Origin: Prosthecobacter sp.
GTDB taxonomy: Bacteria > Verrucomicrobiota > Verrucomicrobiia > Verrucomicrobiales > Verrucomicrobiaceae
DNA: 52,085 nucleotides
Assembly (NCBI RefSeq): GCF_014879935.1
Contig: NZ_JACSRD010000215.1
Span: 1 to 52,085, forward strand
Direction of reading: 5' to 3'
The notes beneath the pieces are model-generated. The model was not told the DNA's origin. It was given only the letters and a program-made list of their open reading frames with translations, and made no database searches. Every line of letters begins with the position of its first letter. Position 1 is the first letter of the stretch. The position numbers were made by a program, and so were the translations under genes. Positions 1 through 52,085 of the stretch are shown in pieces.

Positions 1-88
1 CGCCTTTTTCAATCAAACGTGCCGCGCTTCCGACCTGCTCACGCAAGTCGGGCCGCAGCCATAAAGTCTTGACACGTGGCGATGCCAT
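1..88 (-). CDS. Threonylcarbamoyl-AMP synthase, N-terminal fragment (runs off window)
   Basis: Only the first 29 codons are present; the gene continues leftwards out of the window. The peptide starts MASPRVKTLWLRPD and ends in ARLIEKG. That matches the extreme N-terminus of Sua5/YrdC proteins, where a helix ending in (I/L)I..G precedes the GLVAFPTETVYGLG strand. This family makes the threonylcarbamoyl-adenylate used for tRNA t6A37. An in-frame ATG lies six codons upstream at 106; neither start has a clear ribosome binding site. The gene is divergent from ppnP. The call rests on about 30 residues and could be wrong. Confidence 0.45.
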   Translation of the reverse strand, partial: MASPRVKTLWLRPDLREQVGSAARLIEKG

Positions 89-193
89 CGTGGAGCAGTC
101 GGGCATGGTCTGGCGGAAAGAATGATCTGCCAGGGCGGACACAGCCATCCGGTGCTTGCCGCGGGCGGCTTCATCGCCTATTCCTCGCGCCCT

Positions 194-523
194 ATGTCCG
201 CCATCCCAGCCGAATTCACGAATGTCACCGCCGTCACGAAAGCGAACGTCTATTTCGACGGCAAAGTCGTCAGCCACAGCATTCTGTTTCCTGATGGCAG
301 CAAGAAGACACTCGGCCTGATCTATCCCGGCGACTTCCACTTCGGCACGGCCAAGGCGGAGCGCATGGAAATCGTCGCCGGCGACTGCGTGGTGAAACTC
401 GACGGCAGCGAAACGAAGACCACTCACACCGGCGGCCAGTTCTTTGACGTTCCCGCCAACAGCGGCTTCGACATCAGCGTCAGCTCCGGCATCTGCGAGT
501 ACATCTGCTCCTTCCTCGACTAA
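194..523 (+). CDS. ppnP: Pyrimidine/purine nucleoside phosphorylase PpnP (DUF1255)
   Basis: A 109-aa protein of the small cupin-fold PpnP/YaiE family, which phosphorolyses nucleosides to free base and ribose-1-phosphate in the cytosol. Seen: the N-terminal FTNVTAVTKANVYFDGKVVS strand, the central KKTLGLIYPGDFHFGT segment, and the C-terminal cupin strand ending in CEYICSFLD. Length matches the family (about 95-110 aa). The ATG at 194 is chosen because homologues begin a few residues before the conserved F.NV; an upstream in-frame ATG at 122 would add 24 unrelated residues. The stop lies 83 bases before kup, but the operator-like site in that gap suggests kup has its own promoter. Confidence 0.85.
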   Translation: MSAIPAEFTNVTAVTKANVYFDGKVVSHSILFPDGSKKTLGLIYPGDFHFGTAKAERMEIVAGDCVVKLDGSETKTTHTGGQFFDVPANSGFDISVSSGICEYICSFLD

Positions 524-532
524 ACCGGGGCC

Positions 533-577
533 TTCACACTTTCTTAACGCCCTGCGTCCGCCCGTTCACTGGCGGGC
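533..577 (+). promoter_or_regulatory. Candidate KdpE-like operator upstream of kup
   Basis: A 45-bp block aligned without gaps to 5344-5388 upstream of the KdpD-like gene: 32 of 45 positions match, and 30 of 35 if the variable middle (551-560) is left out. It holds three related heptamers at helical spacing: TTCACAC at 533, TTAACGC at 544 (+11) and TTCACTG at 565 (+21). As I recall it, the E. coli kdpFABC operator also has two T-rich half-sites 11 bp apart. It ends 29 bases before the kup ATG. Inferred role: binding of the KdpE-like regulator encoded at 6506-7171. Confidence 0.6.
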
Positions 578-606
578 ACTCAGGCGGCGCGACATGTGCC
601 GGTGTC

Positions 607-2550
607 ATGAACGACACCGAAAAAACCGGCCTCCACAAGCTCTCCACCACCACGCTCGTCATCGCGGCGCTCGGCGTGGTGTTTGGAGACATCGGCACCT
701 CGCCGATCTACACGCTGAAGGAGTGCTTCAGTCCGCACAGCCCGCATCACGTCGCCACCACACACGCGAATTTGCTCGGCGTCGTCTCGCTCGTGCTCTG
801 GTCGCTGATTTTGCTCATCTGCGTCAAATACCTCGTCTTCATCCTGCGGGCGGACAACAAAGGCGAAGGCGGCGTGCTCTCGCTGATGGCCCTGGCCTCA
901 CATGGCATGGGTGAAACGACGAAACGCCGCATCGTCATCGTGCTGCTCGGGCTGTTCGGAGCCGCGCTGCTGTTCGGCGATGGCATCATCACGCCCGCGA
1001 TCTCCGTTTTGAGCGCCGTGGAAGGCCCCAAAGATGGCGGGTTGCTCGGTGCGGCTCCCGCAGATGCTTTGGAGGCCGAAACGTGGAATCATCGCATGCA
1101 GTGGCTCATCATGGGCATCACCGCGATCATCCTCATCGTGCTCTTTTCGGTGCAGTTTCTCGGCACAGCCAAAGTAGGTCGCTTTTTTGGCCCGATCACC
1201 GGTTTGTGGTTCGTGAGCCTCGGCGTGCTCGGCGTGTCGCAACTCATTCACGGCCCCGAAATCCTCGCAGCCTTAAATCCGTGGCATGGATGGCACTTTT
1301 TGACCACTGGCGGTCACGCGGGCTTTGTCATCCTCGGCAGCGTTTTCCTCGCGGTGACCGGTGGTGAGGCCTTGTATGCCGACATGGGCCACTTCGGTGC
1401 CTCGCCGATCCGTCGCGGCTGGTTCTCGCTCGTGTTTCCGGCCCTCGCGCTCAATTACCTCGGCCAAGGCGCTCTTTTAATGAAGCAGCCGGAGCTCGCG
1501 CACGCGCCGTTTTTCCAAATGGCACCCGGATGGGCCACGTTGCCGCTCGTGCTGCTCGCCACCGCCGCCACCGTCATCGCCTCGCAAGCGCTCATCACCG
1601 GCACCTACTCGCTCACGCTCAGTGCCGTGCAGCTCGGCTACCTGCCGCGTTTGAGCATCCGCCACACCTCCGAGCACGCTCGCGGCCAGATCTACATCCC
1701 GCTCGTGAATTGGGTGCTCATGCTCGCCTGCCTCGCGCTCGTTGTCGCATTTCGCACCTCGTCGAATCTCGCCGCCGCATATGGCGTGGCCGTGACGATG
1801 ACCATGCTCATCACCACCATCCTCTTCTACTTTGCCGCGCGGCATCTGTGGAAGTGGAGCATGCTCAAAACGTTGCCGCTGTGCCTCGTGTTCGGTTTGA
1901 TCGAACTCGCTTTCCTCAGCGCAAACTTGGTAAAATTCTTCGATGGCGGCTGGTTCCCGCTCGCCGTCGGCGCAGGCATTTTCGTCGTCATGACCACCTG
2001 GGCCACCGGTCGCAAGCTCGTCCGAGCCTCCATGGAACGCAGCGCCATCTCGCAAGAGATGCTCATCCAAAGCCTCGCCAGCGGCAAAGTCATCCAAGTG
2101 CCCGGCACCGCGATTTTCATGACCAGCACCAGCGGACGCACGCCCGTGGCGTTGCTGCACAGCCTGAAACACTACCAAGCCATTCATCAGCGCGTCATCT
2201 TCATGACGCTGACCACCGAAGACGAGCCCTGGGTGCCACCGAGCCGTCGCGTCGAGGTCGAAAAGCTCGGCGACCATTTCTGGCGTGTCACCGGTCGCTT
2301 CGGCTTCATGCAAAAGCCCAACGTCCCGCGTTTGCTGCGTCAGTGCGCCGCGCACGACCTCGACGTCGATCCCGACAAGGCCACCTTCTTCCTCGGTCGC
2401 GAAATCATCATCCCCAGCAAAGCCCCCGGCATGGCCAAATGGCGCGAACACCTCTTCTCCTTCGCCAGCAAGCTCGCCCAGCAACCCGCAACGTATTTCC
2501 AGATTCCCGTTGGGCGGGTGATCGAACTGGGGCAACAAGTGGAGATATGA
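607..2550 (+). CDS. kup: Kup-family low-affinity potassium transporter
   Basis: A 647-aa inner-membrane K+ uptake protein, probably K+/H+ symport. The N-terminal signature GVVFGDIGTSPIYTLKE (first membrane segment) is diagnostic of Kup/HAK/KUP. About 12 hydrophobic segments fill residues 15-460, with the conserved GGEALYADMGHFG stretch near residue 255. A cytoplasmic C-terminal domain of about 180 residues follows, as usual for Kup. The length is normal. The gene has a candidate KdpE-like site just upstream and lies 2.9 kb from the matching two-component genes, with a foreign-looking cassette in between. No riboswitch leader is possible in the roughly 30 bases between the site and the ATG. 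Confidence 0.95.
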   Translation: MNDTEKTGLHKLSTTTLVIAALGVVFGDIGTSPIYTLKECFSPHSPHHVATTHANLLGVVSLVLWSLILLICVKYLVFILRADNKGEGGVLSLMALASHGMGETTKRRIVIVLLGLFGAALLFGDGIITPAISVLSAVEGPKDGGLLGAAPADALEAETWNHRMQWLIMGITAIILIVLFSVQFLGTAKVGRFFGPITGLWFVSLGVLGVSQLIHGPEILAALNPWHGWHFLTTGGHAGFVILGSVFLAVTGGEALYADMGHFGASPIRRGWFSLVFPALALNYLGQGALLMKQPELAHAPFFQMAPGWATLPLVLLATAATVIASQALITGTYSLTLSAVQLGYLPRLSIRHTSEHARGQIYIPLVNWVLMLACLALVVAFRTSSNLAAAYGVAVTMTMLITTILFYFAARHLWKWSMLKTLPLCLVFGLIELAFLSANLVKFFDGGWFPLAVGAGIFVVMTTWATGRKLVRASMERSAISQEMLIQSLASGKVIQVPGTAIFMTSTSGRTPVALLHSLKHYQAIHQRVIFMTLTTEDEPWVPPSRRVEVEKLGDHFWRVTGRFGFMQKPNVPRLLRQCAAHDLDVDPDKATFFLGREIIIPSKAPGMAKWREHLFSFASKLAQQPATYFQIPVGRVIELGQQVEI

Positions 2551-2634
2551 CCCACCAACAAGTTCACTTTAAGAAACTTAACTCTTGCTGAATACTACTC
2601 GCGAAAGAGTGCGTTTCCGTGGTAGAGTTTAATA

Positions 2635-3222
2635 ATGACGGGAAAAGTTCACCATCTAAGAGCTGCCAGCTTCAACACGCGCCGGAATTTGCCGGTGAAC
2701 GTGGCTCGGAAACGTGGAGAGGCGAACTTTCTCCGCGCCTTTGAAAAAACATATTTCGCCCGCCATTTGAATGGCGTGGCTGCTGGTGAATTTGCAATTG
2801 GGGGGTTTGGCGTCGCCGATTTGGTCTGGATCGCGTGGAAACCTCTGGCGGACGGTGAAGACTTCTCCGCAATCTCGCTGGAGAAGCAGCTTTCCAGGCG
2901 ACAACTGTTCGCGTTTGAAGCCAAGCTTAAGGACTGGCAGCGAGCGCTTCAGCAGGCATTCCGCTATCGTTATTTTGCGGACAAGTCCATCGTTGTGATG
3001 CCTGCTGCGAATGCCAAGGCCGCCTTGGCTCACCTCGAAACATTCAAAGAGATGCAAGTCGGTCTTTGGACATTCGACTCAGAGAAACAATTGATCAGGG
3101 AGCACTACACCCCCACTCGCATCAAGGCATTGAGTGCGTCCGCAAGGTCGAGGGCCATCAAGATGCTTTCGTCAAAGTTTGATCTCCGCAAGCTCTGCGA
3201 ATTTGCGGATACCTGTGTCTAA
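2635..3222 (+). CDS. PD-(D/E)XK nuclease-like protein of unknown function
   Basis: A 195-aa protein I cannot name. Residues 52-115 have the layout of a PD-(D/E)XK nuclease core: E52, then D62 in GVADLVWIAW, then E95-A-K97 in FEAKLKDW, followed by a QAFRYRYFADKSIVVM helix-strand. The EAKL.DW..AL.QA.RY pattern occurs in small restriction-endonuclease-like proteins that may cut or sense DNA. The C-terminus is basic and helical. G+C is visibly lower than in the flanks. Its last 51 bases overlap, tail to tail, the end of the gene at 3172-4386. It may be part of the kinase cassette or an independent passenger. The gene is convincing; its catalytic activity is inference. Confidence 0.7.
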   Translation: MTGKVHHLRAASFNTRRNLPVNVARKRGEANFLRAFEKTYFARHLNGVAAGEFAIGGFGVADLVWIAWKPLADGEDFSAISLEKQLSRRQLFAFEAKLKDWQRALQQAFRYRYFADKSIVVMPAANAKAALAHLETFKEMQVGLWTFDSEKQLIREHYTPTRIKALSASARSRAIKMLSSKFDLRKLCEFADTCV

Positions 3223-4386
3223 TGCCTCGAGATGGGCATTGTTCGACCTGCCCGAGAGGCGCAGGCCTGGCGCGAGATTGATCTGTGCATAGAGTTCTTC
3301 AGCGTCGAAAATGCGCTTCAGACACTCGGCAAGCCCGCCTTTGCCAATTGGCACTCCGAGACTTGAAATAGCCTCCCAGGTTTGAAGGACCTCTTCGATC
3401 TGGCCATCAGGCTCAGAAGCTCGCTCCTCGGAGTAAAAATCATCAGTCGGAAGGCCGCTGAGGACTTCTGGGAAGCGCATTCGGAGGCGCTCCAACTCAT
3501 CAAATCGAATTGAGTTAAGAAGCTTGGTCGAGAGATACCGTAGCACCGGACGCCTTCCACCTCCGGATGATGGAGCAAAACGATCCATCGAAAATACCTT
3601 CTGGCTATTAAACCAGCCGGTTGCCCCGGCTTCCCCTCCTGCGGCGCAAAGAAAGGGGGTCAAAATATCTGAATAGCCATTGATGACACGAAAGCCGTTC
3701 ACATGAAGTGCCTGATTGATGAACATCCAGCCGCTCAACGTCCGGTGATCAATGAGTTCTGGAGCAATTTCCGAAGTAGGGTTGTTCACCAGCAAATAGA
3801 AGCCGTCTGGCCGGGACTCCATCACAGTGAGTTCCTGGACAAACTCCTCGAGTTCCTCCTTCTCTTGGATGGCCTCGGCATCCATCGCCAGCGTGACAAA
3901 CAATGGCCGACGTCCTCCCTCTTTATCCCAGGCTTCTTTCGCGTGTCGGATGAAATTTCGGGAAATGAGTCCCTCAATCGAGTTAAATCGCCTGCGGATA
4001 ACGATGTTCGGCGAGATGATAGCCGTTACATCGAGTTGAGATTGGAACTGGAGGCAGTTCTGAATTTCAGTCTTCAGCTTTGGCTCACTTTCCAGGTAGC
4101 TGCGGCGTCTTGGCGTAAAATAAGCCTGATAATCTTCCCCCAGCAGCTTTCCCAACCTCCCATCGGGTTCATGGGCAACCATGCAGGCATAGTATTGGGG
4201 ATCAAACAGACGTTCGGCGGTAGGAGATTGCTCTTTGATCTCGCTTAGCGTTTCACCAATCCGCCTGGCATCGTAATCCTTTGGGCTGAGAATGGCCCCC
4301 TGGATCAGCCCGCGAGCCAAGCCCTGCAGCACCTTGTTTCGCTCACCGCTGCCAGCTTGGCTTCCGTGTTGTGCGTAAAGTTTCAT
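3172..4386 (-). CDS. Unrecognised TIM-barrel-like protein paired with a Ser/Thr kinase
   Basis: A 404-aa soluble protein that I do not recognise by name. It starts MKLYAQHG and shows a run of short hydrophobic strands ending in polar or loop residues, as in a (beta/alpha)8 barrel: KLYAQHG, GAILSPKD (30-37), VTAIISPNIVI (120-130), PLFVTLAMDA (161-170), GFYLLVNNP (195-203), GFRVINGYSD (231-240), GATGWF (254-259). A loop SSGGGRRPVLRYLS (273-286) is rich in Gly and Arg and could bind a phosphate or nucleic acid. There is no signal peptide or membrane segment. The ATG is two bases after the kinase stop, so the two are almost certainly co-transcribed and coupled. G+C is lower than in neighbouring genes. 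The function is unknown. Confidence 0.75.
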   Translation of the reverse strand: MKLYAQHGSQAGSGERNKVLQGLARGLIQGAILSPKDYDARRIGETLSEIKEQSPTAERLFDPQYYACMVAHEPDGRLGKLLGEDYQAYFTPRRRSYLESEPKLKTEIQNCLQFQSQLDVTAIISPNIVIRRRFNSIEGLISRNFIRHAKEAWDKEGGRRPLFVTLAMDAEAIQEKEELEEFVQELTVMESRPDGFYLLVNNPTSEIAPELIDHRTLSGWMFINQALHVNGFRVINGYSDILTPFLCAAGGEAGATGWFNSQKVFSMDRFAPSSGGGRRPVLRYLSTKLLNSIRFDELERLRMRFPEVLSGLPTDDFYSEERASEPDGQIEEVLQTWEAISSLGVPIGKGGLAECLKRIFDAEELYAQINLAPGLRLSGRSNNAHLEALDTGIRKFAELAEIKL

Positions 4387-4388
4387 GG

Positions 4389-5297
4389 TCAGGATTGGGT
4401 GACTTGAATGAGATGATCGAGATTCGCAGGCCGAAGAGCCGGCTTTTTCTTCAAAAGCTGGTCGATCAGATTGCAGAACTCCACAGAGTAAGTGGGACGC
4501 TCATCTCGCAAGTGTTTAGGCGCTGCGGTCAGTGCCCGCGAAATGGTGTGAATCTGGTCATCGCTGTCACGGGCGATTGGATGGCGTCCAGCCGCATATT
4601 CAAAGACAGTCAGTGCGATGGTATAGAGATCACTGCGGTAATCGAGACTAGCTCGGAAATTCGGATTGGCCATCTCTGGAGCCAGGTAGCGAAGCGTGCA
4701 GGGTGCTCCACCCACTGTGATTCCAGTTTCTTGCAAGCCAAAGGCAATGCCCAAATCTATCAGGACAAAGGGGCGGCTTTCATCATTCAGCTTGATGACA
4801 TTCGCAGGCTTGATGTCGCGATGAACGTATTGCCTCGACCAAAGCTCTTTAACCGCCCTCAAGAGACAATTCATCAGTTTCTTGGCTTCCTCCTCATCCG
4901 GCAGCACGCCTTGCCCTCGGATCAATTCACGCAGATCGGGGCCAGGCAGAAACTCTTCCGAATAGATCGCATAGTGTGACTGGCCGACCTGATAACCTTT
5001 GAGCGGCAGCGTGCCTAGTTTAACCATGTAAGGCGTGGCGCATTGATTCAGAATATTGACCTCGCGGCGAACCCGCTGGAGACATTCATCGCGATACCTT
5101 TCCTGGTCATTTGAGCCATCGGTCAGAGGAATGGCAATCACCTTGATGACCTCGCTTTTTCCGAGGAATTCAGCTCGATAGACTGTCTTGAAACCTCCTG
5201 ACCCGATTTCGACTATATTAGAAAAATCAGGAAACAGCGCGGCGAGGTTGGCAGGACTTAGTTTTGGCGGTGTAATCATGACTAAGACTGAACGCAT
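4389..5297 (-). CDS. Hanks-type Ser/Thr protein kinase, soluble
   Basis: A 302-aa protein made almost entirely of one eukaryotic-like kinase domain. Seen: glycine loop GSGGFKTVY (32-40), ATP-binding Lys in EVIKVIAI (K52), catalytic loop HRDIKPANV (159-167, Asp161), metal-binding DLG in place of DFG (181-183), APE (207-209) and the subdomain IX Asp in DYRSDLYTI (D223). All catalytic residues are present, so it should be active. There is no transmembrane or PASTA/sensor segment. An in-frame ATG at 5279 is an alternative start; neither has a clear ribosome binding site. It is the first gene of a two-gene unit with 3172-4386 and is divergent from the KdpD-like gene. Confidence 0.9.
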   Translation of the reverse strand: MRSVLVMITPPKLSPANLAALFPDFSNIVEIGSGGFKTVYRAEFLGKSEVIKVIAIPLTDGSNDQERYRDECLQRVRREVNILNQCATPYMVKLGTLPLKGYQVGQSHYAIYSEEFLPGPDLRELIRGQGVLPDEEEAKKLMNCLLRAVKELWSRQYVHRDIKPANVIKLNDESRPFVLIDLGIAFGLQETGITVGGAPCTLRYLAPEMANPNFRASLDYRSDLYTIALTVFEYAAGRHPIARDSDDQIHTISRALTAAPKHLRDERPTYSVEFCNLIDQLLKKKPALRPANLDHLIQVTQS

Positions 5298-5343
5298 TTT
5301 GGGACTTGAGAAGTGGAAAGTGTACTATCAAAAAGAGGAGTCG

Positions 5344-5388
5344 TTTACACCTTCTTAACGCGAAGCCGTGCCCTGTTTACTGGCGTGC
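5344..5388 (+). promoter_or_regulatory. Candidate KdpE-like operator upstream of the two-component operon
   Basis: Second copy of the 45-bp site described at 533-577. The heptamers are TTTACAC at 5344, TTAACGC at 5355 (+11) and TTTACTG at 5376 (+21), followed by GCGTGC. The TTCTTAACGC core is identical in both copies, while the ten bases after it are not. It ends 26 bases before the sensor kinase ATG at 5415, almost the same offset as at kup. Autoregulation by the KdpE-like protein is the simplest reading. It also lies upstream of the divergent kinase gene (start 5297), which might come under the same control. Confidence 0.6.
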
Positions 5389-5414
5389 CAGCATTTCACG
5401 CGCACGATAAACAC

Positions 5415-6509
5415 ATGAACGATCCATCCAAACCCCGGCAAGCCGTGCCAGTGCACGTCGTGGGCCAGTTTAGCTGGGGGCTGACGATTCTTTTTGTGCT
5501 CGCCTCGGTGTGCTGGGTGCTGCTGCCCTACACGGGTTCCACGTTTTCCGCGCTGGTGTTTTTGCTGGCCATCGTGCTCGCGGGCACGCGGTGGAATCGC
5601 GGGCCGGTGCTGGCGATGGGCGTGGTGAGTGCGCTGGTGTGGAATTTCATCTTCATCCCGCCGCGGTTCACGTTTCATATCGAGAAGCCGGAGGACGTGG
5701 TCATGTTTGCGATGTTCTTCGTTGTGGCGCTGAGCATGGGGCATCTCATCACGCAGCTTCGTGAGCGAGAATCGGCGCTGGAGCGCACGCATCGCGAGCA
5801 GGAGCAGCTTCAGGAGGCCAAACATCGCGCTGAGCTCGCGGCGGAGGCCGAGAGGTTGCATCGCACGCTGCTCGACAGTGTGTCGCACGAGCTCAAAACG
5901 CCCATCACGATCATCCGCACGGCCTTGGATGGCCTTGGCACCTCGAATCCCTTCGCGGCGGAGATCGACACGGCCACGCGGAGGCTTCAGCGCATTGTGG
6001 AGAACTTCTTGGAGATCACCCGTGTCGAATCCGATGCCGTGAAGCCTGCGCCGGACTGGTGCGAGTTCCTCGATGTGATCCACTCGGCCACCTCGCCCCT
6101 ACAGCGTGAGCTTCTCCCGCATCCGCTGCGCATCCTCGGCGCGGAAAACCTGCCGCTGCTGAAGCTCGACAGCCGATTGCTCTCCCAAGCGCTCGCGAAC
6201 GTGCTGCACAATGCCACGCAGCATGTGCCAGCGGGCAGCGAGATCGAAATCCATGCGACATTGACGCCGGAGAGCGCTTTGGAGATCCGCGTGCGCGATC
6301 ACGGGCCCGGTTTGCCGCCGGAGATGGAGGAGCGAGTGTTTGAGAAGTTCGCGCGGGCACCGGGAGCGCCTGCGGGCGGCACCGGACTCGGCCTGGCCAT
6401 CTCGCGCGGCTTGATGCGGGCGATGAAGGGTGACATCACTGTGCACAACCATCCGGAAGGCGGCGCGGAGTTTCGTTTTAGCCTGCCGGTCAAAACACGC
6501 CAGCCATGA
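5415..6509 (+). CDS. KdpD-like sensor histidine kinase lacking the KdpD N-terminal domains
   Basis: A 364-aa membrane sensor kinase. Residues 15-115 form the DUF4118-type block of four closely spaced membrane helices with the RWNRGP and FNFIFIPPRFTF-like loops of KdpD. Then come a coiled linker, the H-box SHELKTPITII (His158), the N-box ANVLHNATQH, and G boxes RDHGPGLPP and GGTGLGLAISRGL. Full KdpD is near 900 aa; the long cytosolic N-terminal KdpD and Usp domains are absent. An upstream in-frame ATG at 5313 would run through the operator-like site, so 5415 is preferred. It overlaps the regulator gene by four bases. Expected role: sensing K+ limitation or ionic strength. Confidence 0.88.
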   Translation: MNDPSKPRQAVPVHVVGQFSWGLTILFVLASVCWVLLPYTGSTFSALVFLLAIVLAGTRWNRGPVLAMGVVSALVWNFIFIPPRFTFHIEKPEDVVMFAMFFVVALSMGHLITQLRERESALERTHREQEQLQEAKHRAELAAEAERLHRTLLDSVSHELKTPITIIRTALDGLGTSNPFAAEIDTATRRLQRIVENFLEITRVESDAVKPAPDWCEFLDVIHSATSPLQRELLPHPLRILGAENLPLLKLDSRLLSQALANVLHNATQHVPAGSEIEIHATLTPESALEIRVRDHGPGLPPEMEERVFEKFARAPGAPAGGTGLGLAISRGLMRAMKGDITVHNHPEGGAEFRFSLPVKTRQP

Positions 6510-7171
6510 GCAAAGCCCTCATCATCGACGACGAGCAGCAGATGCGCCGACTGCTGCGCATGCTGCTGGAGTCCCGCGGCTACGAGGTCTGCGAGGCCGA
6601 TGAAGGCCAGCGCGGGCTTCAAGAGGCCGCGTTTCATCGCCCGGATGTCGTGTTGCTCGATCTCGGCCTGCCGGGTCTCGGCGGCCTGGAGGTGCTGAAA
6701 CGGCTGCGCGAGTGGAGTGACGTGCCGGTGCTCATTTTGAGTGTCCGCGATCAAGAGGCCACAAAGGTCCAGGCGCTCGAAATCGGTGCCGATGACTATG
6801 TGACGAAGCCTTTTGGCAGCGCGGAGCTGCTGGCGCGGCTCGATGTCATCCAGCGGCGACGCGGACCTCGTCACACGCCCGAAATCATCGCCGGACCGCT
6901 CAAAGTCGATCTGTTGCATCATGAGGCCCAAATCGCAGAAGAAGCCCTCAAACTCACTCCGACCGAGTTTGCGCTGCTCAAAGTGCTCACCGAGCACGCG
7001 GGCCGGATTGTGACTCAAAACCAGATCGTGAAGCAAGTCTGGCCCGGCCAGTCCAGCGATCCGAGTGAGGGCCTGCGGGTCCACATCAATCACCTCCGCA
7101 AAAAACTCGGCGAGCGCGGCGTGCGTATCGTGAACGAGCCCGGCATTGGCTATCGGCTGGAGGTGGAGTGA
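6506..7171 (+). CDS. kdpE: KdpE-like response regulator (OmpR/PhoB family)
   Basis: A 221-aa regulator. The receiver domain has the acidic pair in IIDDEQQ, phospho-acceptor Asp52 in VVLLDLGLPG and Lys101 in DDYVTKPFG. The C-terminal winged helix has LTPTEFALLKVL, the recognition region SEGLRVHINHLRKKL and the wing GIGYRLEVE. The receiver sequence (GLPGLGGLEVLKRLREWSDVPVLILS) is closest to KdpE. Its ATG overlaps the sensor stop (ATGA), so the pair is one operon. The duplicated site before kup and before this operon suggests its targets. No kdpFABC genes are in view, so kup may be its main local target. Confidence 0.88.
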   Translation: MSKALIIDDEQQMRRLLRMLLESRGYEVCEADEGQRGLQEAAFHRPDVVLLDLGLPGLGGLEVLKRLREWSDVPVLILSVRDQEATKVQALEIGADDYVTKPFGSAELLARLDVIQRRRGPRHTPEIIAGPLKVDLLHHEAQIAEEALKLTPTEFALLKVLTEHAGRIVTQNQIVKQVWPGQSSDPSEGLRVHINHLRKKLGERGVRIVNEPGIGYRLEVE

Positions 7172-7203
7172 AATCGGCTTTCATCATGCCAGCATCAAAT
7201 CCG

Positions 7204-7228
7204 GGCATGAATTCAGGCTTTTCATGCC
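7204..7228. repeat. Inverted repeat between the two-component operon and the MFS gene
   Basis: GGCATGAA (7204-7211) and TTCATGCC (7221-7228) are perfect 8-bp arms with a 9-base loop, 24 bases before the MFS transporter ATG. There is no T-run, so it is not a classical terminator. It could be an operator for the transporter gene or only a weak hairpin. Confidence 0.3.
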
Positions 7229-7252
7229 ACGCGGAGTGTGATTCATGGCGGG

Positions 7253-8509
7253 ATGTCCGCGTCTCCAACCACTGACGACTCATCCTCGCTCTCACGCCGT
7301 GCCTGGCTCGTCGTGGGTCTGCTTTTCCCCGTGGCGCTGCTGAACTACCTCGACCGGCAGATGATCGCCTCGATGAAGGTGTCCGTGATGGGCGAGATCA
7401 AGGACATCGGCAGCGAGGAAAACTGGGGGCACATGCTGGCCTCCTTCAAGTGGGTGTATGCCATCTTCAGTCCCATCGGCGGTTACATCGCCGACCGCTT
7501 CAGTCGCAAGCTGACCATCTGCAGCAGCTTGTTTGTGTGGTCGCTCATCACCTGGCTCACCGGGCATGTGGGCAGCTTTGACCAGCTTTACTGGGCACGC
7601 ACGGCCATGGGCATCAGCGAGGCCTTTTACATTCCGGCGGCGCTGGCGCTGATCGCCGACTACCACACCGGCGGAACGCGTTCGCGCGCGGTGGGCGTGC
7701 ATCAGATGGGCATCTACTGCGGAGTGATGACCGGTGGCTTCGCCGGATTTGTGGCCGATTCGCCGGATCTCGGCTGGCGCTCGATGTTCGATTTCACCGG
7801 ACTGGCGGGAATCCTCTACGCCATTCCGCTGCTGTTCCTGCTGCGCGATGTGCCGCGTCAGTCTTCAGCTTCGGAGCCGATGGCGAAACCGTCTGCAGCG
7901 AATGCGTTCACAGAACTGCTCACGAACCGCAATTTCATCCTGCTGGTGCTCTATTTCACGCTGCCGGCGCTCGCCGCCTGGGTGGTGCGTGACTGGATGC
8001 CCGCCATTCTTCAAAAAGCGTTCAACATCAGCCAGGGCAAGGCGGGGGTGTCGGCCGCTCTCTACTGGCAGGCGGCCGCATTGCTCTCCGCCATCCTCGG
8101 CGGGTGGCTGGCGGATCGCTGGATGCAGCGAAGCGAGCGCGGCCGTATCTATGTCAGCGCGATCGGCATGATGCTGATCATTCCAGCCATGTATGGCGTC
8201 GGCAACGCGCCGGCGCTGAATTCCTTCGCGCTCGCAATCGGGTCGCTCGTCCTCTTTGGCATCGGCTGGGGCTTCTTTGACTGCAACAACATGCCGATCC
8301 TGAGCCAGATCACGCGTCCTGAGCTGCGGGCCACCGGCTATGGCGTCATGAACTTTGTCAGCATGACCTCAGGCGGTGTGGCGGACTGGGGCTTTGGCGT
8401 GATGTCAGATCGACACGTGCCGCTCAACCTGATCTTCGGCGTCTTCGCCCTCGTGTGCGTCGTGTCGCTCATCATCGTGCTCATGATCCGGCCGAAGCCG
8501 GGCGCGTGA
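7253..8509 (+). CDS. MFS transporter, ACS (anion:cation symporter)-like
   Basis: A 418-aa protein with about 12 membrane segments. The first helix carries LLNYLDRQMIASM, the N-terminal signature of the hexuronate/glucarate-type ACS family. The A-loop shows GGYIADRFSRKLT, and the second half has GGWLADRWMQRSERGR. Such proteins bring organic anions (sugar acids and similar) into the cell with protons. The substrate cannot be told from sequence. ATG 7253 is used; a GTG at 7238 in the same frame is possible. The stop abuts the end of the convergent SHD1 gene with no spacer. In a genome rich in sulfatases and esterases, a sugar-acid substrate would fit. Confidence 0.85.
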   Translation: MSASPTTDDSSSLSRRAWLVVGLLFPVALLNYLDRQMIASMKVSVMGEIKDIGSEENWGHMLASFKWVYAIFSPIGGYIADRFSRKLTICSSLFVWSLITWLTGHVGSFDQLYWARTAMGISEAFYIPAALALIADYHTGGTRSRAVGVHQMGIYCGVMTGGFAGFVADSPDLGWRSMFDFTGLAGILYAIPLLFLLRDVPRQSSASEPMAKPSAANAFTELLTNRNFILLVLYFTLPALAAWVVRDWMPAILQKAFNISQGKAGVSAALYWQAAALLSAILGGWLADRWMQRSERGRIYVSAIGMMLIIPAMYGVGNAPALNSFALAIGSLVLFGIGWGFFDCNNMPILSQITRPELRATGYGVMNFVSMTSGGVADWGFGVMSDRHVPLNLIFGVFALVCVVSLIIVLMIRPKPGA

Positions 8510-9943
8510 TCAGCCGCCGCATTTCTGACAGGGCTTGCCATCGGTGGCCTGGCAGGGCTTGTCGGCCTTGTAGAAGCGGCACTTGGCATTGTGGCGTGTG
8601 CCGGAGCTGCTGAGGCTCCAGCCGGTCGGCGCATTCGCACCGCCTGCGGGTGGGGTGCCATTCGCCGCGGCTTTCGGTGGCGGTGGCGCTTTGGATTCCT
8701 CACGCGTTGCAAGCACGATGACCGAAGACTTCCTGAGCGCATCCACTGCGGCCTCCATCTCGTCGCCATTGGTGCCGGACTTCAGCGTGGGGACGCCGGG
8801 CACGCGCTTCTCCTTGCCGTCCTTGTCCTTTTCGAGGGCCAGTTTCTCCAAAGCTTCGCTGCGCAGGCAGTCGGCCAGGCCTTTCGTGGCTGGTGGGGCG
8901 GTGCTGGCCGATGTCGCCGAGCGTTTGCCTTGAACCCGCGATTGCGCGGAGAAAAACAGGCCCAGCACGTCGCCCTTCTCGCCGATGACATAACCGCCGA
9001 CGCTTTTCTCATCCACGGCCGCGTCGTGTTCAAAGCTGTCGGTGCCAGACACGTGACTGACGATGCCTTTCGTCAGCCGTGGTGGAGAGAAAGTCTTCCC
9101 TGTCGCGCTCGTCAAGGCGACGGCGTAGATCGTCTGGCCGAGTTCCAGCGGCTTGCGCGGCAGAAACCTTCCTTGCCCCATCTCGACCTCGCTCTGCAGC
9201 AACGCCAGCCCGAGTTTGTCATCGACCTTCAAGACCTTCGCCGGGACATCTTTGCCATCATGATGAAGCGCGACGGTCTTCGCGTCTTTAAGCAGCGCTG
9301 TCTCGGTGATGAAGAAACCTTTGCCCAGCGGCAGCCCCAGGCCGCGGGTGATGATCGTTTCGATCACGGGCTCCATGACAGACGGCGATGGCTTCGCAGA
9401 ATCGCCGCCACTGGCCATCTGGATCTGCAACACCGTGTTCACCGCCTCATCGAGCGAGGTGCTGTAGGCATTGATCAATGAGCTCGTGCCGTCGAGCGCG
9501 TGAAAGGTGCGTGTGCCCGCGTGATAGAGCACCTTCTGCATCACCTTCTCGCCACGCTCTGCGGCGAAGTCATCGCTGCGCAGCACCAGAAACGGCGATC
9601 CGCCGGCAACCCACGTGCCTTTCTGATCCGGCAGCTCTTTGATCACGCGGCAAAGCGAACCTTCCGCCAGCCTCTGATCGACCTGCAAGTTCAGAGGCCC
9701 CGTCTTCACCGCCGCTTCCATCGTGACCTGCGCCTGCTGGGCGAATTGCTGGTCTTCTTTCGAAAACGCAGCCGCCGGATAGACGGTGCTGCGTCCATCT
9801 TTGGCTTTCAGCAGCAGCTTGCCGTCCTTCATCCCGGCAAACTGGGCCTCCACGGTGCGGGAACCGTCCGAACTACGCCATTCGCGCGCAGACAGATATC
9901 CGCATGCCATGAACGAGAAGATCAAAAGGCCCCGCCAGCTCAT
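8510..9943 (-). CDS. Secreted SHD1 protein with inactive trypsin-like fold and Cys-rich tail
   Basis: About 477 aa. After a signal peptide (to about residue 19, ...YLSA), an SHD1 domain is visible: REWRSSDGSRTVEAQF..GKLLLKAKDGRS. The middle resembles a Trypsin_2/HtrA barrel (LPLGKGFFIT, LGLALLQ, LGQTIYAVAL, TKGIVS, KGDVLGLFF), but the expected catalytic GNSGG is replaced by KSVGGYVI and no catalytic His is evident, so it is probably non-proteolytic. The last 35 residues have the pattern TRHN..CRFY...PC....GKPCQKCGG, a four-Cys tail common in verrucomicrobial exported proteins. ATG 9943 is chosen; a GTG at 9961 has GGAGG just upstream. A binding or scaffolding role is a guess. Confidence 0.75.
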   Translation of the reverse strand: MSWRGLLIFSFMACGYLSAREWRSSDGSRTVEAQFAGMKDGKLLLKAKDGRSTVYPAAAFSKEDQQFAQQAQVTMEAAVKTGPLNLQVDQRLAEGSLCRVIKELPDQKGTWVAGGSPFLVLRSDDFAAERGEKVMQKVLYHAGTRTFHALDGTSSLINAYSTSLDEAVNTVLQIQMASGGDSAKPSPSVMEPVIETIITRGLGLPLGKGFFITETALLKDAKTVALHHDGKDVPAKVLKVDDKLGLALLQSEVEMGQGRFLPRKPLELGQTIYAVALTSATGKTFSPPRLTKGIVSHVSGTDSFEHDAAVDEKSVGGYVIGEKGDVLGLFFSAQSRVQGKRSATSASTAPPATKGLADCLRSEALEKLALEKDKDGKEKRVPGVPTLKSGTNGDEMEAAVDALRKSSVIVLATREESKAPPPPKAAANGTPPAGGANAPTGWSLSSSGTRHNAKCRFYKADKPCQATDGKPCQKCGG

Positions 9944-9982
9944 GTGCGCGAGCCTAGGCACGATCCTCCGCCGGGCAACTGC

Positions 9983-11131
9983 CTACTGCGGTCTGCCGCC
10001 CCGGTTCAGTTCACCCCAAACTTCTCCGAAAGCCACGGCGAGCGCCTGCCAGTCTTCCGCGCTGGTGTCCCAGCCGCCGCTGATGCGCACGACGCGTCGC
10101 AATTCGTCCGCGCTGGCTCCAAGCGCGGTCACGACGACGGATGAGCCTTCCTTGCCCGAGCTGCACGCCGAGCCGGTGGAGATGCTGAACCCGCGTCGCG
10201 ACAAAGCCGTGAGCCACTTCAGGTTATGATGCGCTGGCATCACCATCAGCACGGTGTTCCAAAGGCGTGGCGCAGACTCGCTGATCACGCGCAGATCATC
10301 GAAGCGCGAGCGCAGGGCGTCGATGAAGGCATCGCGTCGCTGGCTTTGATCGATCTGGATCTGACTCAAACGCGGTGTGATCGTTTCCAAGGCCGTCACC
10401 ATTGCCTCGATCGCCGGATAATTCTCGGTTCCGGCCCGGCGGCCACTTTCCTGCGGACCGCCCTGGAGAAAGCGGGGACCCAGCCGCTGATAAGCCGTCG
10501 GGTCTGCGACCACCAGAAAGCCAGCACCTTTCGGTCCTCCGAATTTGTGAGCGCTGCCCGTGACAAAGTCGCACATGCCCAGGTCTTCTGCGTCAAGCTT
10601 TCCCAGCCACTGGGAGGCATCGGTGTGAAACAAGACTCCTGCTTCATGGCAGAGAGCTGCCAACTCCTTCCAAGGCTGCTGGGCACCGCTTTCATTATTG
10701 GCAGCCATCAGCGAGACGAGCGAAGGCCTGTCTTTGATGGCCGCCTGGATCTGCTCCTTGGCAGCAGCGAGGTCCACGACACCGTCCGGACCGACTGGCA
10801 GACTGGGTTCTTGCCCCATCCAATACCAGGCAGGCTGCCTCATGCTGGGGTGCTCGATTCCAGAAAAGAGGATCCGGGCATCTTTGGGAAAGGTGGCCAG
10901 GACTGCGTTGTTCGACTCCGTGGCTCCGCTGGTGAAGACAATCCGCTCTGCTTCGACGCCGATCAGCGTCCCAAGCCGTTCACGAGCCGATTCGAGCTGC
11001 TGGCTGGCGAGTCCGGCGTCGCGATAGAGGCTGGAAGGATTGTGCCAGTGCTTGTCGCTCGCACGCAGCCACGCCTCGCGTGCTTCTGGAAGCAGCGGCG
11101 TGGTCGCGTTGTGGTCGAAATACCCGTTCAT
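9983..11131 (-). CDS. Cysteine desulfurase (NifS/IscS-like, class V aminotransferase)
   Basis: A 382-aa PLP enzyme that takes sulfur from cysteine and passes it on as persulfide. Seen: FDHNATTPLLPEA at the N-terminus, GATESNN (69-75), the PLP-binding Lys196 in TGSAHKFGGPKGAGF, RAGTEN, and the persulfide Cys323 in STGSACSSG. Length is typical. It is the last gene of the lpxK-fdhD-4TM-desulfurase run, overlapping the 4TM gene by four bases (ATGA). FdhD needs a desulfurase as sulfur donor, so the two may act together; iron-sulfur or tRNA thiolation roles are also possible. Confidence 0.92.
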   Translation of the reverse strand: MNGYFDHNATTPLLPEAREAWLRASDKHWHNPSSLYRDAGLASQQLESARERLGTLIGVEAERIVFTSGATESNNAVLATFPKDARILFSGIEHPSMRQPAWYWMGQEPSLPVGPDGVVDLAAAKEQIQAAIKDRPSLVSLMAANNESGAQQPWKELAALCHEAGVLFHTDASQWLGKLDAEDLGMCDFVTGSAHKFGGPKGAGFLVVADPTAYQRLGPRFLQGGPQESGRRAGTENYPAIEAMVTALETITPRLSQIQIDQSQRRDAFIDALRSRFDDLRVISESAPRLWNTVLMVMPAHHNLKWLTALSRRGFSISTGSACSSGKEGSSVVVTALGASADELRRVVRISGGWDTSAEDWQALAVAFGEVWGELNRGGRPQ

Positions 11132-11550
11132 GCGGCGGATTTGAAACGCGATGGCAGCGGGATGTGCAGCAGCATCAGGATGAAGGCGAGGCCGATGTAG
11201 GGCAGCCAGGCCTCACCGCGCCCTTGATTGCTGATGCCGTTGACGAATCCCAGCGCGCCGACGCCTTCGCTCAAAGCAAATACGACGACGTTGCCGGCCA
11301 CGAAGCGGCCACGATTCGCGGGATCATCGGTGCTGAGCTTTCCAGATGTGAAACCGCCCAGCAGCAGCTTCCGGAGCACGAAGCTCAACGCCGCGGCACT
11401 GCCGGCGGCCAGGGAGATCACGTTGCTGAGCGTGGAGGCCTCATTCTTGCCGGGAACGAAGGTCATGCTGCTGAGCATGGCGGCATATACGAGCAGTGAG
11501 GAGCAAAGCGCGCCCCAGATCACGAAGACAATCAAATGCGCCGGTTTCAT
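11128..11550 (-). CDS. Hypothetical four-helix membrane protein
   Basis: A 140-aa protein that I do not recognise. It has about four hydrophobic helices (residues 7-27, 40-62, 84-104, 114-131) joined by short loops and a basic C-terminus (PSRFKSAA), so it should sit in the inner membrane. It is held between fdhD and the cysteine desulfurase by four-base overlaps at both ends (ATGA), so it is translated from the same mRNA. No functional motif is seen; there are no Cys or His clusters. Any link to sulfur transfer comes from position only. Confidence 0.75.
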   Translation of the reverse strand: MKPAHLIVFVIWGALCSSLLVYAAMLSSMTFVPGKNEASTLSNVISLAAGSAAALSFVLRKLLLGGFTSGKLSTDDPANRGRFVAGNVVVFALSEGVGALGFVNGISNQGRGEAWLPYIGLAFILMLLHIPLPSRFKSAA

Positions 11551-12368
11551 GGCTGGAGGATGCGTTGGGGATGCGTGTAAACATTCATCGTTTCGCCACG
11601 CAGGAAGCCAACGAGCGTCTGTCCGGCTTCTTGGGCGAAATCGACGGCGAGACTGCTCGGTGCCGAAATGGCGGCCACCAGCGCGATTCCGCCTGCCAGG
11701 GCCTTCTGAATGATCTCAAACGACACCCGGCCGCTGACCAGCAGGATGTGCCGGTTGAGCGGCAGCATGCCGTTCATGAACGCATGGCCGAGGATCTTGT
11801 CGAGCGCGTTGTGGCGGCCCACGTCCTCGCGCAGCACGACCAGATGGCCGTCGAGGTCAAACAAACCGCTCGCATGCAGGCCACCGGTTTTGGAAAACGT
11901 CTCCTGCGCGGCACGCAGCTTGTCCGGCAGGCTTGCGATCAAGGCCGGTGTCACCTGCCAGCGGGTCTCCGCGGCAGGAAAGCGCTGAAAAACACTCTCG
12001 ATGCTCGTCTTGCCGCACAGTCCGCAACTGGAGGCACTGAAGACGTGTCGCGTGAGCGAATCCCAGTTCACCACAGCACCGCCGAGCAGGACATCGACCA
12101 CGTTGCCATGCTTGTTGCCGATGCTCGGACACTGCGAGACTTCAAGAATGTCACGCGGATGCTGCACGACGCCTTCACTGACGAGGAATCCAGCCGCGAG
12201 TTCCTCATCGTGGCCCGGGGTGCGCATCACGACAGCCACGGAGCGGCCCTCGACACGGATTTCGAGCGGTTCCTCCGTCGCGGTGACATCGGCGACCTCC
12301 ACGGCAGCGTCTGAGACGTTGACCTTGCGCACATTCACCTGGGAGATCGCTGGACGAACCGCGCTCAT
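11547..12368 (-). CDS. fdhD: Formate dehydrogenase accessory sulfurtransferase FdhD
   Basis: A 273-aa cytosolic protein that transfers sulfur from a cysteine desulfurase to the bis-MGD molybdenum cofactor of formate dehydrogenase-type enzymes. Seen: EEPLEIRVEG near the start, TPGHDEELAAGFLVSEGV, the catalytic CGLCGK pair (Cys116 and Cys119), GLHASGLFD, and REDVGRHNALDKILG with SGRVSFEIIQKA. ATG 12368 is used; it shares one base with the lpxK stop (TGATG). A formate dehydrogenase is not in this window. Placing lpxK and fdhD in one operon is unusual. Confidence 0.93.
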   Translation of the reverse strand: MSAVRPAISQVNVRKVNVSDAAVEVADVTATEEPLEIRVEGRSVAVVMRTPGHDEELAAGFLVSEGVVQHPRDILEVSQCPSIGNKHGNVVDVLLGGAVVNWDSLTRHVFSASSCGLCGKTSIESVFQRFPAAETRWQVTPALIASLPDKLRAAQETFSKTGGLHASGLFDLDGHLVVLREDVGRHNALDKILGHAFMNGMLPLNRHILLVSGRVSFEIIQKALAGGIALVAAISAPSSLAVDFAQEAGQTLVGFLRGETMNVYTHPQRILQP

Positions 12369-13591
12369 CACGACGCCTCCATGAAATCGGCAGGCAGCAC
12401 GCCAGCCGGCACACGACGCGGCTCGGCGATGAGGCGCACCATCTTGTCAAAGATCTCACGGCCACGGATGATCTCGATCTCCACGCGCATGAAATAGAAA
12501 GGGATGTCCGACTTTGGCAGCTTCGGGAAGCGCACGTAGTCTTTCTCGGTCGTGACCATGCAGTGAACGTCACGACGCTCGCAACGCTCCACAAATTGCC
12601 GCAGTTCCGGCCCGTGGAAGCGATGATGGTCGGCAAACCGTGCGATCACCTCGATCTTCGCGCCCAGTTTGCGCAGGCCGTTCTCAAAACTCTCCGGCAC
12701 GGCGATGCCTGACAAGGCGCCGACGAATTTGTCCTTCAGGCCGTCGATGGGCATGCGCTCGCCGGTGTGGATGTCCTCGAAGTGCATGGCGCGGTGACGG
12801 CACTCGATGATCTCGGCCGCCCGGTTGTAGCGGCGGATCTGCTTGATGATGTCCTCGGTGTCGCCATCGGACTTCGTGATGAAGATGTAGCTGGCGCGGC
12901 GCAGGCTGCGTGGCGGCTCGCGCAGCGTGCCACGCGGCAGCATGTAGCCGTTGTTGCCGAAAGGCGCGGTCTTGTCGATCAGCACGATGTCGTGGCGATG
13001 TTTGAGGCGGAGGTATTGCAGGCCGTCGTCGAGCACGAGCACGTCCGCGCCGAAACGTTGGATCGCATGCGCGCCGGCCTTCACGCGGTTTTTGTCCACC
13101 ACGACCGGGATGCCTTGGCAGTTCTTCGCCAGCATGAAGGGCTCATCGCCCGCGTTGTGCGAGTCGAGCAGCACCTTTTCACCATCGGAGACGATGCGCG
13201 GCAGCGGTTCGGCCGGCTTCGGGATGAAACCGAGCTTTGCCGCCATCTTCTTCGAAAATGGCAGCTTCTTCTGCCGCTTGCTCTTGTAGCCGCGGCTCAG
13301 GATGCACACGCGGCGGCCGTGCTCATGCAGCGCCTTCGCCAGCATCTCCACGACCGGCGTTTTGCCCGTGCCTCCGACTGTCAGATTGCCCACGCTGATG
13401 ACCGGCACGCCAAGATGATGATCGTGAATGTAGCGATGGCGATAAAGATACAGGCGGGTGCGCACCGCCGCCGAATAAATGCCCGACAGACCACGGAAAA
13501 CGAGCCGCAGCAACGACGCACGAATGCCGCGGCGGTTGTGGATCACCACGTCGATGACGAAGTTTTCGAGGTCTTCCAGAGTGTCTCTCAC
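12368..13591 (-). CDS. lpxK: Tetraacyldisaccharide 4'-kinase LpxK
   Basis: A 407-aa inner-membrane-associated kinase that phosphorylates the 4' position of the lipid A disaccharide, making lipid IVA. Seen: an N-terminal amphipathic region, ISVGNLTVGGTGKTPVVE with the Walker A (GGTGKT), SRGYKS, GDEPFMLA, DVLVLDDGLQYLRL and the late TTEKDYVRFPKL motif. It begins with GTG at 13591; no in-frame ATG is near. It is somewhat longer than E. coli LpxK (about 330 aa), with an extra 50 or so N-terminal residues. It implies the host makes lipid A. First gene of a four-gene coupled operon. Confidence 0.92.
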   Translation of the reverse strand: MRDTLEDLENFVIDVVIHNRRGIRASLLRLVFRGLSGIYSAAVRTRLYLYRHRYIHDHHLGVPVISVGNLTVGGTGKTPVVEMLAKALHEHGRRVCILSRGYKSKRQKKLPFSKKMAAKLGFIPKPAEPLPRIVSDGEKVLLDSHNAGDEPFMLAKNCQGIPVVVDKNRVKAGAHAIQRFGADVLVLDDGLQYLRLKHRHDIVLIDKTAPFGNNGYMLPRGTLREPPRSLRRASYIFITKSDGDTEDIIKQIRRYNRAAEIIECRHRAMHFEDIHTGERMPIDGLKDKFVGALSGIAVPESFENGLRKLGAKIEVIARFADHHRFHGPELRQFVERCERRDVHCMVTTEKDYVRFPKLPKSDIPFYFMRVEIEIIRGREIFDKMVRLIAEPRRVPAGVLPADFMEAS

Positions 13592-13673
13592 TGCGTGCCA
13601 TAGGAGGCGGGGAACGGTGCCGCGTCAAACGAGACGCCTTGATGTTTCCAACGGCATTTCGTAGCATCGGCGC

Positions 13674-15320
13674 ATGAAATCCGCCATCCTCGCATGTGCA
13701 GCCATGTTGTCCGCCTTCGACACCGTCTATTCACGCCCGCTCGCCGATGCGGCCAAAGACCTCGCCAAGTCTCTGGAAGCCGGCTGCATCGTCACCGGCG
13801 AACACATTGGCGATGAGTTGCATTTTGCCCTCGCTGGCAAGGTTCAGGAGGCCAAAGGAGCCGCGCCGGAGAAAATCCTCTTCGAAATCGGGTCGATCAG
13901 CAAAGTCTTCACCGGTCTGCTGCTGGCTCAGGCCGTGGTGGAAAAGAAAGTGACCCTAGAAACGACGATCGGCAGCCTGCTGGAGCCGAAGGTGAAGTTT
14001 GCGGATGCGCGTGTCGCCGCGATCACCTTGAAGCAGCTTTCCACCCACACCAGCGGCCTGCCGCGCCTGCCGGACAATCTCGCGGCGAGTATGAAGAACG
14101 AGGACGATCCGTATGCCGACTACGATGAGAAGCTTCTGTTTGACTACCTCTCCAAGGCCAAACTCGACAAAGATGGTCCGCATGAATGCAGCTACTCGAA
14201 TCTCGGCGTCGGACTGCTCGGCCATCTGCTCGGCCGGGTGTATCAGACGCCGTGGAATGACCTCGTGGTGACGAAAGTCTGCCTGCCCCTGGGAATGAAG
14301 GACACGGCCGTGGAACCTGGAGCGCACGTGGTGCGTGCCGCGCCGCATGCTGGCGGGGAGGTCGTGAAGCCGTGGCACATCGATGCCCTGGCAGGTGCCG
14401 GGGCCTTGCGCAGCCACGCGGCGGACATGATGAAGTTCGGTGAGGCGATGCTGAATCCCGAAAAGACGCCGCTGAAGGAGGCTTTCGCGATGATGATGAC
14501 GCCACAGGCCGACGCAGCAGCCATGGGTGGGAAGATCGGCCTCGGGGTCTTCATCGGACGATTCAACGGTGACCAGGTCTTCAACCACGATGGCGGCACT
14601 GGCGGCTTCTGCTCCGGTCTTCAAGTAATCCCAGCGAAGGGCATCGTGCGTGTCGCCTTGATCAACAACAACAGCATCGGTGGCTCAGCGGTGATTTCCG
14701 CCGTGTCAGAGCAGAACAAACCGGCTCCTGGCCCACAAAAGGAGATTCAAGTTCCCGCCGATGCCTTGAAGGAATACGTGGGCGTTTACAAGCTGGACAG
14801 TGACGCACGCTTCACCGTGATGCTGCATGACGGGCAGCTCTGGGACCGGCTCACGGGCCAGCCTTTCCTGAAGCTGTTCGCAAAGGAGAAGGACCGTTTC
14901 TTTTACAAGGCCGTCGCGGCGGAAATCGCGTTCAACCGCGAAGACGGTGCGATCAAATCACTGACCTTGTTTCAAAACGGTCGCGAAATGACGGCCCGCC
15001 GCACTGAGGACGCCGTTCCGGCCATCACGCTGCGCAAAGGCAAGGAATGGCAGCCTTACGCTGGTGAGTATCGGCTGATGGGAACGAAGAAACTCACGCT
15101 CACGGTGCGTGGAGACACTCTTTTCGCCAAACTGGAAGGCCAGCCGGCTGCCCCCGTGTTCGAAACCTCACCGGATCGCTTTGAATACGATGTGGTGGAG
15201 GCCGCGCTGGTCTTCACTCGCGACGACAAGAAGGAGATCAACGGTCTCGTGCTGCATCAGAACGGCCTCACGATTCCCGCGGCGAGGGTCAAGAGCCCGA
15301 CCAATGCCCCGAAGGAGTGA
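13674..15320 (+). CDS. Secreted serine hydrolase, class C beta-lactamase/EstB-like
   Basis: A 548-aa exported enzyme. A short signal peptide is followed by a beta-lactamase-fold domain (about 30-350): the Ser-x-x-Lys motif is SISKVFTG, the Tyr-x-Asn motif is YSN in ECSYSNLGVG, and the third box is HDGGTGGF in place of KTG. The C-terminal 200 residues contain two repeats of a lipocalin-like DUF3471-type module (YVGVYKL..DARFTVMLHDGQLW and YAGEYRLMG..KLTLTVRGDTLF). Such proteins are usually esterases or D-amino-acid peptidases, not antibiotic resistance enzymes. Its end overlaps the convergent methyltransferase gene by 32 bases. Confidence 0.87.
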   Translation: MKSAILACAAMLSAFDTVYSRPLADAAKDLAKSLEAGCIVTGEHIGDELHFALAGKVQEAKGAAPEKILFEIGSISKVFTGLLLAQAVVEKKVTLETTIGSLLEPKVKFADARVAAITLKQLSTHTSGLPRLPDNLAASMKNEDDPYADYDEKLLFDYLSKAKLDKDGPHECSYSNLGVGLLGHLLGRVYQTPWNDLVVTKVCLPLGMKDTAVEPGAHVVRAAPHAGGEVVKPWHIDALAGAGALRSHAADMMKFGEAMLNPEKTPLKEAFAMMMTPQADAAAMGGKIGLGVFIGRFNGDQVFNHDGGTGGFCSGLQVIPAKGIVRVALINNNSIGGSAVISAVSEQNKPAPGPQKEIQVPADALKEYVGVYKLDSDARFTVMLHDGQLWDRLTGQPFLKLFAKEKDRFFYKAVAAEIAFNREDGAIKSLTLFQNGREMTARRTEDAVPAITLRKGKEWQPYAGEYRLMGTKKLTLTVRGDTLFAKLEGQPAAPVFETSPDRFEYDVVEAALVFTRDDKKEINGLVLHQNGLTIPAARVKSPTNAPKE

Positions 15321-16266
15321 GCCGGTTCTCCTTCTCCGCCAGCGCCAGGATGGTCTGAAAGTGCGGGCTCTTGCTCTCGCGATGCACGACGCTGGTCTCG
15401 ATTTTCTTGAAGCCGGCCCTGCCCAGCATGTCATGCAGGTCGCTTTCGGAGAAGCCGAGCCACACGTCCGCGTAGAGGTCGCGTGCCTTTTCGAACTGAT
15501 GTTTCAGCAGATCGAGCACCACGATGCGTCCGCCGGGCTTCAGGATGGTGAAGGCAGCTTTCAGCGCCTTCTCCGGATTCTGCGCGTGATGCAGCGCCTG
15601 GCTGAGGAAGACGAGATCCACATTCAGCGGCGGGATCGGCGGCGATTCGATGTCGCCCAGACGATACTCGAGGTTGGCGAAGCCGTGCTTCTGCGCCAGT
15701 TCCGCCCCGTAGGAGACCATCTTCTCGCTGTTATCGACCGCGATGACCTTCTTCGCCCGTTGGGCGAGCAATTGTGACAAGGTTCCCTCTCCTGCGCCCA
15801 GATCAGCGATGACCAGCGGCGGCATGAGCTTGAGCAAAGTCTCGCCCAGACCTTTCCACGAACGCCCTGGGATGTAGTGGCGGCCAAACTTACCCGCCAA
15901 GGCGTCGAAATAGGCCTGCGCTGTCTGCGCCCGTTTGCGCAGCACGACCTGCAAGGCATCGGAGTCCTTTTTGACCTCGCGGAGCTCCATACCCGCCGCC
16001 TCCAGCAGTGCGATGAAGTGCTCATGCGCCGGCTGGTCCTTGGCGCTGGGTTCATCGAGCTGGTAGAGCCGGTTTTTGCCGCTGCGGCGGTCACTCACCA
16101 GCCCGGCGGCCTTCAGCTTCGCGAGCTGGGCGGAAATGTTCGACTGCGGCAACGAAAGCACCTCCTGCAGCTCCGCCACGCTGAGTTCCTCCTGCTTCAG
16201 CAACAGCAGCAGCCGCACCCGCGTGGGATCGGCGATGAGGCTGAGGGATTTGAGGACGGAAGCCAA
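15289..16266 (-). CDS. ArsR-type HTH fused to SAM-dependent methyltransferase
   Basis: A 325-aa fusion. Residues 1-75 form an ArsR winged helix (LSLIADPTRVRLLLLLKQEELSVAELQEVL, LPQSNISAQLAKLKAAGLVSDRRSGKNRLYQL). Residues 140-300 form a class I methyltransferase with motif I VIADLGAGEGTLSQLL, motif II acidic VIAVDNSEKM, and FLSQALHHAQNPEKAL with ILKPGGRIVVLDLL. Such fusions are often linked to methionine/SAM metabolism, though no such gene is adjacent here. No metal-binding Cys pair is seen in the HTH. The start is a TTG at 16266; an in-frame stop lies just upstream and no good ATG exists. Confidence 0.88.
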   Translation of the reverse strand: MASVLKSLSLIADPTRVRLLLLLKQEELSVAELQEVLSLPQSNISAQLAKLKAAGLVSDRRSGKNRLYQLDEPSAKDQPAHEHFIALLEAAGMELREVKKDSDALQVVLRKRAQTAQAYFDALAGKFGRHYIPGRSWKGLGETLLKLMPPLVIADLGAGEGTLSQLLAQRAKKVIAVDNSEKMVSYGAELAQKHGFANLEYRLGDIESPPIPPLNVDLVFLSQALHHAQNPEKALKAAFTILKPGGRIVVLDLLKHQFEKARDLYADVWLGFSESDLHDMLGRAGFKKIETSVVHRESKSPHFQTILALAEKENRLTPSGHWSGS

Positions 16267-16335
16267 GGTCCGGCCATCGTATCAACGCATCATCATTCAT
16301 CAATGCCGGAGTTTCCGACGGTCGCCGGCCTCGGA

Positions 16336-17028
16336 TCACAGGTTCGATGCCGCCCAGACGCCCGCTTTGTCTCGCTGCGCTTGTTGCCGCAGTTGCTGGA
16401 GCTCCAGCGCGTAGTCGTTCAGCGAACGCGAGTCCGCAGGCAGGCTCGTCGTGACACCCGCGACACGGGCGTACCCCTTTTGCACCAGCAGGTCGGCCAG
16501 ATACACCGGCGGCCGGCCAGGATGGATCTCCACCAGGATCAGCGCGTAGTAGCGGCTGAGGCCCGGCACTTCCTCCCAGCGGGTCATCACGGTGAAGGCA
16601 TGCTGTTTGAGCAACTGCGTGACATACGCCACCGCCCGCTGGCCTTCCTCGACCACGCGCTGGCTGCTCACGCCAAAGTAGCGGCCCTGCTCCTGCACAC
16701 GCTGCGGATGCGTGGTGGACGCGTCCAGCGCATCCACGAAGTAGAGCACGAACACATGCTCGTCCTCGGTGTCGCTGACCTTGATGCGCAGCGTGTCGGC
16801 TTCGTTCGTGCGGCTCTCGATCAGCCGCGCTTTTGGGAACACCTTGAACTCCGGCAACGCCACCCGCGCACCATCCGCCGTCTGGCCGGCCGGCACCTGC
16901 GCCACACCCACCGGCAGCGCCGCCACCGGCACCGGGCGGCTTTCCTTCAACAGGATCGCCACCAGCACGACGATCAGCACCAGCACGCAGGTGATGGCGA
17001 GATTGAGCAAGGTGTCGCGCAGGGGCAT
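16336..17028 (-). CDS. Membrane-anchored SNase-like (thermonuclease-fold) protein
   Basis: A 230-aa protein. One N-terminal membrane helix (residues 8-27) is followed by a periplasmic domain. The order ADTLRIKV...HVFVLYFVDALDA...YVTQLLKQHAFTV...YLADLLVQKGYARV...LQQLRQQAQRDKAGVWA matches the OB-fold and terminal helices of staphylococcal nuclease-like proteins. The family active-site residues (Arg/Asp/Glu/Arg) are not obvious: the usual DG..R(L/I)RL.G.D.PE is here RIKV..T-EDEHVFVLYFVDALD. It may therefore be a non-catalytic fold or a divergent nuclease. Its promoter would lie in the 218-base divergent gap before the PSD1 gene, where I see nothing else. Confidence 0.7.
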   Translation of the reverse strand: MPLRDTLLNLAITCVLVLIVVLVAILLKESRPVPVAALPVGVAQVPAGQTADGARVALPEFKVFPKARLIESRTNEADTLRIKVSDTEDEHVFVLYFVDALDASTTHPQRVQEQGRYFGVSSQRVVEEGQRAVAYVTQLLKQHAFTVMTRWEEVPGLSRYYALILVEIHPGRPPVYLADLLVQKGYARVAGVTTSLPADSRSLNDYALELQQLRQQAQRDKAGVWAASNL

Positions 17029-17246
17029 GATTCGAGGACGGCAGTGGGAGGGCGCACTGTCCCGTGATCGCGGAAAGGCTCAAGTTGCAAAGTGAACGTG
17101 AACCGGGCACCGCCACCAAACTTCCCCGGGCATGAAAGAAACAACGTCGGCAGTCACGATAAAACGGGCCGTCCGATGGCACCTGAAAACGCGATGAAAC
17201 AACCCCTGGAATCTGCTGCGCGTGCTTTTGCCGCCTGACTGAAGCG

Positions 17247-20200
17247 ATGAAAACCGCCGCATTCATCCTCCTCGCCGCGTTCTCCGCACACGCCGTCGAT
17301 TTCGAACGCGACATCCGCCCGCTGCTTCAAGAGCACTGCGTCGAATGCCACGGTGCGAAGAAACAAAAGGGCGAGTTGCGTCTCGATGCGAAGTCTTTTG
17401 CCTTCAAAGGCGGTCATGAGGGTCCCACCATCATCGCAGGTCATGCGGATCGCAGTCCTCTCTTCCAGCGCATCACTCATGCCGATGCCGACGAACGCAT
17501 GCCGCCAAAGCGCGAGCCGCTCACGGCACCACAGATGGCGGCCGTGAAGCAGTGGATTGATTCCGGAGCCGTGTGGCCGGAAAACGACGCGGATCGAGCC
17601 GCGATGGCGGACAAACGGCTCGATCATTGGGCGTGGCAGCCGATTCAAACGTTACAAGTTTCAGGTTCCAAGTTTCAAGTGCCGAACCCGGCACAAGGCG
17701 GCTCGAAAGCCCATCTTGAGACCTTGAACTTGAAACCTGAAACTCAGTCGCCCTCCATCGACACCTTCATTCATGCCAAGCTGGCCGACAAGGACCTCCA
17801 ACCATCTCCCGCTGCCGATGCACGCACGCTCATTCGACGCCTGACCTTCGATCTGACCGGCCTGCCGCCCACGCCGGAGGAAGTGGAGGCGTTTGTGCAG
17901 GACGCCGATCCGAAGGCTTACGAGAAGCTGGTGGATCGGCTCCTCGCCAGCCCGCATCACGGCGAACGCTACGCCCGCCATTGGCTGGACATCGCGCATT
18001 ACGCCGACACGCACGGCTTTGAGCGCGATCAGCGCCGGGACAACGCCTGGCGCTATCGCGATTACGTCATCCACGCGTTCAACACCGACAAGCCCTACGA
18101 CCAGTTCCTTCGCGAGCAGATCGCGGGCGATGTCATCGCTCCACATGACGTGCAAGCCGTCGCAGCCACGGGATTTCTCGCGGCCGGGCCATGGGACTTC
18201 GTCGGACAGGTGGAAACGAAGAGCGATGTGCTGCGCCGCTCCGCACGGGCGCTCGATCTCGATGACATGGTCACCCAGGTCATGACGGCCTGCTGTGGTG
18301 TCACGGTGAACTGCGCCCGCTGCCACGATCACAAGCTCGATCCCATCTCCCAGCGCGAGTACTACTCGTTGTGGGCCGTCTTTGCCGGACTCAAACGCGG
18401 AGATCGCGATCTCGATGCCGCTGCATCCGTAAGGCTCGCCACCGAGCGCTCCAAAACGCAAAACCGGCTGCGGGAAGTCACAACCGAACTCGCCAAACTG
18501 ACCGGGGAGGGTCTCGATCTCGCTGACATGATCGGTGGTGGCAACGGTCGCGGCACGGGAACCAAGGGCGCCGGCCTGCACATCGGCAACGGCACCGTCG
18601 TGAAAGACAAGCTGGGCTACCATCGCGACATCAAGGCCAACCGCTTGCAGAAGCCGGAGTGGGGCCATGTGAATGCGCCCAAGTTTGTGCAGTGGCTTTT
18701 CGTCCCCGATGGTCGCGAGGAGGTGAACGTCGCCTTCAAACAGCCGGTGACGGGCGTGCCGGCCACATCCGCGCACACTTGGGACGCCATCCGCAACGGT
18801 CCGCTGGCCGCACAAGTCTCCACCACGATCGACGGCATCGATTTCGCGCAGGAAGGCCGCAGCATCCTGGGCCTGCACGCGAACAGCGGCGTCACCTTCG
18901 ATCTCAAAGCCATCCGCCAGTCCAGCGGCTACGCAAAGATGCGGCTCACCGCCCTGGTCGGCTTTGGAGCGGGTCCACAGGGGGCCGCCAGTCTCGCCGA
19001 CTTCACCGTCTTCGTCGGCAGCGAACGGAAGTTCCAGCGCCTCAAGATGCGCAAAGATCAATTCGCCCGCATCGACCTCAGCATTCCGGCCAATGCGCCG
19101 ACACTCACCCTCATCGCCACCGATGGCGGCGATGGCGGCATCGGCCACGATCTGCTGTTTCTGGGCGATGCACGGCTCTCTCTCGACATCGAATCGCAGC
19201 CGCTCTCCGCTGCCGACAAGGCCCGCGTGCAAAGCTTGCGTGCCGAGGAGAAGCAACTCAGCGCCCAACTGAACGCCAAAGTCACCACGGACAAAGTCTA
19301 TGCGGTCATCGCCGACAAACCGCCCGCGATCCAGGTCCTCAAACGCGGTGATCCCGAGTCTCCCGGCCCGGAAGCCATCCCTCCCGGCACACTCAGCCTC
19401 TTGAATCAGCTCACGCCTCACTTCGGCAGCGCCGACATGCCGGAAGGCGAGCGGCGCAAGGCGCTGGCAGCCTGGATCACCGATCCACGCAATCCGCTGA
19501 CGCGCCGTGTGATCGTGAACCGGCTGTGGCACTGGCATTTCGGGCAGGGCATCGTCAACACGCCGAGTGATTTCGGCCTCGGCGGCAGCAAGCCCTCCCA
19601 TCCCGAGCTTCTCGACTGGCTGGCGGACGAACTACTGCGCAGCGGCTGGTCTTTGAAGCATCTGCACAAGCTCATCGTGATGAGCGACACCTACCGCCAG
19701 CGGAGTGAAGTGACGGCAGGAAATGCGGCGCACATCGACTCTGCGAACCGCCTGCTCTGGCGCCAGAATCCACGCCGTCTGGAAGCTGAGGCGCTGCGCG
19801 ATGCCGTGCTCAGCGTCACCGGAAAGCTCAATCCACAGCAAGGCGGCCCCGCCTTCACCGACTTCACCTACACCGAGGGCTACGCACCGGTTTACCAGCA
19901 CCTCACCGCCGACTCGCCCGAGTTGTGGCGGCGCAGCATCTACCGCTTTGTGGTCCGCAGCACGCCGCAGCGTTTCCTCACCACGCTCGATTGCCCTGAT
20001 CCCGCCAATCTCACCCCTGCCCGGCTGACCACGACCACCGCGCTGCAATCCCTGGCCCTGTTCAACAACGACTTCATCCTGCGGCAGTCCCGTCATCTGG
20101 CGGATCGCGTCCGGCAGGCTGCGGTGGATGCCGACTCTGCCATCACACGGGCCTTCCAGCTCTGCTTTCAACGTCCGCCGACCCGCCAGGAGCTGACGGA

Positions 20201-20273
20201 CGCCCGGTCACTCGATCTGTTCTCGCTTTGCCGTGCGCTTCTCAACTCCAGCGAGTTTGTGTATGTGGACTGA
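17247..20273 (+). CDS. PSD1 cytochrome-type protein with DUF1549 and DUF1553
   Basis: A 1008-aa exported protein of the planctomycete-verrucomicrobial PSD1/DUF1549/DUF1553 family. A signal peptide (to about residue 16) precedes a c-type haem site CVECHG (about 31-36). The DUF1549 block has LIRRLTFDLTGLPPTPEEVE, HHGERYARHWLDIAHYADTHGFERD and a second CxxCH (CARCHDHK). The DUF1553 block has WITDPRNPLTRRVIVNRLWHWHFGQGIV, DFGLGGSKPSHPELLDWLA and RRLEAEALRDAVLS. These are thought to act with DUF1501 proteins in polysaccharide breakdown. A palindromic element (17657-17744) lies in frame in the linker after HWAWQPI, adding about 33 atypical residues. Confidence 0.92.
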   Translation: MKTAAFILLAAFSAHAVDFERDIRPLLQEHCVECHGAKKQKGELRLDAKSFAFKGGHEGPTIIAGHADRSPLFQRITHADADERMPPKREPLTAPQMAAVKQWIDSGAVWPENDADRAAMADKRLDHWAWQPIQTLQVSGSKFQVPNPAQGGSKAHLETLNLKPETQSPSIDTFIHAKLADKDLQPSPAADARTLIRRLTFDLTGLPPTPEEVEAFVQDADPKAYEKLVDRLLASPHHGERYARHWLDIAHYADTHGFERDQRRDNAWRYRDYVIHAFNTDKPYDQFLREQIAGDVIAPHDVQAVAATGFLAAGPWDFVGQVETKSDVLRRSARALDLDDMVTQVMTACCGVTVNCARCHDHKLDPISQREYYSLWAVFAGLKRGDRDLDAAASVRLATERSKTQNRLREVTTELAKLTGEGLDLADMIGGGNGRGTGTKGAGLHIGNGTVVKDKLGYHRDIKANRLQKPEWGHVNAPKFVQWLFVPDGREEVNVAFKQPVTGVPATSAHTWDAIRNGPLAAQVSTTIDGIDFAQEGRSILGLHANSGVTFDLKAIRQSSGYAKMRLTALVGFGAGPQGAASLADFTVFVGSERKFQRLKMRKDQFARIDLSIPANAPTLTLIATDGGDGGIGHDLLFLGDARLSLDIESQPLSAADKARVQSLRAEEKQLSAQLNAKVTTDKVYAVIADKPPAIQVLKRGDPESPGPEAIPPGTLSLLNQLTPHFGSADMPEGERRKALAAWITDPRNPLTRRVIVNRLWHWHFGQGIVNTPSDFGLGGSKPSHPELLDWLADELLRSGWSLKHLHKLIVMSDTYRQRSEVTAGNAAHIDSANRLLWRQNPRRLEAEALRDAVLSVTGKLNPQQGGPAFTDFTYTEGYAPVYQHLTADSPELWRRSIYRFVVRSTPQRFLTTLDCPDPANLTPARLTTTTALQSLALFNNDFILRQSRHLADRVRQAAVDADSAITRAFQLCFQRPPTRQELTDARSLDLFSLCRALLNSSEFVYVD
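17657..17744. repeat. In-frame palindromic element inside the PSD1 gene
   Basis: Left arm 17657-17679 reads AGTTTCAGGTTCCAAGTTTCAAG; right arm 17723-17744 is its near reverse complement (one gap, one mismatch; the outer ten bases pair perfectly). Between them lies a smaller hairpin, TGCCG-AACC-CGGCA (17680-17693). It is more AT-rich and word-like than the coding sequence around it, and encodes the low-complexity stretch VSGSKFQVPN...LNLKPETQ in a linker where relatives have variable sequence. It looks like a short mobile palindrome that inserted without breaking the frame. Confidence 0.6.
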
Positions 20274-20292
20274 TGTCTGATGGGGCCACGTC

Positions 20293-21735
20293 TTACAGCC
20301 GCGCCAGCGTCGTCGTGAGCAGTTTCCAAAACTTCTGCGCCGAGGAGATGCTCGCGCGTTCGTTTTCGGAGTGCGCTTCTTCGATGTCGGGGCCGAAGGA
20401 GATCATGTCGAGGCCCGGATAGGTCTGCGCGATCACGCCGCACTCCAAACCGGCGTGGCAGGCGCTCACGCCGACGTCGTGGCCGAAGATTTCGCGGTAG
20501 ATGCCTTTCATCTGATCGAGGATGACGGAGCTCGCACTCGGGCTCCAGCCGGGATAGCCGTCGTCGTTGCGCACTTCGGCACCGAGCAGTCGAAACGGAG
20601 CCGCAAAGGCCGCGGCGACATCGCGCTTGCTCGATTCGACGCTGCTGCGTTGAAGCCCGCTCCATTCGGCATGGCCTTTCCCGAGCTCGATGAGCGAGAG
20701 ATTCGACGACGCCTCGACCAATCCAGGCACTTCGGGGCTCATGCGATACACGCCGTTCACCACCGCTTGCAGCGCCAAAACGAGCGCTCGCTGCTTTTCG
20801 GCCGTCAGGGTCGAAACAGAGCCGTTTTCGAGCTTTGTCGTCGTGATCTGCAAATCGGGCTCGAGGCGTTTGAACTCATTTCGGATCGCTTCGGCCTCTT
20901 CGGCGATGTTTTGAGCAAAAACGGCCTCATCGAGCACCACGACGCGGGCGATGCATCGCGCTGGAATCGCGTTTCGAGCACTGCCGCCGCGCATCTCGAT
21001 CAACGCAGCCGCTTTTCCGCCGCAGGCGGCCAAAAGTCGCGCCATGAGCTTGATGGCGTTGCCGCGGCCTTCGTGGATTTGCAGGCCGGAATGGCCTCCG
21101 CGCAGGCCTTCGACGCGAATTTCGGTGATGCTGGCCTTCTCGTGCTTCGTTTCGGGATAACTCCAGCTCACCAGCGTGTCGATCCCGCCCGCGCAGCCGA
21201 TGGTGAACTCGTCATCTTCTTCCGAATCGAGGTTTAGCATCCTTTTGCCGGTGAGCAGGCCGCTTTGCAGCATGCGGGCACCGCTCATGCCCTGCTCCTC
21301 ATCAATCGTGAGCAGCGCCTCGATCGGCGGATGCGGCAGATCCTTCGACGCGAGCACCGCGAGGATCGCCGCCGCGCCGAGACCGTTGTCCGCACCGAGC
21401 GTGGTGCCACGCGCTCGCACCCAATCGCCATCCACCCACATTTCGATGCCTTGATTCGCGAAGTCGAAGCTCACGCCGTCCGCCGCCTTGTGCACCATGT
21501 CGAGATGCGCCTGCAAAATGACCGGCGCACGTCCCGCACGGTCCGCCGTGGCCGGTTTCTTCACGATCAAATTGCCACCACTGTCCTCGAGGCACTCCAG
21601 CGCATGCCTGGCCGCAAACTCACGCACAAACGCCTTCACCTTCCCCTCCTTCTTTGACGGCCGCGGCACGGCATTGAGATCAGCAAAGCAATTCCAGAGA
21701 GCGCGGGGTTCGAGAGAGCGGATGGCGTCGGACAT
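20293..21735 (-). CDS. pepD: Aminoacyl-histidine dipeptidase PepD (M20 family)
   Basis: A 480-aa cytosolic metallopeptidase (beta-Ala-His dipeptidase, M20C) that splits Xaa-His and other dipeptides. Zinc-binding motifs in order: VILQAHLDMVHK, RARGTTLGADNGLGAAAIL, LLTIDEEQGMSGARML with the catalytic Glu pair, LNLDSEEDDEFTIGCAGG, and a late HAGLECGVIAQTYPGLDMISFGPDI. Length is as expected (about 485 aa). The ATG at 21735 begins MSDAIRSLEPRALWNCFADLN, the canonical N-terminus. Tail to tail with the PSD1 gene, 19 bases apart. Confidence 0.95.
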   Translation of the reverse strand: MSDAIRSLEPRALWNCFADLNAVPRPSKKEGKVKAFVREFAARHALECLEDSGGNLIVKKPATADRAGRAPVILQAHLDMVHKAADGVSFDFANQGIEMWVDGDWVRARGTTLGADNGLGAAAILAVLASKDLPHPPIEALLTIDEEQGMSGARMLQSGLLTGKRMLNLDSEEDDEFTIGCAGGIDTLVSWSYPETKHEKASITEIRVEGLRGGHSGLQIHEGRGNAIKLMARLLAACGGKAAALIEMRGGSARNAIPARCIARVVVLDEAVFAQNIAEEAEAIRNEFKRLEPDLQITTTKLENGSVSTLTAEKQRALVLALQAVVNGVYRMSPEVPGLVEASSNLSLIELGKGHAEWSGLQRSSVESSKRDVAAAFAAPFRLLGAEVRNDDGYPGWSPSASSVILDQMKGIYREIFGHDVGVSACHAGLECGVIAQTYPGLDMISFGPDIEEAHSENERASISSAQKFWKLLTTTLARL

Positions 21736-21773
21736 GAGAGTTGCCCGCGATGATGCCGAGTCCTGCCGCTAGC

Positions 21774-22301
21774 TCAAGCCGGGCGTCGGCAAACCGCAAA
21801 CGCGTCCGTGAGGCGCTGGCGGAGCTGCGCATCGTCAAACGTGGCAATCAGCCGCTCGATCTCCACCGGTCGGATGAAATGATGCTTCAGCATCGCGCGG
21901 ATGAAGGCGATGTCCTTCGGGCGTGCTGCGTAAAGCTTCGCGATGGTGAGATCGCACGGGTCAATGCACCAGCCGGTCGCGCCGCCGGTGTTTTCATTGC
22001 ACACCGGTGTGAGACGCGTCTCCCATCCCTTCGGCAGCAGCGCTGTGTCCGGCCCCACGCCGTCGGCAAAGTAGCCGTAGGTTTCGCTGAAGCGTGACAG
22101 CTCACCGAGATTCCGTTCGATCTCGATGCGCAGATCGGGCTTGTCGCGTGCATAAATGTCGAGCTCCATCGACTGGCGCAGCTCGCGTGGCGCGTCGGGA
22201 TGCTTGCCGAGCACCGACTGACTGCCGATGATGATGAAATCCTTCTCGCCGGTGGTGCCGCTAGACGCCCGCAAGAGATGCTCGAGTTCGGCGCGCTTCA
22301 T
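21774..22301 (-). CDS. Nucleotidyltransferase-like protein (DUF6036-like), putative toxin
   Basis: A 175-aa protein with a minimal nucleotidyltransferase core: FIIIGSQSVLG (20-30) followed by MELDIYA (44-50). In active MNT/AbiEii-type enzymes the pattern is hG[GS]...DhD; here the first Asp is Glu. The segment DLTIAKLYAARPKDIAFIRAML is typical of the DUF6036/AbiEii group. Its start overlaps the upstream 116-aa gene by 41 bases, as in two-gene toxin-antitoxin units where the nucleotidyltransferase is the toxin. The toxin role is inferred from context. Confidence 0.7.
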   Translation of the reverse strand: MKRAELEHLLRASSGTTGEKDFIIIGSQSVLGKHPDAPRELRQSMELDIYARDKPDLRIEIERNLGELSRFSETYGYFADGVGPDTALLPKGWETRLTPVCNENTGGATGWCIDPCDLTIAKLYAARPKDIAFIRAMLKHHFIRPVEIERLIATFDDAQLRQRLTDAFAVCRRPA

Positions 22302-22611
22302 ATTTGTCGAGAATTTCCAGCCGCTTGTCTTGCGGCATCAAAACGGCAAACGGCGTGCTCTGACGCATGCGGACGGCCTCCTCGCCTCGATCATCCAGCA
22401 CCGCCAGCACACCGCGCACGCCTTCGAGGTCGATCACACGCTGCCATTCTCTCAAAGCATCCTTGTTCTGCTCCGAGTAGTCCGGATTGCCCAGCATGCG
22501 GTCGATCCACGTCTTCACGAGTACGAGCTGCCCTGGTGAACGCCGCAGCACATCGGCGATCACCTGGTGCATCTCGTAGCTGCGCTCGTCGATGACTTGG
22601 TGCCAGTTCAT
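22261..22611 (-). CDS. Putative antitoxin paired with the DUF6036-like nucleotidyltransferase
   Basis: A 116-aa helical protein starting MNWHQVIDERSYEMHQVIADVLRRSP. The pattern of a short N-terminal VIDERS..LH..IA..LR, then a W.RV.D-containing helix, then MRQSTPFAVLMPQDKR(L).IL.KYE is one I associate with small proteins encoded just before AbiEii/DUF6036-like nucleotidyltransferases. A longer reading frame extends upstream to 22806, but it crosses the divergent esterase gene; the ATG at 22611 is where family resemblance begins. It shares 41 bases with the next gene, implying coupled translation. Confidence 0.7.
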   Translation of the reverse strand: MNWHQVIDERSYEMHQVIADVLRRSPGQLVLVKTWIDRMLGNPDYSEQNKDALREWQRVIDLEGVRGVLAVLDDRGEEAVRMRQSTPFAVLMPQDKRLEILDKYEARRTRASLAGV

Positions 22612-22702
22612 GCACAGAGAATAACGCATCCGTTCCCTCGCGGCAAGACATGCCTTTTTCCCCGCAGGAAGCCGTTGGTCGTGTCGTTTCAGAATTCCGA
22701 CC

Positions 22703-23458
22703 ATGAAGTTGTTTCCGTTCATCCTCTTCGCTCTCTGCCCTCTACTCTCCGCTTCGGCTGCGGACAAGCCCGCGCATCTCTTCATCCTCACCGGGCAGTC
22801 GAACATGGCCGGGATGGACCCGAAGCTCGGATTTGAGCCGGAGGCGAAGATCGCGTTTCCGGATGCGGACGTGGCTTACATCAAGGTCGCGGTCGGTGGC
22901 ATGCCCATCCGTTACTGGGTGGACGAATGGAACGACATCGCCACGAAGCACGGCGTCGATGTCGCGAAGGCGCGTGAGAAGGACAAGAGCAAGGGCACCC
23001 TTTTCTACCCGCGCATCCTGGAACAGTTCGCCGCGATGCTGAAGGAGCACCCGAACGCAAAATCCGTCACCTTCTGCTGGATGCAGGGCGAGAACGACTC
23101 GAAAACCGGCCTCCACGCGCCTTATGCGGATGCTTTGAAGCAACTCATCGCCAACCTGCGCCGCGATTTGAAGCACCCGGACCTCAACGTCGTCATCGGC
23201 CGCATCAGCGATCACGAACGCATCAACCCGCCCGCCTGGAAAATCGTCCGCGAAAGCCAAGTCGCCGTCGCCCAAGCCGATCCGCACGGCGCATGGGTCG
23301 ATTGCGACGATCTCAACAACAAGGAGATCAAGGGCGTCATGACCAACGACCTCCACTACACCAAACCCGGCTACGAACTCCTCGGCCGCCGCTTCGTGCG
23401 TCAGGCGAAGGCTTTGATCGAAGGAAAGAAGGCTGCGGAGAATGGGCGGCCGGAGTGA
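22703..23458 (+). CDS. Secreted SASA-type carbohydrate esterase (SGNH fold)
   Basis: A 251-aa exported enzyme related to sialate O-acetylesterases and acetylxylan esterases. The signal peptide (to about residue 19, ...SASA) is followed by block I HLFILTGQSNMAGM with the nucleophile Ser, a glycine in VAVGGMPI, block III CWMQGENDSKTG with the oxyanion Asn, and the catalytic Asp-His in TNDLHYTKPGYELLG. All SGNH landmarks are present, so it should be active in removing acetyl groups from sugars. Divergent from the antitoxin-like gene; tail to tail with the SUFU gene, 14 bases apart. Confidence 0.87.
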   Translation: MKLFPFILFALCPLLSASAADKPAHLFILTGQSNMAGMDPKLGFEPEAKIAFPDADVAYIKVAVGGMPIRYWVDEWNDIATKHGVDVAKAREKDKSKGTLFYPRILEQFAAMLKEHPNAKSVTFCWMQGENDSKTGLHAPYADALKQLIANLRRDLKHPDLNVVIGRISDHERINPPAWKIVRESQVAVAQADPHGAWVDCDDLNNKEIKGVMTNDLHYTKPGYELLGRRFVRQAKALIEGKKAAENGRPE

Positions 23459-23472
23459 TTGCTGCCCACGCA

Positions 23473-24066
23473 TCACTCGATCCTTGGGCGTTTTGGATCA
23501 TAGATTTCGAATTTGGGATGCTTCCAAAACGCTTCGAGACCGATCCGCCCATAAAGGTCCACTTCGCTGCGATAAAATGGATAATACTGGCTTAGATGCA
23601 CCCGGTAGTTCGAAAGTTGAACGGATGCGGCTTCTGGCTCCAAAATCGATTGGGCGAAGATCAAGACCGCATCCATCTCGGTGTCTTCCACCAGCGGTCC
23701 ATCGACGGTGAAAACGTCTCCATAACAAAAGCGCTTTTTGCTGGCAAAGTAGGCCGTGAGATCCATCGCAACTGCAGGCCAGGCGTGACTGGTGGACTCC
23801 ATTGAAATGATCATTTCGGGTCTGCTTTGGGTCCAATCGGGATAATTCCGCTGACTGAGCCCATAAGTAACACCCGTGATCATGCCGGGTTCTGGCGTGC
23901 TCTCGTAAATGAAAATGGAAATGGCTGGCCCACCATCATCTGCGTCCTGCTTTAGAATCTTTTGTTCCCCACCAAAGATCGTAGTTAGGTGATCCAGATA
24001 GACTTCGGCGTCGCTTTTGGGCATTTGGTTTTGAGTTTGTTGTCGCACACTGCTCTCGCAGGCCAT
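23473..24066 (-). CDS. SUFU (suppressor of fused) domain protein
   Basis: A 197-aa cytosolic protein made of one SUFU-like domain: ITGVTYGLSQRNYPDW, RPEMIISMES, VAMDLTAYFASKKRFCYGDVF and the late YPFYRSEVDLYGRIGLEAFW. In bacteria this family is known mostly as immunity proteins of polymorphic toxins. No toxin gene is next to it, so it is an orphan here, possibly left from a lost cassette or protecting against kin toxins. ATG 24066 has AGGAG ten bases upstream; ATG 24024 (MPKSDAEVYLD) is an alternative. G+C looks lower than that of its neighbours, in keeping with transfer. Confidence 0.8.
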   Translation of the reverse strand: MACESSVRQQTQNQMPKSDAEVYLDHLTTIFGGEQKILKQDADDGGPAISIFIYESTPEPGMITGVTYGLSQRNYPDWTQSRPEMIISMESTSHAWPAVAMDLTAYFASKKRFCYGDVFTVDGPLVEDTEMDAVLIFAQSILEPEAASVQLSNYRVHLSQYYPFYRSEVDLYGRIGLEAFWKHPKFEIYDPKRPRIE

Positions 24067-24136
24067 TTTTCGTCAACTCCTCTTCCGACAATTTTCCCGC
24101 GAGTTCGCCCCGAGGGCCACGTTACCACGCGCCACC

Positions 24137-25597
24137 ATGAAATCGCTCCTCGCCGCCTTCTTTGCCCTCGCTGCCACGGCTTTGGCCCAACCGAAGTTCA
24201 ATGTGCTGCACATCGTCTCGGATGACTTGAACACCTCCCTCGGCTGCTACGGGCATGCGCAGGTGAAATCGCCGCATATCGACAAGCTCGCGGCGACCGG
24301 TGTGCGCTTTGAGAAGGCCTACTGCCAGTATCCGCTGTGCAATCCGAGCCGCGCATCCTTCATGACTGGCATGCGGCCAGGCAGCACGAAGGTGTATGAA
24401 AACAGCACGCATTTCCGCAAGGCATTGCCGGACGTGCTCAGCATCCCGCAGACGTTTTCGAAGGCGGGCGCATTCGCGGCACGCGTCGGCAAACTGTATC
24501 ACTACGGCGTGCCGACGCAGATCGGCACCAGCGGCCTCGATGACGAGCCGTCGTGGCAGCAGGTCGTGAATCCCATCGGCCACGACAAGAAAGTCGAGGA
24601 TCAGATTCACACGCTCGTGCCCGGGCAGTTCGGCGGCACGCTGAGCTGGTTCAGCGATCCCTCCGACGAGCCGCAAACCGACGCCGTGGGCGCGGCGGAG
24701 GCCATCAAGCTGCTCGAAGCGAAGAAGGACGGCCCGTTTTACCTCGCGGTGGGCTTTTATCGACCGCACACGCCGTATGTCGCGCCCGCGAAGTATTTCG
24801 AAGGCTATCCCATCGACCAAATCCAGCTCGCCACCGGCCCGATGAAGGACGCACCGGGCATCCCGGTCGCCGCTTACGCCAGCTACAAAAAAGATCAGGA
24901 CCAACTCACCGACCCGATGCGCAAAGAGATCCTGCAGGCCTACTTTGCCTCCACCACCTTCATGGATGACCAGGTCGGGCAAGTCGTCGCCGCCATCGAG
25001 CGCCTCGGGCTGCGTGAGAAAACCGTGATCGTGTTTCACAGCGACCATGGCTACCATCTCGGCGATCACGGCTTGTGGCAAAAGCAAAGCATCTGGGAAA
25101 ACTCCGCCCGCGTGCCGCTCATCATCAGCGTGCCCGGCAACGCGAACAACGGCAAGAGCTGCCCGCGCCCCGTCGAGCTGATCGACCTCCACGCCACGCT
25201 CGCCGATGTGTGCGGCCTGCCGCTTCCGCAAAGCGATGGCACTAGTCTGAAGCCGCTGCTCGACAATCCCCAGGCTGCGTGGGACAAGCCCGCCTTCTCG
25301 CAAGTGCTCCGTGGTGCCCCCGTCGCCACCACCGCGCCGAACTTTGACCCGAAGAACCTCGAAAAAGGCAAGAAGGGCCCGGGGAAAGGAAAGGGCAAAG
25401 GCAAGGCTGGTGCCTTCCTCGGCGTCAGCGTGCGTACCGAGCAGTTCCGCTACACCGAATGGGACGAAGGCCGCCAGGGCGCGACCCTCTTCGACCTGCA
25501 AAACGATCCGCAAGAATCCAAAGACCTCGCCAAGGATCCCGCACACGCTGAGACCGTCGTGAAGATGAAAGCCATGCTCGCGGGGCTGAAGAAGTGA
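24137..25597 (+). CDS. Secreted sulfatase, iduronate-2-sulfatase-like
   Basis: A 486-aa exported type I sulfatase. After the signal peptide (to about residue 18), metal-binding SDD (28-30) sits in FNVLHIVSDDLNTSLGCYGH. The formylglycine site is CNPSRAS (Cys68), needing a maturase encoded elsewhere. DHGYHLGDHGLW supplies further metal and substrate ligands, and FYRPHTPYVAP is typical of iduronate-2-sulfatases. Near residue 415 a KKGPGKGKGKGK insertion adds a lysine-glycine loop that may bind polyanions. It would strip sulfate esters from polysaccharides outside the cytoplasm. A palindromic repeat follows the stop. Confidence 0.93.
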   Translation: MKSLLAAFFALAATALAQPKFNVLHIVSDDLNTSLGCYGHAQVKSPHIDKLAATGVRFEKAYCQYPLCNPSRASFMTGMRPGSTKVYENSTHFRKALPDVLSIPQTFSKAGAFAARVGKLYHYGVPTQIGTSGLDDEPSWQQVVNPIGHDKKVEDQIHTLVPGQFGGTLSWFSDPSDEPQTDAVGAAEAIKLLEAKKDGPFYLAVGFYRPHTPYVAPAKYFEGYPIDQIQLATGPMKDAPGIPVAAYASYKKDQDQLTDPMRKEILQAYFASTTFMDDQVGQVVAAIERLGLREKTVIVFHSDHGYHLGDHGLWQKQSIWENSARVPLIISVPGNANNGKSCPRPVELIDLHATLADVCGLPLPQSDGTSLKPLLDNPQAAWDKPAFSQVLRGAPVATTAPNFDPKNLEKGKKGPGKGKGKGKAGAFLGVSVRTEQFRYTEWDEGRQGATLFDLQNDPQESKDLAKDPAHAETVVKMKAMLAGLKK

Positions 25598-25607
25598 TCG
25601 ACGCGGA

Positions 25608-25672
25608 AGTTGGAGTGCAGGCTTTAGCCGATCCGAACGATCCCCAGATCGGCTAAAGCCTGGACTCCAACT
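25608..25672. repeat. REP-like palindrome (copy 1)
   Basis: Two 26-bp arms (25608-25633 and 25647-25672) match as reverse complements at 25 of 26 positions around a 13-base loop. The core is GGCTTTAGCCGATC. The left arm recurs exactly at 51954-51979, so this is a dispersed family. It lies between the sulfatase and metallo-beta-lactamase genes and would fold into a strong RNA hairpin that could protect or end the sulfatase mRNA; no T-run follows. Confidence 0.8.
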
Positions 25673-25733
25673 TTCCAACTCGATGCCGCTGGCAAGAAAG
25701 GGGCTCGTGAGGTTGATTTCAGGCTTTCCCGCC

Positions 25734-27650
25734 ATGAAACGCCTTCTCGCTGCTTTTGCCCTGTTTCCTGTGATGAGCCACGCGGCTTTGGAAGAGGTCG
25801 CGCCGGGGCTGTTTGTGTCGAAAGGCACCTGCAACACCTACATTCTCCGCGATGGCGATGCGGCGCTAGTCATTGATCCGGGCGATGCGAACGTGCTGGA
25901 GCAGATCGGTGTGAAGGATGTCGAGCAGGTGCTGCTCACCGGGCATCATCGTGAACTGCTGCAAGGCATCCAACGCCTCGACCGCAGCATCACGAAGGTG
26001 GCTGCGCCGAAGGAGGAGCAGGAGCTGTTCGAGACACCCACGGCTTTTCGAAAGTGGCATCCGAGGCTGGGGGACAAATTCAGCGTGCATGGTTCCAGCT
26101 ATGTGAGACCTCCGGCGCAGCCGGTGAAGGTGGATCGCTGGGTCGCCGATGGCGATGTGATCGAATGGCATGGCCGCACAATTCGCTGCGTGAGCACGCC
26201 GGGGCACTCGCCGGGCGGCACGAGCTATGTGTGGGAGGACAAGGTCTTCCTCGGCGGCGTGATGCACGATGGCGCGAAGATGACGAACTGGTTCGACACC
26301 GAATGGGACTACGGTTTCGCGAAGGGACTCGTTGCGTTGATGGGTTCGGTGGACCGATTGATCGCATTGAAGCCTGCGACGGCGTTTTCATCGCAGGGAC
26401 CGGTGATCGCGAAGGCCACCGAGCAGCTCAGCGAGTTCAAAACGAAGCTCGCCGACTTCCGGCCGGACTACGTCCGCGGCTATCCGGTGAATGATTTGTC
26501 GAAACGCGGCCCGCATCCGGCCACGAAACCGACGAAGGCGCACTACATCGTGCAGGTCTCGCCGCATCTGTACATGTTCGGCCCGGAGATGGCGGGGAAG
26601 AATTTTGCCATTCTCATCGCCGACACCGGCCACGCGTTGCTGCTGGACTGCGGTTTGTTCCCGAAGCTCGTTCTGGAGCGGATCATCAGCGACATGAAGG
26701 AGCATCTCGGGCTCAAACAGATCGACGCGTGCTGGATCTCCCACTCGCATGGCGATCACTTCACGCTCTTCCCGGCGCTGCAGGACCATGGCGTGAAGTT
26801 TTGGACGATGGGCAGCATCGCCGACAAGTGTGAGAACCCGCGCTTCTACGACTACCCCGCGATGATCGGCGCCTACAACGCAGGCTTTGAGAAGGCGAAG
26901 ATCGACCGCGTGCTGAAGGCGGGTGATGTGATCGAGTGGGAGGGTTACCAGCTTCACATCGACTGGATGCCCGGCCAGACGGAGTTCGGCAATGCGCTGT
27001 GGCTAATGCTGGATGGGAAGAAGGTCGTCTTCACCGGTGACAACCTTTTCGGCGATCCGAGCGATCCGGCGCAAAACGGCCACGAGTGCGTGAATGCCCG
27101 CAACAGCGCGATCATCGAGGAAGGCTATCTCGTGGCCGCGAAGTACCTGCAAAAGCTGCAGCCGGACATCATCATGGGTGCCCACGGCGTGCTCATGACG
27201 GAGCCCAAGGCCTTCATTGATCGCTACCACGACTGGGCGCTGCGGGCGATCAGCAAGTACAAGGCTCTCCTGCCCGATGCGGACTATGAATACGGCTTCG
27301 ATCCTTACTGGGTGAGTGCGTATCCATATCGTGTCGATCTCACGAAAGAGGACACGCAGGTCGTGCAGGTCACGGTGCGGAACTTTCGAGACAGGCCGCA
27401 AAAACATCGCGTGGTATTGAAAACGCCTCCGGGCATCGTGGCGGTGCCAAATGTGCTCGAAGGCAGCGTCGCCGCGAAAAGCCGTGAGAGCTTTCCGGTG
27501 ACGCTGAAGGTGCAAAATCGCAATCAACAGCCTGCGGGGGTGCAGATCGTGCCGTTTGACATCACGCTCGATGGCCGCCAACACGGAGAGCTGTTTGATT
27601 TCATCCTGATGACCCAGGAGCCGGTCAAAATCGAAGCCACCAAGCCATGA
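25734..27650 (+). CDS. Secreted tandem metallo-beta-lactamase-fold hydrolase
   Basis: A 638-aa protein. A signal peptide (MKRLLAAFALFPVMSHA) starts at ATG 25734; an upstream ATG at 25683 would bury it. Two MBL domains follow. The first (about 20-240) has lost the metal motif: the HxHxDH position reads GHHREL, though TPGHSPGGTSYV survives. The second (about 280-520) keeps HSHGDH in CWISHSHGDHFTLF, GDNLFGD and GAHG, and should bind two metals. The C-terminal 110 residues look like an Ig-like NEW-type domain. Its ATGA overlaps the DUF1501 gene. The substrate is unknown; the arrangement suggests an intact and a decayed duplicate. Confidence 0.82.
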   Translation: MKRLLAAFALFPVMSHAALEEVAPGLFVSKGTCNTYILRDGDAALVIDPGDANVLEQIGVKDVEQVLLTGHHRELLQGIQRLDRSITKVAAPKEEQELFETPTAFRKWHPRLGDKFSVHGSSYVRPPAQPVKVDRWVADGDVIEWHGRTIRCVSTPGHSPGGTSYVWEDKVFLGGVMHDGAKMTNWFDTEWDYGFAKGLVALMGSVDRLIALKPATAFSSQGPVIAKATEQLSEFKTKLADFRPDYVRGYPVNDLSKRGPHPATKPTKAHYIVQVSPHLYMFGPEMAGKNFAILIADTGHALLLDCGLFPKLVLERIISDMKEHLGLKQIDACWISHSHGDHFTLFPALQDHGVKFWTMGSIADKCENPRFYDYPAMIGAYNAGFEKAKIDRVLKAGDVIEWEGYQLHIDWMPGQTEFGNALWLMLDGKKVVFTGDNLFGDPSDPAQNGHECVNARNSAIIEEGYLVAAKYLQKLQPDIIMGAHGVLMTEPKAFIDRYHDWALRAISKYKALLPDADYEYGFDPYWVSAYPYRVDLTKEDTQVVQVTVRNFRDRPQKHRVVLKTPPGIVAVPNVLEGSVAAKSRESFPVTLKVQNRNQQPAGVQIVPFDITLDGRQHGELFDFILMTQEPVKIEATKP

Positions 27651-29056
27651 ATGCCTTTTCAAGACGCCAATTCCTCGAAACGGCCGCAGGCGGCATCGGC
27701 GGCCTCGCCTTGACGACGCTGCTGGCTCGTGGAGCGCAGCCGCATCATGCCGCAAGGGCCAGCCGGGTGATCCAGATCTTCTGTCCCGGCGGCATGAGCC
27801 AGGTGGACACGTTTGATCACAAGCCGGAGCTGATCCGGCGCGCCGGGAAACCCTTCGATCCTGATGGCAAGCTGCAGTTCTTCGCGTCGAAGCCCGGCAA
27901 CTGCCAGCCGGGCTGGTGGCCGTTCCGCCAGCATGGCGAATGCGGGCGCTGGATGAGCGATTTGTTTCCGAAACTGGCGACGCATGTCGATGACATCGCG
28001 TTTATCCACTCGATGCAGAGCAAGACGGCGCTGCATGGCCCGGGCTGTTTCATGATGAACACCGGCCAGACGCTGCCCGGTTTTCCCAGCATGGGTGCCT
28101 GGGTGACGTATGGCCTGGGCAGCGAGAGCGAGAACCTGCCTGCGTTCGTCGTGCTGCCAGATCCGCGTGGTTTGCCGCCTGGAGGGCCGATCAACTGGGG
28201 GGCGGGATTCCTGCCCGCCGTGCATCAAGCCACCACGTTGGATGGGTCGAATGCCGAGCAGCCCATCGCCGATCTGTTTCCACCAAAGGACTTCAGCGGC
28301 ACCGGCCGTGCGGAGGACCGGCGCACGCTCGCTTTTCTGCAGAAACTCAACGCCAGTCACCGCGATGCGCGGAAGGCCAACACCGAGCTCGACGCACGCA
28401 TCGCCGCCTATGAGATGGCCGCACGTTTGCAGCTCAGCGCTCCCGAGGTCACCGATCTCCACGGCGAGACGGAGCTGACGCGGCGGCTTTACGCGCTCGA
28501 CGATCCCGAAATCGGCCCGTTTGGCCGCCAGTGCCTGCTCGCGCGTCGTCTCGCCGAACGCGGCGTGCGCTTCATCCAGATCTACTGCGGCGCTGAAAAC
28601 ACCACCGCGAAGAAAATCCGGCCAAACTGGGACAGTCACGAGGACCTCGTGCGCGACCACGGCTACTGGGGCGCGGTGCTCGACACCGGTGCCAGCGCCT
28701 TGCTGGCCGATCTGAAGTCACGCGGCATGCTGGACAGCACGCTGGTCATCTGCACGACGGAGTTTGGCCGCCAGCCGGCCGCGCAAGGCACCGGCGGCAA
28801 AGGTCGCGACCACAATGCCGGTGCCTTCACCGCGTGGATGGCCGGTGGCGGCATCCGCGGCGGCACGGCCTACGGTTCCACGGACGATCTCGGCTTCCAG
28901 GCGGTCGAAAACGCCGTGCACAGCTATGAACTGCACGCCACGGCGCTGCATCTGCTCGGGATTGACCACGAGAAGCTCACCTTCTATCACAACGGCCTCC
29001 AGCAGCGCCTGACCGGCCTCGAAGGCCACGGCGTCATTCACGACATCCTCGCCTGA
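27647..29056 (+). CDS. DUF1501 protein, Tat-exported
   Basis: A 469-aa protein of the alkaline-phosphatase/sulfatase-like DUF1501 family. The N-terminus SRRQFLETAAGGIGGLALTTLLARG is a twin-arginine signal. Seen after it: IFCPGGMSQVDTFDHKPEL, GPGCFMMNTGQ, PSMGAWVTYGLGSE, AERGVRFIQIYCG, NWDSHEDLVRDHG, TTEFGRQP and GRDHNAGAFTAWMAGGGIRGG, all hallmarks of the family. DUF1501 genes commonly sit beside PSD1 genes; here the PSD1 gene is 7 kb upstream, and this one is translationally coupled to an MBL hydrolase instead. The biochemical role is unproven in general. Confidence 0.9.
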   Translation: MNAFSRRQFLETAAGGIGGLALTTLLARGAQPHHAARASRVIQIFCPGGMSQVDTFDHKPELIRRAGKPFDPDGKLQFFASKPGNCQPGWWPFRQHGECGRWMSDLFPKLATHVDDIAFIHSMQSKTALHGPGCFMMNTGQTLPGFPSMGAWVTYGLGSESENLPAFVVLPDPRGLPPGGPINWGAGFLPAVHQATTLDGSNAEQPIADLFPPKDFSGTGRAEDRRTLAFLQKLNASHRDARKANTELDARIAAYEMAARLQLSAPEVTDLHGETELTRRLYALDDPEIGPFGRQCLLARRLAERGVRFIQIYCGAENTTAKKIRPNWDSHEDLVRDHGYWGAVLDTGASALLADLKSRGMLDSTLVICTTEFGRQPAAQGTGGKGRDHNAGAFTAWMAGGGIRGGTAYGSTDDLGFQAVENAVHSYELHATALHLLGIDHEKLTFYHNGLQQRLTGLEGHGVIHDILA

Positions 29057-29057
29057 C

Positions 29058-30044
29058 ATGCCTTCAGACACACCACACATCGCGATCATCGACTGGCGCA
29101 CGGCTCCGCAAGGAGATGCGGAGTCGGCCATCGAGAAGAACATCATCGGCAGCGCCGCGAAAGTGACGCGGCATCTTTGCGACACGGATGCGGATCTGGA
29201 TGACGAGATCGCAGGCGCGAATGCCATCATCATCTGGCACAACATGCCGCTGACCGCGCAAGGCATCGCGAAGCTGAAGCATTGCCGGGCGATCATTCGG
29301 AACGGCGTCGGTTTTGACAGCGTGGACATCGCGGCGGCGCGGGAGCGTGGCATCGCGGTGTGCAATGTGCCGGATTACGGCACGGAGGAGGTGGCGGATC
29401 ATGCGATCACGCTCGCGATGGCGCTTTGCCGGCAGCTTTTCCCGCTGGATGCGGAGGCGAAGACGCTCGGATGGAACATCAAGGTCGGCGCGAGGCTGCG
29501 GCGGCTGCGCGAGCTGACGTTTGGCATCGTCGGCCTCGGCCGCATCGGCACGGCGACGGCGCTGCGCGCGAAAGCGCTCGGTTTCCGCGTGGTGTTTCAC
29601 GATCCGTATCTGCCGAACGGCGCGGACAAGGCGGTGGGCATCGCGCGCGTGCGCTCGCTCGATGAATTGCTCGCGCAGAGCGATGTGTTGTCGCTGCACT
29701 GCCCGCTGAATGACGAAACGCGCCATTTCATCGCCGAACGTGAGCTGGCGCTGCTCAAACCGGGAGCGTTTGTGGTGAACACAGCGCGCGGCGGCGTCAT
29801 CAAAAAGACGGCGATCCTCGCGGCCTTGCGTGACGGTCGTCTCGCCGGTGCAGGGCTCGATGTGATCGAGGACGAGCCGCTGCGCAGCGCGGAAGAGGCG
29901 GCGACGCCGAATCTGATCGCGACGTGCCATGCGGCCTTTTGCAGCGTGGAATCGAAGATCGAGATGCGCAGCACCTCCGCACGGATTGCTCTGGCCGCGG
30001 TGACAGGCAAAAGCCTGGAAAATGTCGTCAACGGAGTCGTTTGA
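29058..30044 (+). CDS. CtBP-like D-2-hydroxyacid dehydrogenase
   Basis: A 328-aa NAD-dependent oxidoreductase. The substrate domain has NGVGFDSVDIAAARERGIAVCNVPDYGTEEVADHAI. The Rossmann domain shows GIVGLGRIGTATALRA followed by VVFHDPYLP. The catalytic triad is the Arg in NTARGGV, the Glu in GLDVIEDEPL and the His in TCHAAFCS. NVPDYGTEEVADH marks the CtBP/phosphoglycerate dehydrogenase-like branch; these often act on unusual sugar acids. It starts one base after the DUF1501 stop, so the MBL-DUF1501-dehydrogenase-DUF1080 run is one operon, consistent with sugar-acid catabolism. Confidence 0.9.
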   Translation: MPSDTPHIAIIDWRTAPQGDAESAIEKNIIGSAAKVTRHLCDTDADLDDEIAGANAIIIWHNMPLTAQGIAKLKHCRAIIRNGVGFDSVDIAAARERGIAVCNVPDYGTEEVADHAITLAMALCRQLFPLDAEAKTLGWNIKVGARLRRLRELTFGIVGLGRIGTATALRAKALGFRVVFHDPYLPNGADKAVGIARVRSLDELLAQSDVLSLHCPLNDETRHFIAERELALLKPGAFVVNTARGGVIKKTAILAALRDGRLAGAGLDVIEDEPLRSAEEAATPNLIATCHAAFCSVESKIEMRSTSARIALAAVTGKSLENVVNGVV

Positions 30045-30049
30045 CCGCC

Positions 30050-30643
30050 ATGCGCCTTCTTGCTGCCATCCTTTTCGCCGTCGTCCAGATCAGCGCCGCT
30101 GAACCGGCGGTGCTGCTTCAGGAGTCATTCAAAGAAGACCTGTCCAAGGACTGGTTCTGGGGTCTGGGCACCTGGAGGGCTGAAAACGGCGTCCTGCGCG
30201 GTTTTGAGTCCGGCGCACGTCGTCATGGGCCGGTGAAGATGCGCAAACTGCCGCTGAAGGATGCGACAGTGGAGTGCGAGTTCCGCCTCGAAGGCAAGGC
30301 GACCTTTGCCGGCGTCATTTTCAACGGCTCGCAGGAACGAGGACACCTCGTGCATCTCGTGATGAGCAGGGATCAGCTCCGCATCCTGGCTCATCCGAAG
30401 AAAGGCGAGACGAAGGAACTGCTGAAAACGCCTGCGAAACTCGCCGTGGGCGAGTGGCATCAGGTGAAACTCGTTTTCAAAGGCCCGACGATGTCCGCCA
30501 CGATCGACGGGCAGACAATTTCCGCCGAGAACGACTGCATTGCCGAGGAGAAGCTGACGTTTGGCCTGGGAGGTGACTCGGGCGGGCCGGAAGGCGAGAA
30601 AGCGGGCGCGTTGGAGTTCCGCGGCTTGAAGATCACGCAGTGA
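30050..30643 (+). CDS. Secreted DUF1080/LamG-like protein
   Basis: A 197-aa exported protein; the signal peptide runs to about residue 17 (MRLLAAILFAVVQISAA). The body is a single concanavalin-like beta sandwich: LLQESFKEDLSKDWFWGLGTWRAENGVLRGFE at the start, then HLVHLVMSRDQLRIL and GEWHQVKLVFKGPTMSATIDGQ. This resembles DUF1080 (3-keto-disaccharide hydrolase) domains that bind or cleave sugars. ATG 30050 is chosen for the signal peptide; it is five bases after the dehydrogenase stop, continuing the operon. Its end overlaps the convergent DUF2238 gene by 11 bases. Confidence 0.75.
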   Translation: MRLLAAILFAVVQISAAEPAVLLQESFKEDLSKDWFWGLGTWRAENGVLRGFESGARRHGPVKMRKLPLKDATVECEFRLEGKATFAGVIFNGSQERGHLVHLVMSRDQLRILAHPKKGETKELLKTPAKLAVGEWHQVKLVFKGPTMSATIDGQTISAENDCIAEEKLTFGLGGDSGGPEGEKAGALEFRGLKITQ

Positions 30644-31256
30644 TCCTGGTTCGGAAGCGGATGATCAGCGCGGCGATGATCGTGCCGACGAGGTTGGCCA
30701 CGAGATCCCAGCCGGTGTTCTCATAGCCGCCGACGTTTGTGTTCGGAATGGTGAGCACGGCGATGAATTCGATCACCTCGTTCAGAGCACCGAAGCCCAT
30801 GCCTGCGGCAGCACAGAGCGCCAGCATGCCGAAGGTCGGCCGCACGGAACCGCCGTCCGGCTGTCGCAACGCCTGACGGAGGATGTGCCAGCAAAGCCAC
30901 GTGGTGATGCCGAAACCGTAGGCGTGGACGATTTGATCGTATTTCAGCAGGTCGGGGATGAGCCAGAGGCTGTAGAGCACCTCGTGGTCGCCATTGTAGG
31001 GCCAGCCGGACGGCAGCGGACAGAGACCGCCGGCCATGTGCGCCAGTCCCCAGACGGAAAAGGCCCACAGCAGGCCGGCAGTCAGCTTCACGCGGCGGTG
31101 AACGAGGCTCATCACGGCGATGAGCACGAGCATGACCACGATGTAGAAAACGAACTCACGATTGCCACGCGAGACCGACACCGAGGCGGCCAGGGCGATG
31201 TAGGCGGCATTGAACAGGAAGACCGGCAGCAGCTTCGCGGGAGGAGAGGTGCTCAT
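30633..31256 (-). CDS. DUF2238 integral membrane protein
   Basis: A 207-aa inner-membrane protein with about six helices. The pattern GLCPLP...NGDHEVLYSLWLIPDLLKYDQIVHAYGFG and GMGFGALNEVIEFIAVLTIPNTNVGGYENTGWDLVANLVG matches DUF2238 (YjdF-like) proteins; the conserved His, Glu, Asn and Asp within helices suggest a polar intramembrane site. Function unknown. ATG 31256 (MSTSPPAKLL) is preferred over 31322, which would add 22 residues without resemblance. Divergent from the glucan biosynthesis gene. Confidence 0.82.
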   Translation of the reverse strand: MSTSPPAKLLPVFLFNAAYIALAASVSVSRGNREFVFYIVVMLVLIAVMSLVHRRVKLTAGLLWAFSVWGLAHMAGGLCPLPSGWPYNGDHEVLYSLWLIPDLLKYDQIVHAYGFGITTWLCWHILRQALRQPDGGSVRPTFGMLALCAAAGMGFGALNEVIEFIAVLTIPNTNVGGYENTGWDLVANLVGTIIAALIIRFRTRITA

Positions 31257-31356
31257 GCCCTCATCATGGCCGGGCTGCCCGCCCTGTGGCAAGAGCTTCC
31301 TGCCACTCAGGTTGACTGGCATCCCTCGTGCTGCATCCTAGCGCCGCTCCCCCCGC

Positions 31357-32880
31357 ATGAAATTGCCCCTCCCGCTTTCCGTCCTGTCGCTGCTCGCCTC
31401 GCCTGCCCTGTCACAGGTGGCGCTGGATTCGGTGAAAAGCTTCAGTGATCTGGAAAAAGTGGCCGCGCAGCTTGCCACACAGCCTTACCAGGCACCGTCG
31501 CAGCAGCTCGATCCGTTCTTTGAGGGTCTGAAATACGACGGGCACCGCCAGATCCGCTTCCTGCGCGACAAGGCGCTTTTCGCCGACCTCGGCGACACGT
31601 ATCGCATCGAGTTCTTCCATCCGGGCTGGATGTTCAAGAAGCCGGTCGTCTTTTACAACATGCAGGCGACGAAGACGGTGGATGTGCCGTTCGATCGCAG
31701 CCACTTTGAGTATGGCGAGCTGAAGGTGCCTGCGGATGCGAAGAATCCGGTGGGCTACGCGGGATTTCGTGTGCTGGCACCGGACTCGCTGGTGAAGCGA
31801 CCGTTCGAGTTCATGGTCTTCATGGGCGCCAGCTACTATCGCGCGGTGACGACCGAGCTGGGCTACGGCATCTCGGCACGCGGCGTGGCGGTGAACACGA
31901 TCGGCGGCGAGCCGGAGGAGTTCCCCGACTTCACACATTTCTGGTTCCAGCAGCCGAAGCCGGGCGACAAGTCGTTCAAGCTGCTCGCACTGCTGAACGG
32001 GCCGAGCATCACCGGCGCGTATGAGTTTGAATCGATGCCAGGGGTGACCACGGAGATGAAAATCAAGGCCACGCTGCACCTGCGCAAGCCGGTGAAGATG
32101 CTCGGCATCGCCCCGTTCTCGAGCATGTTCTGGTTCGGCGAGAATTCGAGCCCGAAGCCTTATGATTTCCGGCCTGAGGTTCACGACTCGGACGGTTTGC
32201 AGATCGAAATCGAGGGCGGGCCGTCGATCTGGCGTCCGCTGGATGTCAGCCGCGACCTGCGTCTGAGCATTTTCGAGACGGACAGGCTGAAGGGCTTCGG
32301 TCTGGCCGAACGCGACCGTGACTTCAACAACTTCCAGGACCTGGAGGCGGCCTATCATCGCCGTCCGGCGGTGTGGGTGGAGCCGGTGAGCGGATTCGGC
32401 AAAGGTGCGGTCACATTGGTGGAGCTTTCCACCGGCGAGGAGACCTGGGACAACATCGTGGCGATGTGGAAGCCGGATCAACTGCCCGCGACGCCAGCCG
32501 AGCCGCTGAAGGTCGAGTACAAGCTCAACTGGCTCGACCAGCACGAGCCGGGCAAGCTGTGCAAGGTGATCAGCTCACGTCGTGGCTTTGTGATGGACTC
32601 GGACGACCATCTTTACGTCATCGACTTTCAACAACGGGAAGTGCGGTTCAATCCATTCGACCAGAAACGGACGCAGCCACCGGACATCGACGTGGTGCTC
32701 AGCGGCGGCGAGGGCAAGGTGGTGGACAAGCGCGTGATGTTGAACACCGAAACCGGCGGCTGGCGTGCCTTCTTCAAGCTCGACATTCCCGAGAAGACCA
32801 ACCTGCTGGAGATCATGATGGAGCTGAAAACAGGCAAGGAAGTGATCTCCGAACGCTGGATGTACCAGTGGCGTCGATGA
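31357..32880 (+). CDS. Periplasmic glucan biosynthesis protein, OpgG/MdoG-like
   Basis: A 507-aa exported protein of the OpgG/OpgD family, which shapes osmoregulated periplasmic glucans. The signal peptide (to about residue 19) precedes VAAQLATQPYQ and LKYDGHRQIRF, the family's N-terminal marks. Later come YGISARGVAVNT, GAYEFESMPGVTTEM, GIAPFSSMFWFGENS, the charged RPEVHDSDGLQIE, and FGLAERDRDFNNFQDLEAAYHRRPAVWVEPVSGFGKG. The catalytic-type acidic residues are thus kept. No OpgH-type synthase is in the window. It shares four bases with rsgA (ATGA), a surprising pairing of envelope and ribosome functions. Confidence 0.9.
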   Translation: MKLPLPLSVLSLLASPALSQVALDSVKSFSDLEKVAAQLATQPYQAPSQQLDPFFEGLKYDGHRQIRFLRDKALFADLGDTYRIEFFHPGWMFKKPVVFYNMQATKTVDVPFDRSHFEYGELKVPADAKNPVGYAGFRVLAPDSLVKRPFEFMVFMGASYYRAVTTELGYGISARGVAVNTIGGEPEEFPDFTHFWFQQPKPGDKSFKLLALLNGPSITGAYEFESMPGVTTEMKIKATLHLRKPVKMLGIAPFSSMFWFGENSSPKPYDFRPEVHDSDGLQIEIEGGPSIWRPLDVSRDLRLSIFETDRLKGFGLAERDRDFNNFQDLEAAYHRRPAVWVEPVSGFGKGAVTLVELSTGEETWDNIVAMWKPDQLPATPAEPLKVEYKLNWLDQHEPGKLCKVISSRRGFVMDSDDHLYVIDFQQREVRFNPFDQKRTQPPDIDVVLSGGEGKVVDKRVMLNTETGGWRAFFKLDIPEKTNLLEIMMELKTGKEVISERWMYQWRR

Positions 32881-33998
32881 AGCTGAACCTCCTCGATCTC
32901 GGCTGGAATGAGTTCTTTGAGCGGCAGTTCGAGCCGTTCCGGGCCGAAGGCTGGAAACCAGCGCGACTGATCCGCGACAACAAGATCAGCTACGGCGCTT
33001 TGCTGGAGGACGGCGCGAACGGCTTCGACGAGTTCGAGGTCGTCTTGAGCGGCAAGGTGTATCACGACGCCGAAACGGACGCCGAACTGCCTGCGGTCGG
33101 CGACTGGGTGGCATTGGAGGTCGGAGGTGAGAACGGCGACAACGTCATCCGTGCCCGATTGCAGCGGCAGACCTGTTTTTCTCGCAAAGCGGCCGGGGAA
33201 AGCGCCGAGGAGCAGGTCATTGCGGCGAATGTGAACGCGGTGATCGTCGTCACCGACGCAGGGCCCGATTTCAGCCCGCGACGCATGGAGCGCTACTTTG
33301 CGCTGATCGCCCGCAGCGGGGCGAAGGCGGTCGTGCTGGTCAACAAAGCCGATCTTTATCCTGGCGAGCAGAATCAGGGCGCTGCGGATGAAATCCGGGC
33401 ACTGAACGCGGATGCCGAGGTGCATGTGACCAGCGTGAAGAAGCGCAAGGGCCTCAAGGTGCTCAAAGATCACCTCAAACGCGGCCAGACGGTGGCCATC
33501 ATCGGCTCCAGCGGCGTGGGGAAGTCGGCGCTGGTCAATCTGCTGCTCGGAGAAGACTGGCAGTGGGTGGACGAGGTGAACGAGGTCACCGGCAAAGGAC
33601 GCCACACCACGACCGCGCGTGAGCTGCTGGTGCTCGAAAAGGGCGGCATCCTCATCGACAACCCCGGCATCAAGGAAGTGCAGATGTGGACCGACGAGAC
33701 CACGCTGCGTGAACGCTTTGCCGACATCGACGACATCGCGCTGCAATGCCGCTTTCACGACTGCAAGCACGGCAAGGACGCCGGATGCGCGATCCGCGGC
33801 GCGGTGGAGGCCGGAACGCTCGATCCGGCGCGTTACGAAGGCTATTTGAAGCTGGAGGACGAGATCGCCGCGCTGCGCAAGAAGCGCAAGAAGCGCCAGA
33901 TGACCGTCGAACGCCGCAACAAGCGCGACCACAAGATCAAGGCGCGCAACAAGGTCGATCGTGAGGAGATTGAGCGTGATTTGAAGCCGAGGGCGTGA
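32877..33998 (+). CDS. rsgA: Ribosome small-subunit GTPase RsgA
   Basis: A 373-aa circularly permuted GTPase acting late in 30S subunit assembly. An N-terminal OB-fold domain (VGDWVALEV) is followed by the permuted G motifs: G4 VLVNKADLYPG, then G1 GSSGVGKSALVNLL, then the TTTAREL switch and G3 IDNPGIKEVQ. A zinc site follows in CRFHDCKHGKDAGCAIRGAVEAG. The C-terminal tail is strongly basic, as expected for rRNA contact. ATG 32877 overlaps the opgG-like stop; although the frame is open much further upstream, that part is antisense or out-of-frame to opgG and is not used. Confidence 0.95.
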   Translation: MKLNLLDLGWNEFFERQFEPFRAEGWKPARLIRDNKISYGALLEDGANGFDEFEVVLSGKVYHDAETDAELPAVGDWVALEVGGENGDNVIRARLQRQTCFSRKAAGESAEEQVIAANVNAVIVVTDAGPDFSPRRMERYFALIARSGAKAVVLVNKADLYPGEQNQGAADEIRALNADAEVHVTSVKKRKGLKVLKDHLKRGQTVAIIGSSGVGKSALVNLLLGEDWQWVDEVNEVTGKGRHTTTARELLVLEKGGILIDNPGIKEVQMWTDETTLRERFADIDDIALQCRFHDCKHGKDAGCAIRGAVEAGTLDPARYEGYLKLEDEIAALRKKRKKRQMTVERRNKRDHKIKARNKVDREEIERDLKPRA

Positions 33999-34000
33999 GG

Positions 34001-34723
34001 TCAGTCCTTCGTCACGGTCACCGTGGTGCCGTCCAGCACCCACTCATAGAAGAACTTTGCCGGATTCCCCTCAGTCAACGGCACCCGGATACAGCCGTGG
34101 GAGGCCGGATAGTTGGGGACGCTGCTGAAACCATGGATGAAGACATTGCCATGGATCTGGACGCTCCAGGGCATGGGCGCGTTTTGATACAGGGTGGAGT
34201 GGTGCATCACGCTGCGGAACGGACCCGCGCGAAACTCCCCTGCGGGTGTGCGTCCATTGCGGCCGGAACTGATGCGCGTCTGCATCACCAGCCGTTCTCC
34301 CTGCCAGGCGTGGAGCTGCTGCTTCTGCAAGCTTACCACCACGCGCTGGCCGGGCACCACGAGCGTGAACCCGCGGAAGAAGCCGCCCACGCGCACACGT
34401 CCTTGCTCATCCGGCGCGGTGACTTCGGCGCCTGCCAGGGCCAGTTGCTCGGTGCTCACCAGCTCCGTGCCGTCGGGCAGGCAGCGGAGCGATCCTGGCA
34501 GGATGGTGGCATCGTCCAGTTGGAAGACTTTGCCCATGTCGTCGCGTCGCAGCGGCCATTTCAGCTCGTCCGCCGCCTCATCCACTGGCAGGAACCACTT
34601 TCCGGACTCCGCGTGAAAAGTGATGGCCTCCAGAGTCCCGCCCACCGAGGCACCCGGACTGGCGAGCGACAGAAGCGCCACCAGGCATTGAAGAAGGATT
34701 GGCAGGCAGAAGCGCCGTTGCAT
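34001..34723 (-). CDS. L,D-transpeptidase (YkuD) with copper-amine-oxidase-like N-domain
   Basis: A 240-aa exported cell-wall enzyme. The signal peptide begins at ATG 34723 (MQRRFCLPILLQCLVALLSL). Residues 30-110 resemble a Cu-amine oxidase N1-like sheet (KWFLPVDEAADELKWPLRRDD). The YkuD domain has VVVSLQKQQLHAWQGERLV, SSGRNGRTPAGEF, HGNVFIHGFSS and the catalytic ASHGCIRVPLTEG, with Cys and His both present. It would crosslink peptidoglycan or attach proteins to it, indicating a peptidoglycan wall. ATG 34783 is an unlikely alternative. It ends two bases from rsgA, tail to tail. Confidence 0.9.
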   Translation of the reverse strand: MQRRFCLPILLQCLVALLSLASPGASVGGTLEAITFHAESGKWFLPVDEAADELKWPLRRDDMGKVFQLDDATILPGSLRCLPDGTELVSTEQLALAGAEVTAPDEQGRVRVGGFFRGFTLVVPGQRVVVSLQKQQLHAWQGERLVMQTRISSGRNGRTPAGEFRAGPFRSVMHHSTLYQNAPMPWSVQIHGNVFIHGFSSVPNYPASHGCIRVPLTEGNPAKFFYEWVLDGTTVTVTKD

Positions 34724-34812
34724 GGGATGTGAGGAGCAGGTTGTGGCGTCCCAGGCATGTCTTGCATGAGATTCCCACGGCAAAACGGTTTCTGCTGCGC
34801 TAATCCTGCGTC

Positions 34813-35547
34813 ATGCCTCCACCTTCCACCAGCCGCACCGGACTCGCCCGCGCCCTTTCAAAACTCGGCTTCTGCTCACGCAGCCGTGCCATGGAGCTGA
34901 TTCGCATGGGCAAGGTGAGCGTGAACCACGTGGTGCGGAAGAATCCGGAGTTTCCGGTCATTTTAGGCCAGGACATCGTCACGATGGACGACGTGAGCAT
35001 CAATCAGGCGAAGTCGGTTTACGTCATGCTGAACAAACCGCGCGGCCTGGTGACGAGTGCGTCCGACGAACTCGGCCGCGACACGGTGTTTTCGTGCTTT
35101 GAGGGCGCCAGGCTGCCGCATCTCTCGCCCGTCGGCCGGCTCGACAAGGCGAGCGAGGGTTTGCTGCTCTTCACCAATGACAATGCCTGGGCCGACGCGG
35201 TCACGAATCCCGCCACCCATCTGGACAAGGTCTATCACGTGCAGATTGACGGCCAGGCGGACGCTGCGCTGCTCCAGAGGCTCAAGACGGGGGTGGACGT
35301 GGAAGACGAGCGGCTCGCCGCGAAGAACGTGACCGTTTTGCGCACAGGCGAGAAGAACACCTGGCTGGAGTTCACGCTGGATGAAGGACGCAACAGGCAC
35401 ATCCGCCGCCTGCTGGAGGTGTTTGAGCTCGGGGTCCTGCGTCTGGTGCGGGTGAAGATCGGCAGGCTTGAGCTTGGGAACCTGACGAAAGGCCGATGGC
35501 GTGAGCTGACGCGCGCTGAGATCGCCGCGCTGAAACCTGCGCGGTGA
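34813..35547 (+). CDS. RsuA/RluB-family rRNA pseudouridine synthase
   Basis: A 244-aa protein. An N-terminal S4 RNA-binding domain (LARALSKLGFCSRSRAMELIRMGKVSVN) is followed by a pseudouridine synthase domain: VYVMLNKPRGLVTS, the catalytic Asp in PVGRLDKASEGLLLFTND, and LDEGRNRHIRRLLEVFELGVLRLVRVKIG. Length and domain order match RsuA/RluB/RluE/RluF; which uridine in rRNA is modified cannot be told. Divergent from the L,D-transpeptidase. Confidence 0.92.
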   Translation: MPPPSTSRTGLARALSKLGFCSRSRAMELIRMGKVSVNHVVRKNPEFPVILGQDIVTMDDVSINQAKSVYVMLNKPRGLVTSASDELGRDTVFSCFEGARLPHLSPVGRLDKASEGLLLFTNDNAWADAVTNPATHLDKVYHVQIDGQADAALLQRLKTGVDVEDERLAAKNVTVLRTGEKNTWLEFTLDEGRNRHIRRLLEVFELGVLRLVRVKIGRLELGNLTKGRWRELTRAEIAALKPAR

Positions 35548-35621
35548 GGGGTTGTGTGTTTCGCGGATGAAGTTCCGGCAGAACGCTTGACGCCTCCCTG
35601 GCGTCCGGGATAAGGGGCGGC

Positions 35622-37325
35622 ATGTTTCGCGCATTGATTCTCCTTTCCATGCTGGCCAGCTCTGTTTTCGGCCAGGCACGACATCCGGCGCTGGCCAGCC
35701 ACGAGGCCTTTCTGACCGAGATCGTGAACAAGAAGTGGGAATGCACCTTCACCAACTATCCGGAGCTGCGTTTTCACGCCGACAAGATCGAGATCCTGGA
35801 CAGCACCGAGCGTGTCACGACCACGCTGGTGAAGCTGACGCATGTCGAACCCGGCGTCATCCGGGTGGACTTCAACTCGGGCGTCATCCAGGTGTTCGTG
35901 TTCTCCGACGATCTGCAAAGCTTCGCGCTCGCGAGCATGGATGAGATGAGCGAGTTCACGGTGAAGGATGCGCAGGGACCGTCCAAGCTTCCTGAAAGCC
36001 CAGCCGCGGCACCGCTGGAGGTGCAGTTCACCACGCATCCGTTCTGGAAGGCAGCTCGGGTGCATGCGGGGAAGTTTGAGGTGCTGGACGGCAACGGCAC
36101 GGTGTTCGCCACGAACGAGGCCTTCCCCTACTACCCTCATGCGCAGGGCATCCTTCTGCCGGAGAAGCGGGTGGGCATGACGCTGCTTTCCCGACAGAAA
36201 CCGGGCGGCTGGTACCTCGCGGGCAAAAACCTGGGCACCGGTGTGCGGACGGACAAGTCGGGTTTCTTCCGCACCTTCCTCTCCAGCAAGCTGGTGTCGT
36301 ACAACCTGCGGTCCGCGCACTTCAACTACGCCCTGCTCAACGCCGGCCTGCCGGATCTGGCCGCCGCCCAGGAGCGCTATGCGGTGCAACTGACCACCAA
36401 CTTCTACGGCGAGACCTCGGAGCAGCTCGGCGCGTGCTGGAACGAGATGGGCACGCTCCGTGGTTACGCACGCAGCTATGCGAAGGCGCCGGAATACCAC
36501 CTGAAGGCCCTGCAGCATGCCCGCCAGCACTTCAGCGCGGACAAGCAGAAGCTCCTGGCCTACAGCATCGACCTGGCGGGCAGCCAGAATGACGCGGGCG
36601 ACTTCGCCAGCGCGAAAAAGACGCTCTCGGAGGCCTACGCGCTGCTCCCGGCGGACGGCAGCGACTTCCGCAGCACTTATCTCTTTCATCAGGAGCTCGG
36701 CACGGCGGAGTTCGGCCTGCGCAACTACCCGCAGGCGGCCAAACTGTTCCAGGAAAACTCCAAACGTGCCGAGGCATCCCGCATGACCGGCAATGTCACC
36801 GAATCGCTGCTGTCTCTGATTCCCTGCCAGATGATGCAGAACCAGACCGCCCAGGCTGAAGCCAGCCTGAAGCAGTGCATGCAGGTCCAGGACGAGCGCA
36901 GCAAGGCCAACCCGACCTACGACTACGACACGTGGAAGATCGCCTTCGCCTGCGTGGCGCTGGGGAAGAACGAGGATGCGGTGAAATACGCCCCGGTCCG
37001 GCAGCGGCGGAACTGGGTGGCGTATGAGGAGTACGGCCGCATGGTCAGCCTGTTCAACGGCAATGACAGAGCCGGTGCGCAGGCTCTGGCGCGGGAATTC
37101 GTGGGCCGCTTCTCGAACATCGGCGAGATCAACGTGCGCAATGACATCGACCCGATCACCGTGAAGCTCACGCAGGCCATCGCAGAGCAGACGCCGGCCG
37201 CGATCAGCGCCCTGGAGCAGCTCTGGGCGCAGCAGGTTGACAGTCTCAAGAACCGCCCGCTGAAGAACTATCTCTTCGCCAAGGTCATGGTCTCCACGCT
37301 CGCGAAACTGCGTTCCGGCAGGTGA
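35622..37325 (+). CDS. Secreted TPR protein of unknown function
   Basis: A 567-aa exported protein; the signal peptide runs to about residue 18 (MFRALILLSMLASSVFGQ). The first 180 residues are beta-rich with two copies of a short strand pattern around ELRFHADKIEILDSTERV and WKAARVHAGKFEVLDGNGTV, suggesting an internal duplication. From about residue 225 on, helical repeats fit TPRs (NYALLNAGLPDLAAAQERYA, YARSYAKAPEYHLKALQHA, GDFASAKKTLSEAYALLP, RNYPQAAKLFQENSKRA). It may scaffold other envelope proteins. I do not recognise a named family. Confidence 0.8.
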   Translation: MFRALILLSMLASSVFGQARHPALASHEAFLTEIVNKKWECTFTNYPELRFHADKIEILDSTERVTTTLVKLTHVEPGVIRVDFNSGVIQVFVFSDDLQSFALASMDEMSEFTVKDAQGPSKLPESPAAAPLEVQFTTHPFWKAARVHAGKFEVLDGNGTVFATNEAFPYYPHAQGILLPEKRVGMTLLSRQKPGGWYLAGKNLGTGVRTDKSGFFRTFLSSKLVSYNLRSAHFNYALLNAGLPDLAAAQERYAVQLTTNFYGETSEQLGACWNEMGTLRGYARSYAKAPEYHLKALQHARQHFSADKQKLLAYSIDLAGSQNDAGDFASAKKTLSEAYALLPADGSDFRSTYLFHQELGTAEFGLRNYPQAAKLFQENSKRAEASRMTGNVTESLLSLIPCQMMQNQTAQAEASLKQCMQVQDERSKANPTYDYDTWKIAFACVALGKNEDAVKYAPVRQRRNWVAYEEYGRMVSLFNGNDRAGAQALAREFVGRFSNIGEINVRNDIDPITVKLTQAIAEQTPAAISALEQLWAQQVDSLKNRPLKNYLFAKVMVSTLAKLRSGR

Positions 37326-37395
37326 TTGGTGGCAACAGCCAAGATTGACGCGAAGAATCCTGTCGCTTTCGCATCCTGCGGCCGTTTGTTGCCGC

Positions 37396-37698
37396 ATGCT
37401 TCACGCCCTTCTCGATGCCACCCAAGTTTTAGGCACGGTCGAAATCGACGGTGTCACCCACGAAGTCTGCGCCGAGGCCGTTGCGAATCACGACCGGCGT
37501 GAAAACAAGCTCACGGTGAACTTGCGGGCCTTCCTGCGCAGCGAGCAGCAGACGCACATCGGCGAAACGGCCTCCGCCGCCTGGCTGCCAGCCCCGCAAA
37601 CCGTCACGGAGCATGTCGAGGCCGGCGAAGCGCACGAGGTGGCCAGCGACGTCTTCGCAAGCTGGCGGCACAAGGTGGACGCGGCGATTCCGCGTTGA
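37396..37698 (+). CDS. Small conserved-looking hypothetical protein
   Basis: A 100-aa soluble protein starting MLHALLDATQVLGTVEIDGVTHEVCAEAV; I do not recognise it. It is rich in Glu and Ala with several HIS/GLU-containing strands (ETASAAWLPAPQTVTEHVEAGEAHEVASDVF) and no signal peptide. The start at 37396 avoids an upstream 17-residue extension of Arg/Ser/Cys-rich sequence. It ends six bases before the stop of the convergent caspase gene. It is real if third-position G+C bias is taken as evidence, but moderately supported. Confidence 0.55.
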   Translation: MLHALLDATQVLGTVEIDGVTHEVCAEAVANHDRRENKLTVNLRAFLRSEQQTHIGETASAAWLPAPQTVTEHVEAGEAHEVASDVFASWRHKVDAAIPR

Positions 37699-37704
37699 GC
37701 AGTG

Positions 37705-39102
37705 CTACTTGAGCGAGGCCAGGGCTTCCAGGGCGAGCTTCCTGGCGCCGGGCTGTTTGAACTTGTCGCTGGAGGCGGCAGTGAAGTCCGCCCGGGCGGC
37801 GTCGGTGCTGCCGAGCGCCTGATGAGCACGACCACGATTGTATAAAATGTAGGCGTCGTCTGGCGTGAGCGTCAGAGCCGCGTTGTAGGCGTCGAGGGCG
37901 TCATCCGTGCGGCCAAAGATCAGCAGGCAGTCGCCACGACGGTTCTGGGCTTTGGCGGTGAGCGCTGCTTTTTTCACATGATCCGGCAGCAGGCAGTCGC
38001 GCAGGGCCGTGAGCGCCAGTTCACAGATCTGCATGGCCGATTCGACCTTCAGCGAAGGTTCGGTGGCTTCTTTGAGCGCGTCCTTGGCCTGATCGAGGAG
38101 CGTTTCGAGCGGAGCGACGGCAAAATCGCCAGGGCCCCGGCTTGCGGCCACTTGCTGCAAGGCAGCGATGCATTCGGCCGCCTGGCCCGAATCGGCGAGT
38201 TGGGCAATTTCCTTGGCCGTCGGGAGAACGGGTGGCTTGCCGGGGGCCAGGGCACGGGATGGATCGGTTGCGGGCGTTGCAGCCGCCATCACCGGTGGAA
38301 CAGGCGGGCTGGAAGGCGCTGACGGGCCGGCCAGATAAATGTCGTCGCCAACGAGACGTGAGTACTCGGCAGGGATCTGCCCGCCGTTCGAGCGCTCCAG
38401 CACGCCCGCGCGGGTGCGCTTGAAGACCTGCTCGATGGTGAGTCCAGGTGTGCGCAGGTGCTTGAGCAGTTCCTCGGTGTAGAGGCCGTTGGAGCCTTCG
38501 CCATCATGCGCGGTGCGTCCGGCGTCGGTGGAAAAGGCGATGAGCGATCCGGCGGGCGGTTTCATCTCCGTCAGGCCGCCTGCGCCCGTGGCATCGCGTG
38601 TGCGCGGATTGCGGGCGATGGGTGTGTTGCGGCACGCATCGAGGATGACGAGGTTGCAGCGGGCACCGGCGGCGTTCATCTCGGCCACAGCCTGCTCGGC
38701 GTTGAACAGCCGGGTCTCGGCGAGGAGCCGCAGGGCTGTGTCGTCCGCGTCCGCCGGATCGTAGCCGCTTTTCACGGGAATGAGGTAGTTGGAGCCGGCG
38801 ACGTTGATGCCGTGGCCGGCAAAGTAGAACAGCGCGACTTCGGCACCTTTGAGCTGCTTGCGGAAGTCCATCACGGCGGACAGCAACCCGTCGCGGGTGA
38901 GGTTGTGCTCCTCGATCACGGTGAAACCGAGGCCGCGCAGCGTTTTGGCGACAGCTTTTGCATCGTTCACCGCGTTGCGCAGCGGTCCGATGCTGGCTTC
39001 ATACCTGGCGTTGCCGATCACGAGGGCAGTGCGCGAAACCTGGGCGGCCAGGGCCATGGGCAGCAGGCAGATAAGCAATGCGAGGCGGGGAAGGGAACGC
39101 AT
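37705..39102 (-). CDS. Secreted caspase-like protease (peptidase C14) with TPR tail
   Basis: A 465-aa protein. A signal peptide (to about residue 20, ...ALAA) is followed by a caspase p20-like domain: TALVIGNARYEA at the first strand, NDAKAVAKTLRGLGFTV, catalytic His97 in LFYFAGHGINVAG, and catalytic Cys157 in LVILDACRNTP. Such bacterial caspases cut after basic or other residues and are found in cyanobacterial, planctomycete and verrucomicrobial genomes. A proline-rich linker (about 265-300) leads to TPR-like helices (AKAQNRRGDCLLIFGRTDDALDAYNAAL, YILYNRGRAHQALG). The frame stays open upstream to 40287, but that part is antisense to the next gene; the ATG at 39102 starts the signal peptide. 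Confidence 0.88.
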   Translation of the reverse strand: MRSLPRLALLICLLPMALAAQVSRTALVIGNARYEASIGPLRNAVNDAKAVAKTLRGLGFTVIEEHNLTRDGLLSAVMDFRKQLKGAEVALFYFAGHGINVAGSNYLIPVKSGYDPADADDTALRLLAETRLFNAEQAVAEMNAAGARCNLVILDACRNTPIARNPRTRDATGAGGLTEMKPPAGSLIAFSTDAGRTAHDGEGSNGLYTEELLKHLRTPGLTIEQVFKRTRAGVLERSNGGQIPAEYSRLVGDDIYLAGPSAPSSPPVPPVMAAATPATDPSRALAPGKPPVLPTAKEIAQLADSGQAAECIAALQQVAASRGPGDFAVAPLETLLDQAKDALKEATEPSLKVESAMQICELALTALRDCLLPDHVKKAALTAKAQNRRGDCLLIFGRTDDALDAYNAALTLTPDDAYILYNRGRAHQALGSTDAARADFTAASSDKFKQPGARKLALEALASLK

Positions 39103-39225
39103 GGGCCGGATTTTGGGAGCAGTTGGAGAAAACGAAAAGAGAAATGATGGTCGGCGGCGGCAGAGAAGCTGTCGGGGCCAGGTTTTTCGTTGGCGGCCTG
39201 TCTCTGCTGCCCAGAATTCGCCCTC

Positions 39226-40065
39226 ATGCGATTCGTTCCTGTTGTGACACTGATCTTGCTGGCGGCCGGTTGTGCATCGGATGCCGGAAAAGGCCCTGCG
39301 GTGGCCGAACTGGTGCCGGGAGATCCTTCCGCCCCGTCGCAAGTGACCCCGGATGAGGCGATGCAGATCGCGCAGTCGTTCACACGGCATGCCTGGCGGC
39401 CGTTTGCGTCGAACATCCTGCATGGGAAGGACGCGAAAGGGATTCTCGTCAACACGCCGGACGTCACACACGAACCGCAGCATGAACGGCGTGGCTGGTG
39501 GGTGCCGGGGCAGGTGAACGAAGGCATTCCCTACAAGTGGGGCGGCTTTGATGATCCGGCGTCGTTCGATGCCGCCATCGCGAATGGCAGCGCTGGCGGG
39601 GATGTGTCGTCCCCTGAGAAGCGCCGGGCTGACAACGCTGGCGTCAGCGACCGGGCGGCAGGAGTGGACTGCTCCGGCTTTGTGTCGCGGTGCCTGAAAC
39701 TGCCGCGTGTGCATGACACCTCGCAGCTTCCTGCCGTGTGCAACGAGCTGCCCAGCGCCCAGGACCTGCGTGCCGGGGACCTGCTGAACATCCCCAGACG
39801 GCATGTGATCCTGTGCGCAGGCTGGTTCGATCCGCAGCACACGTGGATCTACTACTATGAGACGGGCGGCGCTCCTGATTACTGGAAGCCGGGGCTGAAA
39901 CAGGCCCCGCTCGCGGCGCTGCTGGAACTTGGCTACAAGCCGCTGCGCTACAAAGGCATGGCCTATGAACCGGTGCCCAGCGGCAAACAGCCACGTGAGG
40001 TGCTGACACGCGCGGTCAAAACGACCGCGGCCGTGGTCGAGCATCCGACCGTCGGGGAGCCGTGA
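39226..40065 (+). CDS. NlpC/P60-like lipoprotein
   Basis: A 279-aa protein. The lipobox LAAGC (Cys at about 17) marks an acylated lipoprotein. The body shows a papain-like NlpC/P60 pattern: IPYKWGGF, then catalytic Cys in GVDCSGFVSRCLKLP, LRAGDLLNIPRRHVILCAGWF with the catalytic His, and a WIYYYETGG strand. This suggests a peptidoglycan endopeptidase or amidase in the envelope. ATG 39226 is chosen because it opens the lipoprotein signal. It is divergent from the caspase gene and tail to tail with an M19 dipeptidase, four bases apart. Confidence 0.82.
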   Translation: MRFVPVVTLILLAAGCASDAGKGPAVAELVPGDPSAPSQVTPDEAMQIAQSFTRHAWRPFASNILHGKDAKGILVNTPDVTHEPQHERRGWWVPGQVNEGIPYKWGGFDDPASFDAAIANGSAGGDVSSPEKRRADNAGVSDRAAGVDCSGFVSRCLKLPRVHDTSQLPAVCNELPSAQDLRAGDLLNIPRRHVILCAGWFDPQHTWIYYYETGGAPDYWKPGLKQAPLAALLELGYKPLRYKGMAYEPVPSGKQPREVLTRAVKTTAAVVEHPTVGEP

Positions 40066-40069
40066 TCCA

Positions 40070-41146
40070 TCACTCCGCCCACGCCTCGCGCAGCAGCCGG
40101 AGGTAGTTGCCGTGCATGATGTTGGCGATGTCCTCGGGCTTGTAGCCGCGTTTTTCGAGCATGGCGGGGATGCGGGCGAGGTCGGCGATGGTGTCGAGAT
40201 CCTCAGGCGTCTGCTCAATGCCGTAGCCGCCGTCGAGATCGGTGCCGATGCCGCTGTGGAGCGCGTTTCCAGCAAGCTGGCAGACATGGTCGATGTGATC
40301 GCAGATGACTTCGAGCTTCAGTCCGGCCTCCTGCGGGGTGGTTTTGCCACGAACCCAGCCAGGGATCATCATCCAGGCATCGAGCGCGGCACCCATGACG
40401 CCTCCGCGTTCGATGAGGGCTTTGATTTGCTCATCGCTGAACTGTCGCGGATCGGGAACGAGGGAGCGGCAGTTGCTGTGACTGGCCCAGACGGTGCCGT
40501 GATGGATGTCGAGCGCCTGCCAGAAGCATTCGTCGCTGAGGTGGGTGACGTCGAGGATGATGCCGAGGCGGTCCATCTCCTGGATCAATTCTTTGCCGCC
40601 GGGGCGCAGCGGGCCGACCTGATCGTGGCCGAGCGCATAACGACAGACGCCGTAGTGCGCGGGTCCAAGGGCGCGAAGGCCCTGCGCATAGGCATCTTCG
40701 AGATGGCCGACGCTGCGGATGCTGTCGGCTCCTTCGAGGCTGAGGATGTAGCAGATCGGCTTCGTGTCGTCCGGAATGCTGTCATCCGTCCAGAGGGCGA
40801 CGGCTTCATCGAGTTCGCGGAGATTGGTGATCTGGCGCATGTGGCCGTCTTCCTCCATGGCGCGATACCAGGCGAGCTGACCCTGGGTTTCGGCATAGGC
40901 TTGCTCGGGGGACATCCAGTTGGCAATCGGTGACACGCCAGGCATGCAACCGGCGAGCTGGGTGGCGACGCACACGCCGACTTTGCCTTTGCGCATCTCC
41001 GGAAACGCCGTGGTGCCGCCAGCGCGGCCTTTGCCGGTCATTCCGGCCTCACGACGCCGGATTTCATGAACAGGAAGGCGGAGGTCGCGATTGAAGCCGC
41101 CGAGGGCGTTCAGACTGAGGTCGAGGTGGGCGTCGAAGGTGAGCAT
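40070..41146 (-). CDS. Membrane-dipeptidase-like peptidase (M19)
   Basis: A 358-aa zinc peptidase of the renal dipeptidase family. Metal ligands appear in order: FDAHLDLSLN at the N-terminus, the bridging Glu in YILSLEGADSI, His in DVTHLSDECF, His in WASHSNCRSL, and IGTDLDGGYGIEQTP. No signal peptide is seen, so it acts in the cytosol on dipeptides, perhaps those with a D-residue from wall turnover. Length is typical. The preceding envelope-hydrolase gene on the other strand fits a murein-recycling theme. Confidence 0.92.
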   Translation of the reverse strand: MLTFDAHLDLSLNALGGFNRDLRLPVHEIRRREAGMTGKGRAGGTTAFPEMRKGKVGVCVATQLAGCMPGVSPIANWMSPEQAYAETQGQLAWYRAMEEDGHMRQITNLRELDEAVALWTDDSIPDDTKPICYILSLEGADSIRSVGHLEDAYAQGLRALGPAHYGVCRYALGHDQVGPLRPGGKELIQEMDRLGIILDVTHLSDECFWQALDIHHGTVWASHSNCRSLVPDPRQFSDEQIKALIERGGVMGAALDAWMMIPGWVRGKTTPQEAGLKLEVICDHIDHVCQLAGNALHSGIGTDLDGGYGIEQTPEDLDTIADLARIPAMLEKRGYKPEDIANIMHGNYLRLLREAWAE

Positions 41147-41168
41147 GAGGCTGAAATGACGAATGACG

Positions 41169-41187
41169 GAATGCAGAATGACGAATG
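41169..41187. repeat. GAATGCAGAATG word repeat (intergenic copy)
   Basis: GAATGCAGAATGACGAATG lies between the dipeptidase start and the response regulator stop, in a run of GAATGACG-like words (from about 41155). It matches 51863-51881 at 18 of 19 positions. An 8-bp GAATGACG (41161) also pairs with CGTCATTC (41217). It looks like a dispersed short repeat. Confidence 0.5.
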
Positions 41188-41218
41188 GAGGGCCACTCTA
41201 CGGAATTTGTGTCATGCG

Positions 41219-41902
41219 TCATTCAAAGCGATAACCGGCACCGTGAACCGTGCGGATGATGCGCGGCTGGGAGGGGTCTTTCTCGATGCGTTTGCGGAGC
41301 TGCGAGATGTGCTGGTCGAGCGCACGGCTTTCCGGGAAGTAATCGACGCCCCAGACCTCGTCGGCGAGGGTGTTGCGGTCGATGACCTTGCCACGGCGGT
41401 CAAAGAGCAGGCGCAGGACTTTGACGTCACGCGGGCTGAGCTGGATCTCCTGCTTGTCGCGATAGGCCCGGAGCTCGGTGGGAACGATGCGGAGATCGTC
41501 CATGGTGAAATCGTCGTCCGTCTTGCCAGCGCCGCGGGAGGCGGTGCGGCGCAGGATGGCCCGGATGCGGGCGATGATCTCCTTCACGCCGAAGGGCTTC
41601 GTCATGTAGTCGTCAGCACCGAGTTCGAGGCCGAGCACGGTGTCGATTTCCTCAGCTTTGGCGGTGAGGAAGAGGATGGGCACCTTTTCGTCCTGTTTGC
41701 GGATCTGTTTGCAGACCTCGTAGCCATTGAGGCCGGGCATCATGACGTCAAGACAGACGAAGTCAGGATTCTCCACGCGGAAAAAATCCACGGCCTGCAG
41801 TCCGTCGCCGGCGGGGATGACTTCGTAGCCTTCCATGGTGAGCACCTCACGCAGGGCGTCGCGCGTGTGGTCGTCGTCTTCGGCAATGAGGATCTTGGTC
41901 AT
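41219..41902 (-). CDS. OmpR/PhoB-family response regulator
   Basis: A 227-aa regulator. The receiver has ILIAEDDDHTR, phospho-acceptor Asp52 in VCLDVMMPGLNG and Lys102 in DDYMTKPFG. A short linker leads to a winged helix with QLSPRDVKVLRLLFDRRGKVIDRNTL and DQHISQLRKRIEKDP...GAGYRFE. Its ATG overlaps the sensor kinase stop by four bases. OmpR/PhoB-family proteins bind direct repeats with 11-bp spacing; one such repeat lies at 43812-43829 upstream of this operon. The signal is unknown. Confidence 0.92.
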   Translation of the reverse strand: MTKILIAEDDDHTRDALREVLTMEGYEVIPAGDGLQAVDFFRVENPDFVCLDVMMPGLNGYEVCKQIRKQDEKVPILFLTAKAEEIDTVLGLELGADDYMTKPFGVKEIIARIRAILRRTASRGAGKTDDDFTMDDLRIVPTELRAYRDKQEIQLSPRDVKVLRLLFDRRGKVIDRNTLADEVWGVDYFPESRALDQHISQLRKRIEKDPSQPRIIRTVHGAGYRFE

Positions 41903-43569
41903 GACTGGTTCGGGAGGGTGAGGATGAATCGGGCGCCGTCGCGATAGTTCGGGCAGACAGTGAGCGAGCCGCGGTGCAACTGTGCCAGTTCGCGGGAGAT
42001 GGTCAAACCAATGCCGGTGCCGCTGACGCCCTCGGCGAGGTCGGAGCGGAGGCGCTCGAAGGGCTCAAAGACCGTACGGCGCTTGTTCGCGGGAATGCCG
42101 GGGCCGTGATCCTCCACGATGACGCGCGTGTGGCGTTCGTCGTGCTCGGTGCGGATGGCGATCCATTTGCCGCTGTTGCCGTATTTATCGACGTTGGAGA
42201 TGAGGTTGCCGAGGATCTGCTCCAACGCGTCGGGATCGGCTTTGACGGTGCCCGGCCCGTTGAAGGAGGTGACGATCTCGAAGCCCTTGTTTTCCAGCAG
42301 CGGCTTCCAGAACTCGACCACGCGGGAGACATTGGCATCGAGGTCCAGCGGGAGGGGCTGGATGGTGAGCTTGTCACGCTGCTGGCGGGCGTAATTGAGC
42401 ACGTTCTGGATCAGGCGGTCGAGGCGGGAGGTCTCGGCCTCCACGACTCCGAGCTGGCGCTTGGCGATGCTGTCGCCGTTGGATTCGGCACGATGCGCGG
42501 CCATCTCGGCATAGAGCCGGATGTTCGTCAGCGGCGTCTTCAGTTCATGCGAGATCTGGTTCACAAAGGTGACCCGCTGCTGGGCGACACGGATCTCCCG
42601 GGCGCTTTCGTGGAAGTACAGCCAGCCGACGACGAACACCAGGACGATGCCCGAGCCGACGCCCAGGAGGATGGGAAAGAGGTAGGGCTTCGGGAATTCC
42701 TCGTTTGCAGGTGTGTAGGCCATCTCCCACTGGGACAAGGGCTCGGAACAAGCCCGATGTGCCGCAGGCGGGCCTTCCGAGCCGGGAAGTTTCTTTCCCC
42801 ATTCATGCAAAGGGATGCCAGTGACCGTGGTCAGCATCATGCGGCCGGGCGGGGTCGCCAGGCCCGGCTGGGGAAGGCGCTGAAACAGCGAGTTCATGAG
42901 CATCTGAGGATTCATCAGGGCGCAAGCGAGGCTTCCATCGGCAAAACGATGCCAGTAGATGAAGGTGGAGTCGCCCACGTGCCAGCCGCTCCAGGTCAGC
43001 GGGGCCTCGGCGGCCACCGGTTTGTCGTCGATGTGGTAGCCATGCATTTTCAGGTACGTCATCCACATGGACGAGCGGGGACCGATGGAGAAGCCGCCGG
43101 CCACACGCACGCGCTGGAACGGCGGTCCGCCATCATCAAGGGCGAGCGAAAACTGCGGCATGCTGTCCGGGCTCTGGGTGGCGTTGAACAGGGCCGTGAG
43201 GCGCTCAAGTCCGTTGAATTCCTCCCCTGCATCGTAGGGTGCCTTCCCCTCGAAGTTCTCGGAAGCGGCGTCTTTTCCAGCGGCGGACCATGTTTGGGCG
43301 ACCCATGGATGGCTGGCCAGCCGCTGGGCCATCAGCCGGGCGGAACCGATGCTTTGAGCACCCCAGACATCCAGGCGGTCCGTGAGCTGGCGCATGTCGT
43401 GCAGCAGGTGATGGTCGGAGGAGCTCAGACGCTCCGCCAACACCGCCTGCATGGACGCATCCGTGCGTTTTTCGGCATCCCGGATCAGATAAGTGCCCAG
43501 CCACGCCAGCAGGGCGAGGGGGAGAATCACCAGGATGATAAACAGGATCGTGGAGCGGCGCTGGACCAT
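41899..43569 (-). CDS. Sensor histidine kinase with large periplasmic domain
   Basis: A 556-aa membrane kinase. Two membrane segments (about 9-27 and 297-317) enclose a periplasmic sensor of about 270 residues with no recognised motif. The cytosolic half has the H-box NQISHELKTPLTNIRLY (His341), the N-box LISNVDKYG, and G boxes VEDHGPGIP and GVSGTGIGLTISREL. The N-box residue order (NLISNVDKYG) is normal for HisKA kinases. It is paired with the regulator at 41219-41902. A small hairpin (43574-43594) sits directly before its ATG, where no Shine-Dalgarno sequence is visible. Confidence 0.92.
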   Translation of the reverse strand: MVQRRSTILFIILVILPLALLAWLGTYLIRDAEKRTDASMQAVLAERLSSSDHHLLHDMRQLTDRLDVWGAQSIGSARLMAQRLASHPWVAQTWSAAGKDAASENFEGKAPYDAGEEFNGLERLTALFNATQSPDSMPQFSLALDDGGPPFQRVRVAGGFSIGPRSSMWMTYLKMHGYHIDDKPVAAEAPLTWSGWHVGDSTFIYWHRFADGSLACALMNPQMLMNSLFQRLPQPGLATPPGRMMLTTVTGIPLHEWGKKLPGSEGPPAAHRACSEPLSQWEMAYTPANEEFPKPYLFPILLGVGSGIVLVFVVGWLYFHESAREIRVAQQRVTFVNQISHELKTPLTNIRLYAEMAAHRAESNGDSIAKRQLGVVEAETSRLDRLIQNVLNYARQQRDKLTIQPLPLDLDANVSRVVEFWKPLLENKGFEIVTSFNGPGTVKADPDALEQILGNLISNVDKYGNSGKWIAIRTEHDERHTRVIVEDHGPGIPANKRRTVFEPFERLRSDLAEGVSGTGIGLTISRELAQLHRGSLTVCPNYRDGARFILTLPNQS

Positions 43570-43573
43570 GAAG

Positions 43574-43594
43574 CAGGGCGATAATTTAGCCCTG
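43574..43594 (-). promoter_or_regulatory. Small hairpin abutting the sensor kinase start codon
   Basis: In the minus-strand mRNA, CAGGGC and GCCCUG form a 6-bp stem with a 9-base A/U-rich loop, four bases before the AUG at 43569. No ribosome binding site is visible outside it. It could modulate translation of the sensor or be chance. An AT-rich TATAAA-like stretch just upstream (about 43607-43616) may be a -10 element. Confidence 0.3.
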
Positions 43595-43636
43595 TCGTCT
43601 ATTTGGTCATCTCAATTTTATAAAATCCATAAAAAG

Positions 43637-43668
43637 AACCGGGGCGGACTTTGAGGTCCGCCCCGGTT
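43637..43668 (-). terminator. Intrinsic terminator-type hairpin, minus strand
   Basis: A perfect 13-bp stem (43637-43649 with 43656-43668; AACCGGGGCGGAC) and 6-base loop is followed on the minus strand by CTTTTTATGG. The U-rich tail on this side only gives its direction. It ends transcripts coming from the right, 68 bases before the sensor kinase ATG and 217 bases after the TerC stop, so it acts as a TerC terminator, an sRNA terminator or a leader attenuator. Confidence 0.8.
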
Positions 43669-43800
43669 GACTCACGGTGTTTCCAACAGCCAGAAGGAGA
43701 ACAACACTTCAAGAAAGGGGTGATCGGAGGTCAGCGCCGAAATCGCGTTCCGTTGATCTGTGGAGATTTTTACGCATTTCCAGAAAAGCGGGTCAGCATG
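43640..43800 (-). ncRNA. Candidate small RNA or attenuated leader
   Basis: The 315-base gap between the terC-like gene and the sensor kinase contains no convincing ORF. It has, in minus-strand order, a direct-repeat regulator box (43829-43812), a weak -10-like CATCAT about 10-15 bases on, roughly 130 bases of sequence, then an intrinsic terminator (43668-43637). That is the layout of a regulated small RNA ending at the hairpin, or of a leader with an attenuator for the sensor operon. Ends are estimates. Confidence 0.25.
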
Positions 43801-43811
43801 ATGTGAGAGGG

Positions 43812-43829
43812 TTGTAAGGACTTTGTAAG
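43812..43829. promoter_or_regulatory. 11-bp-spaced direct repeat, OmpR/PhoB-type box
   Basis: TTGTAAG-GACT-TTGTAAG: two identical heptamers with starts exactly 11 bp apart, the spacing bound by dimers of OmpR/PhoB-family regulators. It lies 243 bases upstream of the sensor kinase ATG (read on the minus strand as CTTACAA-AGTC-CTTACAA). The nearest such regulator is encoded at 41219-41902, so autoregulation or control of the transcript ending at 43637 is plausible. Confidence 0.5.
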
Positions 43830-43884
43830 CCTTCGCCGACGCCACATTTTCCCTTCTTGCCTTCCCAGCGGACGGCCAAGGAGC

Positions 43885-44772
43885 TCACTTTTTGCGGAGG
43901 GCACCCCAAGCGGCCCGGAAAGGCCACGAAATCGCCAGAAACACCGCTCCGACGATGCCCGCAAACAATTCTGCCGGAAGCAACAGCAGACGCAGGGGCG
44001 GCCGCATCACTGTTTTCAGCGTGGGCACCTTCTCATAACCCAGGTGCAGCAGGATGATGGCGATGATGCCGGTGAATTTCACCGCCTTGGCCAGGTGGTA
44101 GTGCCCGTCCGCCTCGCTGATGAATTTGAAGCCGCCCAGTTCGACCACCTGCTTGATGCTGTGGTCCCAATAGAGCTCCAGCCCCAGAAGCATGCCGACA
44201 AAACCGACCAGCAGGAAAGCCGTGTGCTCCAGCCAGGGCTGTTTTTCGAGCAGTTTGATGCAGTAGCCGGCCACCAGACGCAGCGTGATGATTCCCAGCG
44301 TCACGCCGACATAGACGAGCACCTTGCTGTCGCGGGCGAAGGCCACGGCGGCCACCACGTTGTCAAAACTCAGGCTCAGATCGAGGAAGGCGATCATCGC
44401 GATCGTGGTGCCGAAGCTGTGATGGCTCACATTCACCACCTCCCCTTCCTCCGGAGCCGCATCCTCCTGCTCCGCGAAGTGGGCACACATCAGCCACACG
44501 AGGTAAAGCGATCCGGCCAGCATGAGCCAGTGGTTCCCCATGATGAATCCGGCCGTCAGCAGCGCCACGATGCGGAATCCGTAGGCACCCGCGTAACCGA
44601 TGGTCATCGCCGTCTTGCGCTGCTTCGGGTCGAGGTGGGATGCCATGGCGGCAATCGCCAGGGCGTTGTCCACGGAAAGCAGGCCCTCAATCAAAATGAG
44701 GGCCATGACGACGGGTATGCCGTCTTTGACGGTCTGCCAGAGGTCGGCGGCGGCGAGGAGGTCGGGAATCAT
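43885..44772 (-). CDS. TerC/Alx-family membrane protein (putative metal ion exporter)
   Basis: A 295-aa inner-membrane protein with about eight to nine helices. The two family-defining repeats are LIEGLLSVDNALAIAAMASHL (25-45) and IAFLDLSLSFDNVVAAVAFAR (127-147), each with the intramembrane Asp-Asn. The family includes the TerC and Alx proteins, which have been linked to manganese export and to loading of exported metalloproteins. The C-terminal 50 residues carry an extra hydrophobic helix pair and a basic tail. No tellurite cluster genes are nearby. It is followed by a box and terminator in the intergenic gap. Confidence 0.9.
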   Translation of the reverse strand: MIPDLLAAADLWQTVKDGIPVVMALILIEGLLSVDNALAIAAMASHLDPKQRKTAMTIGYAGAYGFRIVALLTAGFIMGNHWLMLAGSLYLVWLMCAHFAEQEDAAPEEGEVVNVSHHSFGTTIAMIAFLDLSLSFDNVVAAVAFARDSKVLVYVGVTLGIITLRLVAGYCIKLLEKQPWLEHTAFLLVGFVGMLLGLELYWDHSIKQVVELGGFKFISEADGHYHLAKAVKFTGIIAIILLHLGYEKVPTLKTVMRPPLRLLLLPAELFAGIVGAVFLAISWPFRAAWGALRKK

Positions 44773-44865
44773 CGGGCGCGAATCATGGCGGACAGGCCCG
44801 ATCTTTCCAGCGCCAAATCAGGCGAATGAAACAACCGGCTGGCCGCCACCCGAACGATGCGGAAA

Positions 44866-46242
44866 TCAGGAATAGGAGGACTCCACGCGCTTCGCGACGT
44901 CCTTGTAGCCGTAGTCCGCGTTGTAGATTTCCTTCAGCGCCTCGAGGCTGGCAGGCTTGTCGCCCATCTTCTCCAGCACGTGCGCCAGTTCGTAGAGCAC
45001 TTCCTTCTTGATGGCGTCCATCACCACCAGCTCCTTCGCGGCCTCCATGAGGGATGTCTTGGCCAGGTCGTTCATGTTTTTGCGCTCGAAGCAGCGGCCG
45101 AGCATGAGAATCGCCTTGATGCGCATGTTCGGGTTCGACTTCGCCTGCTGCAGCTCGGGAATGGCCTCGGTGTACATCCCGGCGTTGAAGAAGGCCTGGC
45201 CCAGCTCGTAGCGCAGCGTCTTGTCCGTCGGGTTGCGGTCCACACGGCCTTTCGCCTCGTTGATGACGACAGCGGAGCGCTGGCGGCGGATTTCAGCCAC
45301 CTGGGCGCGTTTGTCCTCGATGTCAGGCGCGTCGGGATCGCCCTCGATCTCGCGCTCGTAGTCCTCGATCTGCTTGTCCTGCACCTTGTCGCGGATGATC
45401 TCGACCTTGCGCTGCAGCGCCACATCGCCCGGATTCAGCGTGTTCAGGGCGTAATCGTAGAACATCAGGGCGTTGTCGATCTGGCCCAGGCGCTCGTAGA
45501 GGTCGGCCATTCGCTTCACGACGACGATGTTCGTCTGGTCGGCGTTGTACTGGTCGATCGTCTCGGCCAGGAACTGCTCCATCTGCTCCTTCGTCATGCC
45601 CTGGCGGTTGAGCATTTCGAGCTTGGCGGCCTCGCCGGAGTCCTTCATCGCCTTGCGGAAGTCACCCTCGGCGCCCCAGCCCTGGTTTTTGATCGAGCTC
45701 TTGGCGGCGGCGTCCTTCTCACCTTTGTTCGCGTCCATGTCACGCGGGTCGATCTTCACGATGGAGCGATACACCTCGCCGGCCTTTTCAGGCTCGTTGT
45801 GCGCCATGTAGTGCAGCGCCAGCTTGTGCATGTTCTTCGTGTTCTCCGGGTGCCCGCGGCGCAGGGTCTCCAGCGCGAAGGCGGCCAGCTCGGGGAAGTG
45901 GATCTTCATCGCCAGGTCGTAGAGCTGCTCGTTCGCGCTCTGGCTGAAGGGGTCCTTGCGGAAGGTGTTCTCCTCAAGATCAGCAATCTGCTCTGCCGGC
46001 TCCTTCTTCGAGCCCCCTTTGAACAGGCCGCCGCCCAGGCCGAAACCCTTCTTGGCGCCGCCCACGAACTCGCCCTCCGCGCTGCGCAGCAGTTTGCGGC
46101 CGTCGAGGAAACCGAGGTTGGCCGTCACGATGGGCAGCACCTGGTCGATGACGTATTCCCAGTTCTTCCGCTCCGCGGAGATCAGCGCTTTTTTCCAAAG
46201 GGCTTGGTATTTGGGGTCGAGTTCGGCTTCCTGGACGATCAT
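44866..46242 (-). CDS. Cytosolic TPR-repeat protein
   Basis: A 458-aa acidic protein without signal peptide. Helical repeats fill it: NTKNMHKLALHYMAHNEPEKAGEVYRSIVKIDPRD, NIVVVKRMADLYERLGQIDNALMFYDYALNTL, KTLRYELGQAFFNAGMYTEAIPELQQA, RIKAILMLGRCFERKNMNDLAKTSLMEA, KKEVLYELAHVLEKMGDKPASLEALKEIY. A Gly-rich KKGFGLGGGLFKGGSKK loop lies near residue 65-82. ATG 46242 is preceded by AAGGA. It probably follows the 53-aa membrane protein gene (43-base gap) in one transcript, so it might be recruited to the membrane by it. No named family. Confidence 0.85.
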   Translation of the reverse strand: MIVQEAELDPKYQALWKKALISAERKNWEYVIDQVLPIVTANLGFLDGRKLLRSAEGEFVGGAKKGFGLGGGLFKGGSKKEPAEQIADLEENTFRKDPFSQSANEQLYDLAMKIHFPELAAFALETLRRGHPENTKNMHKLALHYMAHNEPEKAGEVYRSIVKIDPRDMDANKGEKDAAAKSSIKNQGWGAEGDFRKAMKDSGEAAKLEMLNRQGMTKEQMEQFLAETIDQYNADQTNIVVVKRMADLYERLGQIDNALMFYDYALNTLNPGDVALQRKVEIIRDKVQDKQIEDYEREIEGDPDAPDIEDKRAQVAEIRRQRSAVVINEAKGRVDRNPTDKTLRYELGQAFFNAGMYTEAIPELQQAKSNPNMRIKAILMLGRCFERKNMNDLAKTSLMEAAKELVVMDAIKKEVLYELAHVLEKMGDKPASLEALKEIYNADYGYKDVAKRVESSYS

Positions 46243-46285
46243 AATTCCTTGGTGTCTGGGTTGAGTGAAAAGAGACGGGCGGCGG

Positions 46286-46447
46286 TCATTTTTTTGCTCC
46301 GCCAAACCATGCGCCGAGCGCGCGCAATTCCTCGCCAGTGCCCTCCGTCAGCCCCTTCATCGTGAATCCGTGCTCAAAGAGCACCATCCAGAAGAAGGTG
46401 GCGACGAGGAACGCGAGGGTCCAGAGGACTTTGTTGAGGATGCGCAT
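46286..46447 (-). CDS. 53-aa single-pass membrane protein
   Basis: A short gene read directly from the sequence. The peptide starts MRILNKVLWTLAFLVATFFW and ends ALGAWFGGAKK. A basic N-terminus, a hydrophobic helix of about 20 residues (5-25) and a charged tail (EHGFTMKGLTEGTGEEL) make it a likely inner-membrane micropeptide. It reads in the same direction as, and 43 bases before, the TPR protein gene, with no terminator between. Upstream GGAAA is a weak ribosome binding site. The clean helix and fit between genes support it; homologues would settle it. Confidence 0.6.
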   Translation of the reverse strand: MRILNKVLWTLAFLVATFFWMVLFEHGFTMKGLTEGTGEELRALGAWFGGAKK

Positions 46448-46531
46448 GCCGGGAATTTCCGTCACTCTATGAAGAAAAGCGCGGAATCGTCCAGCACGGA
46501 GTTTTTCCCTGCGGAAAAACGCAATTCAGCC

Positions 46532-48730
46532 TCACTCCCGCTCAAACAGCAGCCGCAGGCTGTTCAGACACACCACCACCGTGCTGCCCTCGTGCGTCAA
46601 GACACCGAGCGTGAGCGGAACGATGCCGAACAACGACGCCACGGCCATCACGATGACGCTGCCGAGGGAGATGACGATGTTCTGCTGGATGATGCGCCGG
46701 GCGTGCTGGCTGATGCGGCGGGCGGAGAGCAGTTTTTCGATCTTGTCCTGCATCAACACGACATCGCTCTGCTCCAGCGCCGCATCACTGCCGCGGGCAC
46801 CCATGGCGACGCTCACATAGGCGGCGGCGAGGCTCGGGGCGTCGTTCACGCCATCGCCGACCATGGCGACCTTGCGGCCTTGCTGCGTGAGTTCACGGAT
46901 GGCGGCCACTTTGTCCTCGGGATGCAGCCCGGCACGCACTTCGCTGAGGCCGAGCTGCTTCGCGACCTCGGTGGCGGCGGCGCGGCGGTCGCCGGTGAGC
47001 ATCACGGTGCGCACGCCGTCCGCGGAGAGCTGTTCCAGCACGGCGCGGCTGCCGGGGCGCACCTCGTCCTTCAGCAAAATGCGGCCGACAATCTGCTCAT
47101 GCAGCACCCAGACCTCGCTGAAGCCCAGCGGCGCGTCCGGAACGCCCGCCAGAGCATCTCCGAGCGCGCTGTCTTTGACGAGTTCACGCCGGCCCACGTA
47201 GCTCAGACCGGCCTCCGTGCGCCCGCGTAGGCCCTGTCCGGCGATGGAGTGAAATTCGGCCAGTTTTTCAGCCAGGATGCCCTGCCCCTCTCCATGACGC
47301 GTGATGGCGCGGGCGATGGGATGATTCGAGTTCGATTCGAGGCTCACCGCGATGCGCAAAACGTCGTTTTCGCGGCCAGCGGGGAAGGATTCGATCTTCG
47401 TGACCTTCAGTTCGCCCTCGGTGAGCGTGCCCGTCTTGTCCATCGCCACCACATCGACCTCCGCGAGCTTTTCGATGGCCGCGCCGCCGCGGAAGAGCAC
47501 GCCGCGTCGCGCTCCCCAGGCGATCGCGGCCAGAATCGCCGATGGGATCGACAAAACGAGCGCGCAGGGGCTCATGACGACCAGCAGCGTCATCGCACGA
47601 TAAAACGACGATTTCGACGCGGCGGCGTTTTCAAAGGGAGGAATGCCAAAACCGAGCCACCACACGAAAAACATCACCGCCACGATGCCGAGCGTCAGAA
47701 TCGTGTAGCGCGTGCCAAAGCGGTCCGTGAAGCGCTGGCTCGGCGCCCGCATGTGCTGGGCCGTCTGGATGAGCGTGATGATCTTCGAGAGCGCGCTTTG
47801 CGTGGCGGGACGGTCCACGCGCACCTGCACGAGGCCCCAAAGGTTCAGCGTGCCGCCGAAAATGGCCGCGCCGGTCTCCTTCGTGATCGGCAGCGCCTCG
47901 CCCGTGAGCGTCGATTCATCCGCCGCGGTGAGTCCGGAGGTCACCGTGCCATCGACGGGGAACAGCTCGTCCGGTTTCACCACGATGACATCGCCGACGC
48001 GCAGCGCATGCACATCCCGGTCCTCGGTTTGACCGTCGGGAAGGAGCACATGCGCGAATTTGGGCGCGGCCTTGGTGAGCGAATTGATCTCGCGATGCGT
48101 GCGGTAGAGCACGAAATGCTCCAAAGCACCGCTGGTGGAGAAAAGGAACAGCAGCAGCGCTCCTTCCTCCCAAGCGCCAATCGCCACCGCGCCGAATGCG
48201 ACGGCGAGCATGAGAAAATGCACGTCGAGCCGGCCTTCCCGGATGTTTTCCCACGCATCCTTCGCCGCGTCCCAGCCGCCCGCGACGAGCGACACGATGA
48301 AAAAGGCCGGATGGCCGAAAATCCAGCCCAGCACCAGCCCCACGCCGCAAACCGCCGCCTGCAGCGCGAGCATGCGCCACTCATTCTCACGCGCCTGCTC
48401 GATCTCATCCGGTTCCGGCCATTCAAACTCGCGCCATTTCCAGAATTTCGGCGCCGTGGGGCAGGAGGGCTTCCCAATCTGCATCACGCCGCCCGTCTGC
48501 CTCACATCAAACATGGCCGTGTGCGCCGGCACCTCCTTGAGCCATTTTGCGTCGATGCTGCGCAACACCTCCGCGAGCTTCGCCTGGAGCAACTCGCCAT
48601 CCACCCGCCCCAGCGTCGCCATCTCGACCTTCTTCGACCCCGGATTCAACCGGATCGCCTCCACCGACGGCTCGTCGAGGAGGAAGGACTCGATGGCGGC
48701 GATCCAGGTGTTGTCGGGGGTGTTGGGCAT
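46532..48730 (-). CDS. Heavy-metal-transporting P1B-type ATPase
   Basis: A 732-aa inner-membrane pump. Residues 1-65 form an HMA-like fold lacking the CxxC metal pair. Membrane helices flank the actuator motif STLTGEALP; the ion site is the SPC of LLVVMSPCALVLSIP (about 387-389), the phosphorylated Asp is in AMDKTGTLTEG (about 431), and the hinge is MVGDGVNDAPSLAAA. The SPC motif and the HEGSTVVVCLNSLRLL last helix point to the Zn/Cd/Pb (P1B-2) or Co (P1B-4)-type branch, not copper. A TTG at 48736 precedes the ATG at 48730, which is chosen. No metal-responsive regulator gene is adjacent. Confidence 0.92.
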   Translation of the reverse strand: MPNTPDNTWIAAIESFLLDEPSVEAIRLNPGSKKVEMATLGRVDGELLQAKLAEVLRSIDAKWLKEVPAHTAMFDVRQTGGVMQIGKPSCPTAPKFWKWREFEWPEPDEIEQARENEWRMLALQAAVCGVGLVLGWIFGHPAFFIVSLVAGGWDAAKDAWENIREGRLDVHFLMLAVAFGAVAIGAWEEGALLLFLFSTSGALEHFVLYRTHREINSLTKAAPKFAHVLLPDGQTEDRDVHALRVGDVIVVKPDELFPVDGTVTSGLTAADESTLTGEALPITKETGAAIFGGTLNLWGLVQVRVDRPATQSALSKIITLIQTAQHMRAPSQRFTDRFGTRYTILTLGIVAVMFFVWWLGFGIPPFENAAASKSSFYRAMTLLVVMSPCALVLSIPSAILAAIAWGARRGVLFRGGAAIEKLAEVDVVAMDKTGTLTEGELKVTKIESFPAGRENDVLRIAVSLESNSNHPIARAITRHGEGQGILAEKLAEFHSIAGQGLRGRTEAGLSYVGRRELVKDSALGDALAGVPDAPLGFSEVWVLHEQIVGRILLKDEVRPGSRAVLEQLSADGVRTVMLTGDRRAAATEVAKQLGLSEVRAGLHPEDKVAAIRELTQQGRKVAMVGDGVNDAPSLAAAYVSVAMGARGSDAALEQSDVVLMQDKIEKLLSARRISQHARRIIQQNIVISLGSVIVMAVASLFGIVPLTLGVLTHEGSTVVVCLNSLRLLFERE

Positions 48731-48746
48731 TGGCAACTTGCGATGG

Positions 48747-49151
48747 CTAATTGAGAATTCGGCACATCTCGCGCAAATCTCGCCATGGTGGGACCGAATC
48801 AGGATACCCTTTGTGGCTGATCACACCTGTCTTGGCATCCACAAAGATGTCTGGTTGTGCTGTTCCGCTGTAGCCAACCACGGTCAAAGCGCGCCATCGA
48901 CCCTTGTCGCGAATCACTGGAAAGTTTGCCCCACACATGCCCTCGTAACGGGCAAAATATAATGTGGCAAGAAGGTCGGCTTCCGCCGCATCAATTCCAT
49001 CATCGAGCTTGATGCTTTCAAATTGAGGCCGCCATGAACGCGTTTTGTCGAAGGCATAACTGTTTGGAACGACTGGATTGGAGTTCGAACAACCAACCAG
49101 GGAAACGCCAGCCAGCACGGACACGAACACACTGAAAAGGCAGCGCTTCAT
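48747..49151 (-). CDS. Small lipoprotein of unknown function
   Basis: A 134-aa protein with a lipoprotein signal: MKRCLFSVFVSVLAGVSLVGC, the lipobox Cys at about 21. The mature part (RWRALTVVGYSGTAQPDIFVDAKTGVISHKGYP) looks like a single small alpha/beta or PepSY-like unit and has two further Cys (EGMCGANF, REMCRI). I do not recognise it. Its ATG overlaps the stop of the nucleotidyltransferase gene by four bases (ATGA), so it is translated from a toxin-antitoxin-like operon, which is unusual for an exported protein. G+C appears lower than the flanks. Confidence 0.7.
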   Translation of the reverse strand: MKRCLFSVFVSVLAGVSLVGCSNSNPVVPNSYAFDKTRSWRPQFESIKLDDGIDAAEADLLATLYFARYEGMCGANFPVIRDKGRWRALTVVGYSGTAQPDIFVDAKTGVISHKGYPDSVPPWRDLREMCRILN

Positions 49152-49660
49152 TCGTTCGTCACCTCCGGATACTGCTGCCGCAGGAAGATCAAATCGGCGA
49201 GATCCTTCTCACGATAGGTTCTGCGTTTCATACGCCAGAGCAATCGAGGAGAGGCGAAGGGGATGGGAACACCTTGGATTTCACGAATGACCACATCCTT
49301 GGACGCTTCATCGTAAACAATGCCGGAGGCCGATTTCATGAGGTCGATCACGATCTCATCCGCCACACGGACGACCGTGTATTTTTCCACCTCACCGGGC
49401 TGGAGATGGAGCACGGCCTTGTCCGGCAGCGATTCCAGGCAGCGATAAACCTTGGCCTCGTTTTCGGAGCTGGTATCGAAGAGAAGGTCCACATCACCCG
49501 TGGTGCGGCCATAGCCGGCATACATGATGGCGAAGCCGCCGACGATCATGTAGCGTGCCCCGCTGGCATTCAGCAGACGGCACATGGCGACCAGATCGTC
49601 CTCCGTGGGAGCACGCGATACTAGCTCGCCCGCTTGCGGTTCATCATTCTCGTCATCCAT
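49148..49660 (-). CDS. Nucleotidyltransferase-like protein, putative toxin (module 2)
   Basis: A 170-aa protein with a good nucleotidyltransferase core: YMIVGGFAIMYAGYGRTTGDVDLLFD, giving G-G and D-x-D metal ligands in proper spacing. The C-terminal part (IPFASPRLLWRMKRRTYREKDLADLIFLRQ) is the helix seen in DUF6036/AbiEii-type proteins. It starts inside the end of the upstream 71-aa gene (40-base overlap). By analogy with AbiE-type and MNT toxins it may nucleotidylate a tRNA or protein; this is inference. Confidence 0.78.
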   Translation of the reverse strand: MDDENDEPQAGELVSRAPTEDDLVAMCRLLNASGARYMIVGGFAIMYAGYGRTTGDVDLLFDTSSENEAKVYRCLESLPDKAVLHLQPGEVEKYTVVRVADEIVIDLMKSASGIVYDEASKDVVIREIQGVPIPFASPRLLWRMKRRTYREKDLADLIFLRQQYPEVTNE

Positions 49661-49836
49661 GCATCCGCCTCCTCGTGGGTTTTGAAACGATACACGCCGC
49701 GAGGGCAGATGCCGCGTTTCTGGCCTGCCATGACCTGATTGAGCGTCTTTTGGAGGCCGGCGCCGGAAGGCGGCACGCGGCGGCCCACGGTCTTGCCGAT
49801 GAACTCCTCCACATTGACGACGGGTCTGGGCTGCAT
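49621..49836 (-). CDS. 71-aa putative antitoxin (module 2)
   Basis: A short protein starting MQPRPVVNVEEFIGKTVGRR and containing GICPRGVYRFKTHEEADAWMTRMM near its end. The C-terminal stretch RGVYRFKTHEEAD.W is one I associate with short genes just before DUF6036-like nucleotidyltransferases. It is basic and could bind DNA or the partner protein. ATG 49836 is the only start with sense in context; the frame stays open upstream to about 50019 but that part is antisense to plsC-like. It shares 40 bases with the nucleotidyltransferase gene. Confidence 0.65.
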   Translation of the reverse strand: MQPRPVVNVEEFIGKTVGRRVPPSGAGLQKTLNQVMAGQKRGICPRGVYRFKTHEEADAWMTRMMNRKRAS

Positions 49837-49911
49837 GGCGCGAAAGTAGGCGTGGCAGGTGAAGTTGCAAGGTGCGTGACAAGCGCGGGCGGACCGCACA
49901 CAATGCATGCC

Positions 49912-50511
49912 ATGACCACCCACCTCGTCGCCGGAGCCTTGCGCCTGTTTTCGGGCTCGGTGGCGCGTTGGCAGGGATGTGGGCCGGATTTGAAGCAGCG
50001 TGTGTATTTCGCCAATCACACGAGCAATCTCGATGGGCCGGTGCTGTGGGCGTCATTGCCTCCGCCGGTGCGGGTGCTCACGCGACTCATTGGCGCGAAG
50101 GATTACTGGTCGGTGGGTCGCGTGCGGCCGTTTCTGGCGTATCGCGTGTTCAATGCGGTGCTCATTGAGCGCAAAAAGCCGACGCCCGAGTGCAATCCGC
50201 TCGATGACATGGTCAATGCGCTCGGTGAGCGGCATTCGCTGATCATTTTTCCCGAAGGAGGCCGCCAGACCTCGCCGGAGCCGCAACAGTTCAAGCCCGG
50301 GCTGTTTCATCTGGCGAGAAAGCGGCCGGATGTGGAGCTGGTGCCGGTGTGGATGGAGAATTTGAACCGCATCCTGCCAAAGGGCGAGATCCTGCCCGTG
50401 CCCGTGCTCGGCAGCGTGACCTTCGGTGCGCCGATCCGGCTGGAGGAAGGCGAGACGAAGCCGGATTTCCTCACGCGAGCACGTGAAGCGGTGATGGCGC
50501 TGCGACACTGA
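49912..50511 (+). CDS. PlsC-like 1-acyl-glycerol-3-phosphate acyltransferase
   Basis: A 199-aa acyltransferase. Motif I NHTSNLDG (His-x4-Asp), motif II (VGRVRPFLAYRVFNAVLIERK), motif III IIFPEGGRQ with the phosphate-binding residues, and the VPVWMENL motif IV are in order, as in PlsC-type enzymes that add the second acyl chain of phosphatidic acid. It is short, near the lower limit of the family, and has no clear membrane helix. Alternative ATG at 49903 (three codons earlier). Its stop is immediately before the convergent sulfatase stop. Confidence 0.88.
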   Translation: MTTHLVAGALRLFSGSVARWQGCGPDLKQRVYFANHTSNLDGPVLWASLPPPVRVLTRLIGAKDYWSVGRVRPFLAYRVFNAVLIERKKPTPECNPLDDMVNALGERHSLIIFPEGGRQTSPEPQQFKPGLFHLARKRPDVELVPVWMENLNRILPKGEILPVPVLGSVTFGAPIRLEEGETKPDFLTRAREAVMALRH

Positions 50512-51912
50512 TCACCGCTGAATCGGTGGCAACTTCGCGGCCAGCTTCGCACGCAGGTCTTTTAGCACTTCCGCATGCTTCGGATCGTTCGCGAGGTTGG
50601 TGTACTCGTGCGGGTCGGTGTCGTGGTCGTAGAGTTCGATGCCGTCGCGGCCTTCGTTCCATTCGGTGCAGCGCCAGCGGGCGGTGCGGATCGTGCGGCC
50701 CCAGAATTCGGCGTTTTTGCCGCGGCGGGCCTGGGTGAAGGCGGCATCGTGGAGCTCGGTGGACGCGTTTTCAAGGAAGGGACGCAGGCTTTTGCCTTCG
50801 AGTTGCTTGGGCGCGGAGACGCCGCAGAGATCGCAAAGCGTCGGGAAGACATCGGTGAGCTCGATGAGGCTGTCGCTGCGCTGGCCGGCGGTTTTCATGC
50901 CGGGCGTGGCGAGGATGAAGGGCACGCGGGCGCTTTCCTCGAAGAGGCTGCGTTTGTGCCACAAACCGTGCTCGCCGAGGTGCCAGCCGTGGTCGGAGGT
51001 GAAGAGGATGACCGTGTTGTCATCGAGGCCGGCCTGTTTGAGCGATTCAAGCAAGCGACCGACCTGCGCATCGACGTAACTCACGCACGCGAGGTAGGCG
51101 CGGATGGCGGCGCGTCGCTGCTCGGGCGTGGCGGTGAGCGCGTAGCCGGGCACCGCGCCGTTGCGTGCGGGCTCGGGGATGTCGGCTTCGTCGTCGGCGG
51201 GCGCTTCGGGCAGCGTGATGCTTTCGAAGGGATACAGATCAAAATACTTCGCCGGAGCCACGAGCGGCAAATGAGGCCGATGGAAGCCGACGGCGAGGAA
51301 GAAGGGTTTGTTGTTCTCCCGCTTGCCGAGCCATTCGATGGCCGTTTTGGCGAAGACGCCATCGACGAGTTGATCGTCATCGCCAGGGATCTCCTGCCAG
51401 CCGAGGCCTTCTTTCTTGCCGCGCTTCACCTGCACGCTGCTTTTGCGATCCGGCGGGAAGGGCAGCTCGCTTTTGAAGGGCGTGCCAAAGTCCCAGCCTT
51501 GCGGATCGTCCATGCTTTCGAGGCCGCTCGGCACGCCCAGATGGAAAATTTTGCCGCAGCGGGCCGTGGCGTAACCGTTTTCACGGAAGTGATGCGGCAT
51601 CGTGAGCACGCCGGGATGGTTCTTGTAGAGGTTGTCCTCGTTGTTCGTGACCCGCGTGGTGTTTGGTCGCATGCCCGTCATCATGGATGAACGCGACGGA
51701 TTGCAGTGCGGGAACTGGCAGAAGGCCTTGTTGAAGACCACACCGCGTTTGGCGAGCGCGTCGAGGTTCGGCGTTTTCGCCTGCGGATGTCCGTAGCAGC
51801 CCAACGTGGCCGCGAGGTCGTCGGACATGAGCAGGAGGACGTTCGGCTGTGCCGAAAAGGATGAATGCAGAATGGCGAATGACGAAAGGAGGACGAGGAC
51901 GAGCGATTTCAC
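50512..51912 (-). CDS. Secreted sulfatase, iduronate-2-sulfatase-like (second copy)
   Basis: A 466-aa exported type I sulfatase, paralogous to 24137-25597. The signal peptide (to about residue 21) is partly encoded by a dispersed word repeat (51863-51881), giving ILHSSF. Metal ligands SDD (30-32) and formylglycine site CNPSRSS (Cys70) are intact; GFHRPHLPLVAPAKYFDLYP and TSDHGWHLGEHGLWHKRSLFEES match iduronate-2-sulfatases. It starts with GTG at 51912; no in-frame ATG is near. It needs a formylglycine maturase encoded elsewhere. A REP-like repeat lies just upstream (51954-52017). Confidence 0.92.
   Translation of the reverse strand: MKSLVLVLLSSFAILHSSFSAQPNVLLLMSDDLAATLGCYGHPQAKTPNLDALAKRGVVFNKAFCQFPHCNPSRSSMMTGMRPNTTRVTNNEDNLYKNHPGVLTMPHHFRENGYATARCGKIFHLGVPSGLESMDDPQGWDFGTPFKSELPFPPDRKSSVQVKRGKKEGLGWQEIPGDDDQLVDGVFAKTAIEWLGKRENNKPFFLAVGFHRPHLPLVAPAKYFDLYPFESITLPEAPADDEADIPEPARNGAVPGYALTATPEQRRAAIRAYLACVSYVDAQVGRLLESLKQAGLDDNTVILFTSDHGWHLGEHGLWHKRSLFEESARVPFILATPGMKTAGQRSDSLIELTDVFPTLCDLCGVSAPKQLEGKSLRPFLENASTELHDAAFTQARRGKNAEFWGRTIRTARWRCTEWNEGRDGIELYDHDTDPHEYTNLANDPKHAEVLKDLRAKLAAKLPPIQR
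51863..51881. repeat. GAATGCAGAATG word repeat inside the sulfatase signal peptide
   Basis: GAATGCAGAATGGCGAATG (plus strand) matches the intergenic copy at 41169-41187 at 18 of 19 positions. On the coding strand it encodes part of the hydrophobic core of the sulfatase signal peptide (AILHS). A dispersed repeat therefore appears to have been used as protein sequence. Confidence 0.55.
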
Positions 51913-51953
51913 GATGGGGCGTGAACGAAGCGCCGGGCAGCTTCCTTCCGGTG

Positions 51954-52017
51954 AGTTGGAGTGCAGGCTTTAGCCGATCTGGGGGCTTACGAACGCCCCA
52001 AACGGTCGGCTAAAGCC
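51954..52017. repeat. REP-like palindrome (copy 2, partial right arm)
   Basis: The left arm 51954-51979 equals the left arm of the copy at 25608-25633 over all 26 bases. The right arm keeps only the core (GGTCGGCTAAAGCC, 52004-52017); the outer TGGACTCCAACT part is replaced by unrelated sequence. An inner hairpin TGGGGGC...GCCCCA is present. From 52018 to the window end at 52085 I see no gene. Confidence 0.7.
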
Positions 52018-52085
52018 CAATGCCATCAAGGTTGATGGATTGGGACAACGCTCAGAACCCAATCTCTATCAGGGTCGCGGCGCGA

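Follow-up and report, generated by a model that had tools for sequence, protein, structure and literature searches.

What are three genes of low G+C content doing between a potassium transporter gene and the genes that appear to regulate it in Prosthecobacter sp.? The window analysed here, the whole stretch of 52,085 nucleotides, had been read from its sequence alone as carrying an acquired stress or defence unit of two or three genes. The number proved to be three: genes for a nuclease, a barrel protein and a kinase lie together in 27 places, and they point to an undescribed microbial immune system. Among the matches listed in searches of open-licence PMC full text, none was seen to describe this trio of Hanks kinase, barrel resembling tRNA-guanine transglycosylase (TGT) and nuclease. 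The features of the locus are as follows.

607..2550, + strand: kup, K+ transporter gene; left flank, outside the module
approx. 2551..5414: extra interval from kup to the histidine-kinase gene, lower in G+C
2635..3222, + strand: nuc195, 195 aa, predicted PD-(D/E)XK-type nuclease; core E29, G59, D62, E95-x-K97, Q107
3172..3222: tail-to-tail overlap of nuc195 and p404, 51 bp
3172..4386, - strand: p404, 404 aa, predicted TGT-like TIM-barrel protein; D62-P63-Q64-x-Y66 motif
4389..5297, - strand: kin302, 302 aa, Hanks-type Ser/Thr kinase
5313..7171, + strand: KdpDE-like histidine kinase and response regulator genes; right flank, outside the module

Genomic setting and acquisition of the trio

The coordinates from ORF calling place the kinase stop two bases from the p404 start and nuc195 in convergent overlap with p404, as the sequence-only reading had reported. 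The start of kin302 may be Met7, near 5279, which is nearer to the start of several homologues. The left flank encodes Kup (K_trans, 2.5e-176), and the right flank encodes a DUF4118 histidine kinase (HK) followed by a response regulator, a pair that is KdpDE-like by reading; the supposed position between kup and its apparent regulators is thereby borne out. The same is true of base composition, with a G+C content of 0.52-0.53 within the module versus 0.61-0.64 in the flanks. Comparison with relatives indicates a probable HK start at 5415. The motif TTCTTAACG occurs in the HK-proximal stretch of the interval. The L072 junction and the sequence upstream of kup carry it too, so this part of the interval may be ancestral. 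A scan of the interval for promoters and terminators gave none exceeding shuffled controls.

The trio was probably acquired horizontally, since phyla are intermixed in the p404 tree and the same kup junction lacks the trio in close relatives. Together with the low G+C, the empty junction and the mixed tree agree with the acquisition proposed earlier. In L052, whose kup is 94% identical, the kup stop and the HK start are 7 bp apart, and within the genus the trio is carried by 2 of 48 genomes. Plasmids bear the trio in L012 and L161; pPNAP03, a plasmid of Polaromonas naphthalenivorans CJ2, bears one trio. Judged by eye, the surroundings are recombinase-bearing in L116 and L118 and prophage-like in L115. 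The look of L115 is the sole pointer to carriage by phages, since none of the 32 stretches of viral contigs that matched a pattern was confirmed and phage records gave no match to p404, whether from the window or from L116.

Linkage of the three genes

The 27 non-redundant trios, that of the window included, come from six bacterial phyla and one haloarchaeal plasmid and show three gene orders. All three genes were present in 8/8 first loci, 8/8 larger regions and 9/13 later regions, where L048 and L118 each enlarge one of the first eight loci and the pairs L002 and L048, L021 and L047, and L007 and L118 are counted once each. These prevalences are lower bounds, as the search with p404 missed a trio (L163) that the nuclease search recovered. 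The linkage exceeds chance, and the genes are neither unlinked housekeeping families nor a single occurrence. Every trio of the window's convergent order (12 of 12) keeps the overlap of nuc195 and p404, at 9-75 bp. The pairwise distance matrices of the genes show that they diverge together (Mantel r 0.83-0.94, p 0.0001, 26 trios), and dN/dS values of 0.05-0.13 show purifying selection on the trio in L048 and L008, the measurable pair.

The eight best matches of a nuclease-profile search were the eight places of the p404 search, an agreement that is partly by construction because those eight nucleases are rows of the profile; all other places scored 9.4e-22 or worse. The next matches led to the trio of L163 and to barrels adjoining a nuclease (L162 and L164-L166), and the weaker matches L151, L152 and L158-L160 had no recognised barrel or kinase within the stretch read. 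In the more distant L164-L166 the stretch read holds a nuclease-barrel pair and no recognised kinase, and the barrels of L165 and L166 show a zinc pattern. Control by the kinase may therefore be specific to some lineages of a broader nuclease-barrel core. Several places were set aside: L004, judged a chance match (E 3.5e-4) within a type IIG-like ORF; L003/L117, a 151-aa p404 fragment by an HsdR-like gene that has neither kinase nor nuclease; and L111-L113, barrels likewise lacking both.

The kinase and the nuclease

Residues 27-291 of kin302 match Pkinase (2.3e-29), and apart from the related PK_Tyr_Ser-Thr no further domain was found above its cut-off. K52, E79, H159-R160-D161, D181-L-G and A206-P-E are invariant in 9/9 aligned kinases, so that the complete Hanks kinase noted earlier is borne out and its catalytic core is kept in the aligned members; the kinase of L044 is truncated by the contig end. 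Matches of kin302 to the PADLOC models PD-T4-6 (4.6e-33) and mad6 (1.2e-29), which carry no cut-off, and to NCBIfam PglW, far under the model cut-off, look like general kinase-domain similarity.

No Pfam or PADLOC family (PADLOC-DB 2.0.0 of 2023) matched nuc195 at E up to 1. The E-x-K nuclease-like core that had been noticed from the sequence gains weight from 17 family members, in all of which E29, G59, D62, E95, K97 and Q107 are invariant. The AlphaFold2 model (mean pLDDT 81) has restriction-endonuclease-fold neighbours, namely PaqCI, XisH, NucS and Can2, and XisH aligns with Z 9.2 at 2.4 A over 109 residues; Foldseek gave no match at E 0.001 or lower. By its E...D...E-x-K core and modelled fold, nuc195 is of the PD-(D/E)XK type and is predicted to be a metal-dependent nuclease of that superfamily. 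Several members bear an insert with weak wHTH matches, which suggests DNA binding. A weak match to the sce7726 profile was found in 6/17 members (best 2.7e-4); nuc195 itself scores 13 bits, where the cut-off is 70, and so does not belong to that family.

The barrel protein and its relation to TGT

No family in Pfam, PADLOC or NCBIfam matched p404 at E up to 1. The barrel-like strands noted earlier took shape in an AlphaFold2 model (mean pLDDT 81, pTM 0.86) whose VIA structural neighbours, among the matches listed, are TIM-barrel TGTs in 50 of 50 rows. The top match is an archaeosine TGT bound to tRNA (1j2b; Z 20.8, 3.3 A, 300 residues), and by these rows the predicted fold of p404 is nearest to TGT. 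Against this, Foldseek ranked a dehydroquinase first and TGT second, with TM about 0.5.

Homology to TGT at the level of sequence was rejected, as all searches were non-significant. With hhalign, p404 reached E 0.03 or worse against TGT profiles, the partners being 10 Verrucomicrobial TGTs, a wider TGT set and a zinc-bearing sister group. PDB sequence searches with the queries A1, A4 and A9 gave no TGT or DpdA chain at E up to 10, and the Pfam TGT family PF01702 was matched by 0/17 p404 members at E up to 1. Ribosomal L39 rows in two of the PDB searches were taken as chance.

A zinc site, CxCxxC...H, is known from TGTs. CxCxxC is found in 0/25 p404 members, in 5/6 sister barrels (with the ...H) and in 15/16 TGTs (L168-L183). 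It is also missing from all 12 true TGTs examined from the window's own phylum (Verrucomicrobial; L029-L040), so its absence from p404 does not exclude TGT membership. A normal TGT is present in 14/16 genomes with the trio or a variant, and in the window's host.

TGTs carry a nucleophilic Asp on strand 8 and a base-binding Asp/Tyr after strand 3. The D-P-Q-x-Y motif of the p404 family is nearly invariant (D62 in 25/25 members, Y66 in 23/25), and D62 and Y66, a D-x-x-x-Y after strand 3, may correspond to D102 and Y106 of Z. mobilis TGT. In a register taken from a non-significant alignment, 25/25 members have A, C, G or T at column 255, the putative position of the nucleophile, and 24/25 have T, S, V, L, C or A at the column that follows it in the same weak alignment. 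It appears that p404 lacks the TGT nucleophile and has small residues in its place.

These residues bear on the possibility that the trio is a Dpd-like modification-restriction system, in which host DNA would be marked as self by a 7-deazaguanine that p404 inserts, leaving unmarked DNA to be cut by the nuclease. The TGT fold, the nuclease partner and the R-M neighbourhoods would fit, but the small residues at the weakly aligned nucleophile position of all 25 members speak against base exchange, and no genes for 7-deazaguanine synthesis were seen by eye in the flanks. Nor was DpdA with DpdB and DpdC seen there by eye, with 25 of 319 PADLOC families listed. Such a system is highly improbable here.

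The tRNA in the best structural match raises another prospect, that the barrel binds tRNA anticodon stems as a true TGT does and that the nuclease cuts tRNA. It conflicts with the nature of the partner: PD-(D/E)XK enzymes have DNA mostly as their substrate, the folds closest to nuc195 include those of restriction enzymes and of NucS, a DNA nuclease, and the insert with weak wHTH matches recurs in several nucleases. An RNA-targeting module is accordingly quite unlikely.

Defence neighbourhood

Of the 24 trios whose surroundings were read, 12 adjoin genes of recognised defence systems (type I, II or III R-M, BREX, CBASS); two of these 12, L008 and L048, were assigned by reading. In L009 and L048 the trio has an hsdS-like gene on one side and hsdR on the other (by eye, with HsdR of L009 confirmed), and in L008 it lies between hsdM-like and hsdR genes. 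Elsewhere it adjoins PglZ and BrxL (L005), a type III methylase (L010), type IIG enzymes (L012, L118), a CBASS cyclase (L044), HsdR (L045, L108), HsdS (L041) or a type II methylase (L110). At E 1e-10 or lower, 105 flanking ORFs matched 319 PADLOC models, a count that exceeds the gene number as a single protein matches many models, versus 5 models for 96 control ORFs, which came from contig starts or arbitrary stretches of the same genomes rather than from other variable regions. The nearest neighbours in the window are kup and the two-component pair. The earlier suggestion of a stress or defence unit thus finds a defence setting at half of the loci, and the stretch read around the other 12 holds no recognised defence system.

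Those 12 trios would suit a stress or housekeeping regulator that hitch-hikes in variable regions. Such a non-defence role is very improbable, given the patchy distribution within the genus, the nesting in R-M operons and the carriage on plasmids. A defence role is well supported by context.

Nesting in type I R-M operons (L009, L048) would also be expected of a guard or toxin-antitoxin arrangement resembling PrrC, in which a toxic kinase, as in KKP or HipA, is restrained by p404 and the nuclease. A phage that disables the neighbouring restriction system would release the kinase, and the infected cell would stop growing. According to part of the text of PMC2610378, a type Ic R-M enzyme is linked to PrrC and keeps it silent, and KKP is described in part of PMC11341870 as a defence toxin based on a kinase. 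The intact kinase core in 9/9 aligned members is in keeping with this arrangement. The invariant core of the nuclease in 17 members, on the other hand, fits an enzyme more than an antitoxin, L164-L166 have nuclease and barrel with no recognised kinase, and half of the 24 trios adjoin no recognised defence system. It is rather unlikely that the trio works in this manner.

Proposed mechanism and significance

The likeliest reading, at about an even chance, is that the trio is a mobile three-protein antiviral module, with p404 as the specificity factor, the PD-(D/E)XK protein as the effector and the Hanks kinase as the switch. The TGT fold of p404, apparently free of the nucleophile, would dock on invading nucleic acid at a purine base or site, and the nuclease would cut that nucleic acid. 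Phosphorylation by the kinase would either hold the nuclease-barrel pair off or turn it on. Three points of this scheme are inferred: the reading of a base by p404, DNA cleavage by the nuclease in vivo, and the action of the kinase on the products of the two adjoining genes.

A narrower version, which is unlikely as it stands, is modification-dependent restriction with a retired TGT as base reader. An altered guanine in phage DNA, 7-deazaguanine or another, would be recognised by p404 but not exchanged, and p404 would pass the site to the nuclease, the complex being armed by the kinase. If so, the trio would lie by R-M systems because modified phage bases defeat R-M, and the nuclease-paired barrels of L164-L166 would be further members of the class.

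Neither p404 nor nuc195 belongs to any family in the libraries searched, and the trio is kept across bacteria and an archaeon. If the trio is an immune system, nuclease defence would gain both a TGT-like component and a phosphorylation switch, and phages that evade restriction through modified guanines may come within reach. In the portion of PMC12137116 consulted, GrwAB is reported as a system against 7-deazaguanine phages, and its parts are unrelated to the trio.

Comparison with known systems

p404 resembles TGT in its predicted fold and apparently in the D-x-x-x-Y after strand 3; it differs in having no significant sequence match and, apparently, small residues at the nucleophile position. 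The Dpd system likewise joins a TGT-fold protein to nuclease genes, as given in part of PMC12839542, whereas p404 apparently lacks the nucleophile, the trio includes a kinase, and no dpd or preQ0 genes were seen by eye in the flanks. BRC systems, in the same portion of PMC12839542, combine TGT with HerA/FtsK, GNAT and BREX parts; they too have TGT homologues inside a defence operon, but with another gene set, and that portion describes no trio of Hanks kinase, TGT and nuclease.

Like the trio, PrrC and RloC can accompany type I R-M loci as accessory genes (PMC2610378, in part); nesting of this kind was read at L009, L048 and L008 and is not general among the trios. They are ATPase-type tRNases of one gene, versus three genes in the trio. 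The sce7726 family and XisH are small restriction-endonuclease-fold proteins that resemble nuc195 in a weak profile match and in fold, respectively.

PD-T4-6, Mad6 of MADS, PglW and KKP are kinase-based defences that share the kinase domain with kin302. To our knowledge, none has a TGT-like barrel and a small PD-(D/E)XK protein as partners. PD-T4-6 is a single kinase that acts without partners, whereas a kinase of the window's type sits with two partner genes in each of the 27 places.

Results

Open reading frames bear out the positions at which the sequence-only reading had placed the three genes of the trio:
2635-3222, + strand: ORF of nuc195, the PD-(D/E)XK-type nuclease
3172-4386, - strand: ORF of p404, the 404-aa barrel
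4389-5297, - strand: ORF of kin302, the Hanks-type Ser/Thr kinase, the sole member of the trio recognised by Pfam, PADLOC and NCBIfam

Searches of these three resources recognised no family for p404 or nuc195. The genes also have the lower G+C content claimed for them (0.52-0.53 inside vs 0.61-0.64 outside). Kup lies on one side of the trio; on the other are a DUF4118 histidine kinase and a response regulator, which we read as KdpDE-like. In the host genome, which totals 7.7 Mb in 286 contigs, p404 occurs only once.

Relatives of p404 are rare but phylogenetically scattered. A pattern scan with one genome per species gave seven, in Planctomycetota, Chloroflexi, Verrucomicrobia, Acidobacteria and Nitrospirota. 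In these and one locus from the window's own phylum, kinase and nuclease adjoin p404 (8/8), and the nuclease gene is always convergent and overlapping with p404 (8/8). A divergent trio with a different gene order is found on a haloarchaeal plasmid of Natribaculum breve, and another trio, on a plasmid of Polaromonas naphthalenivorans CJ2, extends the range to a betaproteobacterium. Genome searches with p404 matched 4/288 genomes of the window's own phylum (the window, one trio, one fragment and one match judged to be chance), 2/48 of the genus (the window and genome G548), 7/246 Planctomycetota, 8/247 Acidobacteriota (three being barrels without kinase and nuclease), 4/301 Chloroflexota and 2/198 Nitrospirota. 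The trio is found in 8/8 larger regions, of which one (L048) is a longer stretch around a locus counted above, and another (L044) has its kinase cut by the contig end. It is present in 9/13 further regions, where L118 enlarges L007; the remaining four are barrels L111-L113 and fragment L117. This fragment (6711-7166) is a p404 truncated to 151 aa that lacks both partner genes; an HsdR-like gene was identified close by (by eye), and the locus is probably a decayed trio.

In total, kinase, p404 and nuclease are linked in 27 non-redundant trios. The gene order is kinase, p404, convergent nuclease in 12/27; nuclease, kinase, p404, all in the same direction, in 12/27; and kinase, p404, nuclease, all in the same direction, in 3/27. 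Loci L008 and L048 are 94-95% identical although they come from different genomes. The planctomycete G288 harbors two divergent trios (L005 and L047), one adjoining BREX genes.

The nuclease profile matched 18 of the same 246 Planctomycetota genomes. Its eight best places (E <= 1.5e-35) are the eight p404 places of the Planctomycetota search, a coincidence that is partly by construction because those nucleases are profile rows. The next-ranked matches included a further complete trio (L163), with large helicase-like and methylase-like neighbors (by eye). At L162 (1399-3496; L146 to 3553) the barrel frame runs on from a kinase C-lobe and adjoins the nuclease, with no N-lobe visible; gene fusion or decay of the locus may account for this. 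Three other Planctomycetota matches have nuclease and barrel, with no kinase recognised, and are labelled here, from their gene content, a putative variant system. Related barrels also occur alone.

Loci with TGT-like barrels outside complete trios
L164, 1-2271: small E-x-K nuclease and TGT-like barrel cut by the contig end
L165, 5549-8638: small E-x-K nuclease and TGT-like barrel with CxCxxC
L166, 5635-8168: small E-x-K nuclease and TGT-like barrel with CxCxxC
L111, 2908-4170; L112, 4996-6195; L113, about 396-1583: TGT-like barrels with neither kinase nor nuclease in the vicinity

For L164 and L165 the barrel was identified by eye and position, and for L166 additionally by a weak p404 match (3e-4). 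All three loci have one additional upstream gene, and L164 and L165 a SocA/Panacea-like gene (by eye). The L111-L113 barrels are related to p404 (hhalign E 7e-13) and carry CxCxxC in 2/3.

Structure prediction agrees with the earlier impression of a barrel-like and a nuclease-like protein. The AlphaFold2 model of p404 (9 sequences; pLDDT 81, pTM 0.86) resembles tRNA-guanine transglycosylase (TGT) in all of the best 50 VIA matches listed, led by archaeosine TGT 1j2b (Z 20.8, 3.3 A, 300 residues, 12% identity). In Foldseek a dehydroquinase ranked above TGT, which came second; of the 27 matches at E <= 0.001 most were TGT. We read the predicted fold as TGT-like. A group of sister barrels aligns with p404 in hhalign at E 7e-13, and at 1e-15 when more rows are included. 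The CxCxxC...H motif occurs in 5/6 sister barrels and 15/16 TGTs (L168-L183), and is absent from 12 TGTs of the window's own phylum (L029-L040); the CxCxxC pattern was found in 0/25 p404 members. Invariant in 25/25 members are D62, Q6, P126, G257 and F265; Q64 (24/25), P63 and Y66 (both 23/25) are nearly so. D62-x-x-x-Y66 follows strand 3, where TGT carries D102-S-G-G-Y106. Column 255, at which a non-significant alignment places the TGT nucleophile, is A, C, G or T in 25/25. On our reading, p404 may bind a base but would be incapable of base exchange by the TGT mechanism.

The 17 nuclease members share invariant E29, G59, D62, E95, K97, Q107, F114 and G143. The nuc195 model resembles restriction-endonuclease-fold proteins (3dnx, Z 11.3; PaqCI, 9.5; XisH, 9.2; NucS, 8.6; Can2, 7.9), though a Foldseek search yielded nothing at E <= 0.001. 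In several divergent members, D62 and E-x-K are separated by an insert that gives weak HTH matches in Pfam.

The three proteins appear to travel together. Their distance matrices correlate (Mantel r 0.83, 0.83 and 0.94; p 0.0001; 26 trios, L044 omitted). The L048/L008 pair has dN/dS values of 0.13 (nuclease), 0.05 (p404) and 0.09 (kinase); L010/L011 and L041/L042 were unused because dS is >1 in the former and not computable for the latter. The p404 tree, in which some long branches are uncertain, mixes phyla: Planctomycetota (7 changes/8 rows), Acidobacteriota (5/5) and Chloroflexota (4/4) are not below the shuffled-label average. Verrucomicrobiota cluster (2 changes/5 rows), as do the two Nitrospirota rows, and all labels together give 14 changes vs a shuffled mean of 16.0. 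The 12 rows with convergent gene order group in a single supported branch (100/99).

The kup junction was compared in 24 same-genus orthologues besides the window's (L050-L073, 81-96% identical). The histidine kinase directly follows kup in 8/24, with gaps of 3-7 bp in L052, L057-L061 and L073 (7 bp in L052, whose kup is 94% identical to the window's) and about 150 bp in L072. The other junctions, among those listed, hold kdp genes or different small inserts. The trio was therefore inserted in, or lost around, the window's kup junction; its low G+C and rarity favor insertion. Relatives carry other small inserts at this junction (window 2551-5312); by eye, L079 has an unknown ORF, L083 a RAYT-like transposase and L089 a PIN-like gene. 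The site resembles a hot spot for insertions, within what seems to be a reduced kdp locus. Similar copies of a TTCTTAACG-type sequence lie upstream of kup (window 540-600) and of the histidine kinase (5355-5400), possibly a shared operator; the L072 junction also holds this operator-like motif.

The sequence-only reading had proposed a check for occurrence in defence islands. Recognised defence genes lie near 12/24 trios whose surroundings were read, a set that excludes L161 and L163.

Defence genes beside trios
Type I R-M: L008, L009, L041, L045, L048, L108
Type III or II methylases: L010, L110
Type IIG: L012, L118
BREX PglZ and BrxL: L005
CBASS cyclase and patatin-like gene: L044

PADLOC confirmed 10 of the 12, by one protein each. 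The R-M assignment of L008 and L048 rests on reading and agrees with five REase_I matches by PADLOC in flanking ORFs. In L009 and L048, hsdS-like and hsdR genes flank the trio. At E <= 1e-10, 105 flanking ORFs (>= 230 aa) matched 319 PADLOC models vs 5 for 96 control ORFs (1-2 proteins per model), which came from 18 stretches of the same genomes, either contig starts or arbitrarily placed; 12/24 loci is the fairer figure because one protein matches many models. By eye, the surroundings of L115 are prophage-like, and recombinases lie near the L116 and L118 trios.

Discussion

Context by itself makes an antiviral role for the trio quite probable. The full division of labor, with p404 giving specificity, the nuclease cutting and the kinase acting as a switch, has about an even chance of being correct. 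To our knowledge, no system combines a kinase, a TGT-like barrel and a small nuclease. Since p404 and nuc195 are also absent from the libraries searched, we regard the trio as a new kind of system when set against PADLOC-DB of 2023 and the open-access literature. The accessible parts of PMC12839542, CMoRE (PMC12923530) and DefensePredictor (PMC13092281) contained no description of it. A HipA-like kinase and DUF1828/1829-like partner adjoining the trio of L106 (2051-3810, by eye) recall DS-6, a HipA-like kinase with DUF3037 and DUF1829, in the portion of PMC13092281 available. As far as the available portions of the sources go, PrrC (PMC2610378) and KKP (PMC11341870) are precedents for reading the trio as a guard or a kinase toxin, and GrwAB (PMC12137116) demonstrates immunity directed at phage DNA that contains 7-deazaguanine.
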